Positions 1 through 64,000 of a DNA stretch of 64,000 nucleotides are shown piece after piece (the stretch's first letter is position 1; the number at the start of each line of letters is the position of its first letter). The stretch spans positions 1,488,001-1,552,000 of the forward strand of contig NZ_CP132336.1 in the NCBI RefSeq assembly GCF_030758315.1, in the 5' to 3' direction. Both the position numbers and the translations under genes were made by a program. Origin of the DNA: Pararhizobium sp. IMCC3301 (lineage in GTDB: Bacteria > Pseudomonadota > Alphaproteobacteria > Rhizobiales > GCA-2746425). Under the pieces are notes generated by a model. The model was given only the letters and a program-made list of their open reading frames with translations, did not search any database and was not told where the DNA came from.

Positions 1-509
1 CCAGCCAGTCGGTCCGCATTGCCCAGACCGAAAAACTCCCCCCAGGCACGGTGTTCGAACTGTCTCCCCAGCGCAACGACATGGCGACGGCAATGGCAAA
101 GCAACTCTCGGCACATGGCGGGGCCGCACTGCTGATTGATTATGGCTTTGTTCAACCCAGGACCGGCGCAACCTTTCAGGCTCTTGTCCGGCATCAGCCG
201 GTTGACCCGCTGGACCAGCCAGGTCAGGCGGATTTGACCGCACTGGTGGATTTTACCGCATTGGCAAACGGGTTCCGCTCACAGGGCATGCATGTCTGTG
301 GGCCGGTCAGCCAGATGGACTTTCTGCTTGATCTCGGCCTCGTGCAGCGGGCGGCTCATTTGGGCGCGGAGCGCGATCAGGAGGCCCGCGAGACGCTGCA
401 ACAGGATGTCAACCGGTTGGTTTCACCGGATGAAATGGGTGTCCTGTTCAAGGTGCTTGCAGCAAGCAGTTTTGAAGTTTCCCTGCCCGGATTTCATAAT
501 CCTGCTTGA
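1..509 (+). CDS. MidA-like SAM-dependent methyltransferase, C-terminal part
   Basis: The reading frame is already open at position 3 and ends at TGA 507-509, so the gene enters from outside the window and only about its last 168 codons are present. The visible part matches the C-terminal half of the MidA/NDUFAF7 family (DUF185): an ELSP segment, an LLIDYG strand typical of the methyltransferase fold, a D-F-T-A-L segment, and a late G-F/L-FKVLA segment. Family members methylate an arginine of respiratory complex I subunits in mitochondria; the bacterial role is less clear. pgeF starts 32 bp downstream on the same strand, which is a common order in alphaproteobacteria. The N-terminal SAM-binding motif lies outside the window and cannot be checked. 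Confidence 0.8.
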   Translation, partial: SQSVRIAQTEKLPPGTVFELSPQRNDMATAMAKQLSAHGGAALLIDYGFVQPRTGATFQALVRHQPVDPLDQPGQADLTALVDFTALANGFRSQGMHVCGPVSQMDFLLDLGLVQRAAHLGAERDQEARETLQQDVNRLVSPDEMGVLFKVLAASSFEVSLPGFHNPA

Positions 510-540
510 TTTTATTCCATCAATCCGGTCACTTGTCGCC

Positions 541-1329
541 ATGAACAAGCCATTCGCACCCGTTCCGTTCACGACCCATCCAGCCCTTGGCGGGCCGGGC
601 ATCCGTCATGGTTTCTTCGGCCGAAAGGGCGGTGTTTCTAGCGGCATCTACAGCACTTTGAATTGCGGGGTGGGATCGGACGATGTGCGGGAAAACGTCC
701 TGCATAATCGCCGCTTGCTGACGCGCACGCTTGTCAACTCGGACGTGCCGCTCATCACGCCCTATCAGATTCACAGCAGCCGCTGCGTTGCTGTCACCGG
801 GCCATGGCCGGCAGAGACCCCTGAAAAATGCGATGCTGTGGTCACGGCAACGCCAGGAATAGTGTTGGCTGTGGGATCTGCCGATTGCGGTCCGGTTCTG
901 TTTGCTGACGCGGAAGGCGGCGTTATTGGCGCGGCCCACGCCGGCTGGAAAGGTGCCCTTGGCGGCGTGCTGGAAAGCACGATTGCGCAGATGGAAGGTC
1001 TCGGCGCCCGGCGCAACCGCATTACAGCGGTGCTGGGACCTGCGATTTCCCGGGTCTCCTATGAAGTCGGTGCCGAGTTCAAAGAGACATTCTTGAACCA
1101 TGACCCTTCCAATGCGGCTTGTTTCACCGAAGGCGCGCGCGAAGGACACTTTCAGTTCGATCTTCCGTCCTATATCGTCAACAGATTACGCGGCTGCGGA
1201 CTTGCCAACGCCGAATGGACCGGTCAATGTACCTATCTTGAGGAGACGGCGTTTTTCAGCTATCGCCGGACAACACACCGCAAAGAGCCGGATTACGGCC
1301 GCCAATTGGCTGCAATTTCAATCACCTGA
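541..1329 (+). CDS. pgeF: Peptidoglycan editing factor PgeF (YfiH / multicopper-oxidase-like 'laccase domain' protein)
   Basis: 262 aa from ATG 541; an upstream in-frame extension to 292 is a shadow overlapping the previous gene. Typical family segments are visible: N-terminal HGFFGRKGGVS, the metal-site region SADCGPVLFAD and GAAHAGWKG, then LGPAIS and a C-terminal YRR. The conserved His/Cys/His residues in these motifs bind metal. The E. coli homologue prevents wrong incorporation of L-Ser into muropeptides, and other members have purine nucleoside phosphorylase-like activity. It sits 32 bp after the MidA-like gene and 18 bp before the M24 gene, so the three are probably co-transcribed. Confidence 0.9.
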   Translation: MNKPFAPVPFTTHPALGGPGIRHGFFGRKGGVSSGIYSTLNCGVGSDDVRENVLHNRRLLTRTLVNSDVPLITPYQIHSSRCVAVTGPWPAETPEKCDAVVTATPGIVLAVGSADCGPVLFADAEGGVIGAAHAGWKGALGGVLESTIAQMEGLGARRNRITAVLGPAISRVSYEVGAEFKETFLNHDPSNAACFTEGAREGHFQFDLPSYIVNRLRGCGLANAEWTGQCTYLEETAFFSYRRTTHRKEPDYGRQLAAISIT

Positions 1330-1347
1330 TCAACAGCGAGAAAGCTC

Positions 1348-2505
1348 ATGACCCTGCATTTTTCCCGCGAGGAATATGATCATCGACGCGAGCGTTTGCT
1401 GGCGGTAATGGAAGAAAACAATCTGGATGCGATGCTGCTGTTTTCCCAGGAAAGCATGTACTGGCTGACCGGATTTGACTCATTTGGATTTTGTTTTTTC
1501 CAGTGTCTTATCGTGCGCTCCAACGGCGAGATGTCCCTGTTGACGCGGATGCCGGATCTGCGCCAGGCCAGACATACGTCCATCATTGAAGATATCCATG
1601 TCTGGATGGATTGGGGAGAAGCCGGGCCGGTCAATCAGTTGCGCGATCTGATGGACAATCTGGATATGCTCGGCAACAATATCGGCGTTGAATATGATAC
1701 CCAGGGACTGACCGCCTTTTATGGCCGACAGATTGACGACAAGCTGAAAAGCTTCGGCAATCTGACCGATGCATCGACCCTCATTCCGGCCCTGCGCGTG
1801 CAAAAGAGCTTTGCCGAGATCGCCTATATCCGTGAAGCTGCGGAGATGGCCGATGATGCCTTTGAAGCGGGGCTTGCGGTCATCCGGCCAGGAGCCAATG
1901 ACGCCGATATTCTGGCCGCCATGCAGGGTTCGGTATTCGCTGCCGGAGGCAGTTATCCGGGTAATGGCTTCATCATCGGGTCGGGCAAGGATGCCCTGTT
2001 GTGCAGGACCAAATCCGGGCGCCGCACGCTGGAAGAACAGGATCAGATAACTCTGGAGTTTGCCGGAACCTCGAAAAATTACCACAGCGCATTAATGCGC
2101 ACAGTCATCCTGGGGGAGCCGACACCGCGTCATATCGAACTGTTCGACGCTGCCCAGACCGCACTTCAGGCCTGCGAAGAACTGATGACGCCCGGCCATA
2201 CATTTGGCGAAGTGTTTGAAGCCCATGCCAGTGTTCTGGATGAACGCGGCCTTCACGCTCACCGCCTCAATGCCTGCGGCTATTCACTCGGTGCCCGCTT
2301 TGCGCCATCGTGGATGGACACACCGATGTTCTACCGCAAGAATCCCTTCCAGATTCGGCCCAATATGAGCCTGTTCCTGCACATCATCATCATGGACAGT
2401 GAAACCGAGACCGCCATGACGCTCGGCCGCACCTATCTGACTACCGAGGGGTCTCCGGAACCCCTGTCGCGCCTGCCGATTGAACTTGTAACCGTGAAGA
2501 GCTAG
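1348..2505 (+). CDS. M24-family (creatinase / ectoine-hydrolase-like) protein, probably metal-free
   Basis: 385 aa with a two-domain pita-bread layout: a creatinase N-terminal domain (about residues 10-140, with YWLTGFDS near 33) and a C-terminal M24 domain. True M24 peptidases carry five metal ligands (D, D, H, E, E). Here the equivalent segments read LEFAGTSKNYHSALMRT (no second Asp), CGYSLG (Tyr where His is expected) and SLFLHIII (His where Glu is expected). This pattern matches creatinase and DoeA-like ectoine hydrolase, which are metal-independent C-N hydrolases, rather than Xaa-Pro aminopeptidase. The substrate is unknown; no ectoine or creatine genes are nearby. It follows pgeF closely and precedes a lipoprotein gene by 9 bp. 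Confidence 0.8.
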   Translation: MTLHFSREEYDHRRERLLAVMEENNLDAMLLFSQESMYWLTGFDSFGFCFFQCLIVRSNGEMSLLTRMPDLRQARHTSIIEDIHVWMDWGEAGPVNQLRDLMDNLDMLGNNIGVEYDTQGLTAFYGRQIDDKLKSFGNLTDASTLIPALRVQKSFAEIAYIREAAEMADDAFEAGLAVIRPGANDADILAAMQGSVFAAGGSYPGNGFIIGSGKDALLCRTKSGRRTLEEQDQITLEFAGTSKNYHSALMRTVILGEPTPRHIELFDAAQTALQACEELMTPGHTFGEVFEAHASVLDERGLHAHRLNACGYSLGARFAPSWMDTPMFYRKNPFQIRPNMSLFLHIIIMDSETETAMTLGRTYLTTEGSPEPLSRLPIELVTVKS

Positions 2506-2514
2506 TAGGCCGGG

Positions 2515-3120
2515 ATGAATCTCGTGCCCTTGCCATTCCGCGCAATTCTGGTTGCGCTGCTCTGCCTCATCCTGAGCGCCTGTCTTGGTACGATTGAAGA
2601 AAATCTGGATAAAGCCGAGACCGAAGCCCAGGGTCAGGTCTATGACCCGCCGGTGACCCGCGAAGAGATTGCGCCGATTGATGGTGCGCCGACCATACGC
2701 GCCTCTGGCCTGGCTTCTTTGGCACGGCTCGGATTTGCACCGATTGACGGCATTCCACCGGATATTGAATCCCGGCTGTCGGAATCTCTGCGCCGCACCG
2801 CCTTCCGGCGCAATATGTTTCTGGTCCCCAATGGAGATTCGACCCAAAGCCACCTGGTGCGCGGTTATCTGTCGCTGGCTTCCAATTCCCTTGGTGCTGT
2901 GATTGTCTATATCTGGGACATCAGCGCAAATAACGGGTCGCCGCCGCACCGCATCAGCGGACAGGTGCTGGCACCCAATGCCCGTGCCAGCTGGAGCAGC
3001 ATCGATTCCGAGGCGCTCGATATTCTGGCTGTTCAGTCAATGGAGGCGATAATTTCCTGGCTCAACAACCAGTTGGGTCGCCCCAGACCTGATGATCGGA
3101 ACATCGTCCCGTTCAAGTAG
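2515..3120 (+). CDS. Putative lipoprotein of unknown function
   Basis: 201 aa. The N-terminus is a clear type II signal: a short charged start, a hydrophobic stretch and the lipobox LSAC, with Cys at about residue 23. The mature part begins with a Glu/Asp/Lys-rich segment and contains two APIDG repeats about 25-35 residues apart, and near the end the GRPRPDD motif. I do not recognise a domain. The ATG at 2515 follows the M24 stop by 9 bp with GGCCGGG just upstream. It is probably anchored to the inner or outer membrane facing the periplasm, and it lies directly before prs. Confidence 0.7.
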
Positions 3121-3248
3121 TGGGCGATCTGCCTGCATATTCCGCCAAAACCATTGAATTAGCCCTTTTGGCAGCTTTACACCGGGCGCTGCAGCTTGTT
3201 AGAAGCAGCGCCATACGCGATCTCGGCCACGCCCCAGGATGCTTTCCA

Positions 3249-4181
3249 ATGAAACTTATTGCCGGTAATTCCAATCCTGCCCTCGCAAAGTCGGTGGCGG
3301 CGTATCTGGATATTCCACTTGCACATTGTTCTGTCCGGCGCTTTGCCGATCAGGAAATTTTCGTCGAGATTCAGGAAAACATTCGCGGCGAGGATGTTTT
3401 CGTCCTTCAATCGACAAGCTACCCGGCCAATGACCATCTGATGGAACTGCTTATACTGATGGATGCGGCGCGCCGCTCCTCAGCCAGGCGCATCACCGCG
3501 GTGGTGCCCTATTTCGGCTACGCCCGTCAGGATCGCAAACCCTCGGCCAGAACCCCGATTTCCGCAAAGCTGGTGGCCAATCTGATCACCGAAGCTGGCG
3601 CAGACCGCGTTTTGACGCTGGATCTGCATGCCGGCCAGATTCAGGGCTTTTTTGACATTCCCACTGACAATCTGTTTTCCGCCCCCCTGTTTGCCAGGGA
3701 CATCAAAGCACGCATGCCCGGCGAGAAAATCATGGTGGTCTCACCGGATGTCGGTGGTGTGGTCCGGGCACGCGCAGTGGCAAAACGCGTCGATGCGCCT
3801 TTGTCCATCGTCGACAAACGGCGTGACCGTCCAGGCGAGTCGGAAGTTATGAACATTATCGGCGATGTGGAAGGCCATGACTGCATTCTGGTCGACGACA
3901 TTGTCGATTCCGGCGGCACATTGTGCAACGCCGCAGATGCGCTGCTTGACCAGGGGGCAACCTCGGTCAGAGCCTATATAACCCATGGGGTTTTGTCGGG
4001 AGGTGCCGTGGCCAGGGTGACCGCCTCCAAGCTGAAGGAACTGGTGATCACCGATTCCATTCAGCCGACCGGTGCGGTGGAATCAGCCTCCAATATCCGC
4101 GCCATACCGATTTCGACACTGATCGGTGAAGCGATCTCGCGGACTAGTCTGGAAAAATCGGTTTCCAGCCTGTTTGACTGA
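3249..4181 (+). CDS. prs: Ribose-phosphate pyrophosphokinase (PRPP synthetase)
   Basis: 310 aa from ATG 3249. The frame is open from 3120 but the family start is [13 protein letters not shown]. The enzyme transfers pyrophosphate from ATP to ribose-5-phosphate to give PRPP for purine, pyrimidine, His, Trp and NAD synthesis. Visible motifs are [11 protein letters not shown], the metal/ATP segment [11 protein letters not shown], the flexible-loop [13 protein letters not shown] with KR, and the PRPP-binding loop [12 protein letters not shown]. Length fits the class I enzyme. It is followed by 178 bp of non-coding DNA, then rplY. Confidence 0.97.
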
Positions 4182-4200
4182 GCGGAAATTACAACAGCCT

Positions 4201-4290
4201 GTGCTGGCAAAAGCACCATAAACCCCTTGCGTTTCTGTCATCTGTCACCTAAAAGCCACCCCACGCGGTCACACCCTTGGAGGGACCGCA
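4201..4290 (+). other. Leader region upstream of rplY with two hairpins
   Basis: Between prs and rplY there is a short hairpin (GTGCT...AGCAC, 4201-4216) that could help end prs transcription, and a second inverted repeat (GCGGTC...GACCGC, about 4266-4290) located 70 bp before the rplY start. No U-run follows either. The second could be a 5' leader structure of the L25 mRNA. This is inference from base pairing only. Confidence 0.35.
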
Positions 4291-4359
4291 TAACCTGGGC
4301 GGTTTTCGCAACACATATCACGCGGCCCGCCCTCATCAGAGAAAATCGGAGTGCTCCCA

Positions 4360-5028
4360 ATGAGTGATGAACTCAAAGCGGTGGCGCGGGAACGAGTTGG
4401 CAAGGGGGCCGCTCGGGCAACGCGTCGTGAAGGTCTTGTACCTGGCGTCATTTATGGCGACAAAAAACCACCACTGTCTATCGCCCTGCCTGCCAAAGAA
4501 ACAGCCCTTGCTGCCAACAGCGACAGCTTCATGGCCCGCGTTATCAACCTTGATGTCGATGGCAAGACCCATTCGGTCATCGCCAAGGATGTGCAACGCG
4601 ATCCTGTCAAGGATTTCGTCATCCATGTCGACTTTCTGCGCGTTGGCAAGGGCAGTATCCTGACCGTTAACGTGCCTGTCCACTTCATCAATGAAGAGGC
4701 TGCACCGGGTCTGGAACGCGGCGGCGTGCTGAACATTGTGCGCCACGAAGTGGAATGCGATGTTCCGGGCAATGCGGTTCCTGAATTCCTCGAAGGTGAT
4801 CTGACCGGTCTTGATATCGGCGATGGCCTGCATATTTCTGCAATCAAGCTTCCGCCGGGCGTTGTTCCCACCATCACCGATCGTGATTTCACGATCGCCA
4901 CGATCGCGGCGCCGGCTTCGCTTAAGAGTGAAGAAGACGAGGAAGCTGAAGCTGCGGCAGCTGAAGAAGCAGCCGAAGGCGAAAGCGAAGACGCTGCTGC
5001 AGAAGACGGCGACAGCACCGAAGAGTAA
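4360..5028 (+). CDS. rplY: 50S ribosomal protein L25 / general stress protein Ctc
   Basis: 222 aa from ATG 4360; the GTG at 4351 is possible but less typical. The N-terminal L25 domain (about residues 1-95, with [20 protein letters not shown]) binds 5S rRNA. The C-terminal TL5/CTC beta domain (about 100-190) is the long version found in alphaproteobacteria. The last ~35 residues are almost only Glu, Asp, Ala and Ser, an acidic disordered tail. rplY-pth-ychF is a conserved order in this group. Confidence 0.95.
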
Positions 5029-5055
5029 ACCGAGACAAGCCGAACGGGTCGACCC

Positions 5056-5790
5056 ATGAAACTTCTCGTTGGACTGGGAAACCCCGGACTGCAATATGCC
5101 CGCAACCGGCATAATATCGGCTTTCACACGGTCGACGAAATTCAGTCCCGCCACGGCTTCACGCCGTGGCGGGATCGTTTTCAGGGGTGGGTTGCAACCG
5201 GCACTTTGAATGACGAAAAAGCCACTTTGCTGAAACCGGCGACCTACATGAATGAATCCGGCCGCTCCGTTGGCGAAGCAATGCGTTATTTCAAGATACC
5301 GCTCGATGATCTCATTGTGTTTTACGACGAACTCGATCTGGCTCCAGCCAAGGTCCGGGTCAAGACCGGCGGTGGTGCCGGTGGCCATAACGGCATCAGA
5401 TCAATTGATGCCCATATAGGAAACGAGTATCAGCGCGTACGTATCGGCATTGGCCACCCCGGCCACAAGAATCTGGTGTCCCGCTATGTGTTGTCGGATT
5501 TTGCGAAAGCCGATGCGGAGTGGCTGGAATTGCTGATCGGCAGCATCGCCGATGCGGTGCCGACACTGCTGAAAGACGGTTCAGCCGGATTCTTGAATGA
5601 ATTGGTCCTGCGGCAAAAGCCGGAAACCGAAAGACCTGACCGGCTGAAATCAGCTCAGAAAAAATCCAGCAAGGCGACCACCGAAGCTGCAGCTTTGGTT
5701 AAAAAAACCGGAACGAATGCCGGAAAAAAACCTGTTGGGCCCATGGCAGCTGCTCTGAAAGCGCTCCTGCCCAAAACCAGAAAGGACTGA
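5056..5790 (+). CDS. pth: Peptidyl-tRNA hydrolase
   Basis: 244 aa. It cleaves peptidyl-tRNA released by stalled ribosomes. Family motifs are GLGNPG near residue 6, the catalytic His in NRHNIGF (residue 19), KPATYMNESG, the Asp-containing FYDELDL, and GGGAGGHNGIRS. The core ends near residue 190. A Lys/Ala/Thr-rich tail of about 50 residues follows, longer than in E. coli but common in alphaproteobacteria. It begins 27 bp after rplY and its stop is 4 bp before the ychF start. Confidence 0.95.
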   Translation: MKLLVGLGNPGLQYARNRHNIGFHTVDEIQSRHGFTPWRDRFQGWVATGTLNDEKATLLKPATYMNESGRSVGEAMRYFKIPLDDLIVFYDELDLAPAKVRVKTGGGAGGHNGIRSIDAHIGNEYQRVRIGIGHPGHKNLVSRYVLSDFAKADAEWLELLIGSIADAVPTLLKDGSAGFLNELVLRQKPETERPDRLKSAQKKSSKATTEAAALVKKTGTNAGKKPVGPMAAALKALLPKTRKD

Positions 5791-5794
5791 CCCT

Positions 5795-6892
5795 ATGGGT
5801 TTCAAATGCGGGATCGTCGGCTTGCCGAATGTCGGAAAATCCACCCTGTTCAATGCATTGACCAGGACGGCAGCGGCACAGGCGGCCAATTACCCCTTCT
5901 GTACCATCGAGCCAAATACCGGCGATGTTGCGGTTCCCGACACCCGGCTGGGCATCCTGGCGACTGCCGGAAAATCCGCCAACATCATTGCAACACGGCT
6001 GACCTTTGTTGATATTGCAGGCCTTGTGCGGGGCGCCTCAAAGGGTGAAGGCCTTGGCAACCAGTTCCTTGCAAACATTCGCGAAGTCGACGCTATCGCC
6101 CATGTTCTGCGCTGTTTTGAAGATGAGGACATCACCCATGTGGATGGCCGCATTGATCCTGTTGCAGATGCCGAAACCGTCGAGACGGAACTGATGCTGG
6201 CCGATCTGGAAAGCCTTGAAAAACGCATCGTCAATCTGCGCAAGCGTGCCACTGGCAATGACAAGGAAGCCAGGCAGTTGCTGCCGCTGGTCGAGGGCGC
6301 AATCGCGCTTTTGACAGATGGAAAACCCGCCAGAATGCTGGATGTCGACCGCGACGACGATAAAGCATTCAAGGGGCTGAACCTGCTCACGTCCAAACCG
6401 GTTCTTTATGTCTGCAACGTGCTGGAAGAAGATGCCGACAAGGGCAATGCCTATTCAGATGCGGTCGCGCAGATGGCGCAACGCGAAGGCACGCAATCCG
6501 TCGTCATTTCGGCGAATATCGAGGCCGAGATCGCCCAGCTGGATGCAGCCGAAGCCGCTGAATATCTGGAAAGCATGGGGCTTGAAGAACCCGGTCTCGA
6601 CCGCCTCATCCGCGCCGGCTATCAGTTGCTGGATCTCATCACCTTCTTCACTGTCGGCCCCAAGGAAACCCGGGCCTGGACCATCACCAGAGGCACAAGG
6701 GCTCCGCAGGCTGCCGGCGTTATTCATACCGATTTTGAACGCGGTTTCATCCGCGCCCAGACCATTGCCTATGATGATTATGTGGCGCTTGGCGGCGAAA
6801 GCGGCGCCAAGGAAGCCGGCAAGGCCCGGGATGAAGGCAAGGATTATGTCGCCCATGATGGCGATGTGATGCTGTTCAAGTTCAACACCTGA
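5795..6892 (+). CDS. ychF: Redox-regulated ATPase YchF (Obg-family)
   Basis: 365 aa. The G1 loop is GLPNVGKS at residues 9-16, followed by the G3-like FVDIAGLVRGASKGEGLGN. The base-specificity motif is NVLEE (NxxE) instead of NKxD, which explains why this family prefers ATP. A coiled-coil insertion lies near residues 125-165 and a TGS domain is at the C-terminus (FFTVGPKETRAW to the end). The AAAGGA ribosome-binding site overlaps the end of pth. The protein associates with the ribosome and the oxidative stress response in other bacteria. Confidence 0.96.
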   Translation: MGFKCGIVGLPNVGKSTLFNALTRTAAAQAANYPFCTIEPNTGDVAVPDTRLGILATAGKSANIIATRLTFVDIAGLVRGASKGEGLGNQFLANIREVDAIAHVLRCFEDEDITHVDGRIDPVADAETVETELMLADLESLEKRIVNLRKRATGNDKEARQLLPLVEGAIALLTDGKPARMLDVDRDDDKAFKGLNLLTSKPVLYVCNVLEEDADKGNAYSDAVAQMAQREGTQSVVISANIEAEIAQLDAAEAAEYLESMGLEEPGLDRLIRAGYQLLDLITFFTVGPKETRAWTITRGTRAPQAAGVIHTDFERGFIRAQTIAYDDYVALGGESGAKEAGKARDEGKDYVAHDGDVMLFKFNT

Positions 6893-6904
6893 GGCGCGCG
6901 CGCC

Positions 6905-7549
6905 ATGAGCCATCAACAGCCGACAAAGACGGATTTCGGCAAAGATATCCTGTTTCTGATGGCCGCCCCGGCGGAATATGGCGAGGCTCTGAAAACCCGC
7001 ATAGATCCGCAGTTCATTGGCGTCGGCCCGGTGGAGGCTGCCATCAACACCACCCGTATTCTCTGCGGCCTTGCCGCCTGCAATGCGCTGCCGGATCTGG
7101 TCATTTCTCTCGGCTCGGCCGGGTCCGCCCGCCTGGAGCAGACGGAAATCTATCAGGCTGTTTCGGTTTCTTACCGGGACATGGATGCCTCCCCGCTCGG
7201 CTTTGAAAAGGGCGTCACGCCATTTGTCGATCATGCGGTAGAAGTGCTGCTGCCAGCCCGCATTAAGGGTGTAGCAGAAGCGCGCCTGTCCACCGGGGGC
7301 AATGTCGTTTCCGGCGCAGCCTATGATCAAATTGATGCCGATATGGTGGATATGGAGACATTTGCGGTGTTGCGGGCCTGCAAGATGTTCAATCTGCCAC
7401 TGCTTGGCCTGCGCGGAATTTCCGATGGACGGGAAGATCTGGACCACTATGACGACTGGACCCGTTATCTGCACGAAGTCGACAGAAAACTGGCAGAAAT
7501 TCTCGACACGTTAAGCGAGACATTGCAGATCGCACCACCGCACTCCTGA
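6905..7549 (+). CDS. 5'-methylthioadenosine/S-adenosylhomocysteine nucleosidase-like protein
   Basis: 214 aa, PNP/UDP phosphorylase fold. Visible features are MAAPAEYG at the N-terminal strand, GVGPVEAA, SLGSAGSA, the substrate-binding DMVDMETFAVLRAC (Met-Glu contacting ribose) and GLRGISDGRED with the catalytic Asp. It would remove adenine from methylthioadenosine or S-adenosylhomocysteine. The adjacent gene apt (convergent, 23 bp away) salvages adenine, which fits the pathway. Exact substrate is an inference. Confidence 0.85.
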   Translation: MSHQQPTKTDFGKDILFLMAAPAEYGEALKTRIDPQFIGVGPVEAAINTTRILCGLAACNALPDLVISLGSAGSARLEQTEIYQAVSVSYRDMDASPLGFEKGVTPFVDHAVEVLLPARIKGVAEARLSTGGNVVSGAAYDQIDADMVDMETFAVLRACKMFNLPLLGLRGISDGREDLDHYDDWTRYLHEVDRKLAEILDTLSETLQIAPPHS

Positions 7550-7572
7550 AATAGGTTTGATCGTAAACCGCT

Positions 7573-8124
7573 CTAATGCCCGGGATAGGACACCAACGCC
7601 TGAACCGGGACGTCCAGCGCTCTGATTTTATCGGCACCGCCAAGGTCCGGCAGATCAACAATGAAGCACGCTGCCACTACATTTGCACCCAGCCCTTGCA
7701 ACAGTTTGATCGCCCCTTCAGCAGTACCTCCCGTTGCGATCAGATCATCCACCAGAATAACTTTTTCACCGGCTTTCACCGCGTCCTTGTGAATTTCCAT
7801 CTCGTCAAGACCGTATTCCAGCGAGTAAGCGATGCTGACCGTTTCATGAGGCAGCTTACCCTTTTTGCGGATCGGCACGAAGCCCGATGACAATTGATGA
7901 GCAACAGCTCCACCGAGAATGAAACCACGTGCCTCGATCCCGGCGACCTGATCTATTTTTTCGCCTGCGAAAGGCTGAACCAACTCGTCAATAGCTTTGC
8001 GGAAGGCACGCGCATCGGACAGTAATGTGGTGATATCGCGGAACATGATACCCGGCTTGGGATAGTCGGGAATGGAGCGGATGGCAGCCAGCAGCTTTGG
8101 ATGGCCCGTAGCGGAATCAGACAT
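7573..8124 (-). CDS. apt: Adenine phosphoribosyltransferase
   Basis: 183 aa from ATG 8124. An in-frame ATG at 8157 exists, but GGAG lies about 10 nt before 8124 and the family start MSD...[19 protein letters not shown] fits. The enzyme makes AMP from adenine and PRPP. Motifs are FRDITTLL, the [14 protein letters not shown] loop and the PRPP-binding [17 protein letters not shown]. The gene is downstream of petABC on the same strand but separated from it by a terminator-like hairpin. Confidence 0.95.
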
Positions 8125-8169
8125 ATTCTTGAGCTCCAGATGGCGCTGATAAAGCATTGTCCATAAACG

Positions 8170-8197
8170 AAAAGAGCCCCCTTAGGGACTCTTTTTT
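8170..8197. terminator. Hairpin with T-run between petC and apt
   Basis: AAAAGAG-C-CCC and GGG-A-CTCTTTT form a 10-pair stem with one mismatch and a 4-nt loop. Six T follow on the + strand and four on the minus strand. It lies after the petC stop and before apt, so it most likely ends the petABC transcript; the T-run on the other strand means it may work in both directions. Confidence 0.7.
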
Positions 8198-8239
8198 ATC
8201 GTTCATGCCTGCATGTCTGAATCGGTCAGCAAAACACAA

Positions 8240-9076
8240 TCAATGCTTTGTACCGGCCCACACTTTGCGTTTGGAGAAATACAGCAATCCGGCGAAAATC
8301 AGAAGGAAGATAATCACCCGGAACCCCATGGTCTTGCGCTCAACCAGATGCGGCTCCGCTGCCCACATCATGAAGGATGTAACATCCCGTGCATACTGTT
8401 CCTGGGTTTCCGGCGAGCCATCGGAGAATTCATGCTGTTCATCGCTAAGCGGCGGTGCCATGGCAATCTGGACACCCGATTTGAAAACCGGATTGTAATA
8501 CATGCCCGAACCCATTTCGATATCTTCCGGCACATCCTCTTCATAACCGGTCAGCAGATTGTAAATATAATCGGGCCCGGATTCCTGATATTGGGTAAAA
8601 ATATCAAATACGAAGGTCGGAAATCCGCGTGTCACTCCGCGGGCTTTTGCAAGCACCGAAAAATCGGGTGGCAAAGCACCATTGTTTGACGCACGCGCCT
8701 GTTCGTCATTGGCCCAGGGTGAAGGGAACCGGTCGGACAGCCGGCCCGGACGATCAAACATTTCCCCATCCGCATCAGGGCCATCCATCACTGAAACTTC
8801 AGCGGCAATGGCCCGCACCTCAGCTTCCGAGAAGCCCGGTCCGCCGGATTGCATCAAGTTGCGGAAAGATACCAGGTTCAGACTGTGGCAGGATGCGCAG
8901 TTTTCGGTGTAAATCTGAAATCCGCGCTGCAGTTGCGCCTGGTCAAATTTGCCGAACGGCCCGGCAAAACTCCAATCCTGTTCCTCAAGCTGTTTTTCTT
9001 CAGCAGTCGCTGCTCCGGTAAATGCCATGCCGAGAATGACGGCTGCAGCAATTGTTTTCGTAAGGAAAGTCGTCAT
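8240..9076 (-). CDS. petC: Ubiquinol-cytochrome c reductase, cytochrome c1 subunit
   Basis: 278 aa from ATG 9076, chosen because AAGGA lies just upstream and a signal peptide follows (TKTIAAAVILGMAFTGAATA). The upstream frame to 9229 overlaps petB. The heme-binding CASCH is at residues 60-64, the likely axial Met is in QIAMAPPLSD, and one C-terminal anchor helix (GFRVIIFLLIFAGLLYF) ends the protein. It carries electrons from the Rieske centre to soluble or membrane cytochrome c. It is a separate c1 gene, not the b-c1 fusion (fbcH) seen in Bradyrhizobium. Confidence 0.95.
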   Translation of the reverse strand: MTTFLTKTIAAAVILGMAFTGAATAEEKQLEEQDWSFAGPFGKFDQAQLQRGFQIYTENCASCHSLNLVSFRNLMQSGGPGFSEAEVRAIAAEVSVMDGPDADGEMFDRPGRLSDRFPSPWANDEQARASNNGALPPDFSVLAKARGVTRGFPTFVFDIFTQYQESGPDYIYNLLTGYEEDVPEDIEMGSGMYYNPVFKSGVQIAMAPPLSDEQHEFSDGSPETQEQYARDVTSFMMWAAEPHLVERKTMGFRVIIFLLIFAGLLYFSKRKVWAGTKH

Positions 9077-9110
9077 TGTGTTGTCCTTGAACCTCATTAC
9101 CTGACCCCGA

Positions 9111-10394
9111 TCAACCTTTGGTCTCGGGCGATGCAGCAGCGCCGGTCGGCAATCCGGAGCCACCTTTTCCGGAGCCATCACCCAGCACCGATTCGGTAAT
9201 CGAACTTGGCAGCGGTTTGGTTTTCTCAAACATCCCCAGCAGCGGCATCAGGATGAGGAAATGTGCGAAATAGTAGGCAGTGCATATCCGCGCCGCAAGC
9301 ACGTAGCCGCCTTCAGCAGGCTTTGAACCAAGCCAGCCAAGCAAGATGGCAACAATCACAAACAGCCAGAAGAACACTCTATATGCTGGTCGGAAAGAGG
9401 CTGAGCGCACCTTCGATGTATCGAGCCATGGCAGAACAAACAGCACTGCAATTGAGCCGAACATCAGCACAACACCGCCCAGCTTGTCAGGCACGGCGCG
9501 CAGAATGGCGTAGAATGGCAGGAAGTACCATTCAGGCACAATGTGGGCCGGCGTCACCAGCGGATTGGCCGGAATGTAATTGTCCGGATGACCCAGATAG
9601 TTCGGCAGATAGAACACGAACCAGGCAAAGATCACGAAGAAAACCACCAGGGCGAAAGCATCCTTGATGGTGGCATAGGGTGTGAACGGCAACGTGTCGC
9701 TTTTCTGTTTCACTTCAACGCCGGTCGGGTTGGTCTGCCCGGTAACATGAAGCGCCCAGACATGCAGGATAACCACACCGACAATCATGAATGGCAGAAG
9801 ATAATGCAGCGAGAAGAAGCGGTTCAAGGTGGGCTGATCCACCGAGAACCCGCCCCAAAGCCAGGTCACAACGCTTTCGCCGACCAGAGGAATGGCAGAG
9901 AAAAGATTGGTAATGACAGTCGCACCCCAGAATGACATCTGTCCCCAGGGCAGCACATATCCCATGAACGCTGTCGCCATCATCAGCAGGAAGATGACAA
10001 CTCCGAGAATCCACAGAACTTCACGTGGCTCCTTGTAGGACCCGTAATACAGTCCCCGGAAAATATGCACATAGACCGCAACAAAGAACATCGACGCGCC
10101 GTTGGTATGCACATAGCGCAGCAGCCAGCCATAATTCACGTTGCGCATGATGCTCTCAACCGAGTTGAACGCAACGTCCGTGCTGGCAATATAGTGCATC
10201 GCCAGTACCACGCCGGTGATAATCTGAATCACCAGCATGATCGACAGCATGCCACCAAATGTATAGGAATAATTCAGATTGCGCGGCACCGGATAGGACA
10301 CGAAGGAATCGTGCATCAGGCGCGGCAGCGGCAGACGTTTGTCGAGCCACTTCATCGCACCATTCTGGGGATCGTAGGAGGAAGGTCCACTCAT
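9111..10394 (-). CDS. petB: Ubiquinol-cytochrome c reductase, cytochrome b subunit
   Basis: 427 aa, about eight or nine membrane helices. Characteristic segments are [10 protein letters not shown], Gxx[37 protein letters not shown], the heme-ligand His pairs in the second and fourth helices, and the [13 protein letters not shown] motif (the bacterial form of PEWY at the quinol-oxidation site). It holds hemes bL and bH and both quinone sites of complex III. The start [10 protein letters not shown] is 39 bp after the petA stop. Confidence 0.97.
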
Positions 10395-10433
10395 TGCGAA
10401 GTCTCCGTATTTCTCAAAAACCGATGAAAGCGC

Positions 10434-10982
10434 TTAGCCAATGCGGAGCTTCGTTTCGGACATGAATTCATAAGGTGGGATGACAAGATTCAGCGGTGCC
10501 GGACCTTTGCGAATGCGGCCGGCAGTGTCGTAGTGAGATCCGTGACAAGGGCAGAACCAGCCACCGAAATCGCCGGCATCTCCAAGCGGCACGCAACCAA
10601 GATGCGTGCAGATGCCAATCATCACCAACAGGTTTTCACGGCCCGGAACAGCACGTTCCACGTCCTGCGCCGGATCCTTCAACTGATCCATGGGAACCGC
10701 TTTGGCAGCTTCCACTTCGGCATCTGTGCGGTTGCGGATGAAAATCGGCTTGCCACGCCATTTGATGGTGATGCTCTGGCCCAGTTCGACGGCACCTATA
10801 TCCACTTCTGTGGACGCCAGTGCCAGCGCCGAGGCATCCGGGTTCATCTGATCCACCAGAGGCCAGATAGCAGCACCCGCCGCTACAACGCCAAATGCGC
10901 CGGTTGCAACGTAAAGAAAATCCCGACGATTGCCATCATCCCCGGAGGCTGAAGATTCGTGTTGAAGAGCCGTATCCGACAA
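10434..10982 (-). CDS. petA: Ubiquinol-cytochrome c reductase, Rieske iron-sulfur subunit
   Basis: 182 aa using TTG 10982, which has AAGGAT about 8 nt upstream; the frame also opens at another TTG (11015) with a less natural N-terminus. The N-terminus has a Tat-type NRRDFL followed by one hydrophobic anchor. The 2Fe-2S ligands are in CTHLGC (about residues 125-130) and CPCHGSH (144-150). First gene of petABC. Confidence 0.95.
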   Translation of the reverse strand: MSDTALQHESSASGDDGNRRDFLYVATGAFGVVAAGAAIWPLVDQMNPDASALALASTEVDIGAVELGQSITIKWRGKPIFIRNRTDAEVEAAKAVPMDQLKDPAQDVERAVPGRENLLVMIGICTHLGCVPLGDAGDFGGWFCPCHGSHYDTAGRIRKGPAPLNLVIPPYEFMSETKLRIG

Positions 10983-11104
10983 GGCCTTATCCTTTGCAGC
11001 AAAGCCGCGCCGCAATATTCGCTGCGGTGCGTCGATTCACATCTTTATACGCGATCTGCGCTTTGTTTGAAACAACAGCGCGCAAGACCACCCAGTGTGA
11101 GGGT

Positions 11105-11133
11105 TATATCCCGCAGCAGCGTCAAAACGTCAA
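11105..11133 (-). promoter_or_regulatory. Candidate promoter of petABC
   Basis: Read on the minus strand, TTGACG (11133-11128) is followed after 17 nt by GATATA (11110-11105), about 120 bp before the petA start. A second TTGACG at 11125-11120 is too close to this -10. The match is fair, not perfect, and no start site data exist. Confidence 0.45.
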
Positions 11134-11260
11134 CGCCCGCGCGCCCGAGATTCGTCGATTTGCGACGATTCACTCATCAAAATATCTTCTCGTAACCGCT
11201 TCAGACGGATATTTCAGCCGATTGATACAGTTCGATGCCCTGGAATTACCTGCCCCGGGC

Positions 11261-12841
11261 CTAATAACCGATCGCCAGACCATCCTTGCGCGGGTCTGAT
11301 CCGCCGATAAGAACACCGCGTTCCTGATCGATCACTATGATCTGACCGCCGCCCAGGGGTTTCCCCGAGCGCACAATCCGGTGGCCTTTGTCCGCCAGAG
11401 CCTTGGCAACCGCCTGAGACCAGCCCTCTTCCAGTGCCAGCGCACCAGTTGCGTCCCAGAAGGCGCGTGGGAAATCCAGCGCAGCTTGCGGATCAAGACC
11501 GTAATCCAGCATATTCTGCAACACATGAGCGTGCCCGCAGGCCTGATAATGCCCCCCCATCACACCAAAGCTGATCGATGGTTTGCCCGCTTTCATGGCC
11601 ATGCCGGGGATGATGGTATGCAGTGGCAGCTTGCCGGGACCGATTGCATTGGGATGCCCTGCCTCCAGCGAGAAACACCCGCCACGATTTTGCAGCATGA
11701 TGCCGGTATTTTGCGTCATGATGCCGCTGCCAAATCCGCCATACAGGGAATTGATCAAAGAGCAGGCCATGCCATCGCGGTCAACCACGCTCAGATAAAT
11801 CGTATCTCCGCCGGGAACCGCGACGACCGGTTTGTCCAGAACTTCGGCCGAACTGATTCGTTCTGATAAAAGGCGTCCATAGGCCGGATCGATCAGGTCT
11901 GCGACGGCGCTCGTCATCGCGGCCGGATCGGTGATGAAGGCGTCGCGAACACTGTAGCCAAGCTTGGCAGCCTCGATTTGCTTGTGCACGCGTTCCGCCG
12001 ACTTCGGATCGGCGATGCGCCTCTGCGCCATGAGAATATTCAAGATGATCAAGGCTGTAATGCCCTGACCGTTGGGCGGCAATTCACAGATGTCGTGCCC
12101 CTGATACTGGGTTGACACCGGGGCGCTGAAAAACCCCCTGTGAGCGGCTAGATCCGCCTCGCCGAGAAAGCCGCCCAGAGCCTGCACCGTAGTGGCAATA
12201 TCGGCAGCGATTTCGCCTTCATAAAATGCCCGCCCGCCTTTGGCTGCAATTGTTTCCAGGCTTTGAGCAAGAGCAGGCGAGACGATGCGGTCACCCACCG
12301 CATACGCCGCGCCGGCGTTCAGATAAGCCTGCGATGCTGCCTCGTTTCGTTTCAGCTTGTCAGTCAGCGCTGCCAGATCGAAAGCCACTCGCGGCGCCAA
12401 AGGGAAACCGTTTTTCGCATAATTGATCGCCGGCAACAGCGCTGCATCCAGACCTTTGCGCCCGAGCCGGGACAACAATTGTTCCCAGGCGTCAATCGCG
12501 CCGGGGACTGTCACTGTATGGGGCGACGTGTCGGCAAGTTCGCTCCAGCCCTGCGCGGCATACCAGTCAAATTCAGCACCCGCAGCGCTGCGTCCCGAGC
12601 CGTTAAACCCGTGCAACACGCCATCAGGCTGCGCCACAATTGCGAAACAGTCACCGCCAATACCGGTCATGTGCGGCTCGACCACCGCCAGCACCGCAGA
12701 AGCTGTGACCGCCGCATCAACCGCATTGCCGCCGGATTTAAGCGTCTCCAGCGCTGCGGCGCTGGCCAGTGGGTGAGACGTGGCGACCATGCCGTTTTCG
12801 GCGTAAACCGGCGAGCGCCCGGCCTGACTGAAATTGCGCAT
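11261..12841 (-). CDS. Gamma-glutamyltransferase family protein (Ntn hydrolase)
   Basis: 526 aa from ATG 12841, preceded at 11 nt by GAGG; ATG 12898 (MSEQWQ...) would add 19 residues. The start MRNF-QAGRSPVYAENGM is typical of the family. The protein is a single chain that should cut itself before Thr347 (GDT-IYLSVVD) to give large and small subunits, the Thr becoming the nucleophile. Other family segments are GGNAVDAAVAAS-like, GIGGDCF, PPNGQG and GGHYQACGH. No signal peptide is visible, so it is probably cytoplasmic, unlike secreted Ggt. Substrate unknown; glutathione or another gamma-glutamyl or acyl amide. Confidence 0.85.
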   Translation of the reverse strand: MRNFSQAGRSPVYAENGMVATSHPLASAAALETLKSGGNAVDAAVTASAVLAVVEPHMTGIGGDCFAIVAQPDGVLHGFNGSGRSAAGAEFDWYAAQGWSELADTSPHTVTVPGAIDAWEQLLSRLGRKGLDAALLPAINYAKNGFPLAPRVAFDLAALTDKLKRNEAASQAYLNAGAAYAVGDRIVSPALAQSLETIAAKGGRAFYEGEIAADIATTVQALGGFLGEADLAAHRGFFSAPVSTQYQGHDICELPPNGQGITALIILNILMAQRRIADPKSAERVHKQIEAAKLGYSVRDAFITDPAAMTSAVADLIDPAYGRLLSERISSAEVLDKPVVAVPGGDTIYLSVVDRDGMACSLINSLYGGFGSGIMTQNTGIMLQNRGGCFSLEAGHPNAIGPGKLPLHTIIPGMAMKAGKPSISFGVMGGHYQACGHAHVLQNMLDYGLDPQAALDFPRAFWDATGALALEEGWSQAVAKALADKGHRIVRSGKPLGGGQIIVIDQERGVLIGGSDPRKDGLAIGY

Positions 12842-13068
12842 ATTTTTAAAATCCTCGGGAGACGGAGTGTGCCAAAATTTCTGCCATTGTTCTGACATTG
12901 TGTTGACAGAACTGGTTCTTTGGCACAAGTCCCAGCCTGTGCGGACACGACCCGGATCAGCGCGGATACCGCGCAAAAAGGTCGCACCTGCAGGACAGTG
13001 ACGCATAAGTTTCCACATGCGTCCCGATCCGGGCATGTTTGCAGGAACACTGAGCGCAAGGAGAATTT

Positions 13069-13500
13069 ATGACGAAGATCAATATGCAGCAGGCACGCAC
13101 CATGATCGATGCGGCCATTGCCAAAGCCTCTGAACTTGGTTTGAAACCGCTTGGCATTTCGGTTCTGGATGCAGGCGGCCATCTGCGCGCCTATCTGGCC
13201 CAGGACGGAACATCCATGTTGCGGCCACAGATTTCAGCCGGAAAAGCCTATGGCGCACTGGCAGTGGGTGCCGGATCGCGATGGCTCAACGCCCAGGCCG
13301 CCGAGCGACCGCATTTTCTGGAAGGCTTGAATGGTGTTGCCGGTGGCAGGATTATCCCTGTGCCAGGCGGTGTGCTGGTGCGCGATCAGGATGGCGACAT
13401 CATCGGCGCAGTCGGCATTTCCGGCGACACCTCGGACAATGATGAAATTTGCGCTGTAGCCGGCATCGAAGCGGCCGAATTCACCGCCGACCCGGGCTGA
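13069..13500 (+). CDS. GlcG/HbpS-type (DUF336) protein
   Basis: 143 aa, a single GlcG/HbpS domain. Visible are the N-terminal helix with AR-MIDAAIAKA, the strand PLGISVLDAGGHLRAYLAQDG, and the C-terminal GGxxIP-GGVLVRD-DGDIIGAVGISGDTSDNDE. Members bind heme or act with glycolate and diol metabolism, but the function is not fixed. AAGGAG lies 8 nt before the start. It is transcribed away from the gamma-glutamyltransferase gene. Confidence 0.85.
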   Translation: MTKINMQQARTMIDAAIAKASELGLKPLGISVLDAGGHLRAYLAQDGTSMLRPQISAGKAYGALAVGAGSRWLNAQAAERPHFLEGLNGVAGGRIIPVPGGVLVRDQDGDIIGAVGISGDTSDNDEICAVAGIEAAEFTADPG

Positions 13501-13531
13501 AGCCAACCTGCATGGCCATCATTGAAACACC

Positions 13532-13945
13532 CTAATAACCACCGACAGCAACATCGCGCGTTGCCGAACGGATCGAAATGGCAAAGCCGGCCACCACATC
13601 AATCAGGGTAATCACCATCAATATGAAAAACAGCGTCGTTGCCGCCTCGCGAACCAGCAGAAACTCCACCAGAAATGCGATAAAGACCACCATTGACAGC
13701 ATATGATCGACAATTGATAAATTGCCGATGCGGGTTGCCTTGAGAACCTCGATACACAGCAGCAACAGTGCCGACACGATAAACAGATCGGACAGCGTGA
13801 AAGCGAAAACTGCGCCCGAAATCATCGTCGGGCTGAAAAGCACGGCGTCCCAGCGCGCGGACATATAATTTGCCAGAAGATCGAACGCGAACAGATTATA
13901 AACCACCAGAGGCACTAACATCAGCGGAAAGCTCAACACGGCCAT
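13532..13945 (-). CDS. Small integral membrane protein of unknown function
   Basis: 137 aa from ATG 13945, which has GGAGG immediately upstream; the alternative ATG at 14011 (+22 aa) begins inside the rpmF terminator hairpin. Four hydrophobic segments are visible (LSFPLMLVPLVVYNLF, SGAVFAFTLSDLFIVSALLLL, MLSMVVFIAFLVEFLLV, TLFFILMVITLIDVVAGFAI). The second and third are separated by a charged segment with EVLKATRIGN. I do not recognise a named family beyond alphaproteobacterial hypothetical membrane proteins. It lies downstream of rpmF on the same strand. Confidence 0.65.
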   Translation of the reverse strand: MAVLSFPLMLVPLVVYNLFAFDLLANYMSARWDAVLFSPTMISGAVFAFTLSDLFIVSALLLLCIEVLKATRIGNLSIVDHMLSMVVFIAFLVEFLLVREAATTLFFILMVITLIDVVAGFAISIRSATRDVAVGGY

Positions 13946-14014
13946 GTTCCTCCAGATCGGTCGGACTTGCTGAAAACACTTCAGCAACTCCTTTATATAC
14001 AGTTTTGCCATATA

Positions 14015-14040
14015 AAAAAGGCCGGTAAAACCGGCCTTTT
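14015..14040 (-). terminator. rpmF terminator
   Basis: Perfect stem AAAAGGCCGGT / ACCGGCCTTTT with a short loop, followed on the minus strand by a T-run (TTTTTTATA). It begins 34 bp after the rpmF stop. Confidence 0.85.
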
Positions 14041-14073
14041 GCAATATCTGTCAAGACGAAACTGAAATCGAAA

Positions 14074-14259
14074 TCAGGCGGTGTCCTTGGCGGCCAGAAT
14101 CTGGCGACCACGATACATGCCGGTCTTCAGATCGATGTGATGCGGACGGCGCAACTCGCCTGAATCCTTGTCTTCGACATATGCATTTTGTTTCAAAGCG
14201 TCCGCTGAACGGCGAAAGCCGCGTTTCATGCGGGAGATTTTACTCTTTGGTACAGCCAT
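14074..14259 (-). CDS. rpmF: 50S ribosomal protein L32
   Basis: 61 aa. The sequence [22 protein letters not shown] is the standard L32 N-terminus, and the C-terminal part has [16 protein letters not shown]. It lacks the four zinc-binding cysteines found in some bacterial L32 proteins, as expected for alphaproteobacteria. A strong terminator follows. Confidence 0.97.
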
Positions 14260-14514
14260 TGGCCTAACCTTCCATTATTCAATCAACGCGCCAGCCGGCT
14301 AATTCACGGCTGGACACAGGGGTCTGGTACTGCAAACATCATAACCGCACCGCCGGGACAACCCAACCGAGCCAGCTGAAGTCAGCAAATTCGGGAATTA
14401 AGATGCGGCCTTATACAGATATGGATGGCTTTTGACCAGTGGTCAGAGTGAAAAAAATCCAGCCGCCCCTCAACCGGTCAAAACCTTCTGCCTGAAGAGG
14501 GTCAGGCTACCCTG

Positions 14515-15120
14515 TCATTTTTTTTTGACAGACAGGGCTTCGACTTTGCGTTGCATGTCAGCAATTTGATCTTTCAATGCAGACAGATCGTCCGATCCGG
14601 GTGCGGAGCCCTGTTTGGTGGCCGCTGGTGCTTCTGCCGCCGATGCCGCAGAACCGCCGGGTTTTGTCGGCAAACCGAACGGATTGAACATTTTCAGCGC
14701 CTGTTCGAACATTTCCATGTTGCGCCGTGTATGTTCCTCCACAATTTCAAAGCCGGGCACTCCAAATCCGCCGCTCATCTGCTCGCGCAATTTGTCCTGA
14801 TCTCTGGTCAGCGAGGAAATCGAGGCATCAAGAAAACTGGGAACAATCGCCTGTATCTGATCACCATAAAACCGGATCAACTGGCGCAGAAACGAAATCG
14901 GCAGCAGATTGGTGCCCTTGTTCTCTTCGTCGAAGATAATCTGGGTCAGAACGGACCGGGTTATCTCATCGCCGGACTTGGCATCAACAACCACGAAATC
15001 CTCTTCCTTTTTGACCATGACCGCAAGATCTTCCAGTGTCACGTAGGTTGAAGTACCCGTGTTGTAGAGTCGTCGATTGGCATATTTCTTGATGATCGTC
15101 GGCTCGTCGGTTTTAGCCAT
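14515..15120 (-). CDS. phaR: Polyhydroxyalkanoate synthesis repressor PhaR
   Basis: 201 aa from ATG 15120, preceded by AGGACGGG. The PHB/PHA accumulation DNA-binding domain is at residues 1-65 (IKKYANRRLYNTGTSTYVTLEDLA), followed by the PHB_acc domain (VLTQIIFDEENKG...LLPISFLRQLIRFYG). The C-terminus is Ala/Pro-rich and ends in a short coiled coil with KKK. PhaR represses phasin and its own gene and leaves DNA when it binds PHB granules. It is divergent from phaA, with 370 bp between. Confidence 0.95.
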   Translation of the reverse strand: MAKTDEPTIIKKYANRRLYNTGTSTYVTLEDLAVMVKKEEDFVVVDAKSGDEITRSVLTQIIFDEENKGTNLLPISFLRQLIRFYGDQIQAIVPSFLDASISSLTRDQDKLREQMSGGFGVPGFEIVEEHTRRNMEMFEQALKMFNPFGLPTKPGGSAASAAEAPAATKQGSAPGSDDLSALKDQIADMQRKVEALSVKKK

Positions 15121-15200
15121 GGCGGACCCGTCCTGTTTTCGTCGCAAACACCTGCCCCGGCGGTCAACGCCGGGCGATAGGCGTATCTTTAAATCACCCT

Positions 15201-15420
15201 ATGTAATTTTGCAGCGCACATCCATCTTTTTTGCACGTGCGAGCCAAACCTGGGTTTTTCGCACCCGGTCCGATCTGCAACAAACGGCCCTCAAGTTTTC
15301 GTTGATTGTTGCAATTGAGCCGGCAAAGACCATGTCCAACGGCGCACATTTGTGCGATTCCGCACTCCGAAGCAGAATCTCATCTGCTCTGCCATGCTTT
15401 CGGCAATTGCAAAAAAGGGG
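15201..15420. promoter_or_regulatory. phaR-phaA intergenic region with palindromic TGC/GCA elements
   Basis: The 370-bp gap (15121-15490) holds no gene but several palindromes: TTTTGCAGCGCACA (15207), GCACGTGC after a T-run (15233-15240), TTGCAA (15309-15314), CGCACATTTGTGCG (15343-15356), AGCAGA-N6-TCTGCT (15371-15388) and GCAATTGC (15403-15410). PhaR proteins of Paracoccus and Rhodobacter bind TGC-rich inverted repeats, so these are candidate PhaR sites. That link is inference. Confidence 0.5.
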
Positions 15421-15451
15421 TTGATAGCATTTAGCGGAAAAGCGCTATAGT
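15421..15451 (+). promoter_or_regulatory. Candidate phaA promoter
   Basis: TTGATA (15421-15426) and TATAGT (15446-15451) are separated by 19 nt (18 if the -10 is read as CTATAG). This is slightly long but both hexamers are good. It lies 40 bp before the phaA start, directly after the last palindrome, a position where a repressor would block it. Confidence 0.5.
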
Positions 15452-15490
15452 AGAAACAACACACAGGTTGAGTTTAAAAAGGGAGCCTTT

Positions 15491-16672
15491 ATGTCCAAAT
15501 CAGAAGATATTGTCATTGTTGCCGCAGGTCGTACTGCTGTCGGATCATTCAGTGGTGCATTCGCTAACACCCCCGCCCACGATCTGGGCGCCGCCGTCAT
15601 TCAGGGATTGCTGTCCCGCGCCGGGCTGAGTGCAGAAGACATCAACGAAGTCATCCTCGGCCAGGTTCTGACGGCAGCCCAGGGCCAGAATCCGGCCCGC
15701 CAGGCGTCGATCAATGCCGGCCTTCCAAATGAGACCACCGCATGGGGCCTCAATCAGGTCTGCGGTTCGGGATTGCGTGCCGTGTCTCTGGGTGCCCAGC
15801 AGATCAGATCTGGTGATGCCAGCATTGTCATTGCCGGCGGTCAGGAAAACATGTCGCTGTCGCCGCATGCGCAGCATTTGCGCAATGGCGTCAAAATGGG
15901 TGACTACACCATGATCGACACCATGATCAAAGACGGCCTCTGGGACGCCTTTAACGGTTATCACATGGGCACCACCGCAGAAAATGTTGCCGGCAAATGG
16001 CAGATCAGCCGCAGCCAGCAGGATGAATTTGCAGTTGCTTCGCAGAATAAGGCGGAAGCCGCGCAAAAGGCGGGTAAATTCAAGGACGAAATTATTCCCT
16101 TCACTGTGAAATCCCGCAAGGGCGAGACCATTGTCGAAGATGATGAATATATTCGTCACGGCGCAACACTGGAGAGTGTAACCAAAGTGCGCCCGGCATT
16201 TCAAAAGGACGGTACGGTCACCGCCGCCAATGCTTCCGGCCTCAATGATGGTGCGGCAGCCGTCATGCTGATGAGCGCGGCGGAAGCCGAAAAGCGCGGC
16301 CTCACGCCACTGGCCCACATTGCCAGTTCGGCAACTGCAGGCGTTGACCCGGCGATCATGGGCAGTGGCCCGATCCCGGCCTCGCGCAAGGCACTGGAAC
16401 GTGCCGGCTGGTCTGTTGGTGATCTGGATCTGGTGGAAGCCAATGAGGCGTTTGCCGCCCAGGCCTGTGCCGTCAACAAGGACATGGGCTGGGACCCGAA
16501 AATTGTGAATGTCAATGGCGGCGCCATTGCCATCGGCCATCCGATCGGCGCTTCCGGTTGCCGCATTCTGGTGACCCTGCTCCATGAAATGCAGAAACGC
16601 GACGCCAGAAAAGGTCTTGCCACCTTGTGCATCGGCGGCGGCATGGGCGTAGCTCTCACTGTCGAACGCTGA
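15491..16672 (+). CDS. phaA: Acetyl-CoA C-acetyltransferase (beta-ketothiolase)
   Basis: 393 aa, the usual thiolase length. It condenses two acetyl-CoA to acetoacetyl-CoA. The acyl-accepting Cys91 is in [12 protein letters not shown]; the catalytic His is in [15 protein letters not shown] and the second Cys in LCIGGGMG (about residue 380). GGGAG lies 7 nt before the ATG. The next gene, phaB, uses its product, so this is the PHB thiolase rather than a fatty acid degradation enzyme. Confidence 0.96.
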
Positions 16673-16780
16673 CATCGACCGGAGCCGGGGCAGCGCGTCC
16701 CGGTTCCACTACAATTCGGGAATGGCCCCGGCCGGACCCCGCAATAATACAAAAAAACAAAGCATCAGGAGGGGAAGAAT

Positions 16781-17506
16781 ATGAGTAAAACAGCATTGGT
16801 AACCGGGGGAAGCCGTGGCATCGGAGCCGCCATTTCCGTCGCCCTGAAAGCGGCGGGCTACACAGTGGCCGCATGCTATGCAGGCAATGATGATGCCGCC
16901 GGTAAATTCAAGGAAAAAACCGGCATCCCGGTCTATAAATGGGATGTGTCCGATTACGATTCCTGTGTTGAAGGCATCAACACGGTTGAAGCGGATCTGG
17001 GGCCGATTGATGTTCTTGTCAACAATGCTGGCATTACCCGCGATGGCATGTTCCACAAAATGTCACATGAGCAGTGGCAGGCCGTCATCAACACCAATCT
17101 CAACGGTCTTTTCAACATGACCCGCCCGATCTGGGAAGGCATGCGCGAGCGTGGCTTCGGCCGCGTCATCAATATCTCATCGATCAACGGCCAGAAGGGT
17201 CAGATGGGCCAGGTGAATTATTCTGCGTCCAAGGCAGGCGATATCGGCTTTACCCGTGCATTGGCTCAGGAAGGCGCTGCCAAGGGGATTACCGTCAACG
17301 CCATCTGCCCCGGTTATATTGGCACAGAAATGGTCCGCGCCATCCCCCAGGAAGTGCTGGACAAGCGCATCATTCCGCAAATTCCCGTCGGACGTCTGGG
17401 CGAGCCGGAAGAAATTGCCCGCTGTGTGGTGTTTCTGGCCAGCGATGATGCCGGTTTCATCACCGGATCGACGATTTCCGCTAATGGTGGACAGTTCTTT
17501 TCCTGA
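16781..17506 (+). CDS. phaB: Acetoacetyl-CoA reductase (NADPH)
   Basis: 241 aa short-chain dehydrogenase. The nucleotide-binding loop is VTGGSRGIGAA, followed by NNAGITRD, the catalytic Ser in INISSINGQKGQMGQ, and Tyr/Lys in NYSASKAG. The GQKGQ-GQ-NYSA signature is typical of PhaB/FabG-type acetoacetyl-CoA reductases. The strong ribosome-binding site AGGAGGGG lies 8 nt upstream. It makes (R)-3-hydroxybutyryl-CoA, the substrate of PHA synthase. Confidence 0.95.
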   Translation: MSKTALVTGGSRGIGAAISVALKAAGYTVAACYAGNDDAAGKFKEKTGIPVYKWDVSDYDSCVEGINTVEADLGPIDVLVNNAGITRDGMFHKMSHEQWQAVINTNLNGLFNMTRPIWEGMRERGFGRVINISSINGQKGQMGQVNYSASKAGDIGFTRALAQEGAAKGITVNAICPGYIGTEMVRAIPQEVLDKRIIPQIPVGRLGEPEEIARCVVFLASDDAGFITGSTISANGGQFFS

Positions 17507-17531
17507 GACTGCCCACAAAACTCATCAAGCT

Positions 17532-17562
17532 GCAAAGCCCGGAGAATTGCTCCCGGCTTTGC
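17532..17562 (+). terminator. Hairpin after phaAB
   Basis: GCAAAGCC-C-GGAG and CTCC-C-GGCTTTGC pair with a short loop, 25 bp after the phaB stop. There is no T-run, so termination is probable but not certain. Confidence 0.55.
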
Positions 17563-17624
17563 AAAGTCAGACCGTCTCGGGATTAAATCCTGCGATTGTG
17601 TTTCAGGACGCGTTCAAGACACCT

Positions 17625-19124
17625 TCAGGCCGCATCAGTGTGCCAGTTTGCATAATCCGGCTCTGGCCGATCACCTTCCGAGACAACCCGGTTCCGTCCA
17701 GTCTGTTTCGCCTCGTAAAGCGCTTCATCTGCACTCTTGATGAAGTCTTCCGGTGACATCCCTTGTTCCTGATGGCTGACACAACCGATACTGACGGTCA
17801 CTCTGATGTCCTCGCCGTCCGCTTGCTTGATAGATGCATTCTCAACGCTGCTGCGCAGCCGCTGTGCAATCGCCATTGCGCTGTGCTCATCTGTTTCGGG
17901 AAGGATGATTGCAAACTCTTCTCCGCCATACCGGGCGACGACGTCATCCGGCCTGATGGTCTCGCCCAGCAGGCCGGCAACGATCTGCAGGACCCGGTCA
18001 CCGACCTGATGCCCGTGAGTGTCATTCACCTGTTTAAAGAAGTCGACATCGACCAGCAGCAAGGCCAGCGGCAGATCAAACTCTACAGCGCTTTCACATT
18101 CCGCTGCCAACCGCTCGTCAAAACCGGCCCGGTTGAGCACATCCGTCAATCCATCATGCGTTGAGCGCCGTTCAAGCTCCCGGTAAAGCCGCTGCAGAGC
18201 GGTGGCCGCGACATTGAACGCTCTTCCGAGTTGTCCCAGCTCATCTCTGGTGTTTTCCAGATTGACCCTGTGCGAGAAGTCTTTCCTGCCAAGTTTGCCG
18301 GCCGCCAGTTGCAACTCCGCAATGGGTTGAAGAACGGACCGCCCAACGACGATCCCCAGAACAATCAGAAGAACCAGCCCGGCAAAAATGCCGCCGAAAA
18401 TAGTGAGTATGGCCTGTACACCAGCCGACTGAGCCTCGTTCAGGTGGGTTTGCATTTCCAGCAAGGAGAGATTGCGGAATTCGGCAAACTTGTCGTGAAT
18501 CGGCTCAATCAACGCTTCCACCCGCGCCACGGCGCTGATTATCTCCACCGTGCCCGGCGTCCGCTGAAAAACGTCCCGCACTGCCGTTTCTGCCTCGTGC
18601 CACCCAGTCGTAAATCCCTGGCTGGCCGGCACAGAAATGCTTTTACTCACCAATGGAAACCGTTCGTCGGCTTGCGACAGCAGGTGGAGTTGAGTGTGCA
18701 CTTCCTCAGCAATCGCATCGAAGCGCCCAAGTGCCGACTGATCACCCTCAAAAGCATATAGAAACACCAGCTGATTGGCCTGGCGCAGCGAGGTTTGCAG
18801 ATGTTCGATCGCCGACAACTCGTGGCTCATCTCTTGCACGCTGCCTTCATAGGTCTTCAACAGGGTGCGGCTTGAAATGACTGCAATCAGAGCCATGAAC
18901 ACCAGACCAAAAATAGCAGCGCCGAATACATATTGAAATCGGATATGGATTGATCTGTGGAAGGGACCGGCCATGGTGGTCCACAGCCCGCCAGACCGGC
19001 CTGCCCTGTTTCGAGGGTCCGCCAAACGCGACGCAGCGCGGCGCTGCCGCGTGGTCGCAGGCTTTGGCTCCGAGGATTCAGTCGCGGAAGAATTTTTCAA
19101 TTTTACACCTGATTGTTCGATCAT
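17625..19124 (-). CDS. Membrane-bound GGDEF diguanylate cyclase with HAMP domain
   Basis: 499 aa from ATG 19124; the frame opens at TTG 19190 without a ribosome-binding site. Layout: basic disordered N-terminus, TM1 (GAAIFGLVFMALIAVISS), a periplasmic helical sensor region of about 170 residues, TM2 (ILTIFGGIFAGLVLLIVLGIVVG), HAMP (RSVLQPIAELQLAAGKLGRKDFSHRV...), coiled coil, then the GGDEF domain. The active-site loop is RYGGEEFAI and an inhibitory RxxD (RPDD) lies exactly five residues before it, so feedback inhibition by c-di-GMP is expected. There is no EAL domain. Monocistronic. Confidence 0.92.
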   Translation of the reverse strand: MIEQSGVKLKNSSATESSEPKPATTRQRRAASRLADPRNRAGRSGGLWTTMAGPFHRSIHIRFQYVFGAAIFGLVFMALIAVISSRTLLKTYEGSVQEMSHELSAIEHLQTSLRQANQLVFLYAFEGDQSALGRFDAIAEEVHTQLHLLSQADERFPLVSKSISVPASQGFTTGWHEAETAVRDVFQRTPGTVEIISAVARVEALIEPIHDKFAEFRNLSLLEMQTHLNEAQSAGVQAILTIFGGIFAGLVLLIVLGIVVGRSVLQPIAELQLAAGKLGRKDFSHRVNLENTRDELGQLGRAFNVAATALQRLYRELERRSTHDGLTDVLNRAGFDERLAAECESAVEFDLPLALLLVDVDFFKQVNDTHGHQVGDRVLQIVAGLLGETIRPDDVVARYGGEEFAIILPETDEHSAMAIAQRLRSSVENASIKQADGEDIRVTVSIGCVSHQEQGMSPEDFIKSADEALYEAKQTGRNRVVSEGDRPEPDYANWHTDAA

Positions 19125-19414
19125 CTTCGGGCGCAATTTGACATAAAGCTGTCCCGCATTCGAAAATTCGGATGTTGCAATTTGAATCAAATTTTAATGA
19201 ACCGCCTCTGCGTCATCCGGCCCTGGCAGTGCCAACTTCCCGGGCGCGTCGGCAAATAGCTTTCCAGATCTCCGTAGCCTGTGAGGGTGGGCGATTGCGC
19301 CCGGACGTTGACGTGCCGGGTAGGTGTGGTAGAGCAGTTTCATATCTGCTGAATCACATACCTTCCCGCCCGGCGCGCCGGATTGTCCGGCATGCGGGCC
19401 AATGGAGACCATCA

Positions 19415-20035
19415 ATGACCACGCTTTTTTACGCTAAGAAAACCTGTGCTATCGGCATTCACGTCATTCTTGAAGAAATCGGCAAACCATATGAAGTGAA
19501 GGTCGTCGATTTTTCGAAAGCCGAGCAGAAAACACCCGAATACAAGAAGATGAATCCAAAGGGTAAAGTGCCGGCACTGGTGCGTGATGATGGCTCGGTT
19601 CTGACCGAATTTGCAGCCATCGCAACATGGCTGGCCATGACCAATCCCGACAAGAAGCTGTTGCCCACCGACCCGGAAGGCATAGCACGCACGCTGGAAG
19701 CCCTGGATTTCGCGGTTGGCACCTTGCACATGCTGTCCTGGCGCCTTTTCCGCCGGCCGGACGCGTATTCCGAAAACCCTGCCGAACATGATCAACTGCG
19801 CGAGCGCGGCAAATCGGCAGTTCTTGCCGGACTGGATCTGGTCGATGCCCAACTGGCGGACCGGGACTATCTGGTTGGAGATTTCTCGATTGCCGATGCG
19901 GCGCTTTATTATGTCGAAAACTGGGCCGTGGAAGTCGCCGGTTGGCCTGTGCCTGCCAACGTCCAGGCGCATTTTGAACGGATGAAAAAGCGCCCTTCGG
20001 TGCAGGCCTCGCGCAAGCTGGAAGGCGTGGCGTAG
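19415..20035 (+). CDS. Glutathione S-transferase family protein
   Basis: 206 aa from ATG 19415, preceded by GGAGA. The N-terminal thioredoxin-like domain has LFYAKKTCAIGIHVILEEIGKPYE, NPKGKVPAL and the glutathione-contacting ExSAI-like segment TEFAAIATWL. The C-terminal all-helical domain contains the DYLVGDFSIADAALYY motif. The substrate is unknown. Divergent from the diguanylate cyclase and followed by a terminator. Confidence 0.92.
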   Translation: MTTLFYAKKTCAIGIHVILEEIGKPYEVKVVDFSKAEQKTPEYKKMNPKGKVPALVRDDGSVLTEFAAIATWLAMTNPDKKLLPTDPEGIARTLEALDFAVGTLHMLSWRLFRRPDAYSENPAEHDQLRERGKSAVLAGLDLVDAQLADRDYLVGDFSIADAALYYVENWAVEVAGWPVPANVQAHFERMKKRPSVQASRKLEGVA

Positions 20036-20096
20036 CTCGACCGGCTCGCCAATGCAGATGGTCTCACAAGTTCATTGTTTCAGACTATAAACACCC

Positions 20097-20125
20097 AAGC
20101 CCGGAGCAAACCTCCGGGCTTTTCT
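20097..20125 (+). terminator. Terminator after the GST gene
   Basis: AAGCCCGGAG / CTCCGGGCTT stem of 10 perfect pairs with a 5-nt loop and a TTTTC tail, 60 bp after the GST stop. It also lies just after the stop of the convergent DUF1330 gene. Confidence 0.85.
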
Positions 20126-20142
20126 TCAAACAGATTTTGCGT

Positions 20143-20469
20143 TCAACCCGCCTTCAGATACGGGATCGCTCCGGCGATATCCGTATCGTCAATCACGTGA
20201 AAATTGCTTACGCTGCCGGCCTGACGGGCCTGGCCGTATGGCGCATATTCGGGGTCTTCCAGAATACCCTGCAGCGCAGCCCGCGTCGGAAATTCGATAA
20301 TCGCGATCAGCGTGCTGTCCTTGTCGGACCCTTCCAGCGTTTCGATATTGCCACTACGCGACAGATATCTGCCACCATGCTTCTCTATCAGATTATGAAC
20401 ATTCGCGGCGTATTCCGGAACCCAGCCATCGTCAGTGACCTTGATATCTGCTATTAGAAAGACGCTCAC
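20143..20469 (-). CDS. DUF1330 domain protein
   Basis: 108 aa from GTG 20469, which has AAGGAG 7 nt upstream; the frame extends to 20544 without support. It begins VSVFLIADIKVTDDG and contains KHGGRYLSRSG, LEG and LIAIIEFPTRAALQGILEDPEYAPY, the standard single ferredoxin-like alpha/beta dimeric barrel fold of this family. Function is not established. Divergently paired with an HxlR regulator 169 bp away, which probably controls it. Confidence 0.85.
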   Translation of the reverse strand: MSVFLIADIKVTDDGWVPEYAANVHNLIEKHGGRYLSRSGNIETLEGSDKDSTLIAIIEFPTRAALQGILEDPEYAPYGQARQAGSVSNFHVIDDTDIAGAIPYLKAG

Positions 20470-20638
20470 AGCATTTCTCCTTGGGTTTCCCGGAAGCCAT
20501 CTCCCGGGTTCGTCCATCGAAGCTGCGCCGCATTGAGGCTCCACATCCAGTCACCAAACTGAACCGGAAGATTCAGTTTCTGAACTAGCCGCGCGCCAGG
20601 CGGAAACCTAATGTGGGGGCCACACCCTGGAGGATCGC

Positions 20639-21331
20639 ATGGCACAAGCTGGATATAAACAATTCTGCCCGGTCGCGATGGCCGCGGAAATATTGTGCAC
20701 GCGCTGGACCATGGTCCTGTTGCGCGAAATGGTTGTCGGGACAACCCGTTTCAACGATCTGCGACGCGGCGTCCCAAGGATGTCTCCGGCGTTGTTGTCG
20801 ACCCGACTGAAGGAGCTTGAAGAGGCCGGAGTTCTTGAACGAAAACCGCTGCGCTCCGAGAAGGGCGTCTTCGAATATCACCTCACAAATGCGGGCAAGG
20901 ACTTGTATCCGGTTATCGAAGCCCTTGGAATGTGGGGACAGAAATGGATCGAATCCTCGCTTTCCCTGAAGAATCTGGACCCCTCACTTTTGATGTGGGA
21001 CATGCGACGAAACCTCAACCCCACACCATTGCCCAGAGCTCGCACGGTAGTTCAGTTTCTGTATTCCGATCTTCCAGTCTCGAAAAGCCAGTGGTGGCTT
21101 GTCATTGAACCCGATGGTGAAGTCGATCTGTGCTGGTCCGATCCCGGATTCGAGATTGATCTTTACATCACCACAGACCTTCGCACGATGACCGCTATCT
21201 GGATGGGGTTGAGCACAATTGAGAGCCAGAGTGACAAGCTGGAACTGATTGGCTCGCGGGACATCGCCTCAACGATGCATCTCTGGCTGGGGCTGAGCCC
21301 GTTTGCCAAACAGAAGAAACTCGTCGCCTGA
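20639..21331 (+). CDS. HxlR-family winged-helix transcriptional regulator
   Basis: 230 aa. The HxlR domain occupies residues 1-100 (CPVAMAAEILCTRWTMVLLREM, FNDLRRGVPRMSPALLSTRLKELEEAGVLER) and the remainder resembles an SCP2-like sterol-carrier fold, a domain pairing known for this regulator type. GGAGGATCGC ATG gives a strong start. The ligand is unknown. It probably senses a small molecule and regulates the divergent DUF1330 gene. Confidence 0.88.
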   Translation: MAQAGYKQFCPVAMAAEILCTRWTMVLLREMVVGTTRFNDLRRGVPRMSPALLSTRLKELEEAGVLERKPLRSEKGVFEYHLTNAGKDLYPVIEALGMWGQKWIESSLSLKNLDPSLLMWDMRRNLNPTPLPRARTVVQFLYSDLPVSKSQWWLVIEPDGEVDLCWSDPGFEIDLYITTDLRTMTAIWMGLSTIESQSDKLELIGSRDIASTMHLWLGLSPFAKQKKLVA

Positions 21332-21384
21332 CGGCATTCCCGCCGGGAAGACACCCAAACCCTTCTGTTTGTCCTGAAATACCG

Positions 21385-22323
21385 CTACGGCCATTTCACC
21401 ACAGGAGGCATCGAGGACAGGATTGAATCCACATTCCCCCCGGTTCTCAACCCGAAAATCGTGCCCCGGTCATAGAGCAGGTTGAACTCCACATAGCGGC
21501 CACGGCGGATCAATTGTTCCTCGCGCGCCGCAGCATCCCAGCTCTGCTGCATATTGGCGCGCACCAGTTGCGGATAGATATCGCGGAAAGCGCGACCGAC
21601 ATCGCGGGTGAAGGCGAAATCCGCATCCCAGTCGCCGGAATTCAGATAATCATAAAAAATACCGCCGACACCGCGCATTTCCTGACGGTGCGGCAGATAG
21701 AAATAGCTGTCGCACCACTCCTTGTAGCGCGGATAATCCGCCACTTCATGCGCCTCGCAGGGAGCGCGCATCGCCGCGTGAAAGGCCTGTGTGTCAGGGT
21801 CGTCCTGGCTGCGCCTTACCTCCAGAACCGGCGTCAGATCGGCGCCGCCGCCAAACCATTGTTTTGAGGTGACCACCATTCGGGTGTTCATGTGCACCGC
21901 CGGCACATTGGGGTTCTGCGGATGGGCGATGAGGGAAATTCCACTCGCCCAGAACGCCGGATCTGCATCAGCCCCCGGTATCTGGCCGCGAAATTCCGGT
22001 GCAAACTCGCCATGAACCGCGGAGATATGCACCCCGACCTTTTCGAACACGCGTCCGCTCATCAGCGACATTTCACCGCCGCCGCCTTTGGCACCGCTAT
22101 GATCGGTTCGCGCCCATTTGGTGCGTTCAAAGCGGCCGGGTGCGCGCTCTGACAGCGGACCTTCCAACGCGTCTTCCAGCGCTTCAAACGAGGCGCAGAT
22201 ATCGTCGCGCAATTGGCGGAACCAGTCGGATGCGGTCTGCTTCTTGTCTTCGATTCCCGCTGGTACGGGGCCGGGAGTTGGTTTTGCCTGTGCTGCTGTT
22301 TTGTCTGTCACTGCTGTGTCCAT
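21385..22323 (-). CDS. hemF: Oxygen-dependent coproporphyrinogen-III oxidase
   Basis: 312 aa from ATG 22323 (the 45-codon upstream extension overlaps the trmL end and looks non-coding). It decarboxylates coproporphyrinogen III to protoporphyrinogen IX in heme synthesis. Conserved blocks are [64 protein letters not shown] and the C-terminal [16 protein letters not shown]. The oxygen-dependent type indicates an aerobic lifestyle. Confidence 0.96.
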
Positions 22324-22387
22324 CGCCTGCTTCGCCTGTTGCCGCCTGTCTTGCAGATTTTCACCCGCCGAATCCAGATAAATCTGG

Positions 22388-22855
22388 CTATGAAATGTTC
22401 TGGGATCCGACTTGCCGCAAAGCCTCGCCCAGAACCATGGCACCGGATACGGCCACATTCAGCGACCGCGCTCCGTTGTGCATCGGGATTACAATGCGGG
22501 CGGTAGCGGCGGCATGCACATCATCCGGCACCCCGGCCGATTCCCGGCCCAGCATCAGCATGTCATCATCGCGGAAGGAAAAATCCGTATACCGTGTTGC
22601 CGCTTTGGTTGATAGCAGCACAATGCGGCTTTTGTAGCCGCGACAATAATCCTGAAACGCCGCCCAGTCGGCATGTTGAACCAGTGTTGCCCGGTCAAGA
22701 TAATCCATCCCGGCGCGGCGGAAATTCCGGTCGCTCAGCACAAACCCGGCCGGCAGAATCACGTGCACCGCTACATTCAGACAGGCACCTGTGCGCAGCA
22801 GCGTGGCGGTGTTCTGTGCAATATCAGGCTGGTAAAGTACAAGAGAGAGCGCCAT
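22388..22855 (-). CDS. trmL: tRNA (cytidine(34)-2'-O)-methyltransferase
   Basis: 155 aa SPOUT methyltransferase. The start [24 protein letters not shown] and the C-terminal knot motifs [15 protein letters not shown] and [26 protein letters not shown] match TrmL (YibK), which modifies the wobble base of tRNA-Leu. It precedes hemF by 64 bp. The divergent ABC transporter starts 64 bp away. Confidence 0.95.
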
Positions 22856-22919
22856 TTAGAGTTATTGCCTTTTATGCAACCTGAAATTCCACTGTTCCGG
22901 CGTCAGAGAGTTCTGCCTT

Positions 22920-24884
22920 ATGTTAAAGCATATTCTGCGCCGGTTTGAACGTATCATAGATCCGCTGGCCCCCTCCCCGGCGCAAAATCTACCACGCCAC
23001 AGCGTCATCGGCTTTATCTGGTATTTTGCGCGGCAGGCCAAATGGCCGTTCCTTCTGTTTCTGTTCGCCGGCATTCTGGTCGCCGGAGTTGAAGTGCTGC
23101 TGTTCCAGTTTATCGGCCGGATCATCGATCTGCTCAATGACCCGCAGATACAGTCGAGCCGGGAAACCCTGTTTGCCGACTATGGCGGAACCTTTCTGAT
23201 GATGGCCGCAATTGTGATTGTCGGGCGGTTTGCCATTCTCATGCTGGCAGCCGTGCTGGAACAGCAGATCATTGTTCCGGGTTTCTTCAATCTGGTGCGC
23301 TGGCAGGCCCACCGTTCGGTCATCCGCCAGTCGCTGACATATTTCCAGAATGATTTTGCCGGCCGCATTGCCACCAAAGTGTTGCAGTCTGGTCAGGCAG
23401 TTGGCGATTTCCTCATTAACATCATGCAGGGAATCTGGTTCTTCATCATTATCGGCGTTTCGACCATCGGGGTATTTTCCGGCCTCGACTGGCGTCTGGC
23501 CAGCCTCGTCCTTCTCTGGTTTGTGAGTTATTTCGGCCTCGCTGCGTGGCTGGTTCCGCCGATTCGCCGCGCCGCCAAAAAATCCACCGATATGCGCTCT
23601 GTATTCAACGGTCGTATCGTCGATGCCTATTCCAACATCTATACGATCAAACTGTTCGATACCCGTGGCCGGGAAGATGATTTTGCCGAGGAGGGTCTTT
23701 TGTGGATGCTGACAAGCGTCCGCGAACTGACCCGCGCCATCACCCGGGTGCGCTTTTCCCTTGCCTTGCTGAACGGTTTTTTCATGGCCGCTGCCGGCTA
23801 TCTATGTCTGATCATGTGGCAGGCCGACGGCATTACCGTCGGCGGCATTGCCGTGGCGCTGGGGCTGGTGCTGCGGCTCAACACCATGTCGGGCTGGATG
23901 ATGTTCCAGATTTCCGGCCTGTTTCGCGATCTCGGCACCATTCAGGATTCCATGGAAACTGTGTCACAGGTGCCGGATCTGCTGGATTCACCTTCCGCCC
24001 CTTCTTTGCCGCCGGTTGCCGGAGCGGTCTGCTTTGATCATATCGGTTTTCACTATGGCAAGTTCGGCCCTGCCGGCAACAATCCTGACAAGGCAATGAG
24101 CATGCCCGCAGATGGCGATACAACCGGGCCGGATGCAGGCCGCCGCTGGACCAAGGGCGTTTTGCACGACATCACTTTGAACATTGCACCGGGTGAGAAA
24201 ATCGGCCTGGTTGGGCGCTCCGGTGCCGGCAAGTCGACCCTCGTCAATCTGCTGCTGCGGCTCTACGATGTGGAAAGCGGCCGCATCACCATTGACGGGC
24301 ATGATATTGCAAAGGTCACCCAGAACTCGCTGCGCGGCCAGATTTCCATGGTGACACAGGACACTTCCCTGCTGCACCGCTCGGTGCGCGACAATATTCT
24401 GTATGGCCGGCCCGATGCCAGCGAGGCGGATATGATCCGCGCCGCCCGTCAGGCCGAGGCCATGGAATTCATTGCCGAGTTGACCGACCCCAGAGGCCGC
24501 CATGGCTTTGATGCTCATGTCGGCGAGCGTGGGGTGAAACTGTCCGGCGGCCAGCGCCAGCGCGTCGCCATAGCGCGGGTGCTTTTGAAAGATGCACCGA
24601 TCCTGATTCTGGACGAGGCAACCTCGGCGCTGGATTCCGAGGTCGAGGCCGCGATCCAGGAGCAATTGTTCAATTTGATGAAAGACAAGACGGTGATTGC
24701 CATTGCCCACCGCCTGTCAACGATTGCCACCATGGATCGTCTGGTGGTGATGGATGATGGCCGTATCGTGGAGACCGGCCCGCATGAGGAGCTGATTGCC
24801 AATGACGGGCTTTACGCCAGCCTGTGGCAACGCCAGTCGGGCGGCTTTCTGGGTGGCATCGATCAGGAAGAGGCCGCTGAATAA
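22920..24884 (+). CDS. ABC transporter, fused permease and ATP-binding protein
   Basis: 654 aa, half-transporter of the exporter type (MsbA/lipid A exporter-like). Six membrane helices lie in residues 40-330. The nucleotide-binding domain has Walker A GRSGAGKS (432-439), the Q-loop TQD, signature LSGGQRQR, Walker B LILDEATSALDSE and the His in IAHRLST. Residues 381-412, between the first NBD strand and the core, form a Gly/Asp-rich insertion (PAGNNPDKAMSMPADGD...) not seen in typical members. Substrate unknown; it probably acts as a homodimer. It is divergent from trmL. Confidence 0.92.
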   Translation: MLKHILRRFERIIDPLAPSPAQNLPRHSVIGFIWYFARQAKWPFLLFLFAGILVAGVEVLLFQFIGRIIDLLNDPQIQSSRETLFADYGGTFLMMAAIVIVGRFAILMLAAVLEQQIIVPGFFNLVRWQAHRSVIRQSLTYFQNDFAGRIATKVLQSGQAVGDFLINIMQGIWFFIIIGVSTIGVFSGLDWRLASLVLLWFVSYFGLAAWLVPPIRRAAKKSTDMRSVFNGRIVDAYSNIYTIKLFDTRGREDDFAEEGLLWMLTSVRELTRAITRVRFSLALLNGFFMAAAGYLCLIMWQADGITVGGIAVALGLVLRLNTMSGWMMFQISGLFRDLGTIQDSMETVSQVPDLLDSPSAPSLPPVAGAVCFDHIGFHYGKFGPAGNNPDKAMSMPADGDTTGPDAGRRWTKGVLHDITLNIAPGEKIGLVGRSGAGKSTLVNLLLRLYDVESGRITIDGHDIAKVTQNSLRGQISMVTQDTSLLHRSVRDNILYGRPDASEADMIRAARQAEAMEFIAELTDPRGRHGFDAHVGERGVKLSGGQRQRVAIARVLLKDAPILILDEATSALDSEVEAAIQEQLFNLMKDKTVIAIAHRLSTIATMDRLVVMDDGRIVETGPHEELIANDGLYASLWQRQSGGFLGGIDQEEAAE

Positions 24885-24890
24885 AACTGA

Positions 24891-24916
24891 CAGGCTCCGG
24901 ATAAAACCGGGGCCTG
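24891..24916. terminator. Hairpin between convergent genes
   Basis: CAGGC-T-CCGG / CCGG-G-GCCTG pair with an AT-rich loop, just after the ABC transporter stop and before the end of the convergent SRPBCC gene. No clear T-run. Confidence 0.5.
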
Positions 24917-24937
24917 AAAGTGGATTTGATTACCTTG

Positions 24938-25435
24938 TTATTCGACTTTGAGTTGGTCAATCAACTCATCGAGAACAGCGTAGCCTTTGCCCCAGCCATT
25001 ATCCATGCCGGCCATCGCCGCAGCGAAACAGGCGTTTTCTGCTTCGGTTGAATCGAGCGGCACCATTGTCAGGCAAACCCTGGTTTTCGCGCCGGTCTCC
25101 TCAAAGGTCACGGTGGTCAGCAAAATCCGCGGCCAGCCCGGCATCATCTGACTGGAAATGATGTTCCAGTCCGCATCCGCAGACGAATGCTGCCAGACCA
25201 GCCTTTCCGGCGGCACAACTTCCTGAAACACCATTTTGCTGAGATCGGATTTCTCGCCCCACTTCATTTCGTTGCGCCATTCCCCGCCGGGTTTCAGATC
25301 AAACCGATGGATGATCGTTTCCACCCCCGGGCCATACCAGCGTGCCAGCAATTCCGGCTCCGTCCAGCTCCGCCAGACCAGGGCGCGCGGGGCATTGAAG
25401 ATCCGCTCCAGCCTGTATTCAGGTACATCAATCAT
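24938..25435 (-). CDS. SRPBCC/AHSA1-family protein
   Basis: 165 aa. It starts with the family hallmark YRLERIFNAPRALVWRSWTEPELLARWYGPG, followed by FDLKPGGEWR and the later VTFEETGAKTRVCLTM strand and a long C-terminal helix with GWGKGYAVLDELIDQL. These START-like proteins bind hydrophobic ligands. It overlaps the end of the upstream arsR-type gene by 8 bp, a very common pair in alphaproteobacteria, so both are translated from one message. Confidence 0.9.
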   Translation of the reverse strand: MIDVPEYRLERIFNAPRALVWRSWTEPELLARWYGPGVETIIHRFDLKPGGEWRNEMKWGEKSDLSKMVFQEVVPPERLVWQHSSADADWNIISSQMMPGWPRILLTTVTFEETGAKTRVCLTMVPLDSTEAENACFAAAMAGMDNGWGKGYAVLDELIDQLKVE

Positions 25436-25799
25436 TTCTGCTATCCTTCCCCTCGGTGTGTTTCATCTGCATCAAAATGTCATCAAGCTGGTCGAAGCTG
25501 CCGCCCCAGAAAGCTTTGAACTCCGCAAGCCAGCCGACAGCCGCCGTCATGGTTTGCGCTTTCAGCCGCGCCGGCCGGCGCTGCTGTTCCACGTCCCGTT
25601 CAATCAACCCGGCGCGCTGCAGCACCTTCAAATGCCGCGACACTGCCGGCTGGCTTATGTTGAACGGGGCTGCGATCTCATTGACCGAGGCCTGTCCCTG
25701 TGCAAGCCGCGACAGAATAGCCCGCCGGGTCGGATCCGCCAGCGCAGCAAACAACGCATCAAGATCGGTCGCCGCCTCTGTATAACCATTTTGTTCCAT
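25428..25799 (-). CDS. ArsR-family winged-helix regulator
   Basis: 123 aa. The winged helix is FAALADPTRRAILSRLAQGQASVNEIAAPFNISQPAVSRHLKVLQRAGLIERD. No metal-binding CxC motif is present, so this is not a classical arsenic sensor. No ribosome-binding site precedes ATG 25799; instead the start codon overlaps a perfect 16-bp palindrome. The message may be leaderless. It most likely represses itself and the following SRPBCC gene. Confidence 0.92.
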   Translation of the reverse strand: MEQNGYTEAATDLDALFAALADPTRRAILSRLAQGQASVNEIAAPFNISQPAVSRHLKVLQRAGLIERDVEQQRRPARLKAQTMTAAVGWLAEFKAFWGGSFDQLDDILMQMKHTEGKDSRND

Positions 25800-25813
25800 A
25801 ACTATATAGTTAT
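25798..25813. promoter_or_regulatory. Palindromic operator at the arsR start
   Basis: ATAACTATATAGTTAT is a perfect 16-bp palindrome overlapping the first bases of the regulator's start codon. It matches the imperfect 12-2-12 style operators used by ArsR-type repressors, and the AT-rich sequence could also hold the -10 element. Candidate site of autoregulation. Confidence 0.6.
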
Positions 25814-25846
25814 ATAAAACAGCATACCTGTCAACCGGCTGATACC

Positions 25847-25880
25847 GGCATGGCAGATATTGGCATGGCAGATATCGGCA
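25847..25880. repeat. Short 15-bp direct repeat
   Basis: GGCATGGCAGATAT occurs at 25847-25860 and again at 25862-25875 and the next five bases (GGCAT) start a third copy. It lies in the arsR-ftsH intergenic region. Meaning unknown. Confidence 0.7.
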
Positions 25881-25954
25881 TAACAGGCGGCCACATGATT
25901 TACCGACCTGCAGCAGGTTTCATACCTAGCGCTGGATTTGATGCTCCAGGATCG

Positions 25955-25968
25955 TTGATCTGCATCAA
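25955..25968. promoter_or_regulatory. FNR/FixK-type box upstream of ftsH-phaC
   Basis: TTGATCTGCATCAA is a perfect match to TTGAT-N4-ATCAA, the site of FNR, FnrL and FixK regulators. It is centred 108 bp before the ftsH ATG; a class II promoter would start near 26003, about 67 bp before the ATG. The inverted repeat GGCGCC-AG-GGCGCC follows directly (25969-25982). Confidence 0.7.
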
Positions 25969-26069
25969 GGCGCCAGGGCGCCATCCGATACAACCTGAAC
26001 TACGGAGATGTCTGTCCGGCTGCGGGTTCCAACCCAGGGGCAGACCTTTGCTCCCAGAGGAGACTGTTT

Positions 26070-27983
26070 ATGGGAAATCACAGCACACCGCCTCGGCCAT
26101 CCGACCCGCAGTCACCCAGGTGGCTGGTGTGGCCGCTGATGGTGGGGCTGATGGTCTTCGCGCTTTTCTCTTTGCAGTTTCCAACCGACCCATCCGTGCC
26201 GCGTGTCGTGACCTACAGCGAAATCAAGGACCTGATCCGTCAGGGCCAGGTCACCGAAGCAACACTTGAAGCCAATGCGGTCGTGGCCGTGTTGCGCAGT
26301 TCGGCAGAGGATGGCGCTGAACGGGTTCGTGCCATTACCCCTCAGCAGGCCGATCCCGACCTGCTGCCTCTGCTCGAACAAAGGGGCGTCATCATCACGG
26401 CTGAAGAGCCCGCGAGCCCGTCGATCCTGCTATCGTTCCTGCCGTGGATTCTGATCCTTGCCTTCTATCTCTGGATCAGCCGTCGGATGATGGGCGGTGG
26501 CGTCAGTGGTGGGCTGCCGGGCGGAATCGGTAAGTTTTTGGGCGGCCGTTCCTCCAAACCCACGAAACCGGAACGCAAGATCACATTCGCGGATGTCGCA
26601 GGCCAGGACGCGGCCAAACGCGAGGTCTCCGAGCTGGTCGAATTCCTGCGCGACCCTGAACGGTTCAAAAAGGTCGGCGCCACGGTGCCGCATGGTGTCT
26701 TGCTGATGGGCCCGCCGGGCACCGGCAAGACGCTGCTGGCACGCGCCTTGGCGGGCGAGGCCGATGTCCCGTTCTTTTCCACATCGGGGTCCGAATTTAT
26801 CGAAGTATTTGTCGGCGTCGGAGCAGGCCGGGTGCGCAAGATGTTTGAGGAGGCGCGCAAACAGGCACCCGCGATCATTTTCATCGACGAACTGGACAGC
26901 ATCGGGCGCACCCGTGGCACCGGCCTGGGCGGTGGCCATGACGAACGTGAACAGACGCTGAACCAGATCCTCGCCGAATTGGATGGGTTCACCGCACGCG
27001 AAGCAGTGGTGGTGTTGGCCGCGACCAACCGGCCCGATGTGCTGGATCCGGCCTTGCTGCGCCCTGGCCGGTTTGACCGCCACGTCACGCTGTCGCTGCC
27101 GGACAAGATTGCACGCCGGGCGATCCTGGATGTCCATGTCAAAGGGCTGCCGCTACGCCACAATGCCGATCTCGATCAGGTCGCGGCCGGGACGCCGGGC
27201 TTTTCGGGGGCCGATCTGAAGAACCTTCTGAATGAGGCGGCAATCACCGCCGCGCGTCGGTCGGCCAGCGATATCACACCAGCCGATCTGGACGAGGCGC
27301 GCGACAAGGTGATCATGGGCACCGTGCGCACGCTGGCAATCCAGCCCGATGAAAAGCACCGCCTGGCAGTGCATGAGGCCGGGCATACGGCGGCCGCCTA
27401 CTACAGCCCCGGTGCCGATCCACTTTATAAGGTGACGATCATCCCGCGCGGCCACAGCCTTGGCAGCACGCACATGCTGCCGGAAAACGAGCGTCACACA
27501 CTGCCCGAGGCTTATCTTCAGGTGCAACTGACGACCTATTTGGCCGGGCGCGCTGCGGAAAAGCTTCTGCTCGGTTCGGTCAGTTCCGGAGCCGATGATG
27601 ATATCAGGCGCGCCACTGCGCTTGCGCGCTCGATGGTGGCACGCTGGGGGATGGACCCGGAGATCGGTCCGGTCGATCTGCGCGAAAGTGAGGATCACCC
27701 GTTCCTTGGCCAGCAGATCGCCCAGCCCCGCACCTTTGCCGACCAGACAGCAGCGCGGGTCGACCAGGCTGTGATGGACCTGCTGCACGCCGCCGAAAAG
27801 CAGGCGACTCAGTTGATCGAGCAACATCGCGAACAAGTCATGCTGTTGGTGGCGCGGCTGGAGGACGAGGAAGCACTGGATCTTGACGATATCAGAAGCT
27901 GCCTCGAACCCAACGAGATAATCCGTCCTTTCGTGAAGATGCGCAAGGGCAGCAAAACCCTTGACCTGGATCAGTCAAAATGA
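26070..27983 (+). CDS. ftsH: FtsH-type ATP-dependent zinc metalloprotease (accessory copy)
   Basis: 637 aa. Two membrane helices (residues 18-35 and 118-138) flank a short periplasmic part. The AAA domain has Walker A GPPGTGKT (214-221), Walker B IIFIDE (269-274), the pore loop FVGVGAGRVR and the second region of homology ATNRPDVLDPALLRPGRFD. The zinc site is HEAGH (435-439), with the third ligand in the DDD near 509-511. AGGAG sits 7 nt before the ATG. It differs from a usual housekeeping ftsH in context: it is not beside tilS or folP but overlaps a PHA synthase gene by 4 bp. It probably degrades membrane or granule proteins under a special condition. Confidence 0.93.
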   Translation: MGNHSTPPRPSDPQSPRWLVWPLMVGLMVFALFSLQFPTDPSVPRVVTYSEIKDLIRQGQVTEATLEANAVVAVLRSSAEDGAERVRAITPQQADPDLLPLLEQRGVIITAEEPASPSILLSFLPWILILAFYLWISRRMMGGGVSGGLPGGIGKFLGGRSSKPTKPERKITFADVAGQDAAKREVSELVEFLRDPERFKKVGATVPHGVLLMGPPGTGKTLLARALAGEADVPFFSTSGSEFIEVFVGVGAGRVRKMFEEARKQAPAIIFIDELDSIGRTRGTGLGGGHDEREQTLNQILAELDGFTAREAVVVLAATNRPDVLDPALLRPGRFDRHVTLSLPDKIARRAILDVHVKGLPLRHNADLDQVAAGTPGFSGADLKNLLNEAAITAARRSASDITPADLDEARDKVIMGTVRTLAIQPDEKHRLAVHEAGHTAAAYYSPGADPLYKVTIIPRGHSLGSTHMLPENERHTLPEAYLQVQLTTYLAGRAAEKLLLGSVSSGADDDIRRATALARSMVARWGMDPEIGPVDLRESEDHPFLGQQIAQPRTFADQTAARVDQAVMDLLHAAEKQATQLIEQHREQVMLLVARLEDEEALDLDDIRSCLEPNEIIRPFVKMRKGSKTLDLDQSK

Positions 27984-29791
27984 ACAAATCCGCGCCCAGG
28001 CCGGCGTCCAGGGCCAAAATCGCAATGTCGGCGGTTGCAAAGCCACAACTTCCGGCAGTGGTCAAGCCGAAGGAAAATCATCCGCACCAGAACATCGACC
28101 GCGCTGCACGTGCCGGCATCGCGCGGCTGTCCGGTGGCGTGTCGCCGCATGCATTTATCGAGGCCTGGAACGATTGGGCACTGCATCTCGCTCGCTCCCC
28201 GGGGCGGATGCTTGAGCTGGCGGAACATGCACAGGCGAATGCGCTGAAGCTGACAGATCTTGCGACAGATACAAAAAAAACCAGTGCAACTCCGCCTTTT
28301 GCACCGAAGAGCTATGACACACGGTTTAACCATCCCGGATGGCAGAAGTCGCCTTTTCAACTTTGGCAGCAGGGATTTCTGGCAGCACAGGACTGGTGGG
28401 ACTACGCCACTGACCCGTTGCGTGGGCTGCGCCAGGAGGATGCCGACCGGACCCGGTTCATGACCCGGCAGATGCTCGATGTCATCTCGCCGTCGAATTT
28501 TCCCTGGCTAAATCCTGAAATCATTGAAGAGACGCTAAAAACCGGCGGCAGCAATCTGGGCGAAGGGGCCGCGCATTTTTGGCATGACTGGCTGAAAACC
28601 GCGACGCAGGCGCATGAACCGGCGCCCGAAGGCTATCAGATCGGCAAGGATCTGGCCTGCACTCCGGGCAAGGTCGTGTTTCGCAATGATCTGTTCGAGT
28701 TGATCCAGTATGCACCGCAATCCGAGGAGGTACAGGCCGAGCCGGTTCTGATCGTTCCGGCATGGATCATGAAATACTACATCCTTGATCTTTCGCCGCA
28801 CAACTCGATGGTAAACTACCTCGTCGGACAGGGCTTTACCGTCTTCATGATCTCGTGGTGCAACCCGACTGCGGCTCAAGCTGGGCTGTCGCTGGAGGAT
28901 TATCGCAAGAAAGGCGTCATGGCCGCGCTGGATGAGATCAACACGATTGTTGTCGCGCAACAGGTGCACGCCGTGGGCTACTGTCTTGGCGGCACAATGC
29001 TGGCGATCACGGCAGCCACGATGGCGCGCGAAGGCGACACGCGGCTGGCGTCGATCACGCTGATGGCGGCCCAGGTCGATTTCGCTGAAGCCGGCGAGTT
29101 GCTGTTGTTTCTCGATGAAAGCCAGATCGCCTTCATCGAGGATCTGATGTGGGATCAGGGCTATCTCGATCGCCCGCAGATGGCGCGCGCCTTTGCCGCA
29201 ATCCGGTCGGAAGATCTGATATATACCCGCGCGGTAAGGCGCTATTTTCTTGGCCGTGAGGACTTGCCATTCGATATCGGCGTCTGGAACGCAGACACCA
29301 CCCGGATGCCTGCGCTGATGCATTCGGAATATCTGCGCGGCCTGTTTTTGGAAAACCGGCTGACCGCCGGGCGTTTTGCGGTCGAGGGACGGGTCATCGC
29401 ATTGAAGGACATTGCCGCACCGATGTTCGTGATCGGCACGGAAACCGATCACGTCGCGCCCTGGAGATCGGTCTACAAGACCCAGCTCTTTACCGATTGC
29501 GACCTGACCTTCGTGCTGAGCAAAGGCGGCCACAATGGTGGCATCCTCAGCGAACCCGGCCATCTGCGGCGGCACTACCGCATCGCGCACCGCCCGGCCG
29601 GGGCACTCTATGTCGGCCCCGATGCCTGGCATCGGCAGCAGGACGTGAAGGACGGGTCCTGGTGGCCGCAATGGGTGCAATGGCTGGTGTCGAAAGGCAG
29701 CGGTACAAGGCCGGCGCCCGCGATGGGCACGGCGCGTGCAGGATCAGGCGAAATCTGTGAAGCCCCGGGTCTATACGTTCTGCAACCTTAG
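27980..29791 (+). CDS. phaC: Poly(3-hydroxyalkanoate) synthase (PhaC family)
   Basis: 603 aa. The N-terminal PhaC domain has [25 protein letters not shown] (around 115-140). The alpha/beta-hydrolase core has Cys335 in the lipase-like box GYCLGG, Asp490 in [10 protein letters not shown] and His518 in SKGGHNGG, the expected triad. [27 protein letters not shown] and [10 protein letters not shown] are family signatures. The length suits class I. The start overlaps the ftsH stop (ATGA), so translation is coupled. It would polymerise the product of phaA/phaB at 15-17 kb. It may be an extra synthase, because the operon carries ftsH rather than other pha genes. Confidence 0.92.
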   Translation: [603 protein letters not shown]

Positions 29792-29808
29792 CGGGCGTTT
29801 GACGTACT

Positions 29809-31353
29809 TTAGCAAACGACTTCGATCAGATAGGGATCGCGGGTTGCCAGCCCTTTGCGCAGGGCGGCGACAAAGCCGTCCATGTCAGTGACGCGCTCGG
29901 CGGCGACGCCGTGGCCTTTTGCCAGAGAAACCCAATCCAGCGCCGGATTGTCGACATCGAACATCCGGCCGGCATTGCGCCCGGCCTGATCGACGCCGAC
30001 ATTGGCCAGTTCCAGATGCAAGATCTGATAGCCGCGATTGGCAAACACGATTGTCACGACATCCAGATTTTCCCGTGCCATCGTCCACAATGACTGCACC
30101 GTATACATCGCCGAGCCGTCGCCGGTCAGGCAGACGGTTATTCGGTCGGGACAGGCAAGTGCAGCACCCACGGCACAGGGAAGCCCGTAGCCGATGGCAC
30201 CACCTGCAACATGCAGCCATTCCTGCCGCCGCCCGGAATGTGTCGCCGCCACAATCGGGCTGCTGCTGGTCACCGATTCATCGACGATGATCGCATTGTC
30301 CGGCAACAACGCGGCCAGCGCCGCGCCGGTTTTCTCAAGAGTCAGGCTACCGGTCGGGACATTGGGAAGAGCCGCGGTCACAACCGAAGGATGGTCTGCC
30401 GGGCTGACACCCAGCTCATCTGCAAGCGCCTCAAGGGTCCAGCCATAATCCATATCCGGCGCGCATAAATCGGTGATCCGGCAACCCTCCGGCTCCGGCG
30501 TTCCGGGTTTGCCCGGATAGGCAAAAAACGCCACCGGCCGGTTGGCCCCGCACAGCACCAGATGTCTGGTGTTTTTGAGCAGAACGACATTGTCATCAAT
30601 CGGATATTTCAGCCGGGTCAGGGCCACTGCTCCCGCGCCGCGCTCAATTCTCGGCACCAGAAAATCCGCCATCAACTCGCAACCGGTTCTGGCGGCAATG
30701 CTGCCGGCCAGGCGTGAAAGCCTGCCATGCAGCGCGGTCTGGCCGATAAACAGCGTCGCGCCGGGCACGCGGAGCGTGCCTGCGGCAGTGACGATCTGGT
30801 CCTTGTCCGGTCGCCTCAGCGGCTTGGGTGGCAATGCAGCGACGGCTTCACCGGCCGCGTCCCAGGCTGTATTGGCCGGCAGAATCAGCGTGGCAATCTG
30901 TCCGCCGCTGGCGCGCGCCGCCTGCACCGCTGCCGCACCATCCATGGCAACGGACGCAGCATCCGCCGCCCTGCGCGTCCAGTGGGAAATCGCTTCGCTG
31001 ATGCCATCCAGATTGCCCTTTAGCGGGCTGTCATATTTCAGGTGATAATCCGCATGATCCCCGACAATGTTGATAATACCGCTGCCTGCCTTGCGGGCAT
31101 TATGCAGATTGGCCAGACCGTTCCCCAGTCCGGGTCCAAGATGCAGCAATGTCGTGGCAACATCCTGCTTCATCCGGTAATAGCCGTCAGCCGCTCCAGT
31201 CGCGCCGCCTTCAAACAGGCACAGCACGCAGCGCATTTGCGGATGTTTATCCAGCGCCGCGACAAAATGCATTTCCGATGTGCCGGGATTGGCAAAACAG
31301 ACATCCACCCCATTGCCGAGCAGGGTTTTCACCAGTGTTTCCGCGCCGTTCAT
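29809..31353 (-). CDS. Thiamine-diphosphate enzyme, acetolactate-synthase-large-subunit-like
   Basis: 514 aa with three ThDP-enzyme domains: the N-terminal PYR domain (NPGTSEMHFVAALD, and E48 in CLFEGGATGAADGYYRM, the Glu activating the cofactor), a middle domain, and the PP domain with GDGSAMYTVQSLWTMA and, further on, the NRGYQIL segment. It is shorter than true acetolactate synthase (about 570-590 aa) and has no small-subunit gene nearby, so it may be a 2-oxoacid decarboxylase or a benzoylformate-decarboxylase-like enzyme. Function is not set by context. It ends 18 bp after the PHA synthase stop, convergent. Confidence 0.8.
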   Translation of the reverse strand: MNGAETLVKTLLGNGVDVCFANPGTSEMHFVAALDKHPQMRCVLCLFEGGATGAADGYYRMKQDVATTLLHLGPGLGNGLANLHNARKAGSGIINIVGDHADYHLKYDSPLKGNLDGISEAISHWTRRAADAASVAMDGAAAVQAARASGGQIATLILPANTAWDAAGEAVAALPPKPLRRPDKDQIVTAAGTLRVPGATLFIGQTALHGRLSRLAGSIAARTGCELMADFLVPRIERGAGAVALTRLKYPIDDNVVLLKNTRHLVLCGANRPVAFFAYPGKPGTPEPEGCRITDLCAPDMDYGWTLEALADELGVSPADHPSVVTAALPNVPTGSLTLEKTGAALAALLPDNAIIVDESVTSSSPIVAATHSGRRQEWLHVAGGAIGYGLPCAVGAALACPDRITVCLTGDGSAMYTVQSLWTMARENLDVVTIVFANRGYQILHLELANVGVDQAGRNAGRMFDVDNPALDWVSLAKGHGVAAERVTDMDGFVAALRKGLATRDPYLIEVVC

Positions 31354-31469
31354 AAAATCCTCAATTGCAATGCTGCGGAAGCAACATTGTAATTCAGCTG
31401 TTCTGTCAAGGCCGAAGCCGCTGATATCTCTGGCTTGCGCAGGGGCGGTTCAGCACGTAGACAGCCTCC

Positions 31470-32354
31470 ATGAATTATCTTCACGCCTATCACGCCGGAA
31501 ATTTCGCTGATGTGGTGAAACATGTCACCATGGTGGCGATCATCACCTATCTGCAGCGCAAGGAAACACCGTTCCGCATCATCGATATGCATGCCGGCTC
31601 CGGCCGATATAGTCTGACCGGCCGGGAAGCCCGGGCAACCGGAGAGGCGGAAGCTGGTATCAACCGTCTGTTTGAGGATGGCAATCCGCTGAAGCCGGTG
31701 TCACTCAGCCCCGATCTCGACCAACTGCTACAGCCTTATCTGTCGGTTATCAGCCGGTTGAATCCGGGCACCGCGCTGGATGTTTTTCCCGGCTCGCCCC
31801 TGCTCGCCAGACATTTGCTGCGCCCCACTGACCGGTTGACCGCCTGTGAATTGCGCGACACTGAATTTGCCCGGCTGGAAAAGCTGTTTGCCGGAGACCG
31901 TCAGGTTCTGACCCGTCACATTGACAGCTGGACGGGATTGAAAGGCCTGGTGCCACCCGATCTGAAGCGCGGCCTGATTGTCATGGACCCGCCCTATGAA
32001 CAGCCCCATGAATTTGAACGCGCTCTGGATGCTATCAGCACGGCTGTCAGGCGGTTCCCGATGGGCATCTATATGCTGTGGTACCCGATCAAGGCGCGCT
32101 ATCTGGCAGACCGCTGGGCGAAATCCATGGCAAAGCGCAAACCACTGCTTGGCGTCGAAACCATTTTGCGGGCCGAATTGTATGTGCGGCCACCGGATAA
32201 TGCCGATCAGTTGAACGGCACCGGCCTGCACATCATCAATCCGCCCTACACGCTGCAACGCACGCTGGAAGACAGCCTGCCGGTGCTGCAGCGTGTCCTT
32301 CAACAGGCCGCACCAACCCAACGCTTTCATAAAACCCTGGTTGAATTACTGTAA
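31470..32354 (+). CDS. rlmJ: 23S rRNA (adenine(2030)-N6)-methyltransferase RlmJ
   Basis: 294 aa. The start MNYLHAYHAGNFADVVKHVTM is diagnostic, followed by MHAGSGRYSL (SAM site region) and the catalytic DPPYEQPHEF. ALDVFPGSPLLARHLLRP is also conserved. It modifies A2030 of 23S rRNA. The start is AGCCTCC ATG, with no obvious ribosome-binding site. It is divergent from the ThDP enzyme. Confidence 0.95.
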   Translation: MNYLHAYHAGNFADVVKHVTMVAIITYLQRKETPFRIIDMHAGSGRYSLTGREARATGEAEAGINRLFEDGNPLKPVSLSPDLDQLLQPYLSVISRLNPGTALDVFPGSPLLARHLLRPTDRLTACELRDTEFARLEKLFAGDRQVLTRHIDSWTGLKGLVPPDLKRGLIVMDPPYEQPHEFERALDAISTAVRRFPMGIYMLWYPIKARYLADRWAKSMAKRKPLLGVETILRAELYVRPPDNADQLNGTGLHIINPPYTLQRTLEDSLPVLQRVLQQAAPTQRFHKTLVELL

Positions 32355-32435
32355 AGGCCAGCCTGATAGCGCTTGCCTATGCGGGGCAGCTACCGCAAAC
32401 TGACTGTTGTTTGTTGAGACAGGGAATCGCATCCG

Positions 32436-32939
32436 ATGATCACCAACCATTTTGGCATCCGCATGATTTTGGCACTGGTGCTGGCACTGCCTCTGCTGGC
32501 CGGTGCGGGTCCTTTTGTCGTTACAGGTGCTGCAGCCCACGACAGCAGGGCGGAAATGGGGCGCGATCCGCGCACCGCGATATTCGGCCGCGGCGCCGTT
32601 CCATTGTGCGATGATCCGCGCGTTCTGCGTCAGGTCCAGAGTAAGTTTGCATGGGCCGACCGCAATACATGGTCAGAGATTTCCAACCGCAAATCCGCAA
32701 TCGGCATCAATTCAATTCGCAACATCAAACAGCGCTATTCGCTCAATCAGACGAAATCGCTGATTACCCACCGCCACTGTGACGGCACCGCAACCCTGTC
32801 CAACGGCAAACAGCCCCGCCTCTACTATCTGATCCAGGAACGCATGGGATTTGCCGGGATTTCCTGGAAAGTGCAGTTCTGTGTCGCCGGCTATGACCGT
32901 TGGCGGGTCTACGGAGCCAGTTGCCGTACGCTGCGCTAG
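32436..32939 (+). CDS. Secreted protein with four cysteines, unknown function
   Basis: 167 aa; signal peptide with hydrophobic MILALVLALPLLAGAGPFVV and AAA cleavage region. The mature chain has four cysteines (VPLCDDP, HRHCDGTA, VQFCVAG, ASCRTLR), suggesting two disulfides. Further residues RGAVPLC, W-W pairs and RHC-GTATLSNG look conserved-type but I do not recognise a domain. Its stop TAG is directly followed by the ATG of the RNase T2 gene (no gap), so the two are almost surely translated together. AGGGAATC lies upstream of the ATG. Confidence 0.7.
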   Translation: MITNHFGIRMILALVLALPLLAGAGPFVVTGAAAHDSRAEMGRDPRTAIFGRGAVPLCDDPRVLRQVQSKFAWADRNTWSEISNRKSAIGINSIRNIKQRYSLNQTKSLITHRHCDGTATLSNGKQPRLYYLIQERMGFAGISWKVQFCVAGYDRWRVYGASCRTLR

Positions 32940-33614
32940 ATGGTTTATCGTCAATTGGCCGCTGCATTGATTGCTGTTCTTGCTGCCGGCATGTTGCTGT
33001 CGCCGGGATTTGCCCGCGAAATACGTGGTGCCCGATCCGGCGACTTTGATTTCTATGTGTTGGCGCTGTCATGGTCGCCAAGTTTTTGCGAGGATCAGCA
33101 GACCGCTTCGCAAAACCGCCAGCAATGTGGTGCCGGAAAATCCTTCAATTTTATTGTTCATGGTCTGTGGCCACAATTCAAGGGCGGCGACTGGCCGGCC
33201 TTTTGTGCCAGTGACAAGCCGCAGCGTGTGCCCGATCAACTGGCCCGCCAGATGCTGGACATCATGCCGGGTTTCAGCCTCATCGGAAATCAATGGCGCA
33301 AGCATGGCGTCTGTTCGGGGCTGGATCAGCAATCCTATTTTGAACTGGCGCGCCAGGCCCGCGACAAGATTGTCATTCCGCCGGTGCTGCGCACGCTCGA
33401 CCGCAAGGTAGCGGTCGATCCGTTGGCGCTGGAGGCCGCTTTCGCAAAATTCAATGACGGGCTCGATCCGGAGGAAATGGCTATCTCCTGCGCCGATAAC
33501 AAAATTATGGAAATCCGCCTGTGCATGACGCCTGAACTGGGTTTTCGCGATTGCCCGAATGTCGATCTGAACGGCTGCAAGCGCGGCCGGCTGATCATGC
33601 CGCCAGTGCGATGA
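32940..33614 (+). CDS. Ribonuclease T2 family protein, secreted
   Basis: 224 aa with a signal peptide (LAAALIAVLAAGMLLSPGFA). The two catalytic segments are FIVHGLWPQF (CAS I) and NQWRKHGVCSG (CAS II). Canonical CAS II has Glu (HEWxKHG); here the position is Gln, which is seen to lower but not always abolish activity in fungal enzymes. Six or more Cys suggest disulfides. It would cleave RNA in the periplasm or outside, releasing nucleotides for phosphate or nucleoside uptake. It starts right after the stop of the 4-Cys secreted protein, an unusual pair. Confidence 0.9.
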   Translation: MVYRQLAAALIAVLAAGMLLSPGFAREIRGARSGDFDFYVLALSWSPSFCEDQQTASQNRQQCGAGKSFNFIVHGLWPQFKGGDWPAFCASDKPQRVPDQLARQMLDIMPGFSLIGNQWRKHGVCSGLDQQSYFELARQARDKIVIPPVLRTLDRKVAVDPLALEAAFAKFNDGLDPEEMAISCADNKIMEIRLCMTPELGFRDCPNVDLNGCKRGRLIMPPVR

Positions 33615-33729
33615 TGCCCTGCACAGAGCTGTGTCGTAATATTATTGCCCTTGACGAATGATATGTGCGCCATACTTGCCAGACCATAGCCACATTTACG
33701 GCGTTGACGTATAGAAGAGCAGTGAAGAT

Positions 33730-34551
33730 TTGAGAACCGTCCTGATTTTGGGCAGCGCCGCAAACGCAGTTCAGGCACGTATATTCAACCGCACACAGTT
33801 CAACGCCATTGTTGCGATCAACAATGCCTGGCGTATCCGCGATGACTGGACCCATCTGGTCCATGCCGGAGATTTTCCCGACAACCGCAAGCCGGTCCCC
33901 TCCCTCGGTCAGACCTGCCTGTCTCACGAAGCCTATGTGCCAGCCAATAATGCCTATGGTGGCATAGTCTATGCAGGTGGAACAATGGCGTTCTCGACCG
34001 CCTATTGGGCTTTGCACGTGCTCAAACCCGACCTTCTGGTGTTTTGCGGCTGCGACATGATTTACGATCAGACCAACGGCCCTTCGCATTTTTACGGACC
34101 CGGCACCGCCGATCCGCTGCGGGCAGATCCGACTCTGCAATCCCTGGAAGCTAAATCCAACCGCATCCTGCTGCTGGCAGCGGAGCAGGATTGCCTGTGC
34201 GTCAACATAACCGAGCTACCGCACAGCCGTCTTACATTTCCGCGCATCACCGCTGCCGGGCTGGCCGCCACCAATCACCATAGCCATGCTGAAGGCCTGC
34301 ACAGAATCCGCCGAAGACAGGACAAACTGTCGACCGAGCGGGCCAAATTTCTGGAGCTGTCCTACGAGCAGTTTGTGCCCGGCGGTGCCTATTGGGCAGA
34401 ACCCGATACACTCAATCCGCAATATCTTCTGGAAATCGACAATCACTGGTTGTCCGGCATCAACCGGCCAGGCGCAAGCGCGCCTCAAACGCTTCAAGCG
34501 GCACCGTCCTCTCTACTCGCCACGGGCGAGGCAATGGTGTGCTCAAGCTGA
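33730..34551 (+). CDS. Conserved hypothetical protein, possible Rossmann-like/glycosyltransferase-like fold
   Basis: 273 aa from TTG 33730 (no ATG upstream in frame; the in-frame GTG at 33722 is in another frame). The start RTVLILGSAANAVQARIF is a glycine-containing strand-loop typical of nucleotide-binding folds, followed by AINNAW, GGTMAFSTAYWALHVLKPD, GCDMIYD and THFYG-like SHFYGPGTADPLRADPTLQSLEAKS. I do not recognise a named family; the pattern recalls sialyltransferase-like or DUF115 proteins, weakly. It stands between RNase T2 and the TRAP genes. Confidence 0.6.
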   Translation: MRTVLILGSAANAVQARIFNRTQFNAIVAINNAWRIRDDWTHLVHAGDFPDNRKPVPSLGQTCLSHEAYVPANNAYGGIVYAGGTMAFSTAYWALHVLKPDLLVFCGCDMIYDQTNGPSHFYGPGTADPLRADPTLQSLEAKSNRILLLAAEQDCLCVNITELPHSRLTFPRITAAGLAATNHHSHAEGLHRIRRRQDKLSTERAKFLELSYEQFVPGGAYWAEPDTLNPQYLLEIDNHWLSGINRPGASAPQTLQAAPSSLLATGEAMVCSS

Positions 34552-34681
34552 CCAAAAATTCATCCGCTCCGTCTTGTTTAATCCATTTACGTCTGCAACC
34601 ATCCGATTTCTTGCCGAAAAGGCAATAACAGAACGCAATCGATCATCTTAATGAATGTCTAGATCAGGGAGATCTTACCGA

Positions 34682-35698
34682 ATGAGCATATTTAACAATC
34701 TTGTAAAAACCATCGCAATTGGCGCGATTGTCACCGGCAGTTTTGCAGCGTCAGCCTTTGCCCAGGAGTTGAAGTTTTTCACCATTGGAACCGGCGGCAC
34801 CTCCTATACCTATTATCCGGTTGGCGGCGTCATCGCCAATGCCATTTCCAAACCGCCCGGATCGCGTGAATGCGGTGAAGGCGGCAGTTGCGGCGTAGAC
34901 AATCTGATTGCCTCCGCCGTGTCCTCGCGCGGTTCGGTCGACAATGTCAATGCGATCATGTCCGGCCTGCGCAATTCCGGCTTCGCCCAATCTGACGTCG
35001 CTTTCTGGGCCTATACCGGCACGGGAACCATGGAAGGCAAGGAGCCTGCCGAAGGTCTGCGCACCATTGCCGCGCTATTCCAGGAGGATATTCACCTTGT
35101 CGCGCTGAAAGACAGCGGCATCAATTCTGTGGCCGATCTGAAAGGCAAGCGCGTATCGCTCGATGAACCTGGATCAGGCACCTTTGTCGATGCCAAACTG
35201 ATCCTGGAAGCCAATGGCCTAAGCTCCGACGATGTCACCGCAGAGGCCCTGAAAGGCGGCGCGGCATCAGAAGCACTGCGCAATGGCAAGATCGATGCTT
35301 TCTTTGTTGTCGCAGGTTACCCGACCGGCTCGCTGGTTGAACTGGCCTCTGCGGCCGACATCAAGCTGGTGCCGATTGATGGTGAAGGCGCACAAGCGCT
35401 GTCCGACAAATACGGCTTCTTCTCGCGCAGTGAAATCCCTGCCGGCACCTATGAGGGTGTCGACGCCACTGCAACCGTCGCTGTCGGTGCTCAATGGTTC
35501 ACATCCGCCAAGGAAGATGAAGAACTGATCTACCAGATCACCAAAGCCTTGTGGAATGAGGAATCCCGTGAATTGCTGAATGTCGGCCATGCCAAGGGCA
35601 AGGCGATTACCATGGAAACAGCTCTCGACGGGGTTGGTGTGCCACTTCATCCCGGTGCCGAGCGCTTTTATAAAGAGGCCGGTTTGCTGAAGGAATAA
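34682..35698 (+). CDS. TRAP transporter substrate-binding protein, TAXI type
   Basis: 338 aa. Signal peptide up to ASAFA-QE (residue ~26), then the TAXI signature FFTIGTGGTSYTYYPVGG. Later are SVDNVNAIMSGL and LDEPGSGTFVDAKLILEA, in the lobe typical of these binding proteins. It works in the periplasm and hands substrate to the downstream permease. Substrate is not readable from sequence; TAXI systems take dicarboxylates, glutamate or others. GGGAG precedes the ATG. Confidence 0.92.
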   Translation: MSIFNNLVKTIAIGAIVTGSFAASAFAQELKFFTIGTGGTSYTYYPVGGVIANAISKPPGSRECGEGGSCGVDNLIASAVSSRGSVDNVNAIMSGLRNSGFAQSDVAFWAYTGTGTMEGKEPAEGLRTIAALFQEDIHLVALKDSGINSVADLKGKRVSLDEPGSGTFVDAKLILEANGLSSDDVTAEALKGGAASEALRNGKIDAFFVVAGYPTGSLVELASAADIKLVPIDGEGAQALSDKYGFFSRSEIPAGTYEGVDATATVAVGAQWFTSAKEDEELIYQITKALWNEESRELLNVGHAKGKAITMETALDGVGVPLHPGAERFYKEAGLLKE

Positions 35699-35721
35699 AT
35701 ATTCCGCTTCGACACTTTGAA

Positions 35722-35743
35722 CCCGGGCGCAATTGCGCCCGGG
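35722..35743 (+). terminator. Perfect 22-bp inverted repeat between TRAP SBP and permease genes
   Basis: CCCGGGCGCAATTGCGCCCGGG folds on itself with no mismatch and is followed by CTTTGCTTT. It is 24 bp after the SBP stop and 29 bp before the permease start. In an operon such a hairpin commonly ends part of the transcripts or protects the upstream message, giving more binding protein than permease. Confidence 0.75.
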
Positions 35744-35771
35744 CTTTGCTTTCTATTGCGGGGATCACCTG

Positions 35772-37823
35772 ATGGCGGGAGAACAGCTGAACGCGGATAT
35801 GCTTGAGGAGATCGAGCGCAAATACGACCCGGAAATGGCCTTCCGCCCCACTGGCCCCATCATCGCCGCCATTGTCTCCGTCGCGCTTGTGGCAATGTCG
35901 CTTTATCATTTTTACGCCTCCGGCTTCGGCCTGATCCGCGAGCTGTTGCATCGCGGTATTTATCTGTCTTTTGTGCTGGGACTGGTGTTTCTGCTGTTCG
36001 GCATACGCAAGACCACCGCCGCTGAGTTGCCATCAAAAAGCTGGTTCCGGTTTGACCGGGTTGCAATACCCGACATTATTTTCGCAGTTCTGGCAGTTGC
36101 CGCAGCGTTGTATCTGCCGCTCCTGCCGCCCGAAATCCTCTCCGAACGCGTTGGCAATCCATCTCAATTCGACGTGTTTATGGGAACGGTCCTGCTGGTC
36201 CTGACACTGGAAGCAACCCGGCGGTCGGTCGGTCCCACCCTGCCCTGCATCGCCATCGTGTTTATTTTATTCGCCCTGTTCGGCCCTTGGGCCCCCGGCG
36301 CGCTGAAACATGGTGGCACCAGCTGGCTTGGTCTCATCAACCATCTCTACATGACCAATCAGGGCATTTACGGCGTCGCCATTGGAGTGATGGCGCAATA
36401 TGTGTTTCTGTTCATTCTGTTTGGCGTATTGGCAACCCGCATCGGCCTTGGCCAGTTGTTCATCGATCTGGCGATGGTCATTGCCGGGCGCTATTCAGGC
36501 GGCCCTGCCAAGGTCGCGATTTTCTCATCCGCCTTTATGGGCACGATCTCCGGCTCATCGATTGCCAACACCGTCACCACCGGCGCCCTGACGATTCCCG
36601 CCATGAAACGGGTTGGCTATCCTGCCCATTTTGCCGGTGCGGTGGAGGCGACGGCCTCCACAGGTGGTCAGATCACCCCGCCCATCCTTGGTGCGGCGGC
36701 CTTTATCATGGTCGAATATCTGGAAATTCCGCTGCGTGATATTCTGGCGGCAGCTCTGTTTCCCGCCCTGCTGCATTATTTCGGCATTTTCATCATGGTT
36801 CATCTTGAAGCCAAAAAGCTGGGACTGCGCGGCCTGCGTCCCGAAGAACTGCCGAAGGCCGGGATTGTGCTGCGCCAGCACTGGCTGTCAATCATACCGC
36901 TGGCAATCCTGGTCTATCTGATCCTGAGCGGCCGCACGCCGGATTTTGCCGCCGTTTACGGCATCATTGCCTGTGTCGTCGTCGGCTTTCTCAACCCGGT
37001 GAACCGGCTGACCATCAGGGATCTGTGGAACGCACTGGCTGACGGTGCCAGGAATACGCTGGCGGTCGGCGCGGCCGCGGCATCGGTCGGTGTCGTGGTT
37101 GGCGTTGTAACGCTGACAGGCGTCGGCTTTCGGCTCGGCTATGTGGTGGTTCAGACCGCCACCGATCTGGGCGGCTTTGTCAGTGCCATCTGGCCGCTTT
37201 CCGTGTTCACCATCACTCAGTGGGCGCTGTTTTTCTCGTTGCTGCTGATTGCCATTGCCTGCATCATCATGGGGGCCGGCATTCCGACAACTGCAACTTA
37301 TATCATTCTGGTTGCAGTTGCCGCGCCGGCACTGGCCCAGCTTCAGGTCGAGCCGTTGGTGGCTCATTTCTTCGTGTTTTATTATGGTGTGCTGGCCGAT
37401 ATCACGCCCCCGGTAGCACTGGCGGCTTATGCGGCGGCCGGAATTGCCGGCAGCAATCCATTCAAAACCGGCAACACCGCGTTCCGGCTTGGCATTGCCA
37501 AGGCGCTGGTGCCTTTCGTATTTGTCTATTCTCCAGCATTGCTGCTGGTTGCCGATGGCTTTACCTGGGCTGCCTTCACCGTCACCCTGGTTGGTGCTAT
37601 GCTGGGAATTGCCTGTCTGGGTGCCGCGTTTTCCGGCTTTATGCTCGCCCCGCTGCCGGCCTGGCAAAGATGGTGGACCGCGCTGCTGTCATTCCTGTTT
37701 ATTGCACCTGGATTGCAAACAATGACGGCCGGACTGGTTCTGCTGGCCCCGGTCATTATGCTGCAGCTTCGCTCGGCGAAAACAAGAAAGCTGGCGGAAT
37801 CGACCACTGCCAAGACCATGTGA
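35772..37823 (+). CDS. TRAP transporter permease, fused 4TM-12TM type
   Basis: 683 aa with roughly 17-19 hydrophobic segments: the small DctQ-like part is at the N-terminus and the large DctM-like part follows (GGPAKVAIFSSAFMGTISGSSIANTVTTGALTIPAMK and GGQITPPILGAAAFIMVEY are family signatures). Near the C-terminus GAGIPTTATYIILVAVAAPAL and DITPPVALAAYAAAGIAG repeat the DctM pattern. The fused form is typical of TAXI partners. The start ATG 35772 has GGGGATC upstream. Confidence 0.94.
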   Translation: MAGEQLNADMLEEIERKYDPEMAFRPTGPIIAAIVSVALVAMSLYHFYASGFGLIRELLHRGIYLSFVLGLVFLLFGIRKTTAAELPSKSWFRFDRVAIPDIIFAVLAVAAALYLPLLPPEILSERVGNPSQFDVFMGTVLLVLTLEATRRSVGPTLPCIAIVFILFALFGPWAPGALKHGGTSWLGLINHLYMTNQGIYGVAIGVMAQYVFLFILFGVLATRIGLGQLFIDLAMVIAGRYSGGPAKVAIFSSAFMGTISGSSIANTVTTGALTIPAMKRVGYPAHFAGAVEATASTGGQITPPILGAAAFIMVEYLEIPLRDILAAALFPALLHYFGIFIMVHLEAKKLGLRGLRPEELPKAGIVLRQHWLSIIPLAILVYLILSGRTPDFAAVYGIIACVVVGFLNPVNRLTIRDLWNALADGARNTLAVGAAAASVGVVVGVVTLTGVGFRLGYVVVQTATDLGGFVSAIWPLSVFTITQWALFFSLLLIAIACIIMGAGIPTTATYIILVAVAAPALAQLQVEPLVAHFFVFYYGVLADITPPVALAAYAAAGIAGSNPFKTGNTAFRLGIAKALVPFVFVYSPALLLVADGFTWAAFTVTLVGAMLGIACLGAAFSGFMLAPLPAWQRWWTALLSFLFIAPGLQTMTAGLVLLAPVIMLQLRSAKTRKLAESTTAKTM

Positions 37824-37943
37824 TGTTACCGCTCGAAGGACAATGCCGATCGAGAAAGGCCGCCTCGCGATTCATCGAAAAATTGAATTGAATATCGCAC
37901 CGACATAGCCCCTATGTTGCGGTTTGAAACAGGAGACCGTCTG

Positions 37944-38555
37944 ATGATGATTTTGCGCAGTTCCCCGCCATCACCCTTTGGCCGCCAGATCAAGATTGCA
38001 GCAAATCTGTTAGGCGTGATGGATCAGATCACCGTTGAGGCAGCTGATACCACGGATCCGCACGACTCGCTGCGCCAGCAAAACCCGCTTGGCAAGATTC
38101 CCATTCTGATCACCACGCAAGGCACGGCGCTGTATGACAGTCGTGTCATTCTGGACTATCTCGACGAGTTGGCCGGAGGCGGGAAACTGGTGCCCTCGGG
38201 TGAGGCTCGATTTCCAGCCTACACGCTTCAGGCGCTGGCCAATGGCATCATCGAAGCAGCACTGATCCAGGTCTATGAAAAACGGTTTCGTCCCGAACAA
38301 TCGCAATCCGAAAACTGGTTGTCCTATCAGGCCGAAAAAGTGATGCGGGGCCTGCAGGCGCTTGAAACCAGCCCGCCAACCATGGAAACCATCGATGACA
38401 TCCATATCGGCCACGTCGCGCTCGCCTGCGCACTTGGTTATCTGGATTTTCGCTTTGCTGGAAAGTGGCGCGACACCTATCCCGCATTGGTCGCATGGCT
38501 GGATGGTTTCAGCGCATTCGTTCCCTCCTTTTCCGCCACACGGATTGACCCCTAA
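37944..38555 (+). CDS. Glutathione S-transferase family protein
   Basis: 203 aa from ATG 37944 with AGGAGA upstream (an adjacent ATG at 37947 is possible). N-terminal thioredoxin-like domain: RSSPPSPFGRQIKIAANLLG, NPLGKIPIL, and the ...LYDSRVILDYLDE glutathione site. The helical C-terminal domain has IGHVALACALGYLDFRF. Distinct from the GST at 19.4 kb (low visible similarity). Function unknown. Not obviously linked to the TRAP genes except by orientation. Confidence 0.9.
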   Translation: MMILRSSPPSPFGRQIKIAANLLGVMDQITVEAADTTDPHDSLRQQNPLGKIPILITTQGTALYDSRVILDYLDELAGGGKLVPSGEARFPAYTLQALANGIIEAALIQVYEKRFRPEQSQSENWLSYQAEKVMRGLQALETSPPTMETIDDIHIGHVALACALGYLDFRFAGKWRDTYPALVAWLDGFSAFVPSFSATRIDP

Positions 38556-38657
38556 GCGCCGGATCGAACGCTGTTAGAGCACGTTTTGCACAAAAGCGTT
38601 TCTGTCCAGCCTGTGGCCGGACAGCTCAGTCTGCCAAATGCGATTTTGCCACTGATC

Positions 38658-38705
38658 TTGAAAACAGATACGACAGATGACATATATTTAAGTGACACCT
38701 GTCAC
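38658..38705 (+). promoter_or_regulatory. Promoter and operator of the DUF2384/RES pair
   Basis: A -35-like TTGAAA (38658-38663) and an AT-rich -10 region (CATATATTT, 38681-38689) are followed by the inverted repeat GTGACA-CC-TGTCAC (38692-38705), near the likely transcription start. Antitoxins of this type normally autoregulate, so the repeat is a candidate binding site. Inference from position and symmetry. Confidence 0.6.
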
Positions 38706-38720
38706 AAAATGGAGGTTCCC

Positions 38721-39197
38721 ATGGCTGGAGCAACACTGGCAGAGCATGACGATATTGCCCGCACCATTGCGCTTCTGGGCGGTCAGGCCACCATCGGCAG
38801 ACCAGTCAGAAACAATCTGGAAGCCCACGACCTGCTCATCGCCGGGCTGCCTGCGTCGGCGCTACTGCATCTGACGAAAGAGGTTGGTTTCCTGACATCT
38901 TCCCGAGGGATTTTGGAAAAGGCGGTCGGGATTAGCGTAAGAACGCTTCAACGCCGAAAGGCGGCCGCCAATAGATCCCTGCTTGACGTTGACCAAAGTA
39001 ACCGCACGTGGAAATTCGCGGAGATACTTGGCCGTGCCACACAGATTTTCGGGTCCAGAGAAGACGCTGAGGCATGGATGAACCGACCTGCGATCGGATT
39101 GAACCAACGCAAACCCATCGACTTGCTTGCAACCTCAATCGGACTGGAAGCGGTGGAGGACTATCTCACTCGTATTGAATATGGGGTCTATGCGTGA
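38721..39197 (+). CDS. Xre/MbcA/ParS-type antitoxin (DUF2384)
   Basis: 158 aa from ATG 38721, which has GGAGG 5 nt upstream. The N-terminal part forms an Xre-like helical region (LTKEVGFLTSSRGILEKAVGISVRTLQRRK) and the C-terminal DUF2384 domain contains W-FAEILGRATQIFGSREDAEAWMNRPAIGLNQRKPIDLLATSIGLEAVEDYLTRIEYGVYA, the sequence that blocks the toxin's active site in solved relatives (shown here as pieces). Its stop overlaps the toxin start (GTGA), as usual for this pair. Confidence 0.92.
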   Translation: MAGATLAEHDDIARTIALLGGQATIGRPVRNNLEAHDLLIAGLPASALLHLTKEVGFLTSSRGILEKAVGISVRTLQRRKAAANRSLLDVDQSNRTWKFAEILGRATQIFGSREDAEAWMNRPAIGLNQRKPIDLLATSIGLEAVEDYLTRIEYGVYA

Positions 39198-39691
39198 CCC
39201 CGCTTCCGCCACCTTTGGGAACCGGAGAACTCCGTTTCTGGCGCCTCGATGCGCAACGACATGCTGCAACCTGGCAGAGCGGTGAAGGCAGCTTCAGGGT
39301 CGGCGGACGCTGGAACTCATCCGGCGTTCGCACTATCTATGCGTCCCTTGATCCGGCAACAGCGGTGCTTGAAGTCGCGGTTCACAAAGGTTTCAATGTG
39401 CTTGATACACAGCCGCACATCCTGATCTGCGGCAGAATAAACGATCCTGCCCTGATCACAGTTGTAACACCTGACGATATTCCAAACCCTAACTGGCTGA
39501 CCCCCGGAACTCCGAACACCAACCAGCAATTATACGGAGACGAATTACTCAAGGAACACCGCTTCGTGCTCATCCCCAGCGCCGTGTCACGCCACAGCTG
39601 GAACCTGATTTTCAATGCTGACAAAACCGTCACAGACTATGATGATGTCTGGCAGGAACGCTTTGCGTTGGATCCCCGGCTGCAACCTTGA
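39194..39691 (+). CDS. RES-domain toxin
   Basis: 165 aa from GTG 39194. RES toxins degrade cellular NAD+. Residues that correspond to the known active site are visible: Arg39 in RVGGRWN, Tyr49 in TIYAS, Glu60 in VLEVAVH and Ser129 in LIPSAVS. The R-E-S signature is intact, so the toxin is probably active when free. It begins inside the last codons of the antitoxin and has no own promoter visible. Confidence 0.93.
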   Translation: MTPLPPPLGTGELRFWRLDAQRHAATWQSGEGSFRVGGRWNSSGVRTIYASLDPATAVLEVAVHKGFNVLDTQPHILICGRINDPALITVVTPDDIPNPNWLTPGTPNTNQQLYGDELLKEHRFVLIPSAVSRHSWNLIFNADKTVTDYDDVWQERFALDPRLQP

Positions 39692-39777
39692 ACTGATCCG
39701 GGTCCCTCGCGTGATGTCCCTGCAGCAGATCATTCCCGATTTAGCGAACGTTTTATGGTTACATCTGCCGGCTCGAC

Positions 39778-39808
39778 AAAAAAGGCCCCACACAGGGTGT
39801 GAGGCCTT
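39778..39808 (-). terminator. Terminator of the first outer-membrane protein gene
   Basis: AAGGCC-C-CACAC / GTGTG-A-GGCCTT with a 3-nt loop, followed on the minus strand by six T. Located 27 bp after the stop of the 39835-40470 gene. It also lies downstream of the RES toxin gene and may stop it from the other side. Confidence 0.85.
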
Positions 39809-39834
39809 CTGTAATAAAGCTGATAGACTGACAA

Positions 39835-40470
39835 TCAGAATTGATAGGCAAGGCCCGCCCGGATGGCATGGGTGCTGGCATCCGCGTCAAAGGCTCCGTA
39901 ATCCTTCTCACCATAACCGGAATAAAGATATTCTCCGCGGGCGCTGAAGGATTGATTGACCATTGTTTCCAAACCGGCGCCTACAACAAGGCCGACATGG
40001 GTGTTTTCGTCACTGGCACCGCCAAGATCGATATCCGCGCTGAGGAATCCAAGGCCGGCGGTTCCGTAAATCATGTGGCGGTCCCAAGTATAGCCAAGAC
40101 GGCCGCGCGCACTTCCGGTCCAGTCAACGTCACCATCGGTTCCGTTTTCACTGCCATCCATACTTGTCATTGCAATATCGGCCTCGGCACCGAACACCAG
40201 CGCGCCCATCTGGAAATTGTAGCCCACGAACCCGCCTAGAAGCAGGCCGTCAGTATCGACTTTTGCACCCGTATTGGGATCGAGATTTCCCCAGATATAA
40301 CCCAGCATTGGACCCATATACAATCCGGTCCAGTCGGCGGGAGGTGCCGAATTGTAGACAGGTTGCTGATACATGCCATTGTCGGAAGGATCCGCTGCCA
40401 TTGCGGCATTAAACGATAGAATAAGCGCACCGGCGGAGCCGGCCGCAAGAAGTGCCAAACGCAAAACCAT
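39835..40470 (-). CDS. Outer-membrane beta-barrel protein (Omp25/RopB-like)
   Basis: 211 aa. Signal peptide (LALLAAGSAGALILSFNAAMA-AD), then a Pro/Tyr-rich short linker (YQQPVYNSAPPADWTGLYMGPMLGY) and an eight-stranded barrel pattern: W-G, GGFVGYNFQMG-LVFGAEADIA, TGSARGRLGYTWDRHMIYGTAGLGF, and the final strand ending in F (IRAGLAYQF). C-terminal Phe is the outer-membrane assembly signal. Paralog of the gene at 40674. Each has its own terminator. Confidence 0.9.
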   Translation of the reverse strand: MVLRLALLAAGSAGALILSFNAAMAADPSDNGMYQQPVYNSAPPADWTGLYMGPMLGYIWGNLDPNTGAKVDTDGLLLGGFVGYNFQMGALVFGAEADIAMTSMDGSENGTDGDVDWTGSARGRLGYTWDRHMIYGTAGLGFLSADIDLGGASDENTHVGLVVGAGLETMVNQSFSARGEYLYSGYGEKDYGAFDADASTHAIRAGLAYQF

Positions 40471-40607
40471 GGTTTTTACTCCAGATAATATTACACATTC
40501 CGGTAAAATCCGGCTTGTGTCGTTTATCTCTTGGAAACCACAATCAACGCTTAAGGGACATGGTTAATAATTTGAAATCTATCGGTTTTCTGCCATTTCA
40601 TGCAAAA

Positions 40608-40638
40608 CAGCCGGGGCGACAAAACGTCACCCCGGCTG
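40608..40638 (-). terminator. Terminator of the second outer-membrane protein gene
   Basis: CAGCCGGGGCGAC / GTCACCCCGGCTG pairs with a 5-nt loop and one G-T type mismatch; TTTT follows on the minus strand. About 36 bp after the stop of the 40674-41348 gene. Confidence 0.8.
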
Positions 40639-40673
40639 AATTTAGTCAGTGTTGAGCTTTGTAGCGGCAGCAA

Positions 40674-41348
40674 TCAGAATTTGTAGGCCAGGCCTGCACG
40701 CACAGTGTGTGTCTTCAGCTCGATATCTGTATCTGTGGTCAGAGCGTAGGTTTCTTTGCCAAAGTCAGTGTACATATATTCCACTCGGGCGAGAAGATTG
40801 TCGGTCATCGCCGCTTCCACACCGGCACCGACCGTATAACCGGTCTGCCAGTTTTCATCGCTGACCGCTCCATCGCTGGCCTTCACATTGGCAAAGGCAG
40901 CACCACCGGCACCATATGCAAGTACGCGATCGAATGCATAACCTATGCGACCACGCACATTGCCGATCATGTCCGTCTCAACTGATCCACCGCTGTAGCT
41001 CTTTTCCAGACCGGCCGCGGCAAAATCACCTTCAATACCGAAGACCAGACTACCTGACTGAAAATTCAGGCCCGCATAGCCGCCGGCAATATAGCCATCA
41101 TCGTCAACGCTGCTCATCGATTCAGGTTCGTATTCGCCCCAGGTATATCCCAGCATCGCGCCAAGATAGGCACCTGACCAGTCATACAAAGTGTCCTGAA
41201 CCGGCAGAGGCTCATAAACCTGTTCCTGCACCGGATCGGCAGCGCTGGCAGCAAGTGTCAGTGCCAGCACGGCAACGCCTGCCGTTCCAGCGACCCTGAG
41301 ACTGTGTTTTGGTTTCTTCGGATAAAAACTTTTGGGCAGTTTGTGCAT
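40674..41348 (-). CDS. Outer-membrane beta-barrel protein (Omp25/RopB-like), paralog
   Basis: 224 aa from ATG 41348, with AAGGAG 11 nt upstream. Signal sequence is longer and more basic (KSFYPKKPKHSLRVAGTAGVAVLALTLAASA-AD). The barrel shows YDWSGAYLGAMLGYTWGEYE, GGYAGLNFQSGSLVFGIEGDFAAAG, MIGNVRGRIGYAFDRVLAYG and the terminal VRAGLAYKF. It is the same family as the 39835 protein (similar strand spacing and ending) but clearly diverged, as after an old tandem duplication. Confidence 0.9.
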   Translation of the reverse strand: MHKLPKSFYPKKPKHSLRVAGTAGVAVLALTLAASAADPVQEQVYEPLPVQDTLYDWSGAYLGAMLGYTWGEYEPESMSSVDDDGYIAGGYAGLNFQSGSLVFGIEGDFAAAGLEKSYSGGSVETDMIGNVRGRIGYAFDRVLAYGAGGAAFANVKASDGAVSDENWQTGYTVGAGVEAAMTDNLLARVEYMYTDFGKETYALTTDTDIELKTHTVRAGLAYKF

Positions 41349-41770
41349 GCTATATGTACTCCTTACAGGTTCAAGCCAACCGCCATATCGGACGCTTTCC
41401 AGCATTTGTAACCAACATGACGGAATAGTTTATCGGCACATTATCAGCGACAATTGCGGCTTGGCATTGGGCAAATTCAGTTGATTTTGTGACGAATTGT
41501 GCTCATTTCACGTCAAAAGTTTGTCCTTGGATTTTGCGGCGAGGCTGTCTGCCTCGCAGAGCTGTGCTTTTGGTTGATAAAAGTTGATCCATCGTCTCCA
41601 AGGCAGTGCTGTTCTCACGGTGGTCTCGCGTAGCCCCTGTTTTCCAACATTGACCTGAGGCAATTCAGTGCGTGTAAAATATATTTGACATAGAGAATTA
41701 AATATCATACTCCGTGTCCAGTTATTTTGACCACTCGCGCCGAACGGCTGCGCCACACAGGAAGACCATC
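41349..41770. other. 422-bp intergenic region: promoters on both sides, one hairpin
   Basis: No gene is visible. Contents: minus-strand promoter-like TTGTCG...AACTAT for the outer-membrane protein gene (roughly 41420-41450); a GCGAGGC-TGTCT-GCCTCGC hairpin (about 41540-41560) without T-run; plus-strand TTGACC (41650-41655) with TGTAAA/TAAAAT 17-19 nt later, and TTGACA at 41685-41690, both candidates for the membrane-protein gene. AT content rises towards 41700. Confidence 0.4.
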
Positions 41771-42220
41771 ATGATTTACAAGGACCGCAACAATGTGGTG
41801 TCGATCATCACGGCCCTGATCGTGAATTTCTACATCGTGTTTCGGCTGTTCGACATGAACCAGGCGAGCCTGTTCGACGGGCCCGATGCCGTCAATGTCT
41901 GGGCGCGGATGGTGGTTTGGGTGATCCCGATTTCGATTGGCGTCACCATCGTCGGCACAATCCTGTTCAACATTGGCTACGCAATCGTCACCGGCAACCC
42001 GAAACCGAGCTTTCTGGTCGATGAGCGTGATCACCTGTTTGACCGGCGCAGCAGCACGGCTGTCGTGGTCTGTGCGGGTGCTGGCTTCATGCTGGCGCTG
42101 GTCGGGCTGGCCTATGGCTGGTCGGCATTGATTGGATTCAACATCATCTTTTTCGCCATGGCACTTGGCTCACTATCCGCCGATATCATCAAATTCATCA
42201 GTTACCGGCGGGGCTATTAA
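41771..42220 (+). CDS. Small integral membrane protein (partner of the XRE regulator)
   Basis: 149 aa from ATG 41771, preceded by AGGAAG. Four hydrophobic segments (VVSIITALIVNFYIVFRL, VVWVIPISIGVTIVGTILFNIG, TAVVVCAGAGFMLALVGLAYG, LIGFNIIFFAMALGSLSADIIKF) with a DERDHLFDRRS loop between the second and third. This layout resembles DUF2178-type proteins that sit beside a small XRE regulator. Function unknown. The next gene starts 3 bp after its stop. Confidence 0.8.
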   Translation: MIYKDRNNVVSIITALIVNFYIVFRLFDMNQASLFDGPDAVNVWARMVVWVIPISIGVTIVGTILFNIGYAIVTGNPKPSFLVDERDHLFDRRSSTAVVVCAGAGFMLALVGLAYGWSALIGFNIIFFAMALGSLSADIIKFISYRRGY

Positions 42221-42223
42221 GCC

Positions 42224-42442
42224 ATGGGGAAATTGAAAATTTCCAACAACATCAGACGCCTGCGATTTGACGCCGGTGAAATGACGCAAAAAGACCTGGC
42301 CGAAAAAGTCAGCGTGACACGCCAGACCATCGTCGCCATTGAGAATGCCAAATACTCGCCGACGCTGGAACTGGCGATTCTCATCTCCCGTGTTTTCGGC
42401 AAACCGCTTGAAGAGGTGTTCAACATCGAAGACGCCAGTTAG
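42224..42442 (+). CDS. Small XRE-type helix-turn-helix regulator
   Basis: 72 aa, consisting almost only of the HTH domain: NNIRRLRFDAGEMTQKDLAEKVSVTRQTIVAIENAKYSPTLELAILISRVFGKPLEEVFNI. This is the YozG/YgzD-like short form. The sequence fits DNA binding to a palindromic operator, possibly in its own promoter. Closely coupled to the membrane protein gene. Confidence 0.92.
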   Translation: MGKLKISNNIRRLRFDAGEMTQKDLAEKVSVTRQTIVAIENAKYSPTLELAILISRVFGKPLEEVFNIEDAS

Positions 42443-42603
42443 CGCAGCTAATTGAGCCGGAAGGCGAAAATTTATGGAAGCGACCCATGGTCTGGCCTGA
42501 CCCATCCTTATAACCCTCGCCGAGTGGCTGATCCGGCGAAAATGACGCGGTTCGGCACAGCCTCCCGCCCCTTCGTGTTTCTGTCACAAAAAAGGAACCT
42601 GAC

Positions 42604-43236
42604 ATGCTTTTTCAACCCACAACCTTCTGGAACCTCATGGCCCGTCGCTATGCCCGCAGTCCGATCAAAAACCTCGAAGCCTATCAACACAAGCTTGATA
42701 TGACCGCCCGATACCTGTCCCCTCAGGATCGGCTGCTGGAATTTGGCTGCGGCACCGGAACCACAGCGCTGATCCATGCCGCGCGCGTGTCCCATATCGA
42801 CGCAATCGACTTTTCGTCCGAAATGATCGCGATCGCGCGCGAAAAAGTCGTCGAGCAAAATGTCACCAATGTCAGGTTCGAAGTGGCTGAACTCGAGGAC
42901 TGGCCCATACCAGAGGACGGCGACGGCTATGATGCAGTGCTGGCAATGTCGATCCTGCACCTCGTCACCGATCTGGACGCCACACTCGGCCGGGTGTATC
43001 AGGCGTTGAAACCCGGCGGACTGTTGTTTTCTTCAACCGCGTGCATTGGCAGTCAGAGTGCATTGCTCCGGTCCATCCTGCCGCCCCTCGGCGCCATTGG
43101 CATATTACCAAAAATTCTCATGCTGACGCCCGACATGCTGACACAAGCCATGACCGCTCAGGGTCTGACCGTCGAACATTTCTGGCAACCCGCCAAAGAT
43201 GCCGCAGCGTTTGTCATTGCGCGCAGACCGGAATAG
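42604..43236 (+). CDS. Class I SAM-dependent methyltransferase
   Basis: 210 aa. Motif I is LLEFGCGTGTTAL, motif II IDAIDFSSEMI, and the region VLAMSILHLVTDLDATLGRVYQALKPGGLLFSS matches Methyltransf_11/25 folds. AAAAGGAACC lies 7 nt before the ATG. Substrate unknown; no pathway genes are adjacent. 161 bp separate it from the XRE gene. Confidence 0.88.
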   Translation: MLFQPTTFWNLMARRYARSPIKNLEAYQHKLDMTARYLSPQDRLLEFGCGTGTTALIHAARVSHIDAIDFSSEMIAIAREKVVEQNVTNVRFEVAELEDWPIPEDGDGYDAVLAMSILHLVTDLDATLGRVYQALKPGGLLFSSTACIGSQSALLRSILPPLGAIGILPKILMLTPDMLTQAMTAQGLTVEHFWQPAKDAAAFVIARRPE

Positions 43237-43570
43237 CAGCAATACGCCAACGGTCGCTTGCGAGCCGGTGCAGATATGCTCGCAAGCAAATGGACAATGA
43301 GCCGGCCATGCCGTGAGATACAGTAGCGCCAACTGGCATGCGCGGCAGGTCCGGGTTGCCGGACTTGCACGTCCGTTGAGAAATTCAAGTTGTCGTCCGC
43401 CTGTTGCAAAATCGCGCCTTTTTGCAACGGCAACAAATTTCCACTCAATTCCTAGAATGCCAAACAAAGGATACGCATCTACACCATGGTTACGATTGAT
43501 GTTGACATCAAAGGACACGTGTGTAATCCTGGGTTATCGATATGCACTCTTTGGCTGGAAAGGTCTGAAA
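43237..43570. other. 334-bp intergenic region with inverted repeats
   Basis: No convincing gene. A perfect 10-bp inverted repeat (GCTTGCGAGC, 43256-43265, and GCTCGCAAGC, 43278-43287) lies 20 bp after the methyltransferase stop and may end its transcript although no T-run follows. A short GTCCGG-GTTG-CCGGAC hairpin lies near 43350. From about 43400 base composition becomes AT-richer. Confidence 0.6.
43497..43512. promoter_or_regulatory. Inverted repeat overlapping a -35 element
   Basis: TTGATGT-TG-ACATCAA has perfect 7-bp arms and contains TTGACA (43502-43507), a consensus -35 box, about 64 bp before the small HTH gene. It is a candidate operator for that protein. It is not an FNR box because the gap between TTGAT and ATCAA is six, not four. 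Confidence 0.5.
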
Positions 43571-43849
43571 ATGAGCAATCCCATTGCAACCATCACCGAA
43601 CTCGAACAACACTTGGCAGCAGGTCTTCGTGCCCTTAGTGAGCTAAAGGCACATTTATTAACTGACACTCCTTCTGCAACAGAAGATGGCCTCAAGCGTA
43701 ATGATGGACGCATGTCAGAGGCGGGAATCGCGGCGCTATATGCCGAATTCGCCCAATCAGAACTCACGAATACGCAAATTGCTCACAAATTTGATATTTC
43801 GCTGTCAGGCGTAAAGCAGCGGCGTAGAATGTGGCGGAAGGGGCAATAG
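43571..43849 (+). CDS. Small protein with a C-terminal helix-turn-helix
   Basis: 92 aa from ATG 43571; the frame is open far upstream but only this part looks protein-like. The first half (ATITELEQHLAAGLRALSELKAHLL) is a predicted long helix, and the second (MSEAGIAALYAEFAQSELTNTQIAHKFDISLSGVKQRRRMWRKG) resembles a homeodomain-like HTH with a basic end. No specific family recognised. It is convergent with the Shedu gene, 143 bp apart, and its own upstream palindrome suggests autoregulation. Confidence 0.55.
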   Translation: MSNPIATITELEQHLAAGLRALSELKAHLLTDTPSATEDGLKRNDGRMSEAGIAALYAEFAQSELTNTQIAHKFDISLSGVKQRRRMWRKGQ

Positions 43850-43992
43850 CTTCCCCATATGACCGCTTTGCGCAGTAGATTCTCGCTAGACTTTTGCGAC
43901 AAAGTTTTACGACACCTAAGCTGTTGAATTCACAGGCTGCGAAAACCCGTTGCAAAAACCTTCGTTTCTGCGACACAATTTAGACATTGATC

Positions 43993-45156
43993 TCACTCGT
44001 CGCGAGTGATGAATTGCGCCCGCTCAAGCAACTCGTCAAACGTCACGATCTCTATGGTCCGGTTCTCTCGGCGAAAAAGTTCAAATGTGTCATGCTTAAT
44101 TTGAGCTGCCCTCTCATCGTCCGCTCTACTAAATTCGCTCCGTAAGCCCACTACCAAGACTGTCTTGGCGTTCCTCGTTCTCGCTTCAATTTTGCGAGTT
44201 CCAGTTTTGTTGAAATGGTCGCCAACCTGCGCGAAAGACAACCATCTTGCTTTTTGTTCAATGACTTGAGAAACGGCGCTCAAGAAATCTGGGCTGAATT
44301 CCCAGGTGCCAGCCCTACCACCTCGGCTTGACCTAAATATTGGAGTGTCAGGACGCTTGATCTCCACGAGAACGGTGTAATCCGTGAAGTTCATAAGGAA
44401 GTCGACAAACGGCTTGTTCTGGTTATCAGAACCACCACTGCCTACTGCCATCTCACGATCAAACTGACGCATTATGCGGTAGTCTAACCCATAGCCAAAA
44501 ACCCATTGCTGACGATCGAAGAAATCCTGCCATTCAGGTTCAGCCCAGTCACCCAAGCAAATATGCTTTTCAAACTCCTCCAACCCTTTACGCCTACCCA
44601 AGAGAATGTTGATTTCTTCGCTCGTCAGAGCCCCTTGAAGCGCCCGTATGATTTGCTCTCGCTCACCTGCTTCCATTTCCTTAAATTGCTTGATGATCGC
44701 ACTATCGGACGCATCGACTATGGACTTTTTGCCTGCTTGCGTTGAAATATCCTCGATTTGAAAATTCTGCTCATTTGATAAGTTGATGAATTCAATCTGT
44801 TTTAGAAAGCACACCAACCGTTCAAATTCGTCACTTCGGAACGTGAATTCATCCTTTTCAACAGACTGTATCCAATCACCTGCCCGATTTTTGAAGGACT
44901 GCAACGTGACTCGTTTGATCTGCTTGTCGTCTTGACTCACGTACGCCGTAATTTGCGTTTTCCGTGTCTTCCCAGTTAGTCGAAGACACATCGCCCCCTC
45001 AATCTCGCCAAGATGCAACTTATCCGAACCTTCAAGCACTATACGCACTTGGCGACGTCGTTCGGTGGAGTGCGCATCGTAAGAAAAAACCCTTGAAATA
45101 TATGTTTTCCCTTCCTTCCGCATCTCAAAAAATTTGAAATCTTCTTCATCGCTCAT
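43993..45156 (-). CDS. sduA: Shedu anti-phage nuclease (DUF4263)
   Basis: 387 aa from ATG 45156, with AGGAT 7 nt upstream; the frame starts at TTG 45162. The C-terminal DUF4263 domain (about 195-385) shows the family pattern WQDFFDRQQWVFGYGLDYRI, and the PD-(D/E)xK nuclease core VDFLMNFTDYTVLVEIKRP with D252, E265 and K267. Shedu is a single-gene defence system; the N-terminal half (residues 1-190) is a variable sensor region, here with beta-strand-rich segments and no recognised domain. Codon use is visibly more AT-rich than in neighbours, pointing to acquisition by transfer. Confidence 0.9.
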   Translation of the reverse strand: MSDEEDFKFFEMRKEGKTYISRVFSYDAHSTERRRQVRIVLEGSDKLHLGEIEGAMCLRLTGKTRKTQITAYVSQDDKQIKRVTLQSFKNRAGDWIQSVEKDEFTFRSDEFERLVCFLKQIEFINLSNEQNFQIEDISTQAGKKSIVDASDSAIIKQFKEMEAGEREQIIRALQGALTSEEINILLGRRKGLEEFEKHICLGDWAEPEWQDFFDRQQWVFGYGLDYRIMRQFDREMAVGSGGSDNQNKPFVDFLMNFTDYTVLVEIKRPDTPIFRSSRGGRAGTWEFSPDFLSAVSQVIEQKARWLSFAQVGDHFNKTGTRKIEARTRNAKTVLVVGLRSEFSRADDERAAQIKHDTFELFRRENRTIEIVTFDELLERAQFITRDE

Positions 45157-45476
45157 AATCAAATCCTAGCCTCGTCCGGCATTGCCGCTTCTTGCCAATT
45201 TCCACTTAGTTGCTTGAAGCTTCCAGCCACAGGCATAATTGATGGTTTTTGCGCCACACACAAACGCCTTCATAACCTCAGTCTATGGCCCTGCCAACTG
45301 GCCTCGATTTCGGGCCCGACGCTTCAAATCCGGATTTTCTGTCTTATATAGGCTAGCAGCACAGGGGGCTCATGGGGTTGGCGGTTGCCGATCCGGCATG
45401 CCTCTGTGCGCGCTAAAAAATCAGGTGCCGGGCGCAATTCCGGGTGCTCTCCGCAAATCAAGGACGCTCCCTCGTA
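45157..45476. other. 320-bp intergenic region without clear gene
   Basis: Between the divergent Shedu and antiporter genes. Open frames here do not resemble known proteins. The only structure noted is a GCACAGGGGGC / GCCTCTGTGC imperfect inverted repeat around 45358-45415. No tRNA or attachment-site duplication was found at this edge of the AT-rich segment. Confidence 0.5.
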
Positions 45477-46433
45477 ATGATCACCTATCTGGCTCTTATC
45501 GCCGGTCTTGTCATATTGGTTGTCGCTGGTGATCTGTTGGTACGCGGCGCTGTTGGCCTAGCCGAACGTCTCGGTATCCCGGCTCTGATTATCGGTCTGA
45601 CCGTTGTGGCTTTCGGAACCTCTGCGCCCGAACTGGTGGTTTCCATGGAAGCAGCGGCCTCAGGCGCGTTCGGGCTGGCAATCGGCAATGTGGTTGGCTC
45701 CAATATTGCCAACATCCTGCTGGTTTTGGGCGCGCCATCGCTGATCTTCGCAACCGCCTGCAGCGGTCCGGGCACGCGGCGCAACGCCCTCTTCATGGTT
45801 GCCGTCACCCTTGGTTTCATCGCTCTGGCAAGCGACGGTGAACTGGGCCGTCTTGACGGTGTGGTGATGATCTCCCTGCTCGGCGTCTTTCTGTATGACA
45901 ATTACCGCAGCGCCCGTCGTCACCGCCAGCAGGCACGCGACGCGCTGGAAGACGAATTCGGCGATATCGGCACCAAGCCGCCTGCCCTGCTGGGCGCATT
46001 CCTGGCTATTGGCCTGATCGGCCTGCCGCTTGGCGCTAACCTGACCATTTTTGGCGCCACCGAAATTGCCAGAAGCTGGGGTGTGTCCGAAACAGCTATC
46101 GGCCTGACGATTGTCGCCATCGGAACGTCGTTACCTGAACTGGTGGCATCCATTATGGCAGCCTGTCAGCGGCAAAGTGCCGTTGCTGTTGGCAATGTCA
46201 TCGGCTCGAACATTTTCAATCTGCTTGCCATTATGGGAACAACCAGTCTGGTTTTCCCCCTCGCAGTGCCTGATGAAATTTTTGTACCCGATATGTGGAT
46301 CATGGTACTGACATCTTTGGCCCTGCTGCCCTTTATATTCTTCTGCAAACCCATTACCCGGCCGATAGGGGCGTTCATGGTGCTGCTGTTTAGCGTCTAT
46401 GTGGTCGGCGTGTTGTACACCCATGGATTCTGA
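45477..46433 (+). CDS. Calcium/sodium antiporter (CaCA family, YrbG-like)
   Basis: 318 aa. Two homologous halves each carry an alpha-repeat: VVAFGTSAPELVVSMEAA and VVAIGTSLPELVASIMAA, with the ion-binding Glu, and each is followed by GNVVGSNIANILLVLG / GNVIGSNIFNLLAIMG. Ten hydrophobic segments are expected. It exchanges Ca2+ for Na+ in the inner membrane. AAGGAC lies 11 nt before the ATG. Confidence 0.93.
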   Translation: MITYLALIAGLVILVVAGDLLVRGAVGLAERLGIPALIIGLTVVAFGTSAPELVVSMEAAASGAFGLAIGNVVGSNIANILLVLGAPSLIFATACSGPGTRRNALFMVAVTLGFIALASDGELGRLDGVVMISLLGVFLYDNYRSARRHRQQARDALEDEFGDIGTKPPALLGAFLAIGLIGLPLGANLTIFGATEIARSWGVSETAIGLTIVAIGTSLPELVASIMAACQRQSAVAVGNVIGSNIFNLLAIMGTTSLVFPLAVPDEIFVPDMWIMVLTSLALLPFIFFCKPITRPIGAFMVLLFSVYVVGVLYTHGF

Positions 46434-46452
46434 TGCAGATTGACGAATTGAT

Positions 46453-47208
46453 ATGACTGAACATGCACTGGTAACAGGCGCGGCAAAGCGCATCGGCAAG
46501 GCTCTGGCTCTGCATCTGGCAAAGCGTGGCTGTTGCGTCAGCGTGCATTACAAAACCTCGGAAGCGGAAGCCCGGCAGGTTGTTGCCGACATCACCCAAA
46601 TGGGTGGCAAGGCGGTCGCCATCCAGGCCGATCTGGCGGACATGCAGGCCGTTGCCGCTCTGGAGGCTGCGGCAGCAGCGGCCTTTGGTCCGGTGACATT
46701 GCTGGTCAACAACGCCTCGACCTTTGAAATGGACGAGATCGGGTCGATCACCCAGGAAAGCTGGGATCATCATTTGAAGCCCAATCTTCAGGCACCCATA
46801 TTTCTTTCCCAGGCGGTTGCAAAACGTCTGCCTGCCGGACAGAAAGGCCTGATTATCAATTTGATTGATCAGCGGGTCTGGGCTCTGACCCCGCGCTTCA
46901 TGTCCTATACATTGTCGAAAGCTGCACTTTGGAGTGCCACCCAGACACTGGCACAGGCACTCGCGCCCGATATTCGCGTCAATGCTATCGGGCCGGGCCC
47001 GACCCTGTCGAACTCACGCCAGTCCGATGGCGATTTTCAGGCACAGATTGAGGCCACAATTCTGCAGGTTCAGCCGCAATTGTCGGAATTTGCCGCCGCC
47101 ATCGACTTTATCCGCCAGGCCCCATCAATGACCGGCCAGATGATCGCGCTCGACAGCGGTCAGCATCTGGCATGGCAAACGCCGGATGTGGTGGGCTGCT
47201 TTGAATGA
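46453..47208 (+). CDS. Pteridine-reductase-like SDR oxidoreductase (FolM/PTR1-like)
   Basis: 251 aa. The cofactor loop is [16 protein letters not shown], followed by LLVNNAS and the active-site triad read as Asp (INLIDQR), Tyr and Lys ([10 protein letters not shown]). Ordinary SDRs have Ser where this Asp stands, but pteridine reductases (PTR1, FolM) have Asp. So it probably reduces a dihydropteridine such as dihydrofolate or dihydromonapterin. It overlaps uvrC by 4 bp (ATGA). Confidence 0.82.
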
Positions 47209-49160
47209 CCGACCAGCCCGCTGACCCCGTACCCACTGACCCCGTACCTGACGAAGCTGTGAAGCAGCCCGCCGCGCCAACCGGCCCGCAAATCATTCAG
47301 AATTTTGCCAAAAAGCTGCCGAACAGCCCCGGTGTCTATCGCATGTATGGCGCCAAGGGCGACGTTCTGTATGTCGGCAAAGCCCGCAGCCTGAAAAAGC
47401 GCGTTACCAATTATACCCGCATGATGGGCCAGACCAACCGCATCGCCCGCATGATCAGCGAAACCGCAGGCATGGAATTTGTCAGCACCCGCACGGAAAC
47501 CGAGGCGCTGCTGCTGGAAGCCAACCTCATCAAGCGGTTCCGGCCAAAATATAACGTGCTGCTGCGCGATGATAAGAGCTTTCCCTATATCCACATTGCC
47601 GAAGACCATGAGGCACCGCAACTGCTGAAGCATCGCGGTGCGCGCAAGGGTAAAGGCAGTTATTTCGGCCCCTTTGCCTCGGCCGGCGCTGTCAATCGCA
47701 CCATCACGGCATTGCAGAAGGCATTTTTGCTGCGCAATTGCAGCGATTCCTTTTACGAAAACCGGACACGCCCTTGTCTGCAATTCCAGATCAAGCGCTG
47801 TTCGGGGCCCTGCACCGGCGAGATTTCGCCGCAGAATTACGCCGAACTGGTGCGTGAGGCGAAGGCCTTCCTGTCGGGAAAAAGCCAGAAAGTGCAGCAG
47901 GAACTGGCGGCAAAAATGGAAACCGCCTCTGCAGCCCTCGATTTTGAAACGGCAGCGATCTACCGCGACCGTCTGGCGGCCCTGTCGCACATTCAGTCAC
48001 AGCAGGGCATCAACCCGCAAACCGTCAGGGAAGCTGACGTGTTTGCCCTGCACCAGCAGGACGGCCAGACCTGTATTCAGGTATTCTTCTTTCGCACCGG
48101 GCAGAACTGGGGCAACCGGGCGTATTTTCCAAAGGCCGATGAAAGCCTTGAGCCGGGTTTTGTGCTGGAAGCGTTCATCACCCAGTTTTATGACGACAAG
48201 CCCACCCCGTCACTTATTCTGGTGTCCCATCTTGGCGAAGAGCATGAATTGCTTTCTGCGGCGCTGAGTGAGCGCATGAGCCACAAGGTTCAGCTGTCAA
48301 AACCGCAACGCGGCGAAAAACGCGATCTGGTGAACCATGCCATGACCAATGCCCGTGAGGCGTTGGGGCGCAAACAGGCGGAAACCGGTTCGCAGCAAAA
48401 ACTGCTGCGCGGTGTGCAGCAGGTATTTGATCTGCCGGAGATGCCAACCCGCATCGAAGTCTATGACAACAGCCACATTATGGGCACCAATGCGGTTGGC
48501 GGCATGATCGTCGCCGGTGTCGACGGATTTTTGAAAAATCAGTATCGCAAATTCAACATCAAGTCCGAAGACATCACGCCCGGCGATGATTATGGCATGA
48601 TGCGCGAGGTTCTGATGCGGCGCTTCTCCCGGCTTCTGCGGGAAACCGACGGCCCCAGACACGCTGAAAGCGATGACACGGTCGATGCCGGGACCTGGCC
48701 CGATCTGCTGCTCATCGACGGTGGCATCGGCCAGATCAATGCGGTGCGCGGCGTACTGGAAGAGCTTGGCCTTGGTGACATGCCGATTGCCGGAATTGCC
48801 AAGGGACCTGATCGGGATGCAGGCCGCGAGAAATTCATTGTGCCGGGACGCCAACCCTTCATGCTGCCGGAGCGTGATCCGGTGCTGTATTTCATCCAGC
48901 GCCTGCGCGATGAAGCCCACCGTTTTGCCATCGGCTCGCACCGGGCGCGGCGAAAACGCGACATCACCAAAAACCCGCTCGACGAGATTGCCGGAATTGG
49001 CCCGACCCGCAAGCGAGCATTGCTGCATCATTTCGGCACGGCAAAAGCAGCCAGCAAGGCGGGATTGTCGGATCTGGAAAAAGTGCCGGGCGTTTCCGCA
49101 CAGATGGCGCGGATTATTTTCGATTTCTTCCATGAAACGGAACGACCTACCGGCGAGTAG
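47205..49160 (+). CDS. uvrC: Excinuclease ABC subunit UvrC
   Basis: 651 aa. The first ~35 residues are a Pro/Asp-rich extension with repeats of DPVPTDPVP. Next is the GIY-YIG nuclease ([20 protein letters not shown] near residue 40-60), the UVR domain ([14 protein letters not shown]-type segment), the C-terminal RNase H-like nuclease ([31 protein letters not shown]) and two helix-hairpin-helix motifs at the end. It makes both incisions in nucleotide excision repair. Starts by overlapping the SDR gene. Confidence 0.97.
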
Positions 49161-49175
49161 CTCGTAAGATCATCG

Positions 49176-50549
49176 TCAAGCAGCCAGCAGACCGATGCGC
49201 AGCCGCTGGCGCATCATAAAGCGCGACAGCAGCAGCACCGCCGCCAGCGCCAGCCCGGCCGCCAGACCGGTCCAGATGCCAACGCCGCCCAGACCGGCCG
49301 GAAAGGCCAGCAGATAACCGGTGCCAAGCCCGGCAATCCAATAGCTGAATACAGCGATGACCATCGGCATGCGGGTATCCTGCATCCCGCGCAAAGACCC
49401 AACCGCCACTGCCTGGGTACCGTCTGCCAGCTGGAACAACGCTGCCAGAAACAGATAGGGCACAGCCAGCGCGACGACAGCTGCAGTATCCGCGTCGGCG
49501 CCGTCGAGAAACAGCGCTATCAGCGGCTGTGGGAAGATCAGGAATATCAGCGCTGCGCTGGCCATGAAGCCAACCGCCAGAACCAGACTTGTATAGGCCG
49601 CGCGCCGCAAATCTTCCGAATTTTTGCGGCCATAAGCCAATGCGACGCGTGTCGTTGCCACATTGGACAGGCCGAGCGGAACCATGAAGGTCAGCGACGC
49701 CAGTTGCATGACGATGCCATGGGCTGCCAACTCCAGCGTGCCGATCCAACCCATCATGATGGAGGCAGCGGTAAACAGACCGACTTCGGCCAGCAGCGTC
49801 ATGCTGATCGGCACGCCGAGACGGATGATGATTCGCAGAATTTCACCGTCAGCCCGCCAAAACCTGCGGTAAATATCGAAAGTCCGCATTCTGGCGTCCC
49901 GCACGGATAGAAGCACCATTCCCGCAAGGGTCAGCAAGCTGGTGCCAACAGTAGCCACCGCAGCCCCCTCGATTCCCATCGCCGGAAATCCGAAATGGCC
50001 GAATATGAAGACGTAGTTCAGCACGATATTTGCCAAAACACCGACAATGTTGATGGCGAACATGATGTTGGCCCGGTCCAGAACCGTATAAAACGCCCGC
50101 AAATTCATGAACAGCAGCATTGGCCAAAGCGCCCATTGCGCGATGGTGATATAGCGACCGGCATAGGCCGCCGTCAGCGGCTTCTGGCCTAGCAGAAGCA
50201 GGATCGCTTCGGTGTTGAACAGGATGATCACCGCAGCGCCGGAATAGCCCGTCGCCACCCAGAACCCCATGCGAATGGTCCGGCGCAGCAGGACATGGTC
50301 GTTGGCGCCCTGCGCCTGGGCTGCCAGCGGCAACACGGCCTGACACAATCCCAGACCAACGATAAACAGCACGAAATAGAAAGAAGTCGCCAGGACCAGC
50401 GCGGCCAGTTCCTCTGCACCCAGTTGGCCAACCATCACGGTGTCGGTAATGCCGATAGCAGCCTGCGCCACCTGAATGCCGACCAGCGGCACAGCCAGGC
50501 TCAGAGTCTGGATCATATGGGTGCGCCAAGTTTGAAACGGCAGGGTCAC
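49176..50549 (-). CDS. MATE-family multidrug efflux protein
   Basis: 457 aa with twelve hydrophobic segments. The N-terminal motif SLAVPLVGIQVAQAAIGITDTVMVGQLGAEELAALVLATSFYFVL and the second half SASIMMGWIGTLELAAHGIVMQLASLTFMVPLGLSNVATTRV are the two homologous MATE halves (quoted here in pieces). Likely Na+ or H+ coupled. Substrates unknown. It faces uvrC convergently and is divergent from pgsA. Confidence 0.92.
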   Translation of the reverse strand: MTLPFQTWRTHMIQTLSLAVPLVGIQVAQAAIGITDTVMVGQLGAEELAALVLATSFYFVLFIVGLGLCQAVLPLAAQAQGANDHVLLRRTIRMGFWVATGYSGAAVIILFNTEAILLLLGQKPLTAAYAGRYITIAQWALWPMLLFMNLRAFYTVLDRANIMFAINIVGVLANIVLNYVFIFGHFGFPAMGIEGAAVATVGTSLLTLAGMVLLSVRDARMRTFDIYRRFWRADGEILRIIIRLGVPISMTLLAEVGLFTAASIMMGWIGTLELAAHGIVMQLASLTFMVPLGLSNVATTRVALAYGRKNSEDLRRAAYTSLVLAVGFMASAALIFLIFPQPLIALFLDGADADTAAVVALAVPYLFLAALFQLADGTQAVAVGSLRGMQDTRMPMVIAVFSYWIAGLGTGYLLAFPAGLGGVGIWTGLAAGLALAAVLLLSRFMMRQRLRIGLLAA

Positions 50550-50834
50550 GGAGGTTCATTCAGTGTGAGGGACGGGGTGCCCCCTTATAACGTGCCGGCG
50601 CGACACTCAAATGATCTTTTATGCGCCATCGATAAGCCCCACTGATAGCAATCTGTGTTTTCAGCGCCCAGTTTTGCCAGGCTCAGGGAAACAAGCGTCA
50701 ATTCACAGCAGCATTGACACAGCAACAGCGGAACTGCTGGCCTTCCAATCATCGGTTTACCCACTTGGCATTTTTGCAGCAGCGTCGGACTGTTTTGCAT
50801 TGACGGACACAGTACCCCGTGGTGCAGTGCAAAA

Positions 50835-51443
50835 ATGACAACCAGACAAAGCCCACAGAAAAGAAACGGCCGCAGCACGGTTCTCAGCCTGCCGAATATT
50901 CTCACCTATGGCCGCATCCTTGCTGTGCCCGCTGTGGTTGCGACAGCGTTTGTGACAGGCGATTTCGGTCGCTGGCTCAGTCTCGGGATTTTCATTGCCG
51001 CCAGCATCACGGATTTCTTTGATGGCTATCTGGCGCGCGCCTGGCACATGCAATCGGCCCTTGGCCGCATGCTCGACCCGATTGCCGACAAATTGCTGAT
51101 ATCGGCCTGTCTGATTGTGCTGACCGCCAATCAGGTGATTTCCGGGCTTTCGCTATGGCCCGCAGCCATTATTCTGATGCGGGAAATTTCCGTCTCCGGC
51201 CTGCGCGAATTTCTGGCGGAACTGCGGGTCAGTGTGCCGGTTACGAACCTTGCGAAATGGAAAACCACTTTCCAGATGGTGGCTCTGGGGTTTCTTCTGG
51301 CCGCCCCTGCCGGTGACAAGGTTTTGCCATACAATACGGAAATCGGCATCGGACTGCTTTGGGTTGCCGCGCTTTTGACCCTATATACCGGATATGATTA
51401 TTTCCGCGCAGGCATACGCCATCTGATTGAAAGCGATCATTAG
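50835..51443 (+). CDS. pgsA: CDP-diacylglycerol-glycerol-3-phosphate 3-phosphatidyltransferase
   Basis: 202 aa, four or more membrane helices. The CDP-alcohol phosphatidyltransferase signature is present: D-G-YLAR-x8-G-x3-D-x3-D in DFFDGYLARAWHMQSALGR followed by MLDPIADKLL. It makes phosphatidylglycerol phosphate from CDP-diacylglycerol. The order uvrC-pgsA-moaD-moaE is conserved in rhizobia. Confidence 0.95.
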   Translation: MTTRQSPQKRNGRSTVLSLPNILTYGRILAVPAVVATAFVTGDFGRWLSLGIFIAASITDFFDGYLARAWHMQSALGRMLDPIADKLLISACLIVLTANQVISGLSLWPAAIILMREISVSGLREFLAELRVSVPVTNLAKWKTTFQMVALGFLLAAPAGDKVLPYNTEIGIGLLWVAALLTLYTGYDYFRAGIRHLIESDH

Positions 51444-51461
51444 GGCAGATACGGATTCACA

Positions 51462-51716
51462 ATGACCAGAGTTCTCTATTTTTCATGGGTTCGCGAGCGT
51501 ATCGGCACAGCCGGTGAAGATCTGGAAATTCCAACTTCAGTGACATCTGTCGAACAAATGTTGACATGGCTGTCGAGCCGGGGCGAGCATTATGAACATG
51601 CGCTGGCTGATGCCGCTTGCCTGCGTGTGGCGCTGGATCAGACTCATGTCGAGGCCACGGCACCGCTCAATGGAGCCCGCGAGATTGCAATCTTTCCGCC
51701 CATGTCCGGCGGCTAG
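51462..51716 (+). CDS. moaD: Molybdopterin synthase sulfur carrier subunit MoaD
   Basis: 84 aa with a ubiquitin-like fold (VLYFSWVRERIGTAGEDLEIPTSV) and the C-terminal Gly-Gly (MSGG) that carries the thiocarboxylate. Works with MoaE, whose gene starts 5 bp after. 18 bp after pgsA. Confidence 0.95.
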   Translation: MTRVLYFSWVRERIGTAGEDLEIPTSVTSVEQMLTWLSSRGEHYEHALADAACLRVALDQTHVEATAPLNGAREIAIFPPMSGG

Positions 51717-51721
51717 ACCCC

Positions 51722-52219
51722 ATGTCCGAACGTTTCGTAAAAATCGCCATCCAGAGCGGACAGTTCGACATTCAGGCGGAAACAGACGCGCTCAGCCGGG
51801 GGCGCGATGACGTCGGCGCGCTGGTTTCCTTCTCCGGCATTTGCCGCAGCGATGACACGCTGGAAGCACTGGAGCTGGAACATTATCCGGGCATGGCGGA
51901 AGCTCAAATTGGCAGGATTGTCGATGAAGCCTTTGCCAAATGGCCGCTGTTTGGTGCCCTTGTCATTCACCGGACCGGGAAAATTCCCGTCGGTGAGACC
52001 ATCGTCCTAGTTGCTGTCACCAGCGCACATCGCCATGCCGCTTTTGACGGTGCCGGTTTCATCATGGATTTTCTGAAATCCAGAGCCCCGTTCTGGAAAA
52101 AGGAACATCTTGCGGGTGGCCGCACCGGCACGTGGGTTGATGCCAAGGAAAGCGATGAAACAGCACTGCGCCGCTGGGACATGCCGCACCCACAGCAGCC
52201 CGGCTCACCGAAATCCTGA
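51722..52219 (+). CDS. moaE: Molybdopterin synthase catalytic subunit MoaE
   Basis: 165 aa from ATG 51722; the frame opens earlier inside moaD. Motifs include ALVSFSGICRSDD, LELEHYPGMAEAQIGRIVDEA, HRTGKIPVGETIVLVAVTSAHRHAAF, and the C-terminal FKSRAPFWKKE-like LKSRAPFWKKEHL whose Lys residues react with MoaD thiocarboxylate. It converts cyclic pyranopterin monophosphate to molybdopterin. Confidence 0.96.
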   Translation: MSERFVKIAIQSGQFDIQAETDALSRGRDDVGALVSFSGICRSDDTLEALELEHYPGMAEAQIGRIVDEAFAKWPLFGALVIHRTGKIPVGETIVLVAVTSAHRHAAFDGAGFIMDFLKSRAPFWKKEHLAGGRTGTWVDAKESDETALRRWDMPHPQQPGSPKS

Positions 52220-52247
52220 TATTGGCCTGATATTGGCCTGATATTGG
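52215..52247. repeat. Three-copy 11-bp tandem repeat at the moaE stop
   Basis: CCTGATATTGG occurs three times in direct tandem, 52215-52225, 52226-52236 and 52237-52247. The first copy includes the moaE TGA at 52217-52219, which is immediately followed by ATATTGG. Copy number may vary by strand slippage without changing the protein. Confidence 0.85.
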
Positions 52248-52359
52248 AAAGTCGCTTGATGCAGCCGGTCGGGTCAAACTCAAATCAAAACGCAAAAGAA
52301 GCGGACACGGCAAGTGCCGCCCGCTTCTCAAATTTCGATGTAAACGCCAAGCGTTGGAT

Positions 52360-52584
52360 TTAGCGGCGGGCTTTCTTGGGCAGAATGCCTTCGCGCTGGG
52401 CGCGCTTGCGTGCCAGCTTGCGCGAACGGCGCACAGCTTCGGCCTTTTCGCGTGCACGCTTTTCCGATGGTTTCTCAAAGTGGCTGCGCAGCTTCATTTC
52501 ACGAAACACACCTTCGCGCTGCAGCTTTTTCTTCAGCGCTTTCAGCGCCTGATCAACATTGTTGTCACGAACGGATACTAGCAC
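52360..52584 (-). CDS. rpsU: 30S ribosomal protein S21
   Basis: 74 aa from GTG 52584 (the upstream frame to 52671 is non-coding). The sequence [25 protein letters not shown] and [33 protein letters not shown] (in parts) is the standard alphaproteobacterial S21. GAGAGACGAG precedes the start. The 263 bp upstream (52585-52847) hold no gene. Confidence 0.96.
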
Positions 52585-52847
52585 GTAGCTCGTCTCTCTT
52601 TCTGTTTCCGGTTGGCTCTGGATGATTTGAGCCGCTTTTAGTCGGGCGAACGTCGACCGGCAATCCGTCAAATTACAAAAAGCTGCAGCCTGAGTACCGG
52701 CCGAGCACTTTATGACAAATTCCGAGACTGTTCAGAATGAACCGGCTCCATAGCAGACCCTCCCCGCCTTGTCCACTGCACAAACGCAGGTCCTGGCGGT
52801 TTCACCCCCGTTTTACCCATGGGCTATCGCCATTCATAAAACACGGC

Positions 52848-53975
52848 CTAGGACTTCGCCGAAACCGTATTGATATGGCCCATTTTCCGGCCCGCACGGG
52901 TTTCGCCCTTGCCGTAAAGATGCACTCTGCAGGCCGGATCGCGCGCAAAAAGTAGCCAATTGTCGACGTCGTCGCCGATGAGATTGGTCATCGTGACGTT
53001 GCTGTGATGCGATCCATCGCCCAGCGGCCAGCCGGCAATCGCGCGGATATGCTGCTCGAACTGATCGATCAGCGCCCCATCCTGGGTCCAGTGGCCGGAA
53101 TTATGCACCCGCGGCGCAATTTCATTGACCAGCAGAGCCGGTTGATCCGGCGTACCGGAGATGAAGAATTCAATGCCCATGACGCCAACATAGTCTAGCT
53201 GGTGCAGAATTGCTGCCGCAGCCGCCGAGGCTTGCGCCAGAACCGGTTGTGGCAGGCCGGACGGCAGCACAGTGGTTTTCAATATATGGTCTTGATGGGT
53301 ATTCAGCGCCATTTCATAGGACGACACGTCACCAGCAAGGCTGCGGGCGGCAATCTGGGAAGTTTCGGCAAAAAAAGCCACAAACGCTTCCAGCACACAG
53401 GGCTGATTACCCAAATCTGCAAAGGCTGTGTGCTGATCACCTTCATTGCGCAGAATGATCTGGCCTTTGCCGTCATAGCCAAAGCGCCGCGTTTTTAAAA
53501 CGCAGGGAAATCCAATTTTTTCAACGGCTTCAGCTAGTTCCTCCGTCGAGTTTACCGCCTCGAACCGCGCCAGAGGCACACCAACGCCTTGCAGGAAGCG
53601 CTTTTCATTCAAACGGTCCTGCGCGGTCTCCAGTGCCATGAGCCCTGGCCGAACCGGCACAAGATGTTCGATCCGGCGCAGCGGCTCAATCGGTACATTT
53701 TCAAACTCATAAGTGACGATATCCACTGCTTTGGCGAAATCGCTGAGTGCCTCATGATCCTCATAAGCCTTGCAGCTGTAATTCCCGGCGCGCTGAAACG
53801 CCGGACTGCCGCTTTCCGGCGCATAGATATGCGGCTCGAAGCCCATTTCGCTGGCTGCTCCTGCCAGCATTGCGCCCAATTGCCCGCCCCCCAGAATACC
53901 AATCCGACTGCCGGGTGCCAAAGGGATCAAGGGACTGACCGGGTCCGCCATATCAGATGGTATCGACCGGTTCAT
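52848..53975 (-). CDS. purK: 5-(carboxyamino)imidazole ribonucleotide synthase
   Basis: 375 aa from ATG 53975, with GGAAG 9 nt upstream and overlapping the purE end; ATG 53951, right after the purE stop, is the alternative. ATP-grasp enzyme: [17 protein letters not shown] (N-terminal), [15 protein letters not shown], and the C-terminal [17 protein letters not shown]. It carboxylates AIR to N5-CAIR in purine synthesis. Confidence 0.95.
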
Positions 53976-54510
53976 CGCCGACTTCTTCCGTTTGCCGCGC
54001 CCGCCACTCATCCAGCCGTGCCGCCAGGCTTTCATCTGCCAGTGCCAGTATACCAGCGGCAAGAAGCGCCGCATTCCTGGCCCCCGCCTCGCCGATGGCG
54101 AGAGTTCCTACCGGCACACCGGCAGGCATCTGAACGATCGACAGCAGACTGTCCTGACCCGACAGAGTGCTCGATTTGACCGGCACTCCGAGCACTGGAA
54201 GCGGTGTCATGGCAGCGCACATACCCGGCAGATGGGCCGCCCCGCCGGCTCCGGCGATGATTACTTTATATCCTTGTTCACGAGCAGATTTCGAGAAAGC
54301 CACCAAACGGTCGGGCGTGCGATGGGCCGAAACAATCAGGGCCTTGTATCCAATGCCCAGTTTGGTCAGAATTTCGGCAGCGCATTTCATCGTCGGCCAA
54401 TCCGACTGGCTGCCCATGATCAGTGCCACCGGACAGGAGCCCGACTGAGCGGCCTCCAGTTGAATGACATCCGGTTCGCCATTCTGCGTTTCTGGCGGAG
54501 AAGCTGCCAT
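53953..54510 (-). CDS. purE: 5-(carboxyamino)imidazole ribonucleotide mutase
   Basis: 185 aa; the first ~25 residues are a non-conserved extension. The enzyme core has [49 protein letters not shown] and the active-site [16 protein letters not shown], all diagnostic. It moves the carboxylate of N5-CAIR to give CAIR. Coupled with purK by overlap. An ATG-downstream start would shorten the extension. Confidence 0.96.
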
Positions 54511-54663
54511 TCTAAATCACCCGTAAATTTAACGTGGTCGGGGCCCTGCCCCTGAAAACCCGCTGCCTAACTGGCAAATGCCCGAAATGCAAGTTTACCT
54601 TGCGCGAAAGGCATCCTCTCGACAGCTCGACCTCAGGATTAGTGGCCGTTGAAAAACCATAAC

Positions 54664-54891
54664 TCAGGCTATGATATCCGGCAGCAGAATGTCTTCAAGC
54701 CGGGAAATCTGGTCTTTCAGAAGCAGTTTCTTTTTCTTCAGACGCTGCAACTGGAGCGCGTCCCCGCGGCCGCTTTGCAACAGCGCATCGATGGCAGCGT
54801 CCAGATCACGGTGTTCCTGGCGGAAAAGTGCAAGCCGGCTGCGCTGTTCCAGCTGCGGAATTTCCTCAAGATCGTGTTGTTCTTCACTCAT
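54664..54891 (-). CDS. YdcH-family (DUF465) small helical protein
   Basis: 75 aa: a single predicted coiled coil with the family pattern LFRQEHRDLDAAIDALLQSG and LQRLKKKKLLLKDQISRLED. Proteins of this family are abundant in alphaproteobacteria but have no known function. A second copy is divergent at 55087, 195 bp away. Confidence 0.88.
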   Translation of the reverse strand: MSEEQHDLEEIPQLEQRSRLALFRQEHRDLDAAIDALLQSGRGDALQLQRLKKKKLLLKDQISRLEDILLPDIIA

Positions 54892-55086
54892 CGCCCGGCA
54901 GACCTGTTGTCTTTTACACCAGCGTCACCATATCTGATTCAGCGCCACTATGGCGAGGTCTAATAGCCTGATTTTGATGGTTCGCAGATGCCCGTAGGAT
55001 ATTGCAACGCACAAAATGTCAGGTTCGACACTACCATCGCATTATGCAACAATACACGTGTTAATAGAAACCCGAGGAGATTGACT

Positions 55087-55266
55087 ATGAGTATGGATGC
55101 ACATTTGTCCAAATTGCAGGAACGTCATGCAACACTCGAACAGAAAATATCCGAGGCAAACCAGCATCCATCGTTTGATTCCCTTGAACTTTCAGAGATG
55201 AAGCGACGAAAACTTCTTCTGAAAGAGGAGATCGAGCGCCTTCGAACCGAACCGCTTCTCAATTAG
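55087..55266 (+). CDS. YdcH-family (DUF465) small helical protein, second copy
   Basis: 59 aa from ATG 55087 with GAGGAGA upstream. Same helical pattern as the divergent gene: KLQERHATLEQKISEAN followed by LELSEMKRRKLLLKEEIERLR. Likely a diverged paralog. Strong terminator follows. Confidence 0.9.
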   Translation: MSMDAHLSKLQERHATLEQKISEANQHPSFDSLELSEMKRRKLLLKEEIERLRTEPLLN

Positions 55267-55283
55267 CTACATACCAGTCAGAC

Positions 55284-55312
55284 AACGCCGGGTTTAAAAC
55301 CCGGCGTTTTTC
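55284..55312 (+). terminator. Terminator after the second DUF465 gene
   Basis: AACGCCGGGTTT / AAACCCGGCGTT is a perfect 12-bp stem followed by TTTTTC. Confidence 0.88.
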
Positions 55313-55369
55313 GACTGACTGATTCGCGGCAAATTTCGTCAGGGACACAGCCAGACTGGTCTCAGTAAA

Positions 55370-56140
55370 TCAGGCTTTGTCTTTGGCTTTTCGCAAGTGC
55401 GTAAAGACGCTTTCAGCGCTCTCGCTTTCCATGCCAAGGGCCTGTTTCAGATCCTGTTCCGAAGCACGCAGAAACGGATTTGTCTGACGTTCAAGCCCGA
55501 TTGTGCTGGGCAACGTCGGCAGATCGTCGCGGCGCAGCCTTGCGACGTCTTCAGCACGCTGTTTCAGTTGCGCATTATCCGGATCGACAGACAGCGCAAA
55601 GCGCGCATTCGCCAAAGTGTATTCATGGCCGCAATAAAGCCGCGTTGCATCAGGCAGGGCGCCGAGTTTTTCCAGCGATTCCCACATCATTGCATAATCA
55701 CCTTCGAACACCCGGCCGCAGCCAAGGGCAAACAGGGTGTCGCCGGCAAACACAATCTGGTCATCACTGAACCAGTAGACGACATGATCCAGCGTATGTC
55801 CCGGTGTTTCCAGCACATTGATGTCACGGCCCGACCATTCGATGACATTGCCTTCTGACACGGGAAGATCGATGCCGGGAACCTTGTCCATCGACAGTCT
55901 GGGGCCAATCAGGCGTGGTTGGAACTTGTCCTGCAGCACCGCAAGGCCGGCAGTGTGGTCGGCGTGATGGTGGGTCAGAAACACATGGCTGAGGCTCCAG
56001 CCACGGCGGGCCAGTACATCGAGAATGGGCTGGCCGTCAGGCGCATCGATTGCGGCCGTCAATCCGGTTTCCGGATCATGCACCAGAACCCCAAAATTGT
56101 CGCTTCGGCACATGAATTGCTCAATCTCCAGATCGGACAT
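55370..56140 (-). CDS. gloB: Hydroxyacylglutathione hydrolase (glyoxalase II)
   Basis: 256 aa from ATG 56140, GAGGAA just upstream. Metallo-beta-lactamase fold with HHHADHT (two metal sites), HTLDHVVYW and the C-terminal His/Asp in LYCGHEYTLANARFA, matching GloB rather than a generic hydrolase. It hydrolyses S-D-lactoylglutathione in methylglyoxal detoxification. Divergent from a methyltransferase gene. Confidence 0.93.
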   Translation of the reverse strand: MSDLEIEQFMCRSDNFGVLVHDPETGLTAAIDAPDGQPILDVLARRGWSLSHVFLTHHHADHTAGLAVLQDKFQPRLIGPRLSMDKVPGIDLPVSEGNVIEWSGRDINVLETPGHTLDHVVYWFSDDQIVFAGDTLFALGCGRVFEGDYAMMWESLEKLGALPDATRLYCGHEYTLANARFALSVDPDNAQLKQRAEDVARLRRDDLPTLPSTIGLERQTNPFLRASEQDLKQALGMESESAESVFTHLRKAKDKA

Positions 56141-56400
56141 AAATTCCTCATTCTTGTTCGCTTTGTGGACAGGGTGAGATATATGTAGAGCACTTTTTAC
56201 TGTTGTTGAAGCAATTGACCGGGTTTGTAAGCCCGTGGGAAATCTATACGCCAGTTGTGACCGTAAACACCACAGTGTGTTGAAACCGGCTGGAATCAAC
56301 CCGAATGGATGGAACCGGGTCCGGCAGAGGGACAGGTGGCGGATAGGCGACAGTCAGGCCTTGCCAGATGGTTCGACATAAACAAAAAGTGCGCTAATCA

Positions 56401-57138
56401 ATGCAATTGGACGTTGTCGACCTTCTGGACTTTTACCGAACACCGCTTGGCCAGGCGGCGGCGGCTGTGCTGTCCCGTCAATTATCCATGATGTGGCCCG
56501 ACACCAAGCAGGACCGGGTTCTGGGTCTTGGCTTTCCGACACCCTTTCTGGGACCGTTTTTACCGGCCAGCGATCGGGTGTTTGCGTTCATGCCTGCTGG
56601 CCAGGGCATTTTTGCCTGGCCGAAAGAGGGCAACCGGTCAGCTGTGCTGGTTGATGAAACCGCTTTGCCATTGCCGGATTCCTCTATTGACCGGCTGCTG
56701 ATGGTACATACGCTGGAAATGGTCAACGATCCACTGGCCACGCTTCAGGAAGCCTGGCGGGTGCTGGCTCCGGGCGGTCGCATCATCGTCGTGGTTCCCT
56801 CGCGGGGCGGGCTGTGGGCCCGCCTTGACGCATCGCCCTTTGGCTTTGGCCGTCCGTTCAGCCGCGGCCAGTTGCAAAAACTGCTGCGCGAGGCTTTGTT
56901 TTCACCGGAAAAATGGCACGGCGCACTGTATATGCCGCCATCAAACTCAAAAGTGCTGTTGCGCTCCGCTGTCGCCCTGGAAAAGGCAGGACAGAAATTC
57001 TGGCCCGCCTTCTGCGGCGTTATTCTGGCTGAAGCCACCAAACGTCTGTATCAGGGCCTGCCGGTTACCAGCAAATCAAAATCCGGACGCCAGCTCCGCC
57101 CCACAATGGTTCCCGCATCCACCCGGCAGACGCGATAG
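56401..57138 (+). CDS. Class I SAM-dependent methyltransferase
   Basis: 245 aa. Start QLDVVDLLDFYRTPLGQAAAAVLS then, instead of the usual glycine-rich motif I, VLGLGFPTPFLGPFL. Motif III is LPDSSIDRLLMVHTLEMVNDPLATLQEAWRVLAPGGRIIVVVP (in parts). These features match the Methyltransf_11-type protein that is divergent from gloB in many rhizobia. The C-terminus is basic. Substrate unknown. Confidence 0.88.
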   Translation: MQLDVVDLLDFYRTPLGQAAAAVLSRQLSMMWPDTKQDRVLGLGFPTPFLGPFLPASDRVFAFMPAGQGIFAWPKEGNRSAVLVDETALPLPDSSIDRLLMVHTLEMVNDPLATLQEAWRVLAPGGRIIVVVPSRGGLWARLDASPFGFGRPFSRGQLQKLLREALFSPEKWHGALYMPPSNSKVLLRSAVALEKAGQKFWPAFCGVILAEATKRLYQGLPVTSKSKSGRQLRPTMVPASTRQTR

Positions 57139-57173
57139 AGCATTTCCGAACTGACATGAGCTGCTCCAGGCCC

Positions 57174-58187
57174 TCACCTGTTCAAGCCAAACACCAGCTC
57201 ACAGGGAAACACCATTTCTCTGGGCCCTGTCTCGATATTCTCCACAAGATCGACAAGATGTGAGGTTGCAGTGCTGACCATTGTTTCAAACGGCATCCGC
57301 ACAGTGGGAAAATTATAGGCCGCCAGCCGCGACAGAAGCGTGCCGCCAAATCCCACAACTTTCGGCACAACTTCAAAACTGTGACGTGAAATCGCATCGC
57401 TCGCGGCAATCGCCAGAAGATCGCTTGAACAGAAAAAACTGTCCGGAGCCTTCGGCAGTTCCAGAAGCTCACTCACCACCCGCAGACCGTTTTCGTAATC
57501 ATTGGCGCCTGCCATACGTGTAAGCGGTTGAAAGCCATAAAGCTTTTCAATCTGTCGGACAAACCCCGCGGCGCGTTCCTTCACTACTGTTGCATCGGCC
57601 CGGCCGCCGATGAATGCAGGGCGGAGGTAATTTTCCTGATGCAGATAATCCGCCACGGCGGCAGCGCCGGCGAAATTGTCGCAATAGATAGCGCTGTATT
57701 CCGTTCGGCGCGTACGACGCCCGACGATTACAATCGGTTTTTCCAGTTCAGCACTGCGCTGCACCAGAGATTCAGGCAGACGCGAGGCCGAAACCAGCAA
57801 GCCGTCTACCTGATATTGCAAAGCTGCATCGACCGATTCAACCTGTTGACCTTCCTGTGCGATGTTCAGGAGCAATGCGTGATAGCCACGCTTCTGGGCC
57901 TCAGCACTGACGAAGCGAAACAGTTCAAGATTTTCAGGGTCATCAAAATTGTTGACCAGCAGGCCGATCAGATGCGAGCGCCGGCCGGCAAGCGCCCGGG
58001 CGGCCATATTCGGCGCATATTGCAGTTCCGATGCGGCATTTTGAACAAGCGCGCGGGTTTTTTCGGAAACCGGAAGGTCAGGCCGGAAAGCACGCGATAC
58101 AGTTGTCAGAGACACGCCCGCCCGGTCCGCCACGTCCTGTGCGGTAACCCTGCCATGTGTCGGACGACGCGAATTCCTAGTTTTCAT
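57174..58187 (-). CDS. LacI-family transcriptional regulator
   Basis: 337 aa. The HTH is VTAQDVADRAGVSLTTVSRAFRPDLPVSEKTRALV with the hinge ELQYAPNMAARALAGRRS; the rest is the periplasmic-binding-like sensor domain. It starts 9 bp after the last ABC gene stop (58197), so it is the final gene of the transporter operon. It presumably binds the operator at 63864-63879. Ligand unknown, likely linked to the transported compound. Confidence 0.94.
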   Translation of the reverse strand: MKTRNSRRPTHGRVTAQDVADRAGVSLTTVSRAFRPDLPVSEKTRALVQNAASELQYAPNMAARALAGRRSHLIGLLVNNFDDPENLELFRFVSAEAQKRGYHALLLNIAQEGQQVESVDAALQYQVDGLLVSASRLPESLVQRSAELEKPIVIVGRRTRRTEYSAIYCDNFAGAAAVADYLHQENYLRPAFIGGRADATVVKERAAGFVRQIEKLYGFQPLTRMAGANDYENGLRVVSELLELPKAPDSFFCSSDLLAIAASDAISRHSFEVVPKVVGFGGTLLSRLAAYNFPTVRMPFETMVSTATSHLVDLVENIETGPREMVFPCELVFGLNR

Positions 58188-58196
58188 TATCCCTCA

Positions 58197-59198
58197 TCAA
58201 TTGCCCATCACAAATTGCACTTCGGCATGGTGGCAAGCTGTTTTGCGATCCTTGGCAAAACTTTGCAACTCCGGGTTTCGAATGCCACATACTTCACTGG
58301 CTTTCCAGCATCTTGTGCGAAACGGGCAACCCGACGGGCGATCCAGCGGACTTGGCGGCTCTCCCGGAACCTCGATGGTCTTGCGCGCAGCCCGGACCGC
58401 AGGATCAACCACCGGCACGGCGGAAATCAACGCCTGCGAATAGGGATGAGCCGGCGCATTGAATAGCTGCTCCGAGGGGCCTTCTTCCACCAGTTCGCCC
58501 AGATACATGACCAACGTGCGGTCGGCGATGTGGCGAACGACGGACAGATCATGGGCGATGAACACCAGAGCGACGCCGGTTTTGTCCTGAATGTCCTGAA
58601 ACAGATTGACCACCTGAGCCTGCACCGAGACATCCAGGGCTGAAACGGCTTCATCGCAGATCAACAGACGCGGTTCACTGGCAAGGGCCCTTGCGATACC
58701 GATACGCTGTCTCTGACCGCCCGAAAACTGATGCGGATGACGGTCAAGATCACCGGCATTGAGGCCGACAAGTCTGACAAGTTCCGTGGCCCGGGCGCGC
58801 CATTTTGCCCGTGGCAGAATGCCGGGCAGCACCCGCCAGGTTTCACTTATGATCTGCCCGACAGTCATGCGCGGATTGAGCGAGGAATAGGGATCCTGAA
58901 AGACAAATTGCATGTCGCGCCGCGCCAGACGCAAATCTTCACCCGCCAGCGCCAGAAAATCCCGGCCCAGGAAATCAATCGATCCGCTGGTGGGCTCGAT
59001 CAGACGTGCAAGACATTTGGCAAGCGTCGACTTACCGCAGCCCGACTCGCCGACGATGCCAATGGTTTCACCCTCGGCAACATCAAGACTGACGCCCGCC
59101 ACAGCCTGCAATTCGCGGGAGCGGGACCAGAAGCTGCTTCTGTCTGCCACATGAAAGGTCTTGGCCAGATCTCTGACCGAAAGAAGCGGCTCAGACAT
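58197..59198 (-). CDS. Peptide-type ABC transporter ATP-binding protein (OppF/DppF)
   Basis: 333 aa. Walker [10 protein letters not shown], signature [16 protein letters not shown], Walker [18 protein letters not shown] and the oligopeptide-family C-terminal extension (oligo_HPY-like, with GCPFRTRC). The first of 8 overlapped bp lies inside dppD. It powers transport together with the neighbouring ATPase. Confidence 0.95.
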
Positions 59199-60222
59199 GG
59201 ACAGCCTCCGGTCTGAATATTTCGGCCATTCTCAAACAGGCTGAGGTTCGGTTATCACCAGCTTCCTGTAGCACTGGCTTTTCGGCCTTGCACTGCTCCT
59301 TGGCGTAGCGGCATCTGGGATGAAAGGCGCAGCCTGCGGGCAGCCGTGACAGCACCGGCGGCGATCCGTCAATAACGCCCAGCCTGTCTGAAACCCCGGC
59401 AATATCCGGCATGGAAGCCAGCAGTGCCTCGGTATAGGGATGGTGCGGAGCGGCAAAAATCCGTTCCGTCGGCCCTTCTTCCACAACCTGGCCGGCATAC
59501 ATCACCAATATTCTGTCAGCCTGCTCGGCGGCAACGCCCAGATCATGGGTGATCAGCAGCAGCGCCAGATCCAGTTCCTTGCCGAGCCGCTTCAGCAAAG
59601 CCATCACCTGGCGCTGCACTGTCACGTCAAGCGCAGTTGTCGGCTCGTCGGCAATCAGCACTTTTGGATCGAGCGCCAGTGCCATGGCAATAACGATTCG
59701 CTGGCACATCCCTCCTGAAAATTGAAACGGATAATCATCCACACGTTCTTTTGCGGCCGGGATTGCGACCTGCTCCATCAGTTCAATTGCCCGTTTGCGG
59801 CCGGCCGAACGCGAGGCTCCACTGCGGGCACAAAACACTTCGGCGATCTGGTAACCAACTGTCAGAGCGGGGTTCAAGGCCGCAATCGCATCCTGAAAGA
59901 TCATCGCCAGCCCGCTGCCGCGCAACGCCAGCTGTGTCGATTTTGACGCTGTGGTCATCTTGATGCCGCGAAAACTTGCCTTGCCGGTGACGCGGCCCGG
60001 CGGGGTCGGGATCAGGCCCATCACTGCCATCTGTGTGACGCTTTTGCCCGATCCGGACTCGCCCAGCACACACAGGGTCTCGCCGGGTCGGAGTGTAAAA
60101 CTGACATGTCTCACCGCCGGAACGTCGCCTTCATGCGTCCCGAATGTCACGCACAGATCGCGGACCTCCAGCAGCGGCGCTGCAGCGTCATAGCCGGGTA
60201 GTGTTGTGATGTCCTGGCTCAT
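59191..60222 (-). CDS. Peptide-type ABC transporter ATP-binding protein (OppD/DppD)
   Basis: 343 aa from ATG 60222; the upstream frame to 60363 overlaps the permease gene. Walker A GESGSGKSV, signature FSGGMCQRIVIAMALA, Walker B VLIADEPTTALDVTVQ and C-terminal CAFHPRC with the family cysteines. Starts with a 4-bp overlap of the permease stop. Confidence 0.95.
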   Translation of the reverse strand: MSQDITTLPGYDAAAPLLEVRDLCVTFGTHEGDVPAVRHVSFTLRPGETLCVLGESGSGKSVTQMAVMGLIPTPPGRVTGKASFRGIKMTTASKSTQLALRGSGLAMIFQDAIAALNPALTVGYQIAEVFCARSGASRSAGRKRAIELMEQVAIPAAKERVDDYPFQFSGGMCQRIVIAMALALDPKVLIADEPTTALDVTVQRQVMALLKRLGKELDLALLLITHDLGVAAEQADRILVMYAGQVVEEGPTERIFAAPHHPYTEALLASMPDIAGVSDRLGVIDGSPPVLSRLPAGCAFHPRCRYAKEQCKAEKPVLQEAGDNRTSACLRMAEIFRPEAVHV

Positions 60223-61181
60223 GTGGTGGCTCCCGCTTTGGGGCGTTTTGCAAGCCAGCGCCAGCGCTGCACCGGATCGGTCACCGCGCGGGCCCAACCG
60301 GCAATCAGGTTGAGACTGAGAGCAGTCAGGAAAATGGCAAGCCCGGGAAACAGCACCAGCCACCAGGCAGAGCGGATATGCGCGCGGCCATCTGCGATCA
60401 TCAGGCCCCAGGATGCATCGGGCGGCTGCACACCAAAGCCCAGAAAGCTGAGCGATGCCTCAGAGAGGATCAGGACTGCAATTTCCAGTGTGAAAAGCAC
60501 CAGAATGGGTGCCATTACATTTGGCAGAATATGCCGGAAGATGATGCGGCCGCTTTTGCAACCCTGAGCCCGGGCGGCCTGTACATAGGTTGCGTTGCGG
60601 GCATTCAGCGCCAAGCCTCGCGCCATGCGCGCAAACACCATCCAGTGAAGCACCAGAAAAACCAGAATGAGATTGCCAAATCCGCCGCCCAGAATAAACA
60701 GCACAAACAAGGCGATCAAAAGCGACGGCAAAGACAGCATTCCATCAACCAGGCGCATCACGATATCTTCAAACAGGCCGCCGTGATAACCGGCCATTAG
60801 TCCCGCCGAGACCCCAACCAGACTTGAAAGCAACGCTCCCAGAACACCCACGGAAACCGAGACCCGTGCGCCGTAGATCAACCGGGTGAAAAGATCGCGT
60901 CCCAGTTCATCGGTGCCGAAAAGATAGAAATCACCATTGCGACCGGTTGTGCCGGGTGGCAACAAGCGGTCACGCAAGTTCAGTCCGACCGGCTCATACG
61001 GTGCCAGAAACTCGGCCCCAAGAGTGAAGATCACCAGAATCAGCAGGAAAATCATCGCCACAAGGGTGATGTGATCCCGCAGGATTGCATGGACATAATC
61101 GCCAATTCCGATCCGGGCACTTCGGCTTTCTTCGCCATCGTCGGCAGAAACAAGTGCAACATCATCGCGCATCATCGTCAT
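60219..61181 (-). CDS. Peptide-type ABC transporter permease (DppC)
   Basis: 320 aa from ATG 61181, which overlaps the previous stop (ATGA). An N-terminal cytoplasmic part with MMRDDVALVSADDG precedes helix 1 (LVAMIFLLILVIF). Then LFGTDELGRDLFTRLIYGARVSVSVG, the typical DppC signature, and the EAA-like loop (ALNARNATYVQAARAQG). It forms the channel with DppB. Confidence 0.95.
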   Translation of the reverse strand: MTMMRDDVALVSADDGEESRSARIGIGDYVHAILRDHITLVAMIFLLILVIFTLGAEFLAPYEPVGLNLRDRLLPPGTTGRNGDFYLFGTDELGRDLFTRLIYGARVSVSVGVLGALLSSLVGVSAGLMAGYHGGLFEDIVMRLVDGMLSLPSLLIALFVLFILGGGFGNLILVFLVLHWMVFARMARGLALNARNATYVQAARAQGCKSGRIIFRHILPNVMAPILVLFTLEIAVLILSEASLSFLGFGVQPPDASWGLMIADGRAHIRSAWWLVLFPGLAIFLTALSLNLIAGWARAVTDPVQRWRWLAKRPKAGATT

Positions 61182-62137
61182 TTCCGTCCCAGGGCGATTT
61201 CGGGCTTGAAGAAGCGGTAGCTGAAATCCACAAGCAGATTGACGGTAATCACCAGCGCCGCGACAACAGCAATGCTGGCCTGAATCAGCGGCAGGTCGCT
61301 GCGCGACAGGGAATCGATAATCAGCAGGCCTATGCCGGGCCACGCAAAAATCTTTTCAACCAGAATGGCACCCGTCAGCAGCGCCGAGGTTTCGTCACCA
61401 ATCATCGTGATGATCGGGATCGAGGCGTTTTTCAGCGCATGGTGGTAGATCACCCGATATTCCTCAACGCCCTTGGCACGGGCCGTCGTCACATAGGGCT
61501 TCTCCAGCTCATCCAGCATGGCGCTGCGTGTGACCTGGGCAATTCGCCCGATAGGACGCGCGGCCAGGGTCATCGCCGGTAAAATGACATATTCAATGCC
61601 GCCATACCCGCCGGTCGGAAGCCAGCCCAGCTGCACCGCAAAAAACACGATCAGCATCAGGCCCAGCCAGAATTGTACCACCGAAATTCCCGCCAGCGAC
61701 AGAACCGTGACAATGCGGTCGGCGATGGAGCGCGGCCGCGCTGCGGCAGTGACACCCATGAACACGCCCAAAGGCACCGCAATCACCAGTGCCGCACCTG
61801 CCAGAAGGAAGGTCGCGGGTAATCTTTCCAGCACAATATCAATGACAGGCTGGCCAATCTGCTCCAGATCGAGCGATGGCAGGACAGAGAAACCGAAGCG
61901 ATAGCTGACGCCGAAATCGCCCGTGAAGAGACCCGCAAGATAACGCAGATATTGCAGCCAGAGCGGGTCATTCAATCCGGCGACCACCCGCAATTTCTCA
62001 ATCGCGTCAGGCGTTGCGCCAGGACCAAGCATGTTCAATGCCGGATCACCAATCACGCGCCCGGCAAAGAAAACAAAACTGATGGTGAGAATAAGCAGAA
62101 TCAGCGAATTAAAAATGCGCCTCGTGAAATAGGCCAT
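61178..62137 (-). CDS. Peptide-type ABC transporter permease (DppB)
   Basis: 319 aa with six hydrophobic segments. N-terminal helix FTRRIFNSLILLILTISFVFF, a periplasmic loop with DPLWLQYLRYLAGLFTGDFGVSYRFG typical of DppB, and the EAA loop (DELEKPYVTTARAKGV). Starts 78 bp after the SBP gene. Confidence 0.95.
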   Translation of the reverse strand: MAYFTRRIFNSLILLILTISFVFFAGRVIGDPALNMLGPGATPDAIEKLRVVAGLNDPLWLQYLRYLAGLFTGDFGVSYRFGFSVLPSLDLEQIGQPVIDIVLERLPATFLLAGAALVIAVPLGVFMGVTAAARPRSIADRIVTVLSLAGISVVQFWLGLMLIVFFAVQLGWLPTGGYGGIEYVILPAMTLAARPIGRIAQVTRSAMLDELEKPYVTTARAKGVEEYRVIYHHALKNASIPIITMIGDETSALLTGAILVEKIFAWPGIGLLIIDSLSRSDLPLIQASIAVVAALVITVNLLVDFSYRFFKPEIALGRK

Positions 62138-62215
62138 GGCAGTGCTGCCTTCACTTTTGGAAAACCGGGCCGGAAGCCGGCCCGCGCTTGCGCGGACCAG
62201 CCTTCTGGGAGCTCA

Positions 62216-63829
62216 TCAATCGCTTTTTGTCACATAGACCGCTTGAAACCGGTGGTCGGTGCCAAATTTGAAATCGATACCATCTTTCACGAGATAGGCG
62301 CGGTCCAGCAGGGCCAATGGCAGGATCAGGTGACGATCATGCACAGTCTTGACAAGCTGTTTCAGCTTTTCGGCACGTTCTGCACCGGTGCTTGCCAGCG
62401 CTATCGCCAATTCTGCATCGAAAGCCTCGTCGCAATAGACCGATGACCGGGACGCACCTGTTGGATCATCCATACTCGGGCAGGCGTAGTTGGAAAGCAG
62501 CAGAAGCCCGAAATCGTTTGACGGGTTCTGCTTGACGTGAACCTGCATCATCTGTCGGCCAGGCTCGTTGGCATAGCCGGCAATCCGGACCCGTGGATTG
62601 AATTCCTGCGGGGTCTGCACTTTAACCTCAGTGCCGATACCGACCGAATTCAGCATGGCACCGAGTGCCTCTACGGTTGGCTTGATCCGGGGCGTTGAAC
62701 TGCGGCCCACGATCTCTATAGAGAGACTATCCACATCGACACCATCAGCTTTGGCCTCTTCCAAAAGCGCCATTGCTCCTGCCGGGTCGTATTCATAGGC
62801 GCTGACATCGGCATTGTAACCGACGGTTCCTTTGGGTGCCAACTGTCCTGGTGGCACGGACGCCAGGCCATAAAGATCCACCAGACCTTCAATGTCGACC
62901 GCCTTGAAAATGGCTTCGCGGATGCGAGTATCCTTCAGCCGTTCATCGCCATAAAGTGAATGATCAAGCCTGCCATAAAGATAGGTGGTGGATGGACCAG
63001 TCACACAGTAATATCCTGAAGTGCCTTCTGCGCGCTCACATTCATCGGCGGACGGGAACATCCCGATCTGCGCTTCGCCGCTCTGGATCATGGCGACACG
63101 CGCTGCGTCTTCCGGACGGAACACAAACCGCAAGCTCTGCCAGATTGGCTTTGAGGTGCCGTAGGCATCCTCAGCTGTCAGACCCCACCATTCAGGATTG
63201 TAATCTGCGGTCCAGTATTGGCCCGCTGCCCATTCATTGAATTTGTAGGGTCCGGTGCCCACTGGCGCGGAAAAATGTGCCTTGGGATCGTCCTCCAATT
63301 GCTTTGCGGACGAGATGCCGTTCAATGACAGGCGGAATTCCAGAAGCGGATCGGGCTTGCTGGACCGCACTTCGACAACTCCGTCACTGACTGCCGTGGC
63401 GGTGATCTCTCCCGGCCCTGCATATTCCTGAATTGTGAATGAATTTTCCAGGCTCCAGACCCAGTTTATGGATGCCGCAACTGCCGCTGCATCCATGGCG
63501 GAACCGTCATGAAACATCACCCCTTCACGCAGCTGAAAACGCAGTGTGCTGTCATCAATGCGCTCCCAATTGCGTGCCAGCACGCCGCGCATTTCGCCAG
63601 CCACCGGATCTTGCGCGATCAGGGTTTCAAGCACATTGCGAATGCCGACCGCATTGATTTCCTTGTAAGCGCCCTGCGCCGCCAGATCTTGCGGTTCCTG
63701 GCTGACCGCCACAACCAGCTCACCCTCTGTCGGCTGAGCCAGCGCATAAGGCACAGACAGGCTGGTCGCCAGTGCGGCCCATGCGACACTCCCCCTGATT
63801 AATCGCAAGAACGAATTACATCCAGTCAT
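62216..63829 (-). CDS. ABC transporter substrate-binding protein, family 5 (SBP_bac_5)
   Basis: 537 aa from ATG 63829, with GGGAGGAAGTC upstream; the frame to 63889 is less likely. Sec signal peptide ending near PYALA-QP. Family 5 pattern: SQEPQDLAAQGAYKEINAVGIRNVLETLI at the start, LREGVMFHDGSAMDAAAVAASINW in the middle. It captures the substrate in the periplasm. Members take peptides, but also sugars, opines or nickel; the LacI regulator makes a carbohydrate or glycoside ligand worth considering. Confidence 0.94.
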   Translation of the reverse strand: MTGCNSFLRLIRGSVAWAALATSLSVPYALAQPTEGELVVAVSQEPQDLAAQGAYKEINAVGIRNVLETLIAQDPVAGEMRGVLARNWERIDDSTLRFQLREGVMFHDGSAMDAAAVAASINWVWSLENSFTIQEYAGPGEITATAVSDGVVEVRSSKPDPLLEFRLSLNGISSAKQLEDDPKAHFSAPVGTGPYKFNEWAAGQYWTADYNPEWWGLTAEDAYGTSKPIWQSLRFVFRPEDAARVAMIQSGEAQIGMFPSADECERAEGTSGYYCVTGPSTTYLYGRLDHSLYGDERLKDTRIREAIFKAVDIEGLVDLYGLASVPPGQLAPKGTVGYNADVSAYEYDPAGAMALLEEAKADGVDVDSLSIEIVGRSSTPRIKPTVEALGAMLNSVGIGTEVKVQTPQEFNPRVRIAGYANEPGRQMMQVHVKQNPSNDFGLLLLSNYACPSMDDPTGASRSSVYCDEAFDAELAIALASTGAERAEKLKQLVKTVHDRHLILPLALLDRAYLVKDGIDFKFGTDHRFQAVYVTKSD

Positions 63830-63863
63830 GACTTCCTCCCGGGAAATAGTGAATAAGCATATT

Positions 63864-63879
63864 ATGAAACCGCTTTCAT
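63864..63879. promoter_or_regulatory. LacI-type operator upstream of the ABC operon
   Basis: ATGAAACCGCTTTCAT has perfect 6-bp arms with CG at its centre, the form used by many LacI regulators (TGAAA-N-CG-N-TTTCA style). It lies 34 bp before the SBP start codon and overlaps the end of the -10 hexamer, an effective repression position. Confidence 0.75.
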
Positions 63880-63906
63880 ATTTCCGCAAATTTCCAACTC
63901 TGTCAA
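63878..63906 (-). promoter_or_regulatory. Promoter of the ABC operon
   Basis: On the minus strand TTGACA (63906-63901) is followed after 17 nt by AAATAT (63883-63878). Consensus -35, weaker -10. The overlap with the operator suggests LacI repression. Confidence 0.65.
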
Positions 63907-64000
63907 GTGCAGATATTATTCCTCATTTTCACTTTATAGCTCTGTTATTAAACAGATATTATGGTTTTTGAAGAAAATACTTGCCAATAATTTTTTCGTC

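Follow-up and report, generated by a model that had tools for sequence, protein, structure and literature searches.

A probable stand-alone Shedu (SduA) anti-phage nuclease, horizontally acquired, in Pararhizobium sp. IMCC3301

Introduction

Does the open reading frame at positions 43993-45156 of the stretch analysed here encode an anti-phage protein of a known kind or one with a new way of sensing its target, and how did it come to lie in this genome? The stretch, referred to below as the window, comprises 64,000 nucleotides of Pararhizobium sp. IMCC3301 (contig NZ_CP132336.1). Our analysis identifies the gene as what is most probably a stand-alone Shedu (SduA) anti-phage nuclease that was horizontally acquired, its anti-phage role being assigned by family membership.

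Results

The gene encodes a full-length Shedu nuclease

The longest open reading frame at the locus comprises 389 amino acids, from a TTG at 45162 to 43993 on the minus strand. Agreement with relatives places the start at the ATG at 45156, giving a protein of 387 amino acids that matches exactly the coordinates of the initial annotation. The frame is open and its length is normal. Catalytic and invariant residues are numbered here according to the 387-residue form, while ranges from Pfam and PADLOC refer to the 389-residue form.

43993..45156, minus strand: sduA, Shedu nuclease, 387 aa (PF14082, PADLOC PDLC00392, full-length relatives 58-69% identical)
44023..44541, minus strand: PD-(D/E)XK nuclease domain (SduA_C), about residues 206-377 of the 387-aa form, with D252, E265 and K267 intact (Pfam; solved Shedu structures by sequence and fold)

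The gene product is a single protein with about 190 amino acids preceding the nuclease, and it is matched over practically its whole length by the PADLOC SduA model PDLC00392 (residues 3-389 to positions 1-392 of 396, E 1.8e-140, 466.6 bits) as well as, end to end, by PDLC00394 (E 2e-56). Its plasmid-borne relatives are annotated by NCBI as 'Shedu immune nuclease family protein', and NCBIfam returned no model for the SduA protein. No conserved partner gene was seen beside Shedu relatives in the neighbourhoods examined.

In a Pfam scan of the whole protein SduA_C is the only match (PF14082, residues 208-379, E 1.6e-29, 103.6 bits against a cut-off of 27). An alignment of 15 proteins, reaching down to 22-29% identity, shows D252, E265 and K267 to be invariant, together with W209, Q210, F212, W218 and G221 of the WQDFF..WVFG block. 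This bears out the description of the DUF4263 core as intact, with most of the block invariant among relatives. E265 aligns with a residue that is glutamate in the solved Shedu structure 8ti8 and alanine in the 8ti9 construct. The nuclease part finds 8ti8 by sequence search (6.5e-11), and profile searches over the same part match both 8ti8 and 8ps4. For structural comparison we used an AlphaFold model computed from 11 sequences, in which the nuclease domain is usable and partly confident; a first model built with six close relatives was useless (pLDDT 37). The predicted nuclease structure superimposes on 8ti9 with Z 15.7 (185 residues, 23% identity) and on 8ps4 with Z 11.8 (182 residues, 14% identity). 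The Pfam family, the PADLOC models, the invariant residues and the fold match to solved Shedu proteins all agree with the identity first proposed for the nuclease.

The gene lies in a segment that congeners lack

With a GC content of 46.7%, sduA is the lowest of the 54 open reading frames in the window (mean 56.3%, z -3.2), as expected from the earlier remark that the DNA is AT-richer and unlike its neighbours. Relatives of sduA occur in none of four congeners and in two of 60 relatives drawn from the genus and the order, there at 63-64% identity. Proteins 58-69% identical are scattered over the Alphaproteobacteria and their plasmids. The near relatives stand singly, in differing chromosomal contexts and also on plasmids, and two of the plasmid-borne ones adjoin restriction systems. 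Searches of phage records and viral contigs turned up no close relative; a few viral contigs carry distant ones (about 25-36%).

Comparison with congeners G001, G002 and G003 delimits an empty site. In each of the three, homology extends up to about position 41518, is followed by about 165-175 bp, and resumes from 45452 on, which leaves a gap of 3.9 kb relative to IMCC3301 with sduA inside it.

41519..45451, no strand: segment absent at the same position in congeners; G001-G003 align on both sides; carries 41714-42220, 42604-43236, 43571-43849 and sduA

The check in sister genomes that the initial annotation had proposed thus found sduA missing in all four congeners, rather than at the same place in all relatives with normal composition. 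Its view that the DNA was probably transferred is strengthened by this absence, by the 3.9-kb gap and by the low GC content. Since the gene has the lowest GC of the window, is absent from congeners, faces an empty site there and is patchily distributed, its gain by horizontal transfer is well supported. The window contains no tRNA, Rfam gave no match around the sduA locus, and the 3.9-kb insert holds no recognisable transposase or integrase.

The segment is heterogeneous, in that its methyltransferase gene is of normal GC content and has relatives (70-71%) elsewhere in G002 and G003; more than a single step may therefore have gone into building the segment. The methyltransferase (42604-43236) is SAM-dependent; its 70-71% identical proteins lie at a different place in those two genomes, and none as close occurs in G001 or G004. 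The open reading frame at 41714-42220 encodes a hydrophobic protein of 168 amino acids without a Pfam match and has an unusually high GC3 (75%). Outside the segment, 38586-39691 holds a pair consisting of an Xre-like antitoxin (PF09722, PF20432) and a RES-domain toxin (PF08808), for which the congeners compared show no DNA match at the corresponding place.

A putative resolvase-type site adjoins sduA

A repeat of about 90 bp adjoins the 3' end of sduA, ending some 15-20 bp away from the stop codon.

43886..43979, no strand: putative resolvase-type site (TTTTGCGACA..TTTTACGACA..GTTGCAAAAACC..TTTCTGCGACAC) (copies in the genome; same layout upstream of a resolvase gene)

A further TTTTGCGACA / GTTGCAAAAACC-type pair is located at 43402-43428; 0.2 such motifs are expected per shuffled 64-kb window. 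Two additional copies of the site, 77-81% alike, are found in the IMCC3301 genome (G000:C1:2291681 and 3651773), where the same layout also stands immediately upstream of a gene encoding a serine resolvase (PF00239, 9.6e-44). Congeners G001 and G003 contain more copies, and the one in G003 has a resolvase gene, with the same start and length, some 400 bp away. A site at L089:4048 goes with a resolvase at 4446-5021. From this arrangement we infer that the repeats are probably resolvase-type recombination sites. The site beside sduA supports the arrival of the gene with a mobile element; the opposite flank of sduA showed no matching repeat. The dispersed sites with the TTTTGCGACA motif, which occur singly in IMCC3301 and two congeners, may be traces left where members of a small family of mobile elements inserted. 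A small, AT-richer open reading frame (43571-43849, 92 aa) with a weak helix-turn-helix match, present as a single copy in the genome, is flanked by the two repeat sites near sduA.

A foreign base composition and an adjoining site of this type would also suit a gene that is degenerating, no longer functional and carried along by a mobile element. We consider such decay decidedly unlikely, given that the frame is intact, its length normal and every invariant residue kept. An intact, acquired SduA remains our reading of the gene.

The N-terminal region belongs to a catalogued Shedu group

44599..45156, minus strand: N-terminal regulatory region, residues 1-186, of which residues 1-149 are common to a second Shedu cluster (PADLOC N-termini, profile-profile match, no Pfam family)

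The N-terminal ~190 residues had been described as no recognised domain and as a possible new sensor type. The first statement holds for Pfam, where a search with residues 1-186 and seven relatives gave chance matches only; it does not hold for PADLOC, whose SduA models cover the region. Taken alone, the N-terminal ~180 residues match PDLC00392 at 3.7e-42 and PDLC00394 at 7.3e-18, and the same matches are found in all seven relatives. Residues 1-149 are further linked by profile-profile comparison (probability 99.3, P 3.2e-20) to a second Shedu group from Bradyrhizobium, Rhizobium, Phaeobacter and Arthrobacter plasmids and from viral contigs. This N-terminus also occurs in SduA proteins that are about 27% identical and come from plasmids of other Alphaproteobacteria; the Arthrobacter protein is the most divergent member, with a weaker likeness in this part. 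Among 397 genomes of the order the N-terminus is present in eight, every time in an open reading frame of about 390-440 amino acids, and the seven carriers other than the window protein align to it end to end. In this sample the N-terminus is restricted to Shedu proteins.

Taken together, the PADLOC matches, the profile link and the Shedu-only occurrence mark the N-terminus, as judged from sequence, as an already catalogued one and not a new type found here. The suggestion of a new sensor type is not supported. What the initial annotation had named as refuting it, an N-terminal part matching an already described Shedu class, is largely what was found, with the proviso that a PADLOC cluster is a sequence group, not a tested function. 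A study classifying Shedu N-terminal types reportedly includes many of them, and inclusion of the IMCC3301 type is therefore likely. That residues 1-190 have no Pfam family and that no solved structure is matched by sequence would fit a new Shedu sensor class; we judge such a class very unlikely indeed, because both the full-length protein and its N-terminus alone match PDLC00392 and PDLC00394, and related N-termini occur in Shedu proteins of several orders. Slightly less improbable, and still unlikely, is that the N-terminal region of these two clusters forms a distinct, hitherto uncharacterised sensor domain that responds to a trigger other than DNA ends, of which IMCC3301 SduA would be one alphaproteobacterial representative.

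Structural approaches to the region yielded little. A search of PDB sequences with the profile of residues 1-186 and seven relatives gave chance matches only. In the AlphaFold model from 11 sequences the N-terminus is poor (pLDDT mostly under 65); its best structural hit in the PDB, 6baq (Z 5.2), scores no better than noise, and we assign no fold. An N-terminal alignment to Bacillus cereus SduA was weak and is treated as unproven: it disappeared on removal of two B. cereus-like sequences (L026 and L027) from the profile, which then aligned to solved Shedu proteins from position 151 onward only.

Discussion

A mechanism can be drawn up for IMCC3301 SduA from characterised Shedu proteins. The Escherichia coli protein is reported to form a homotetramer in which DNA ends are bound by an N-terminal clamp, whereupon the nuclease nicks at a fixed distance (PMC12904381); the Vibrio cholerae protein requires its GHKL N-terminus (PMC12137116). 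By analogy, IMCC3301 SduA would form a homo-oligomer in which the N-terminal region holds the PD-(D/E)XK nuclease inactive. Once the N-terminal region bound a DNA signal associated with the phage, most likely a free DNA end, the nuclease would be released and would nick or cut phage DNA. The nuclease step is well founded for this protein; DNA ends as the trigger are a guess. Because the N-terminus has no confident match to the solved Shedu N-termini, DNA-end sensing is carried over by analogy.

The same nuclease could instead be coupled to an N-terminus that senses another signal, such as a phage protein, a replication intermediate or incoming plasmid DNA. This we hold to be a serious contender at somewhat below even chances: Shedu N-termini are diverse, a type with a GHKL ATPase is documented (PMC12137116) and no alignment joins the IMCC3301 N-terminus to the solved types, yet nothing positive points to another ligand, and all proteins found with this N-terminus are Shedu proteins of ordinary size. 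We retain a DNA end as the most likely signal in the proposed mechanism.

The locus adds an intact Shedu protein to a lineage whose congeners are without one, and the empty site allows comparison. It also illustrates how one Shedu N-terminal type is spread over chromosomes and plasmids of the Alphaproteobacteria. The sduA call is useful as annotation, and the ligand of the N-terminus is a fair if routine question.

Comparison with known Shedu systems

The closest known groups are the PDLC00392 and PDLC00394 clusters, which IMCC3301 SduA matches over its full length including the N-terminus, and which are sequence groups, not function-tested classes. With Bacillus cereus SduA (8ti8, 8ti9) the protein shares the nuclease domain, with the catalytic glutamate and lysine aligned, whereas the two N-termini show no confident alignment. 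Escherichia coli SduA (8ps4, 8ps5), a type I Shedu, resembles it in the fold of the nuclease domain and in being a single-gene system, at 14% identity; a comparison with the N-terminal DNA-end clamp of the E. coli protein gave no alignment of the IMCC3301 N-terminus to 8ps4 by sequence or by fold, the model being of low confidence there. Vibrio cholerae VcSduA (type I-D, PMC12137116) has the DUF4263 nuclease in common with IMCC3301 SduA, but its N-terminus is a GHKL ATPase domain, none of which was matched in the IMCC3301 protein (no HATPase_c in a Pfam scan at E up to 1). IMCC3301 SduA is an ordinary member of a known single-protein defence type and not a new kind of system.
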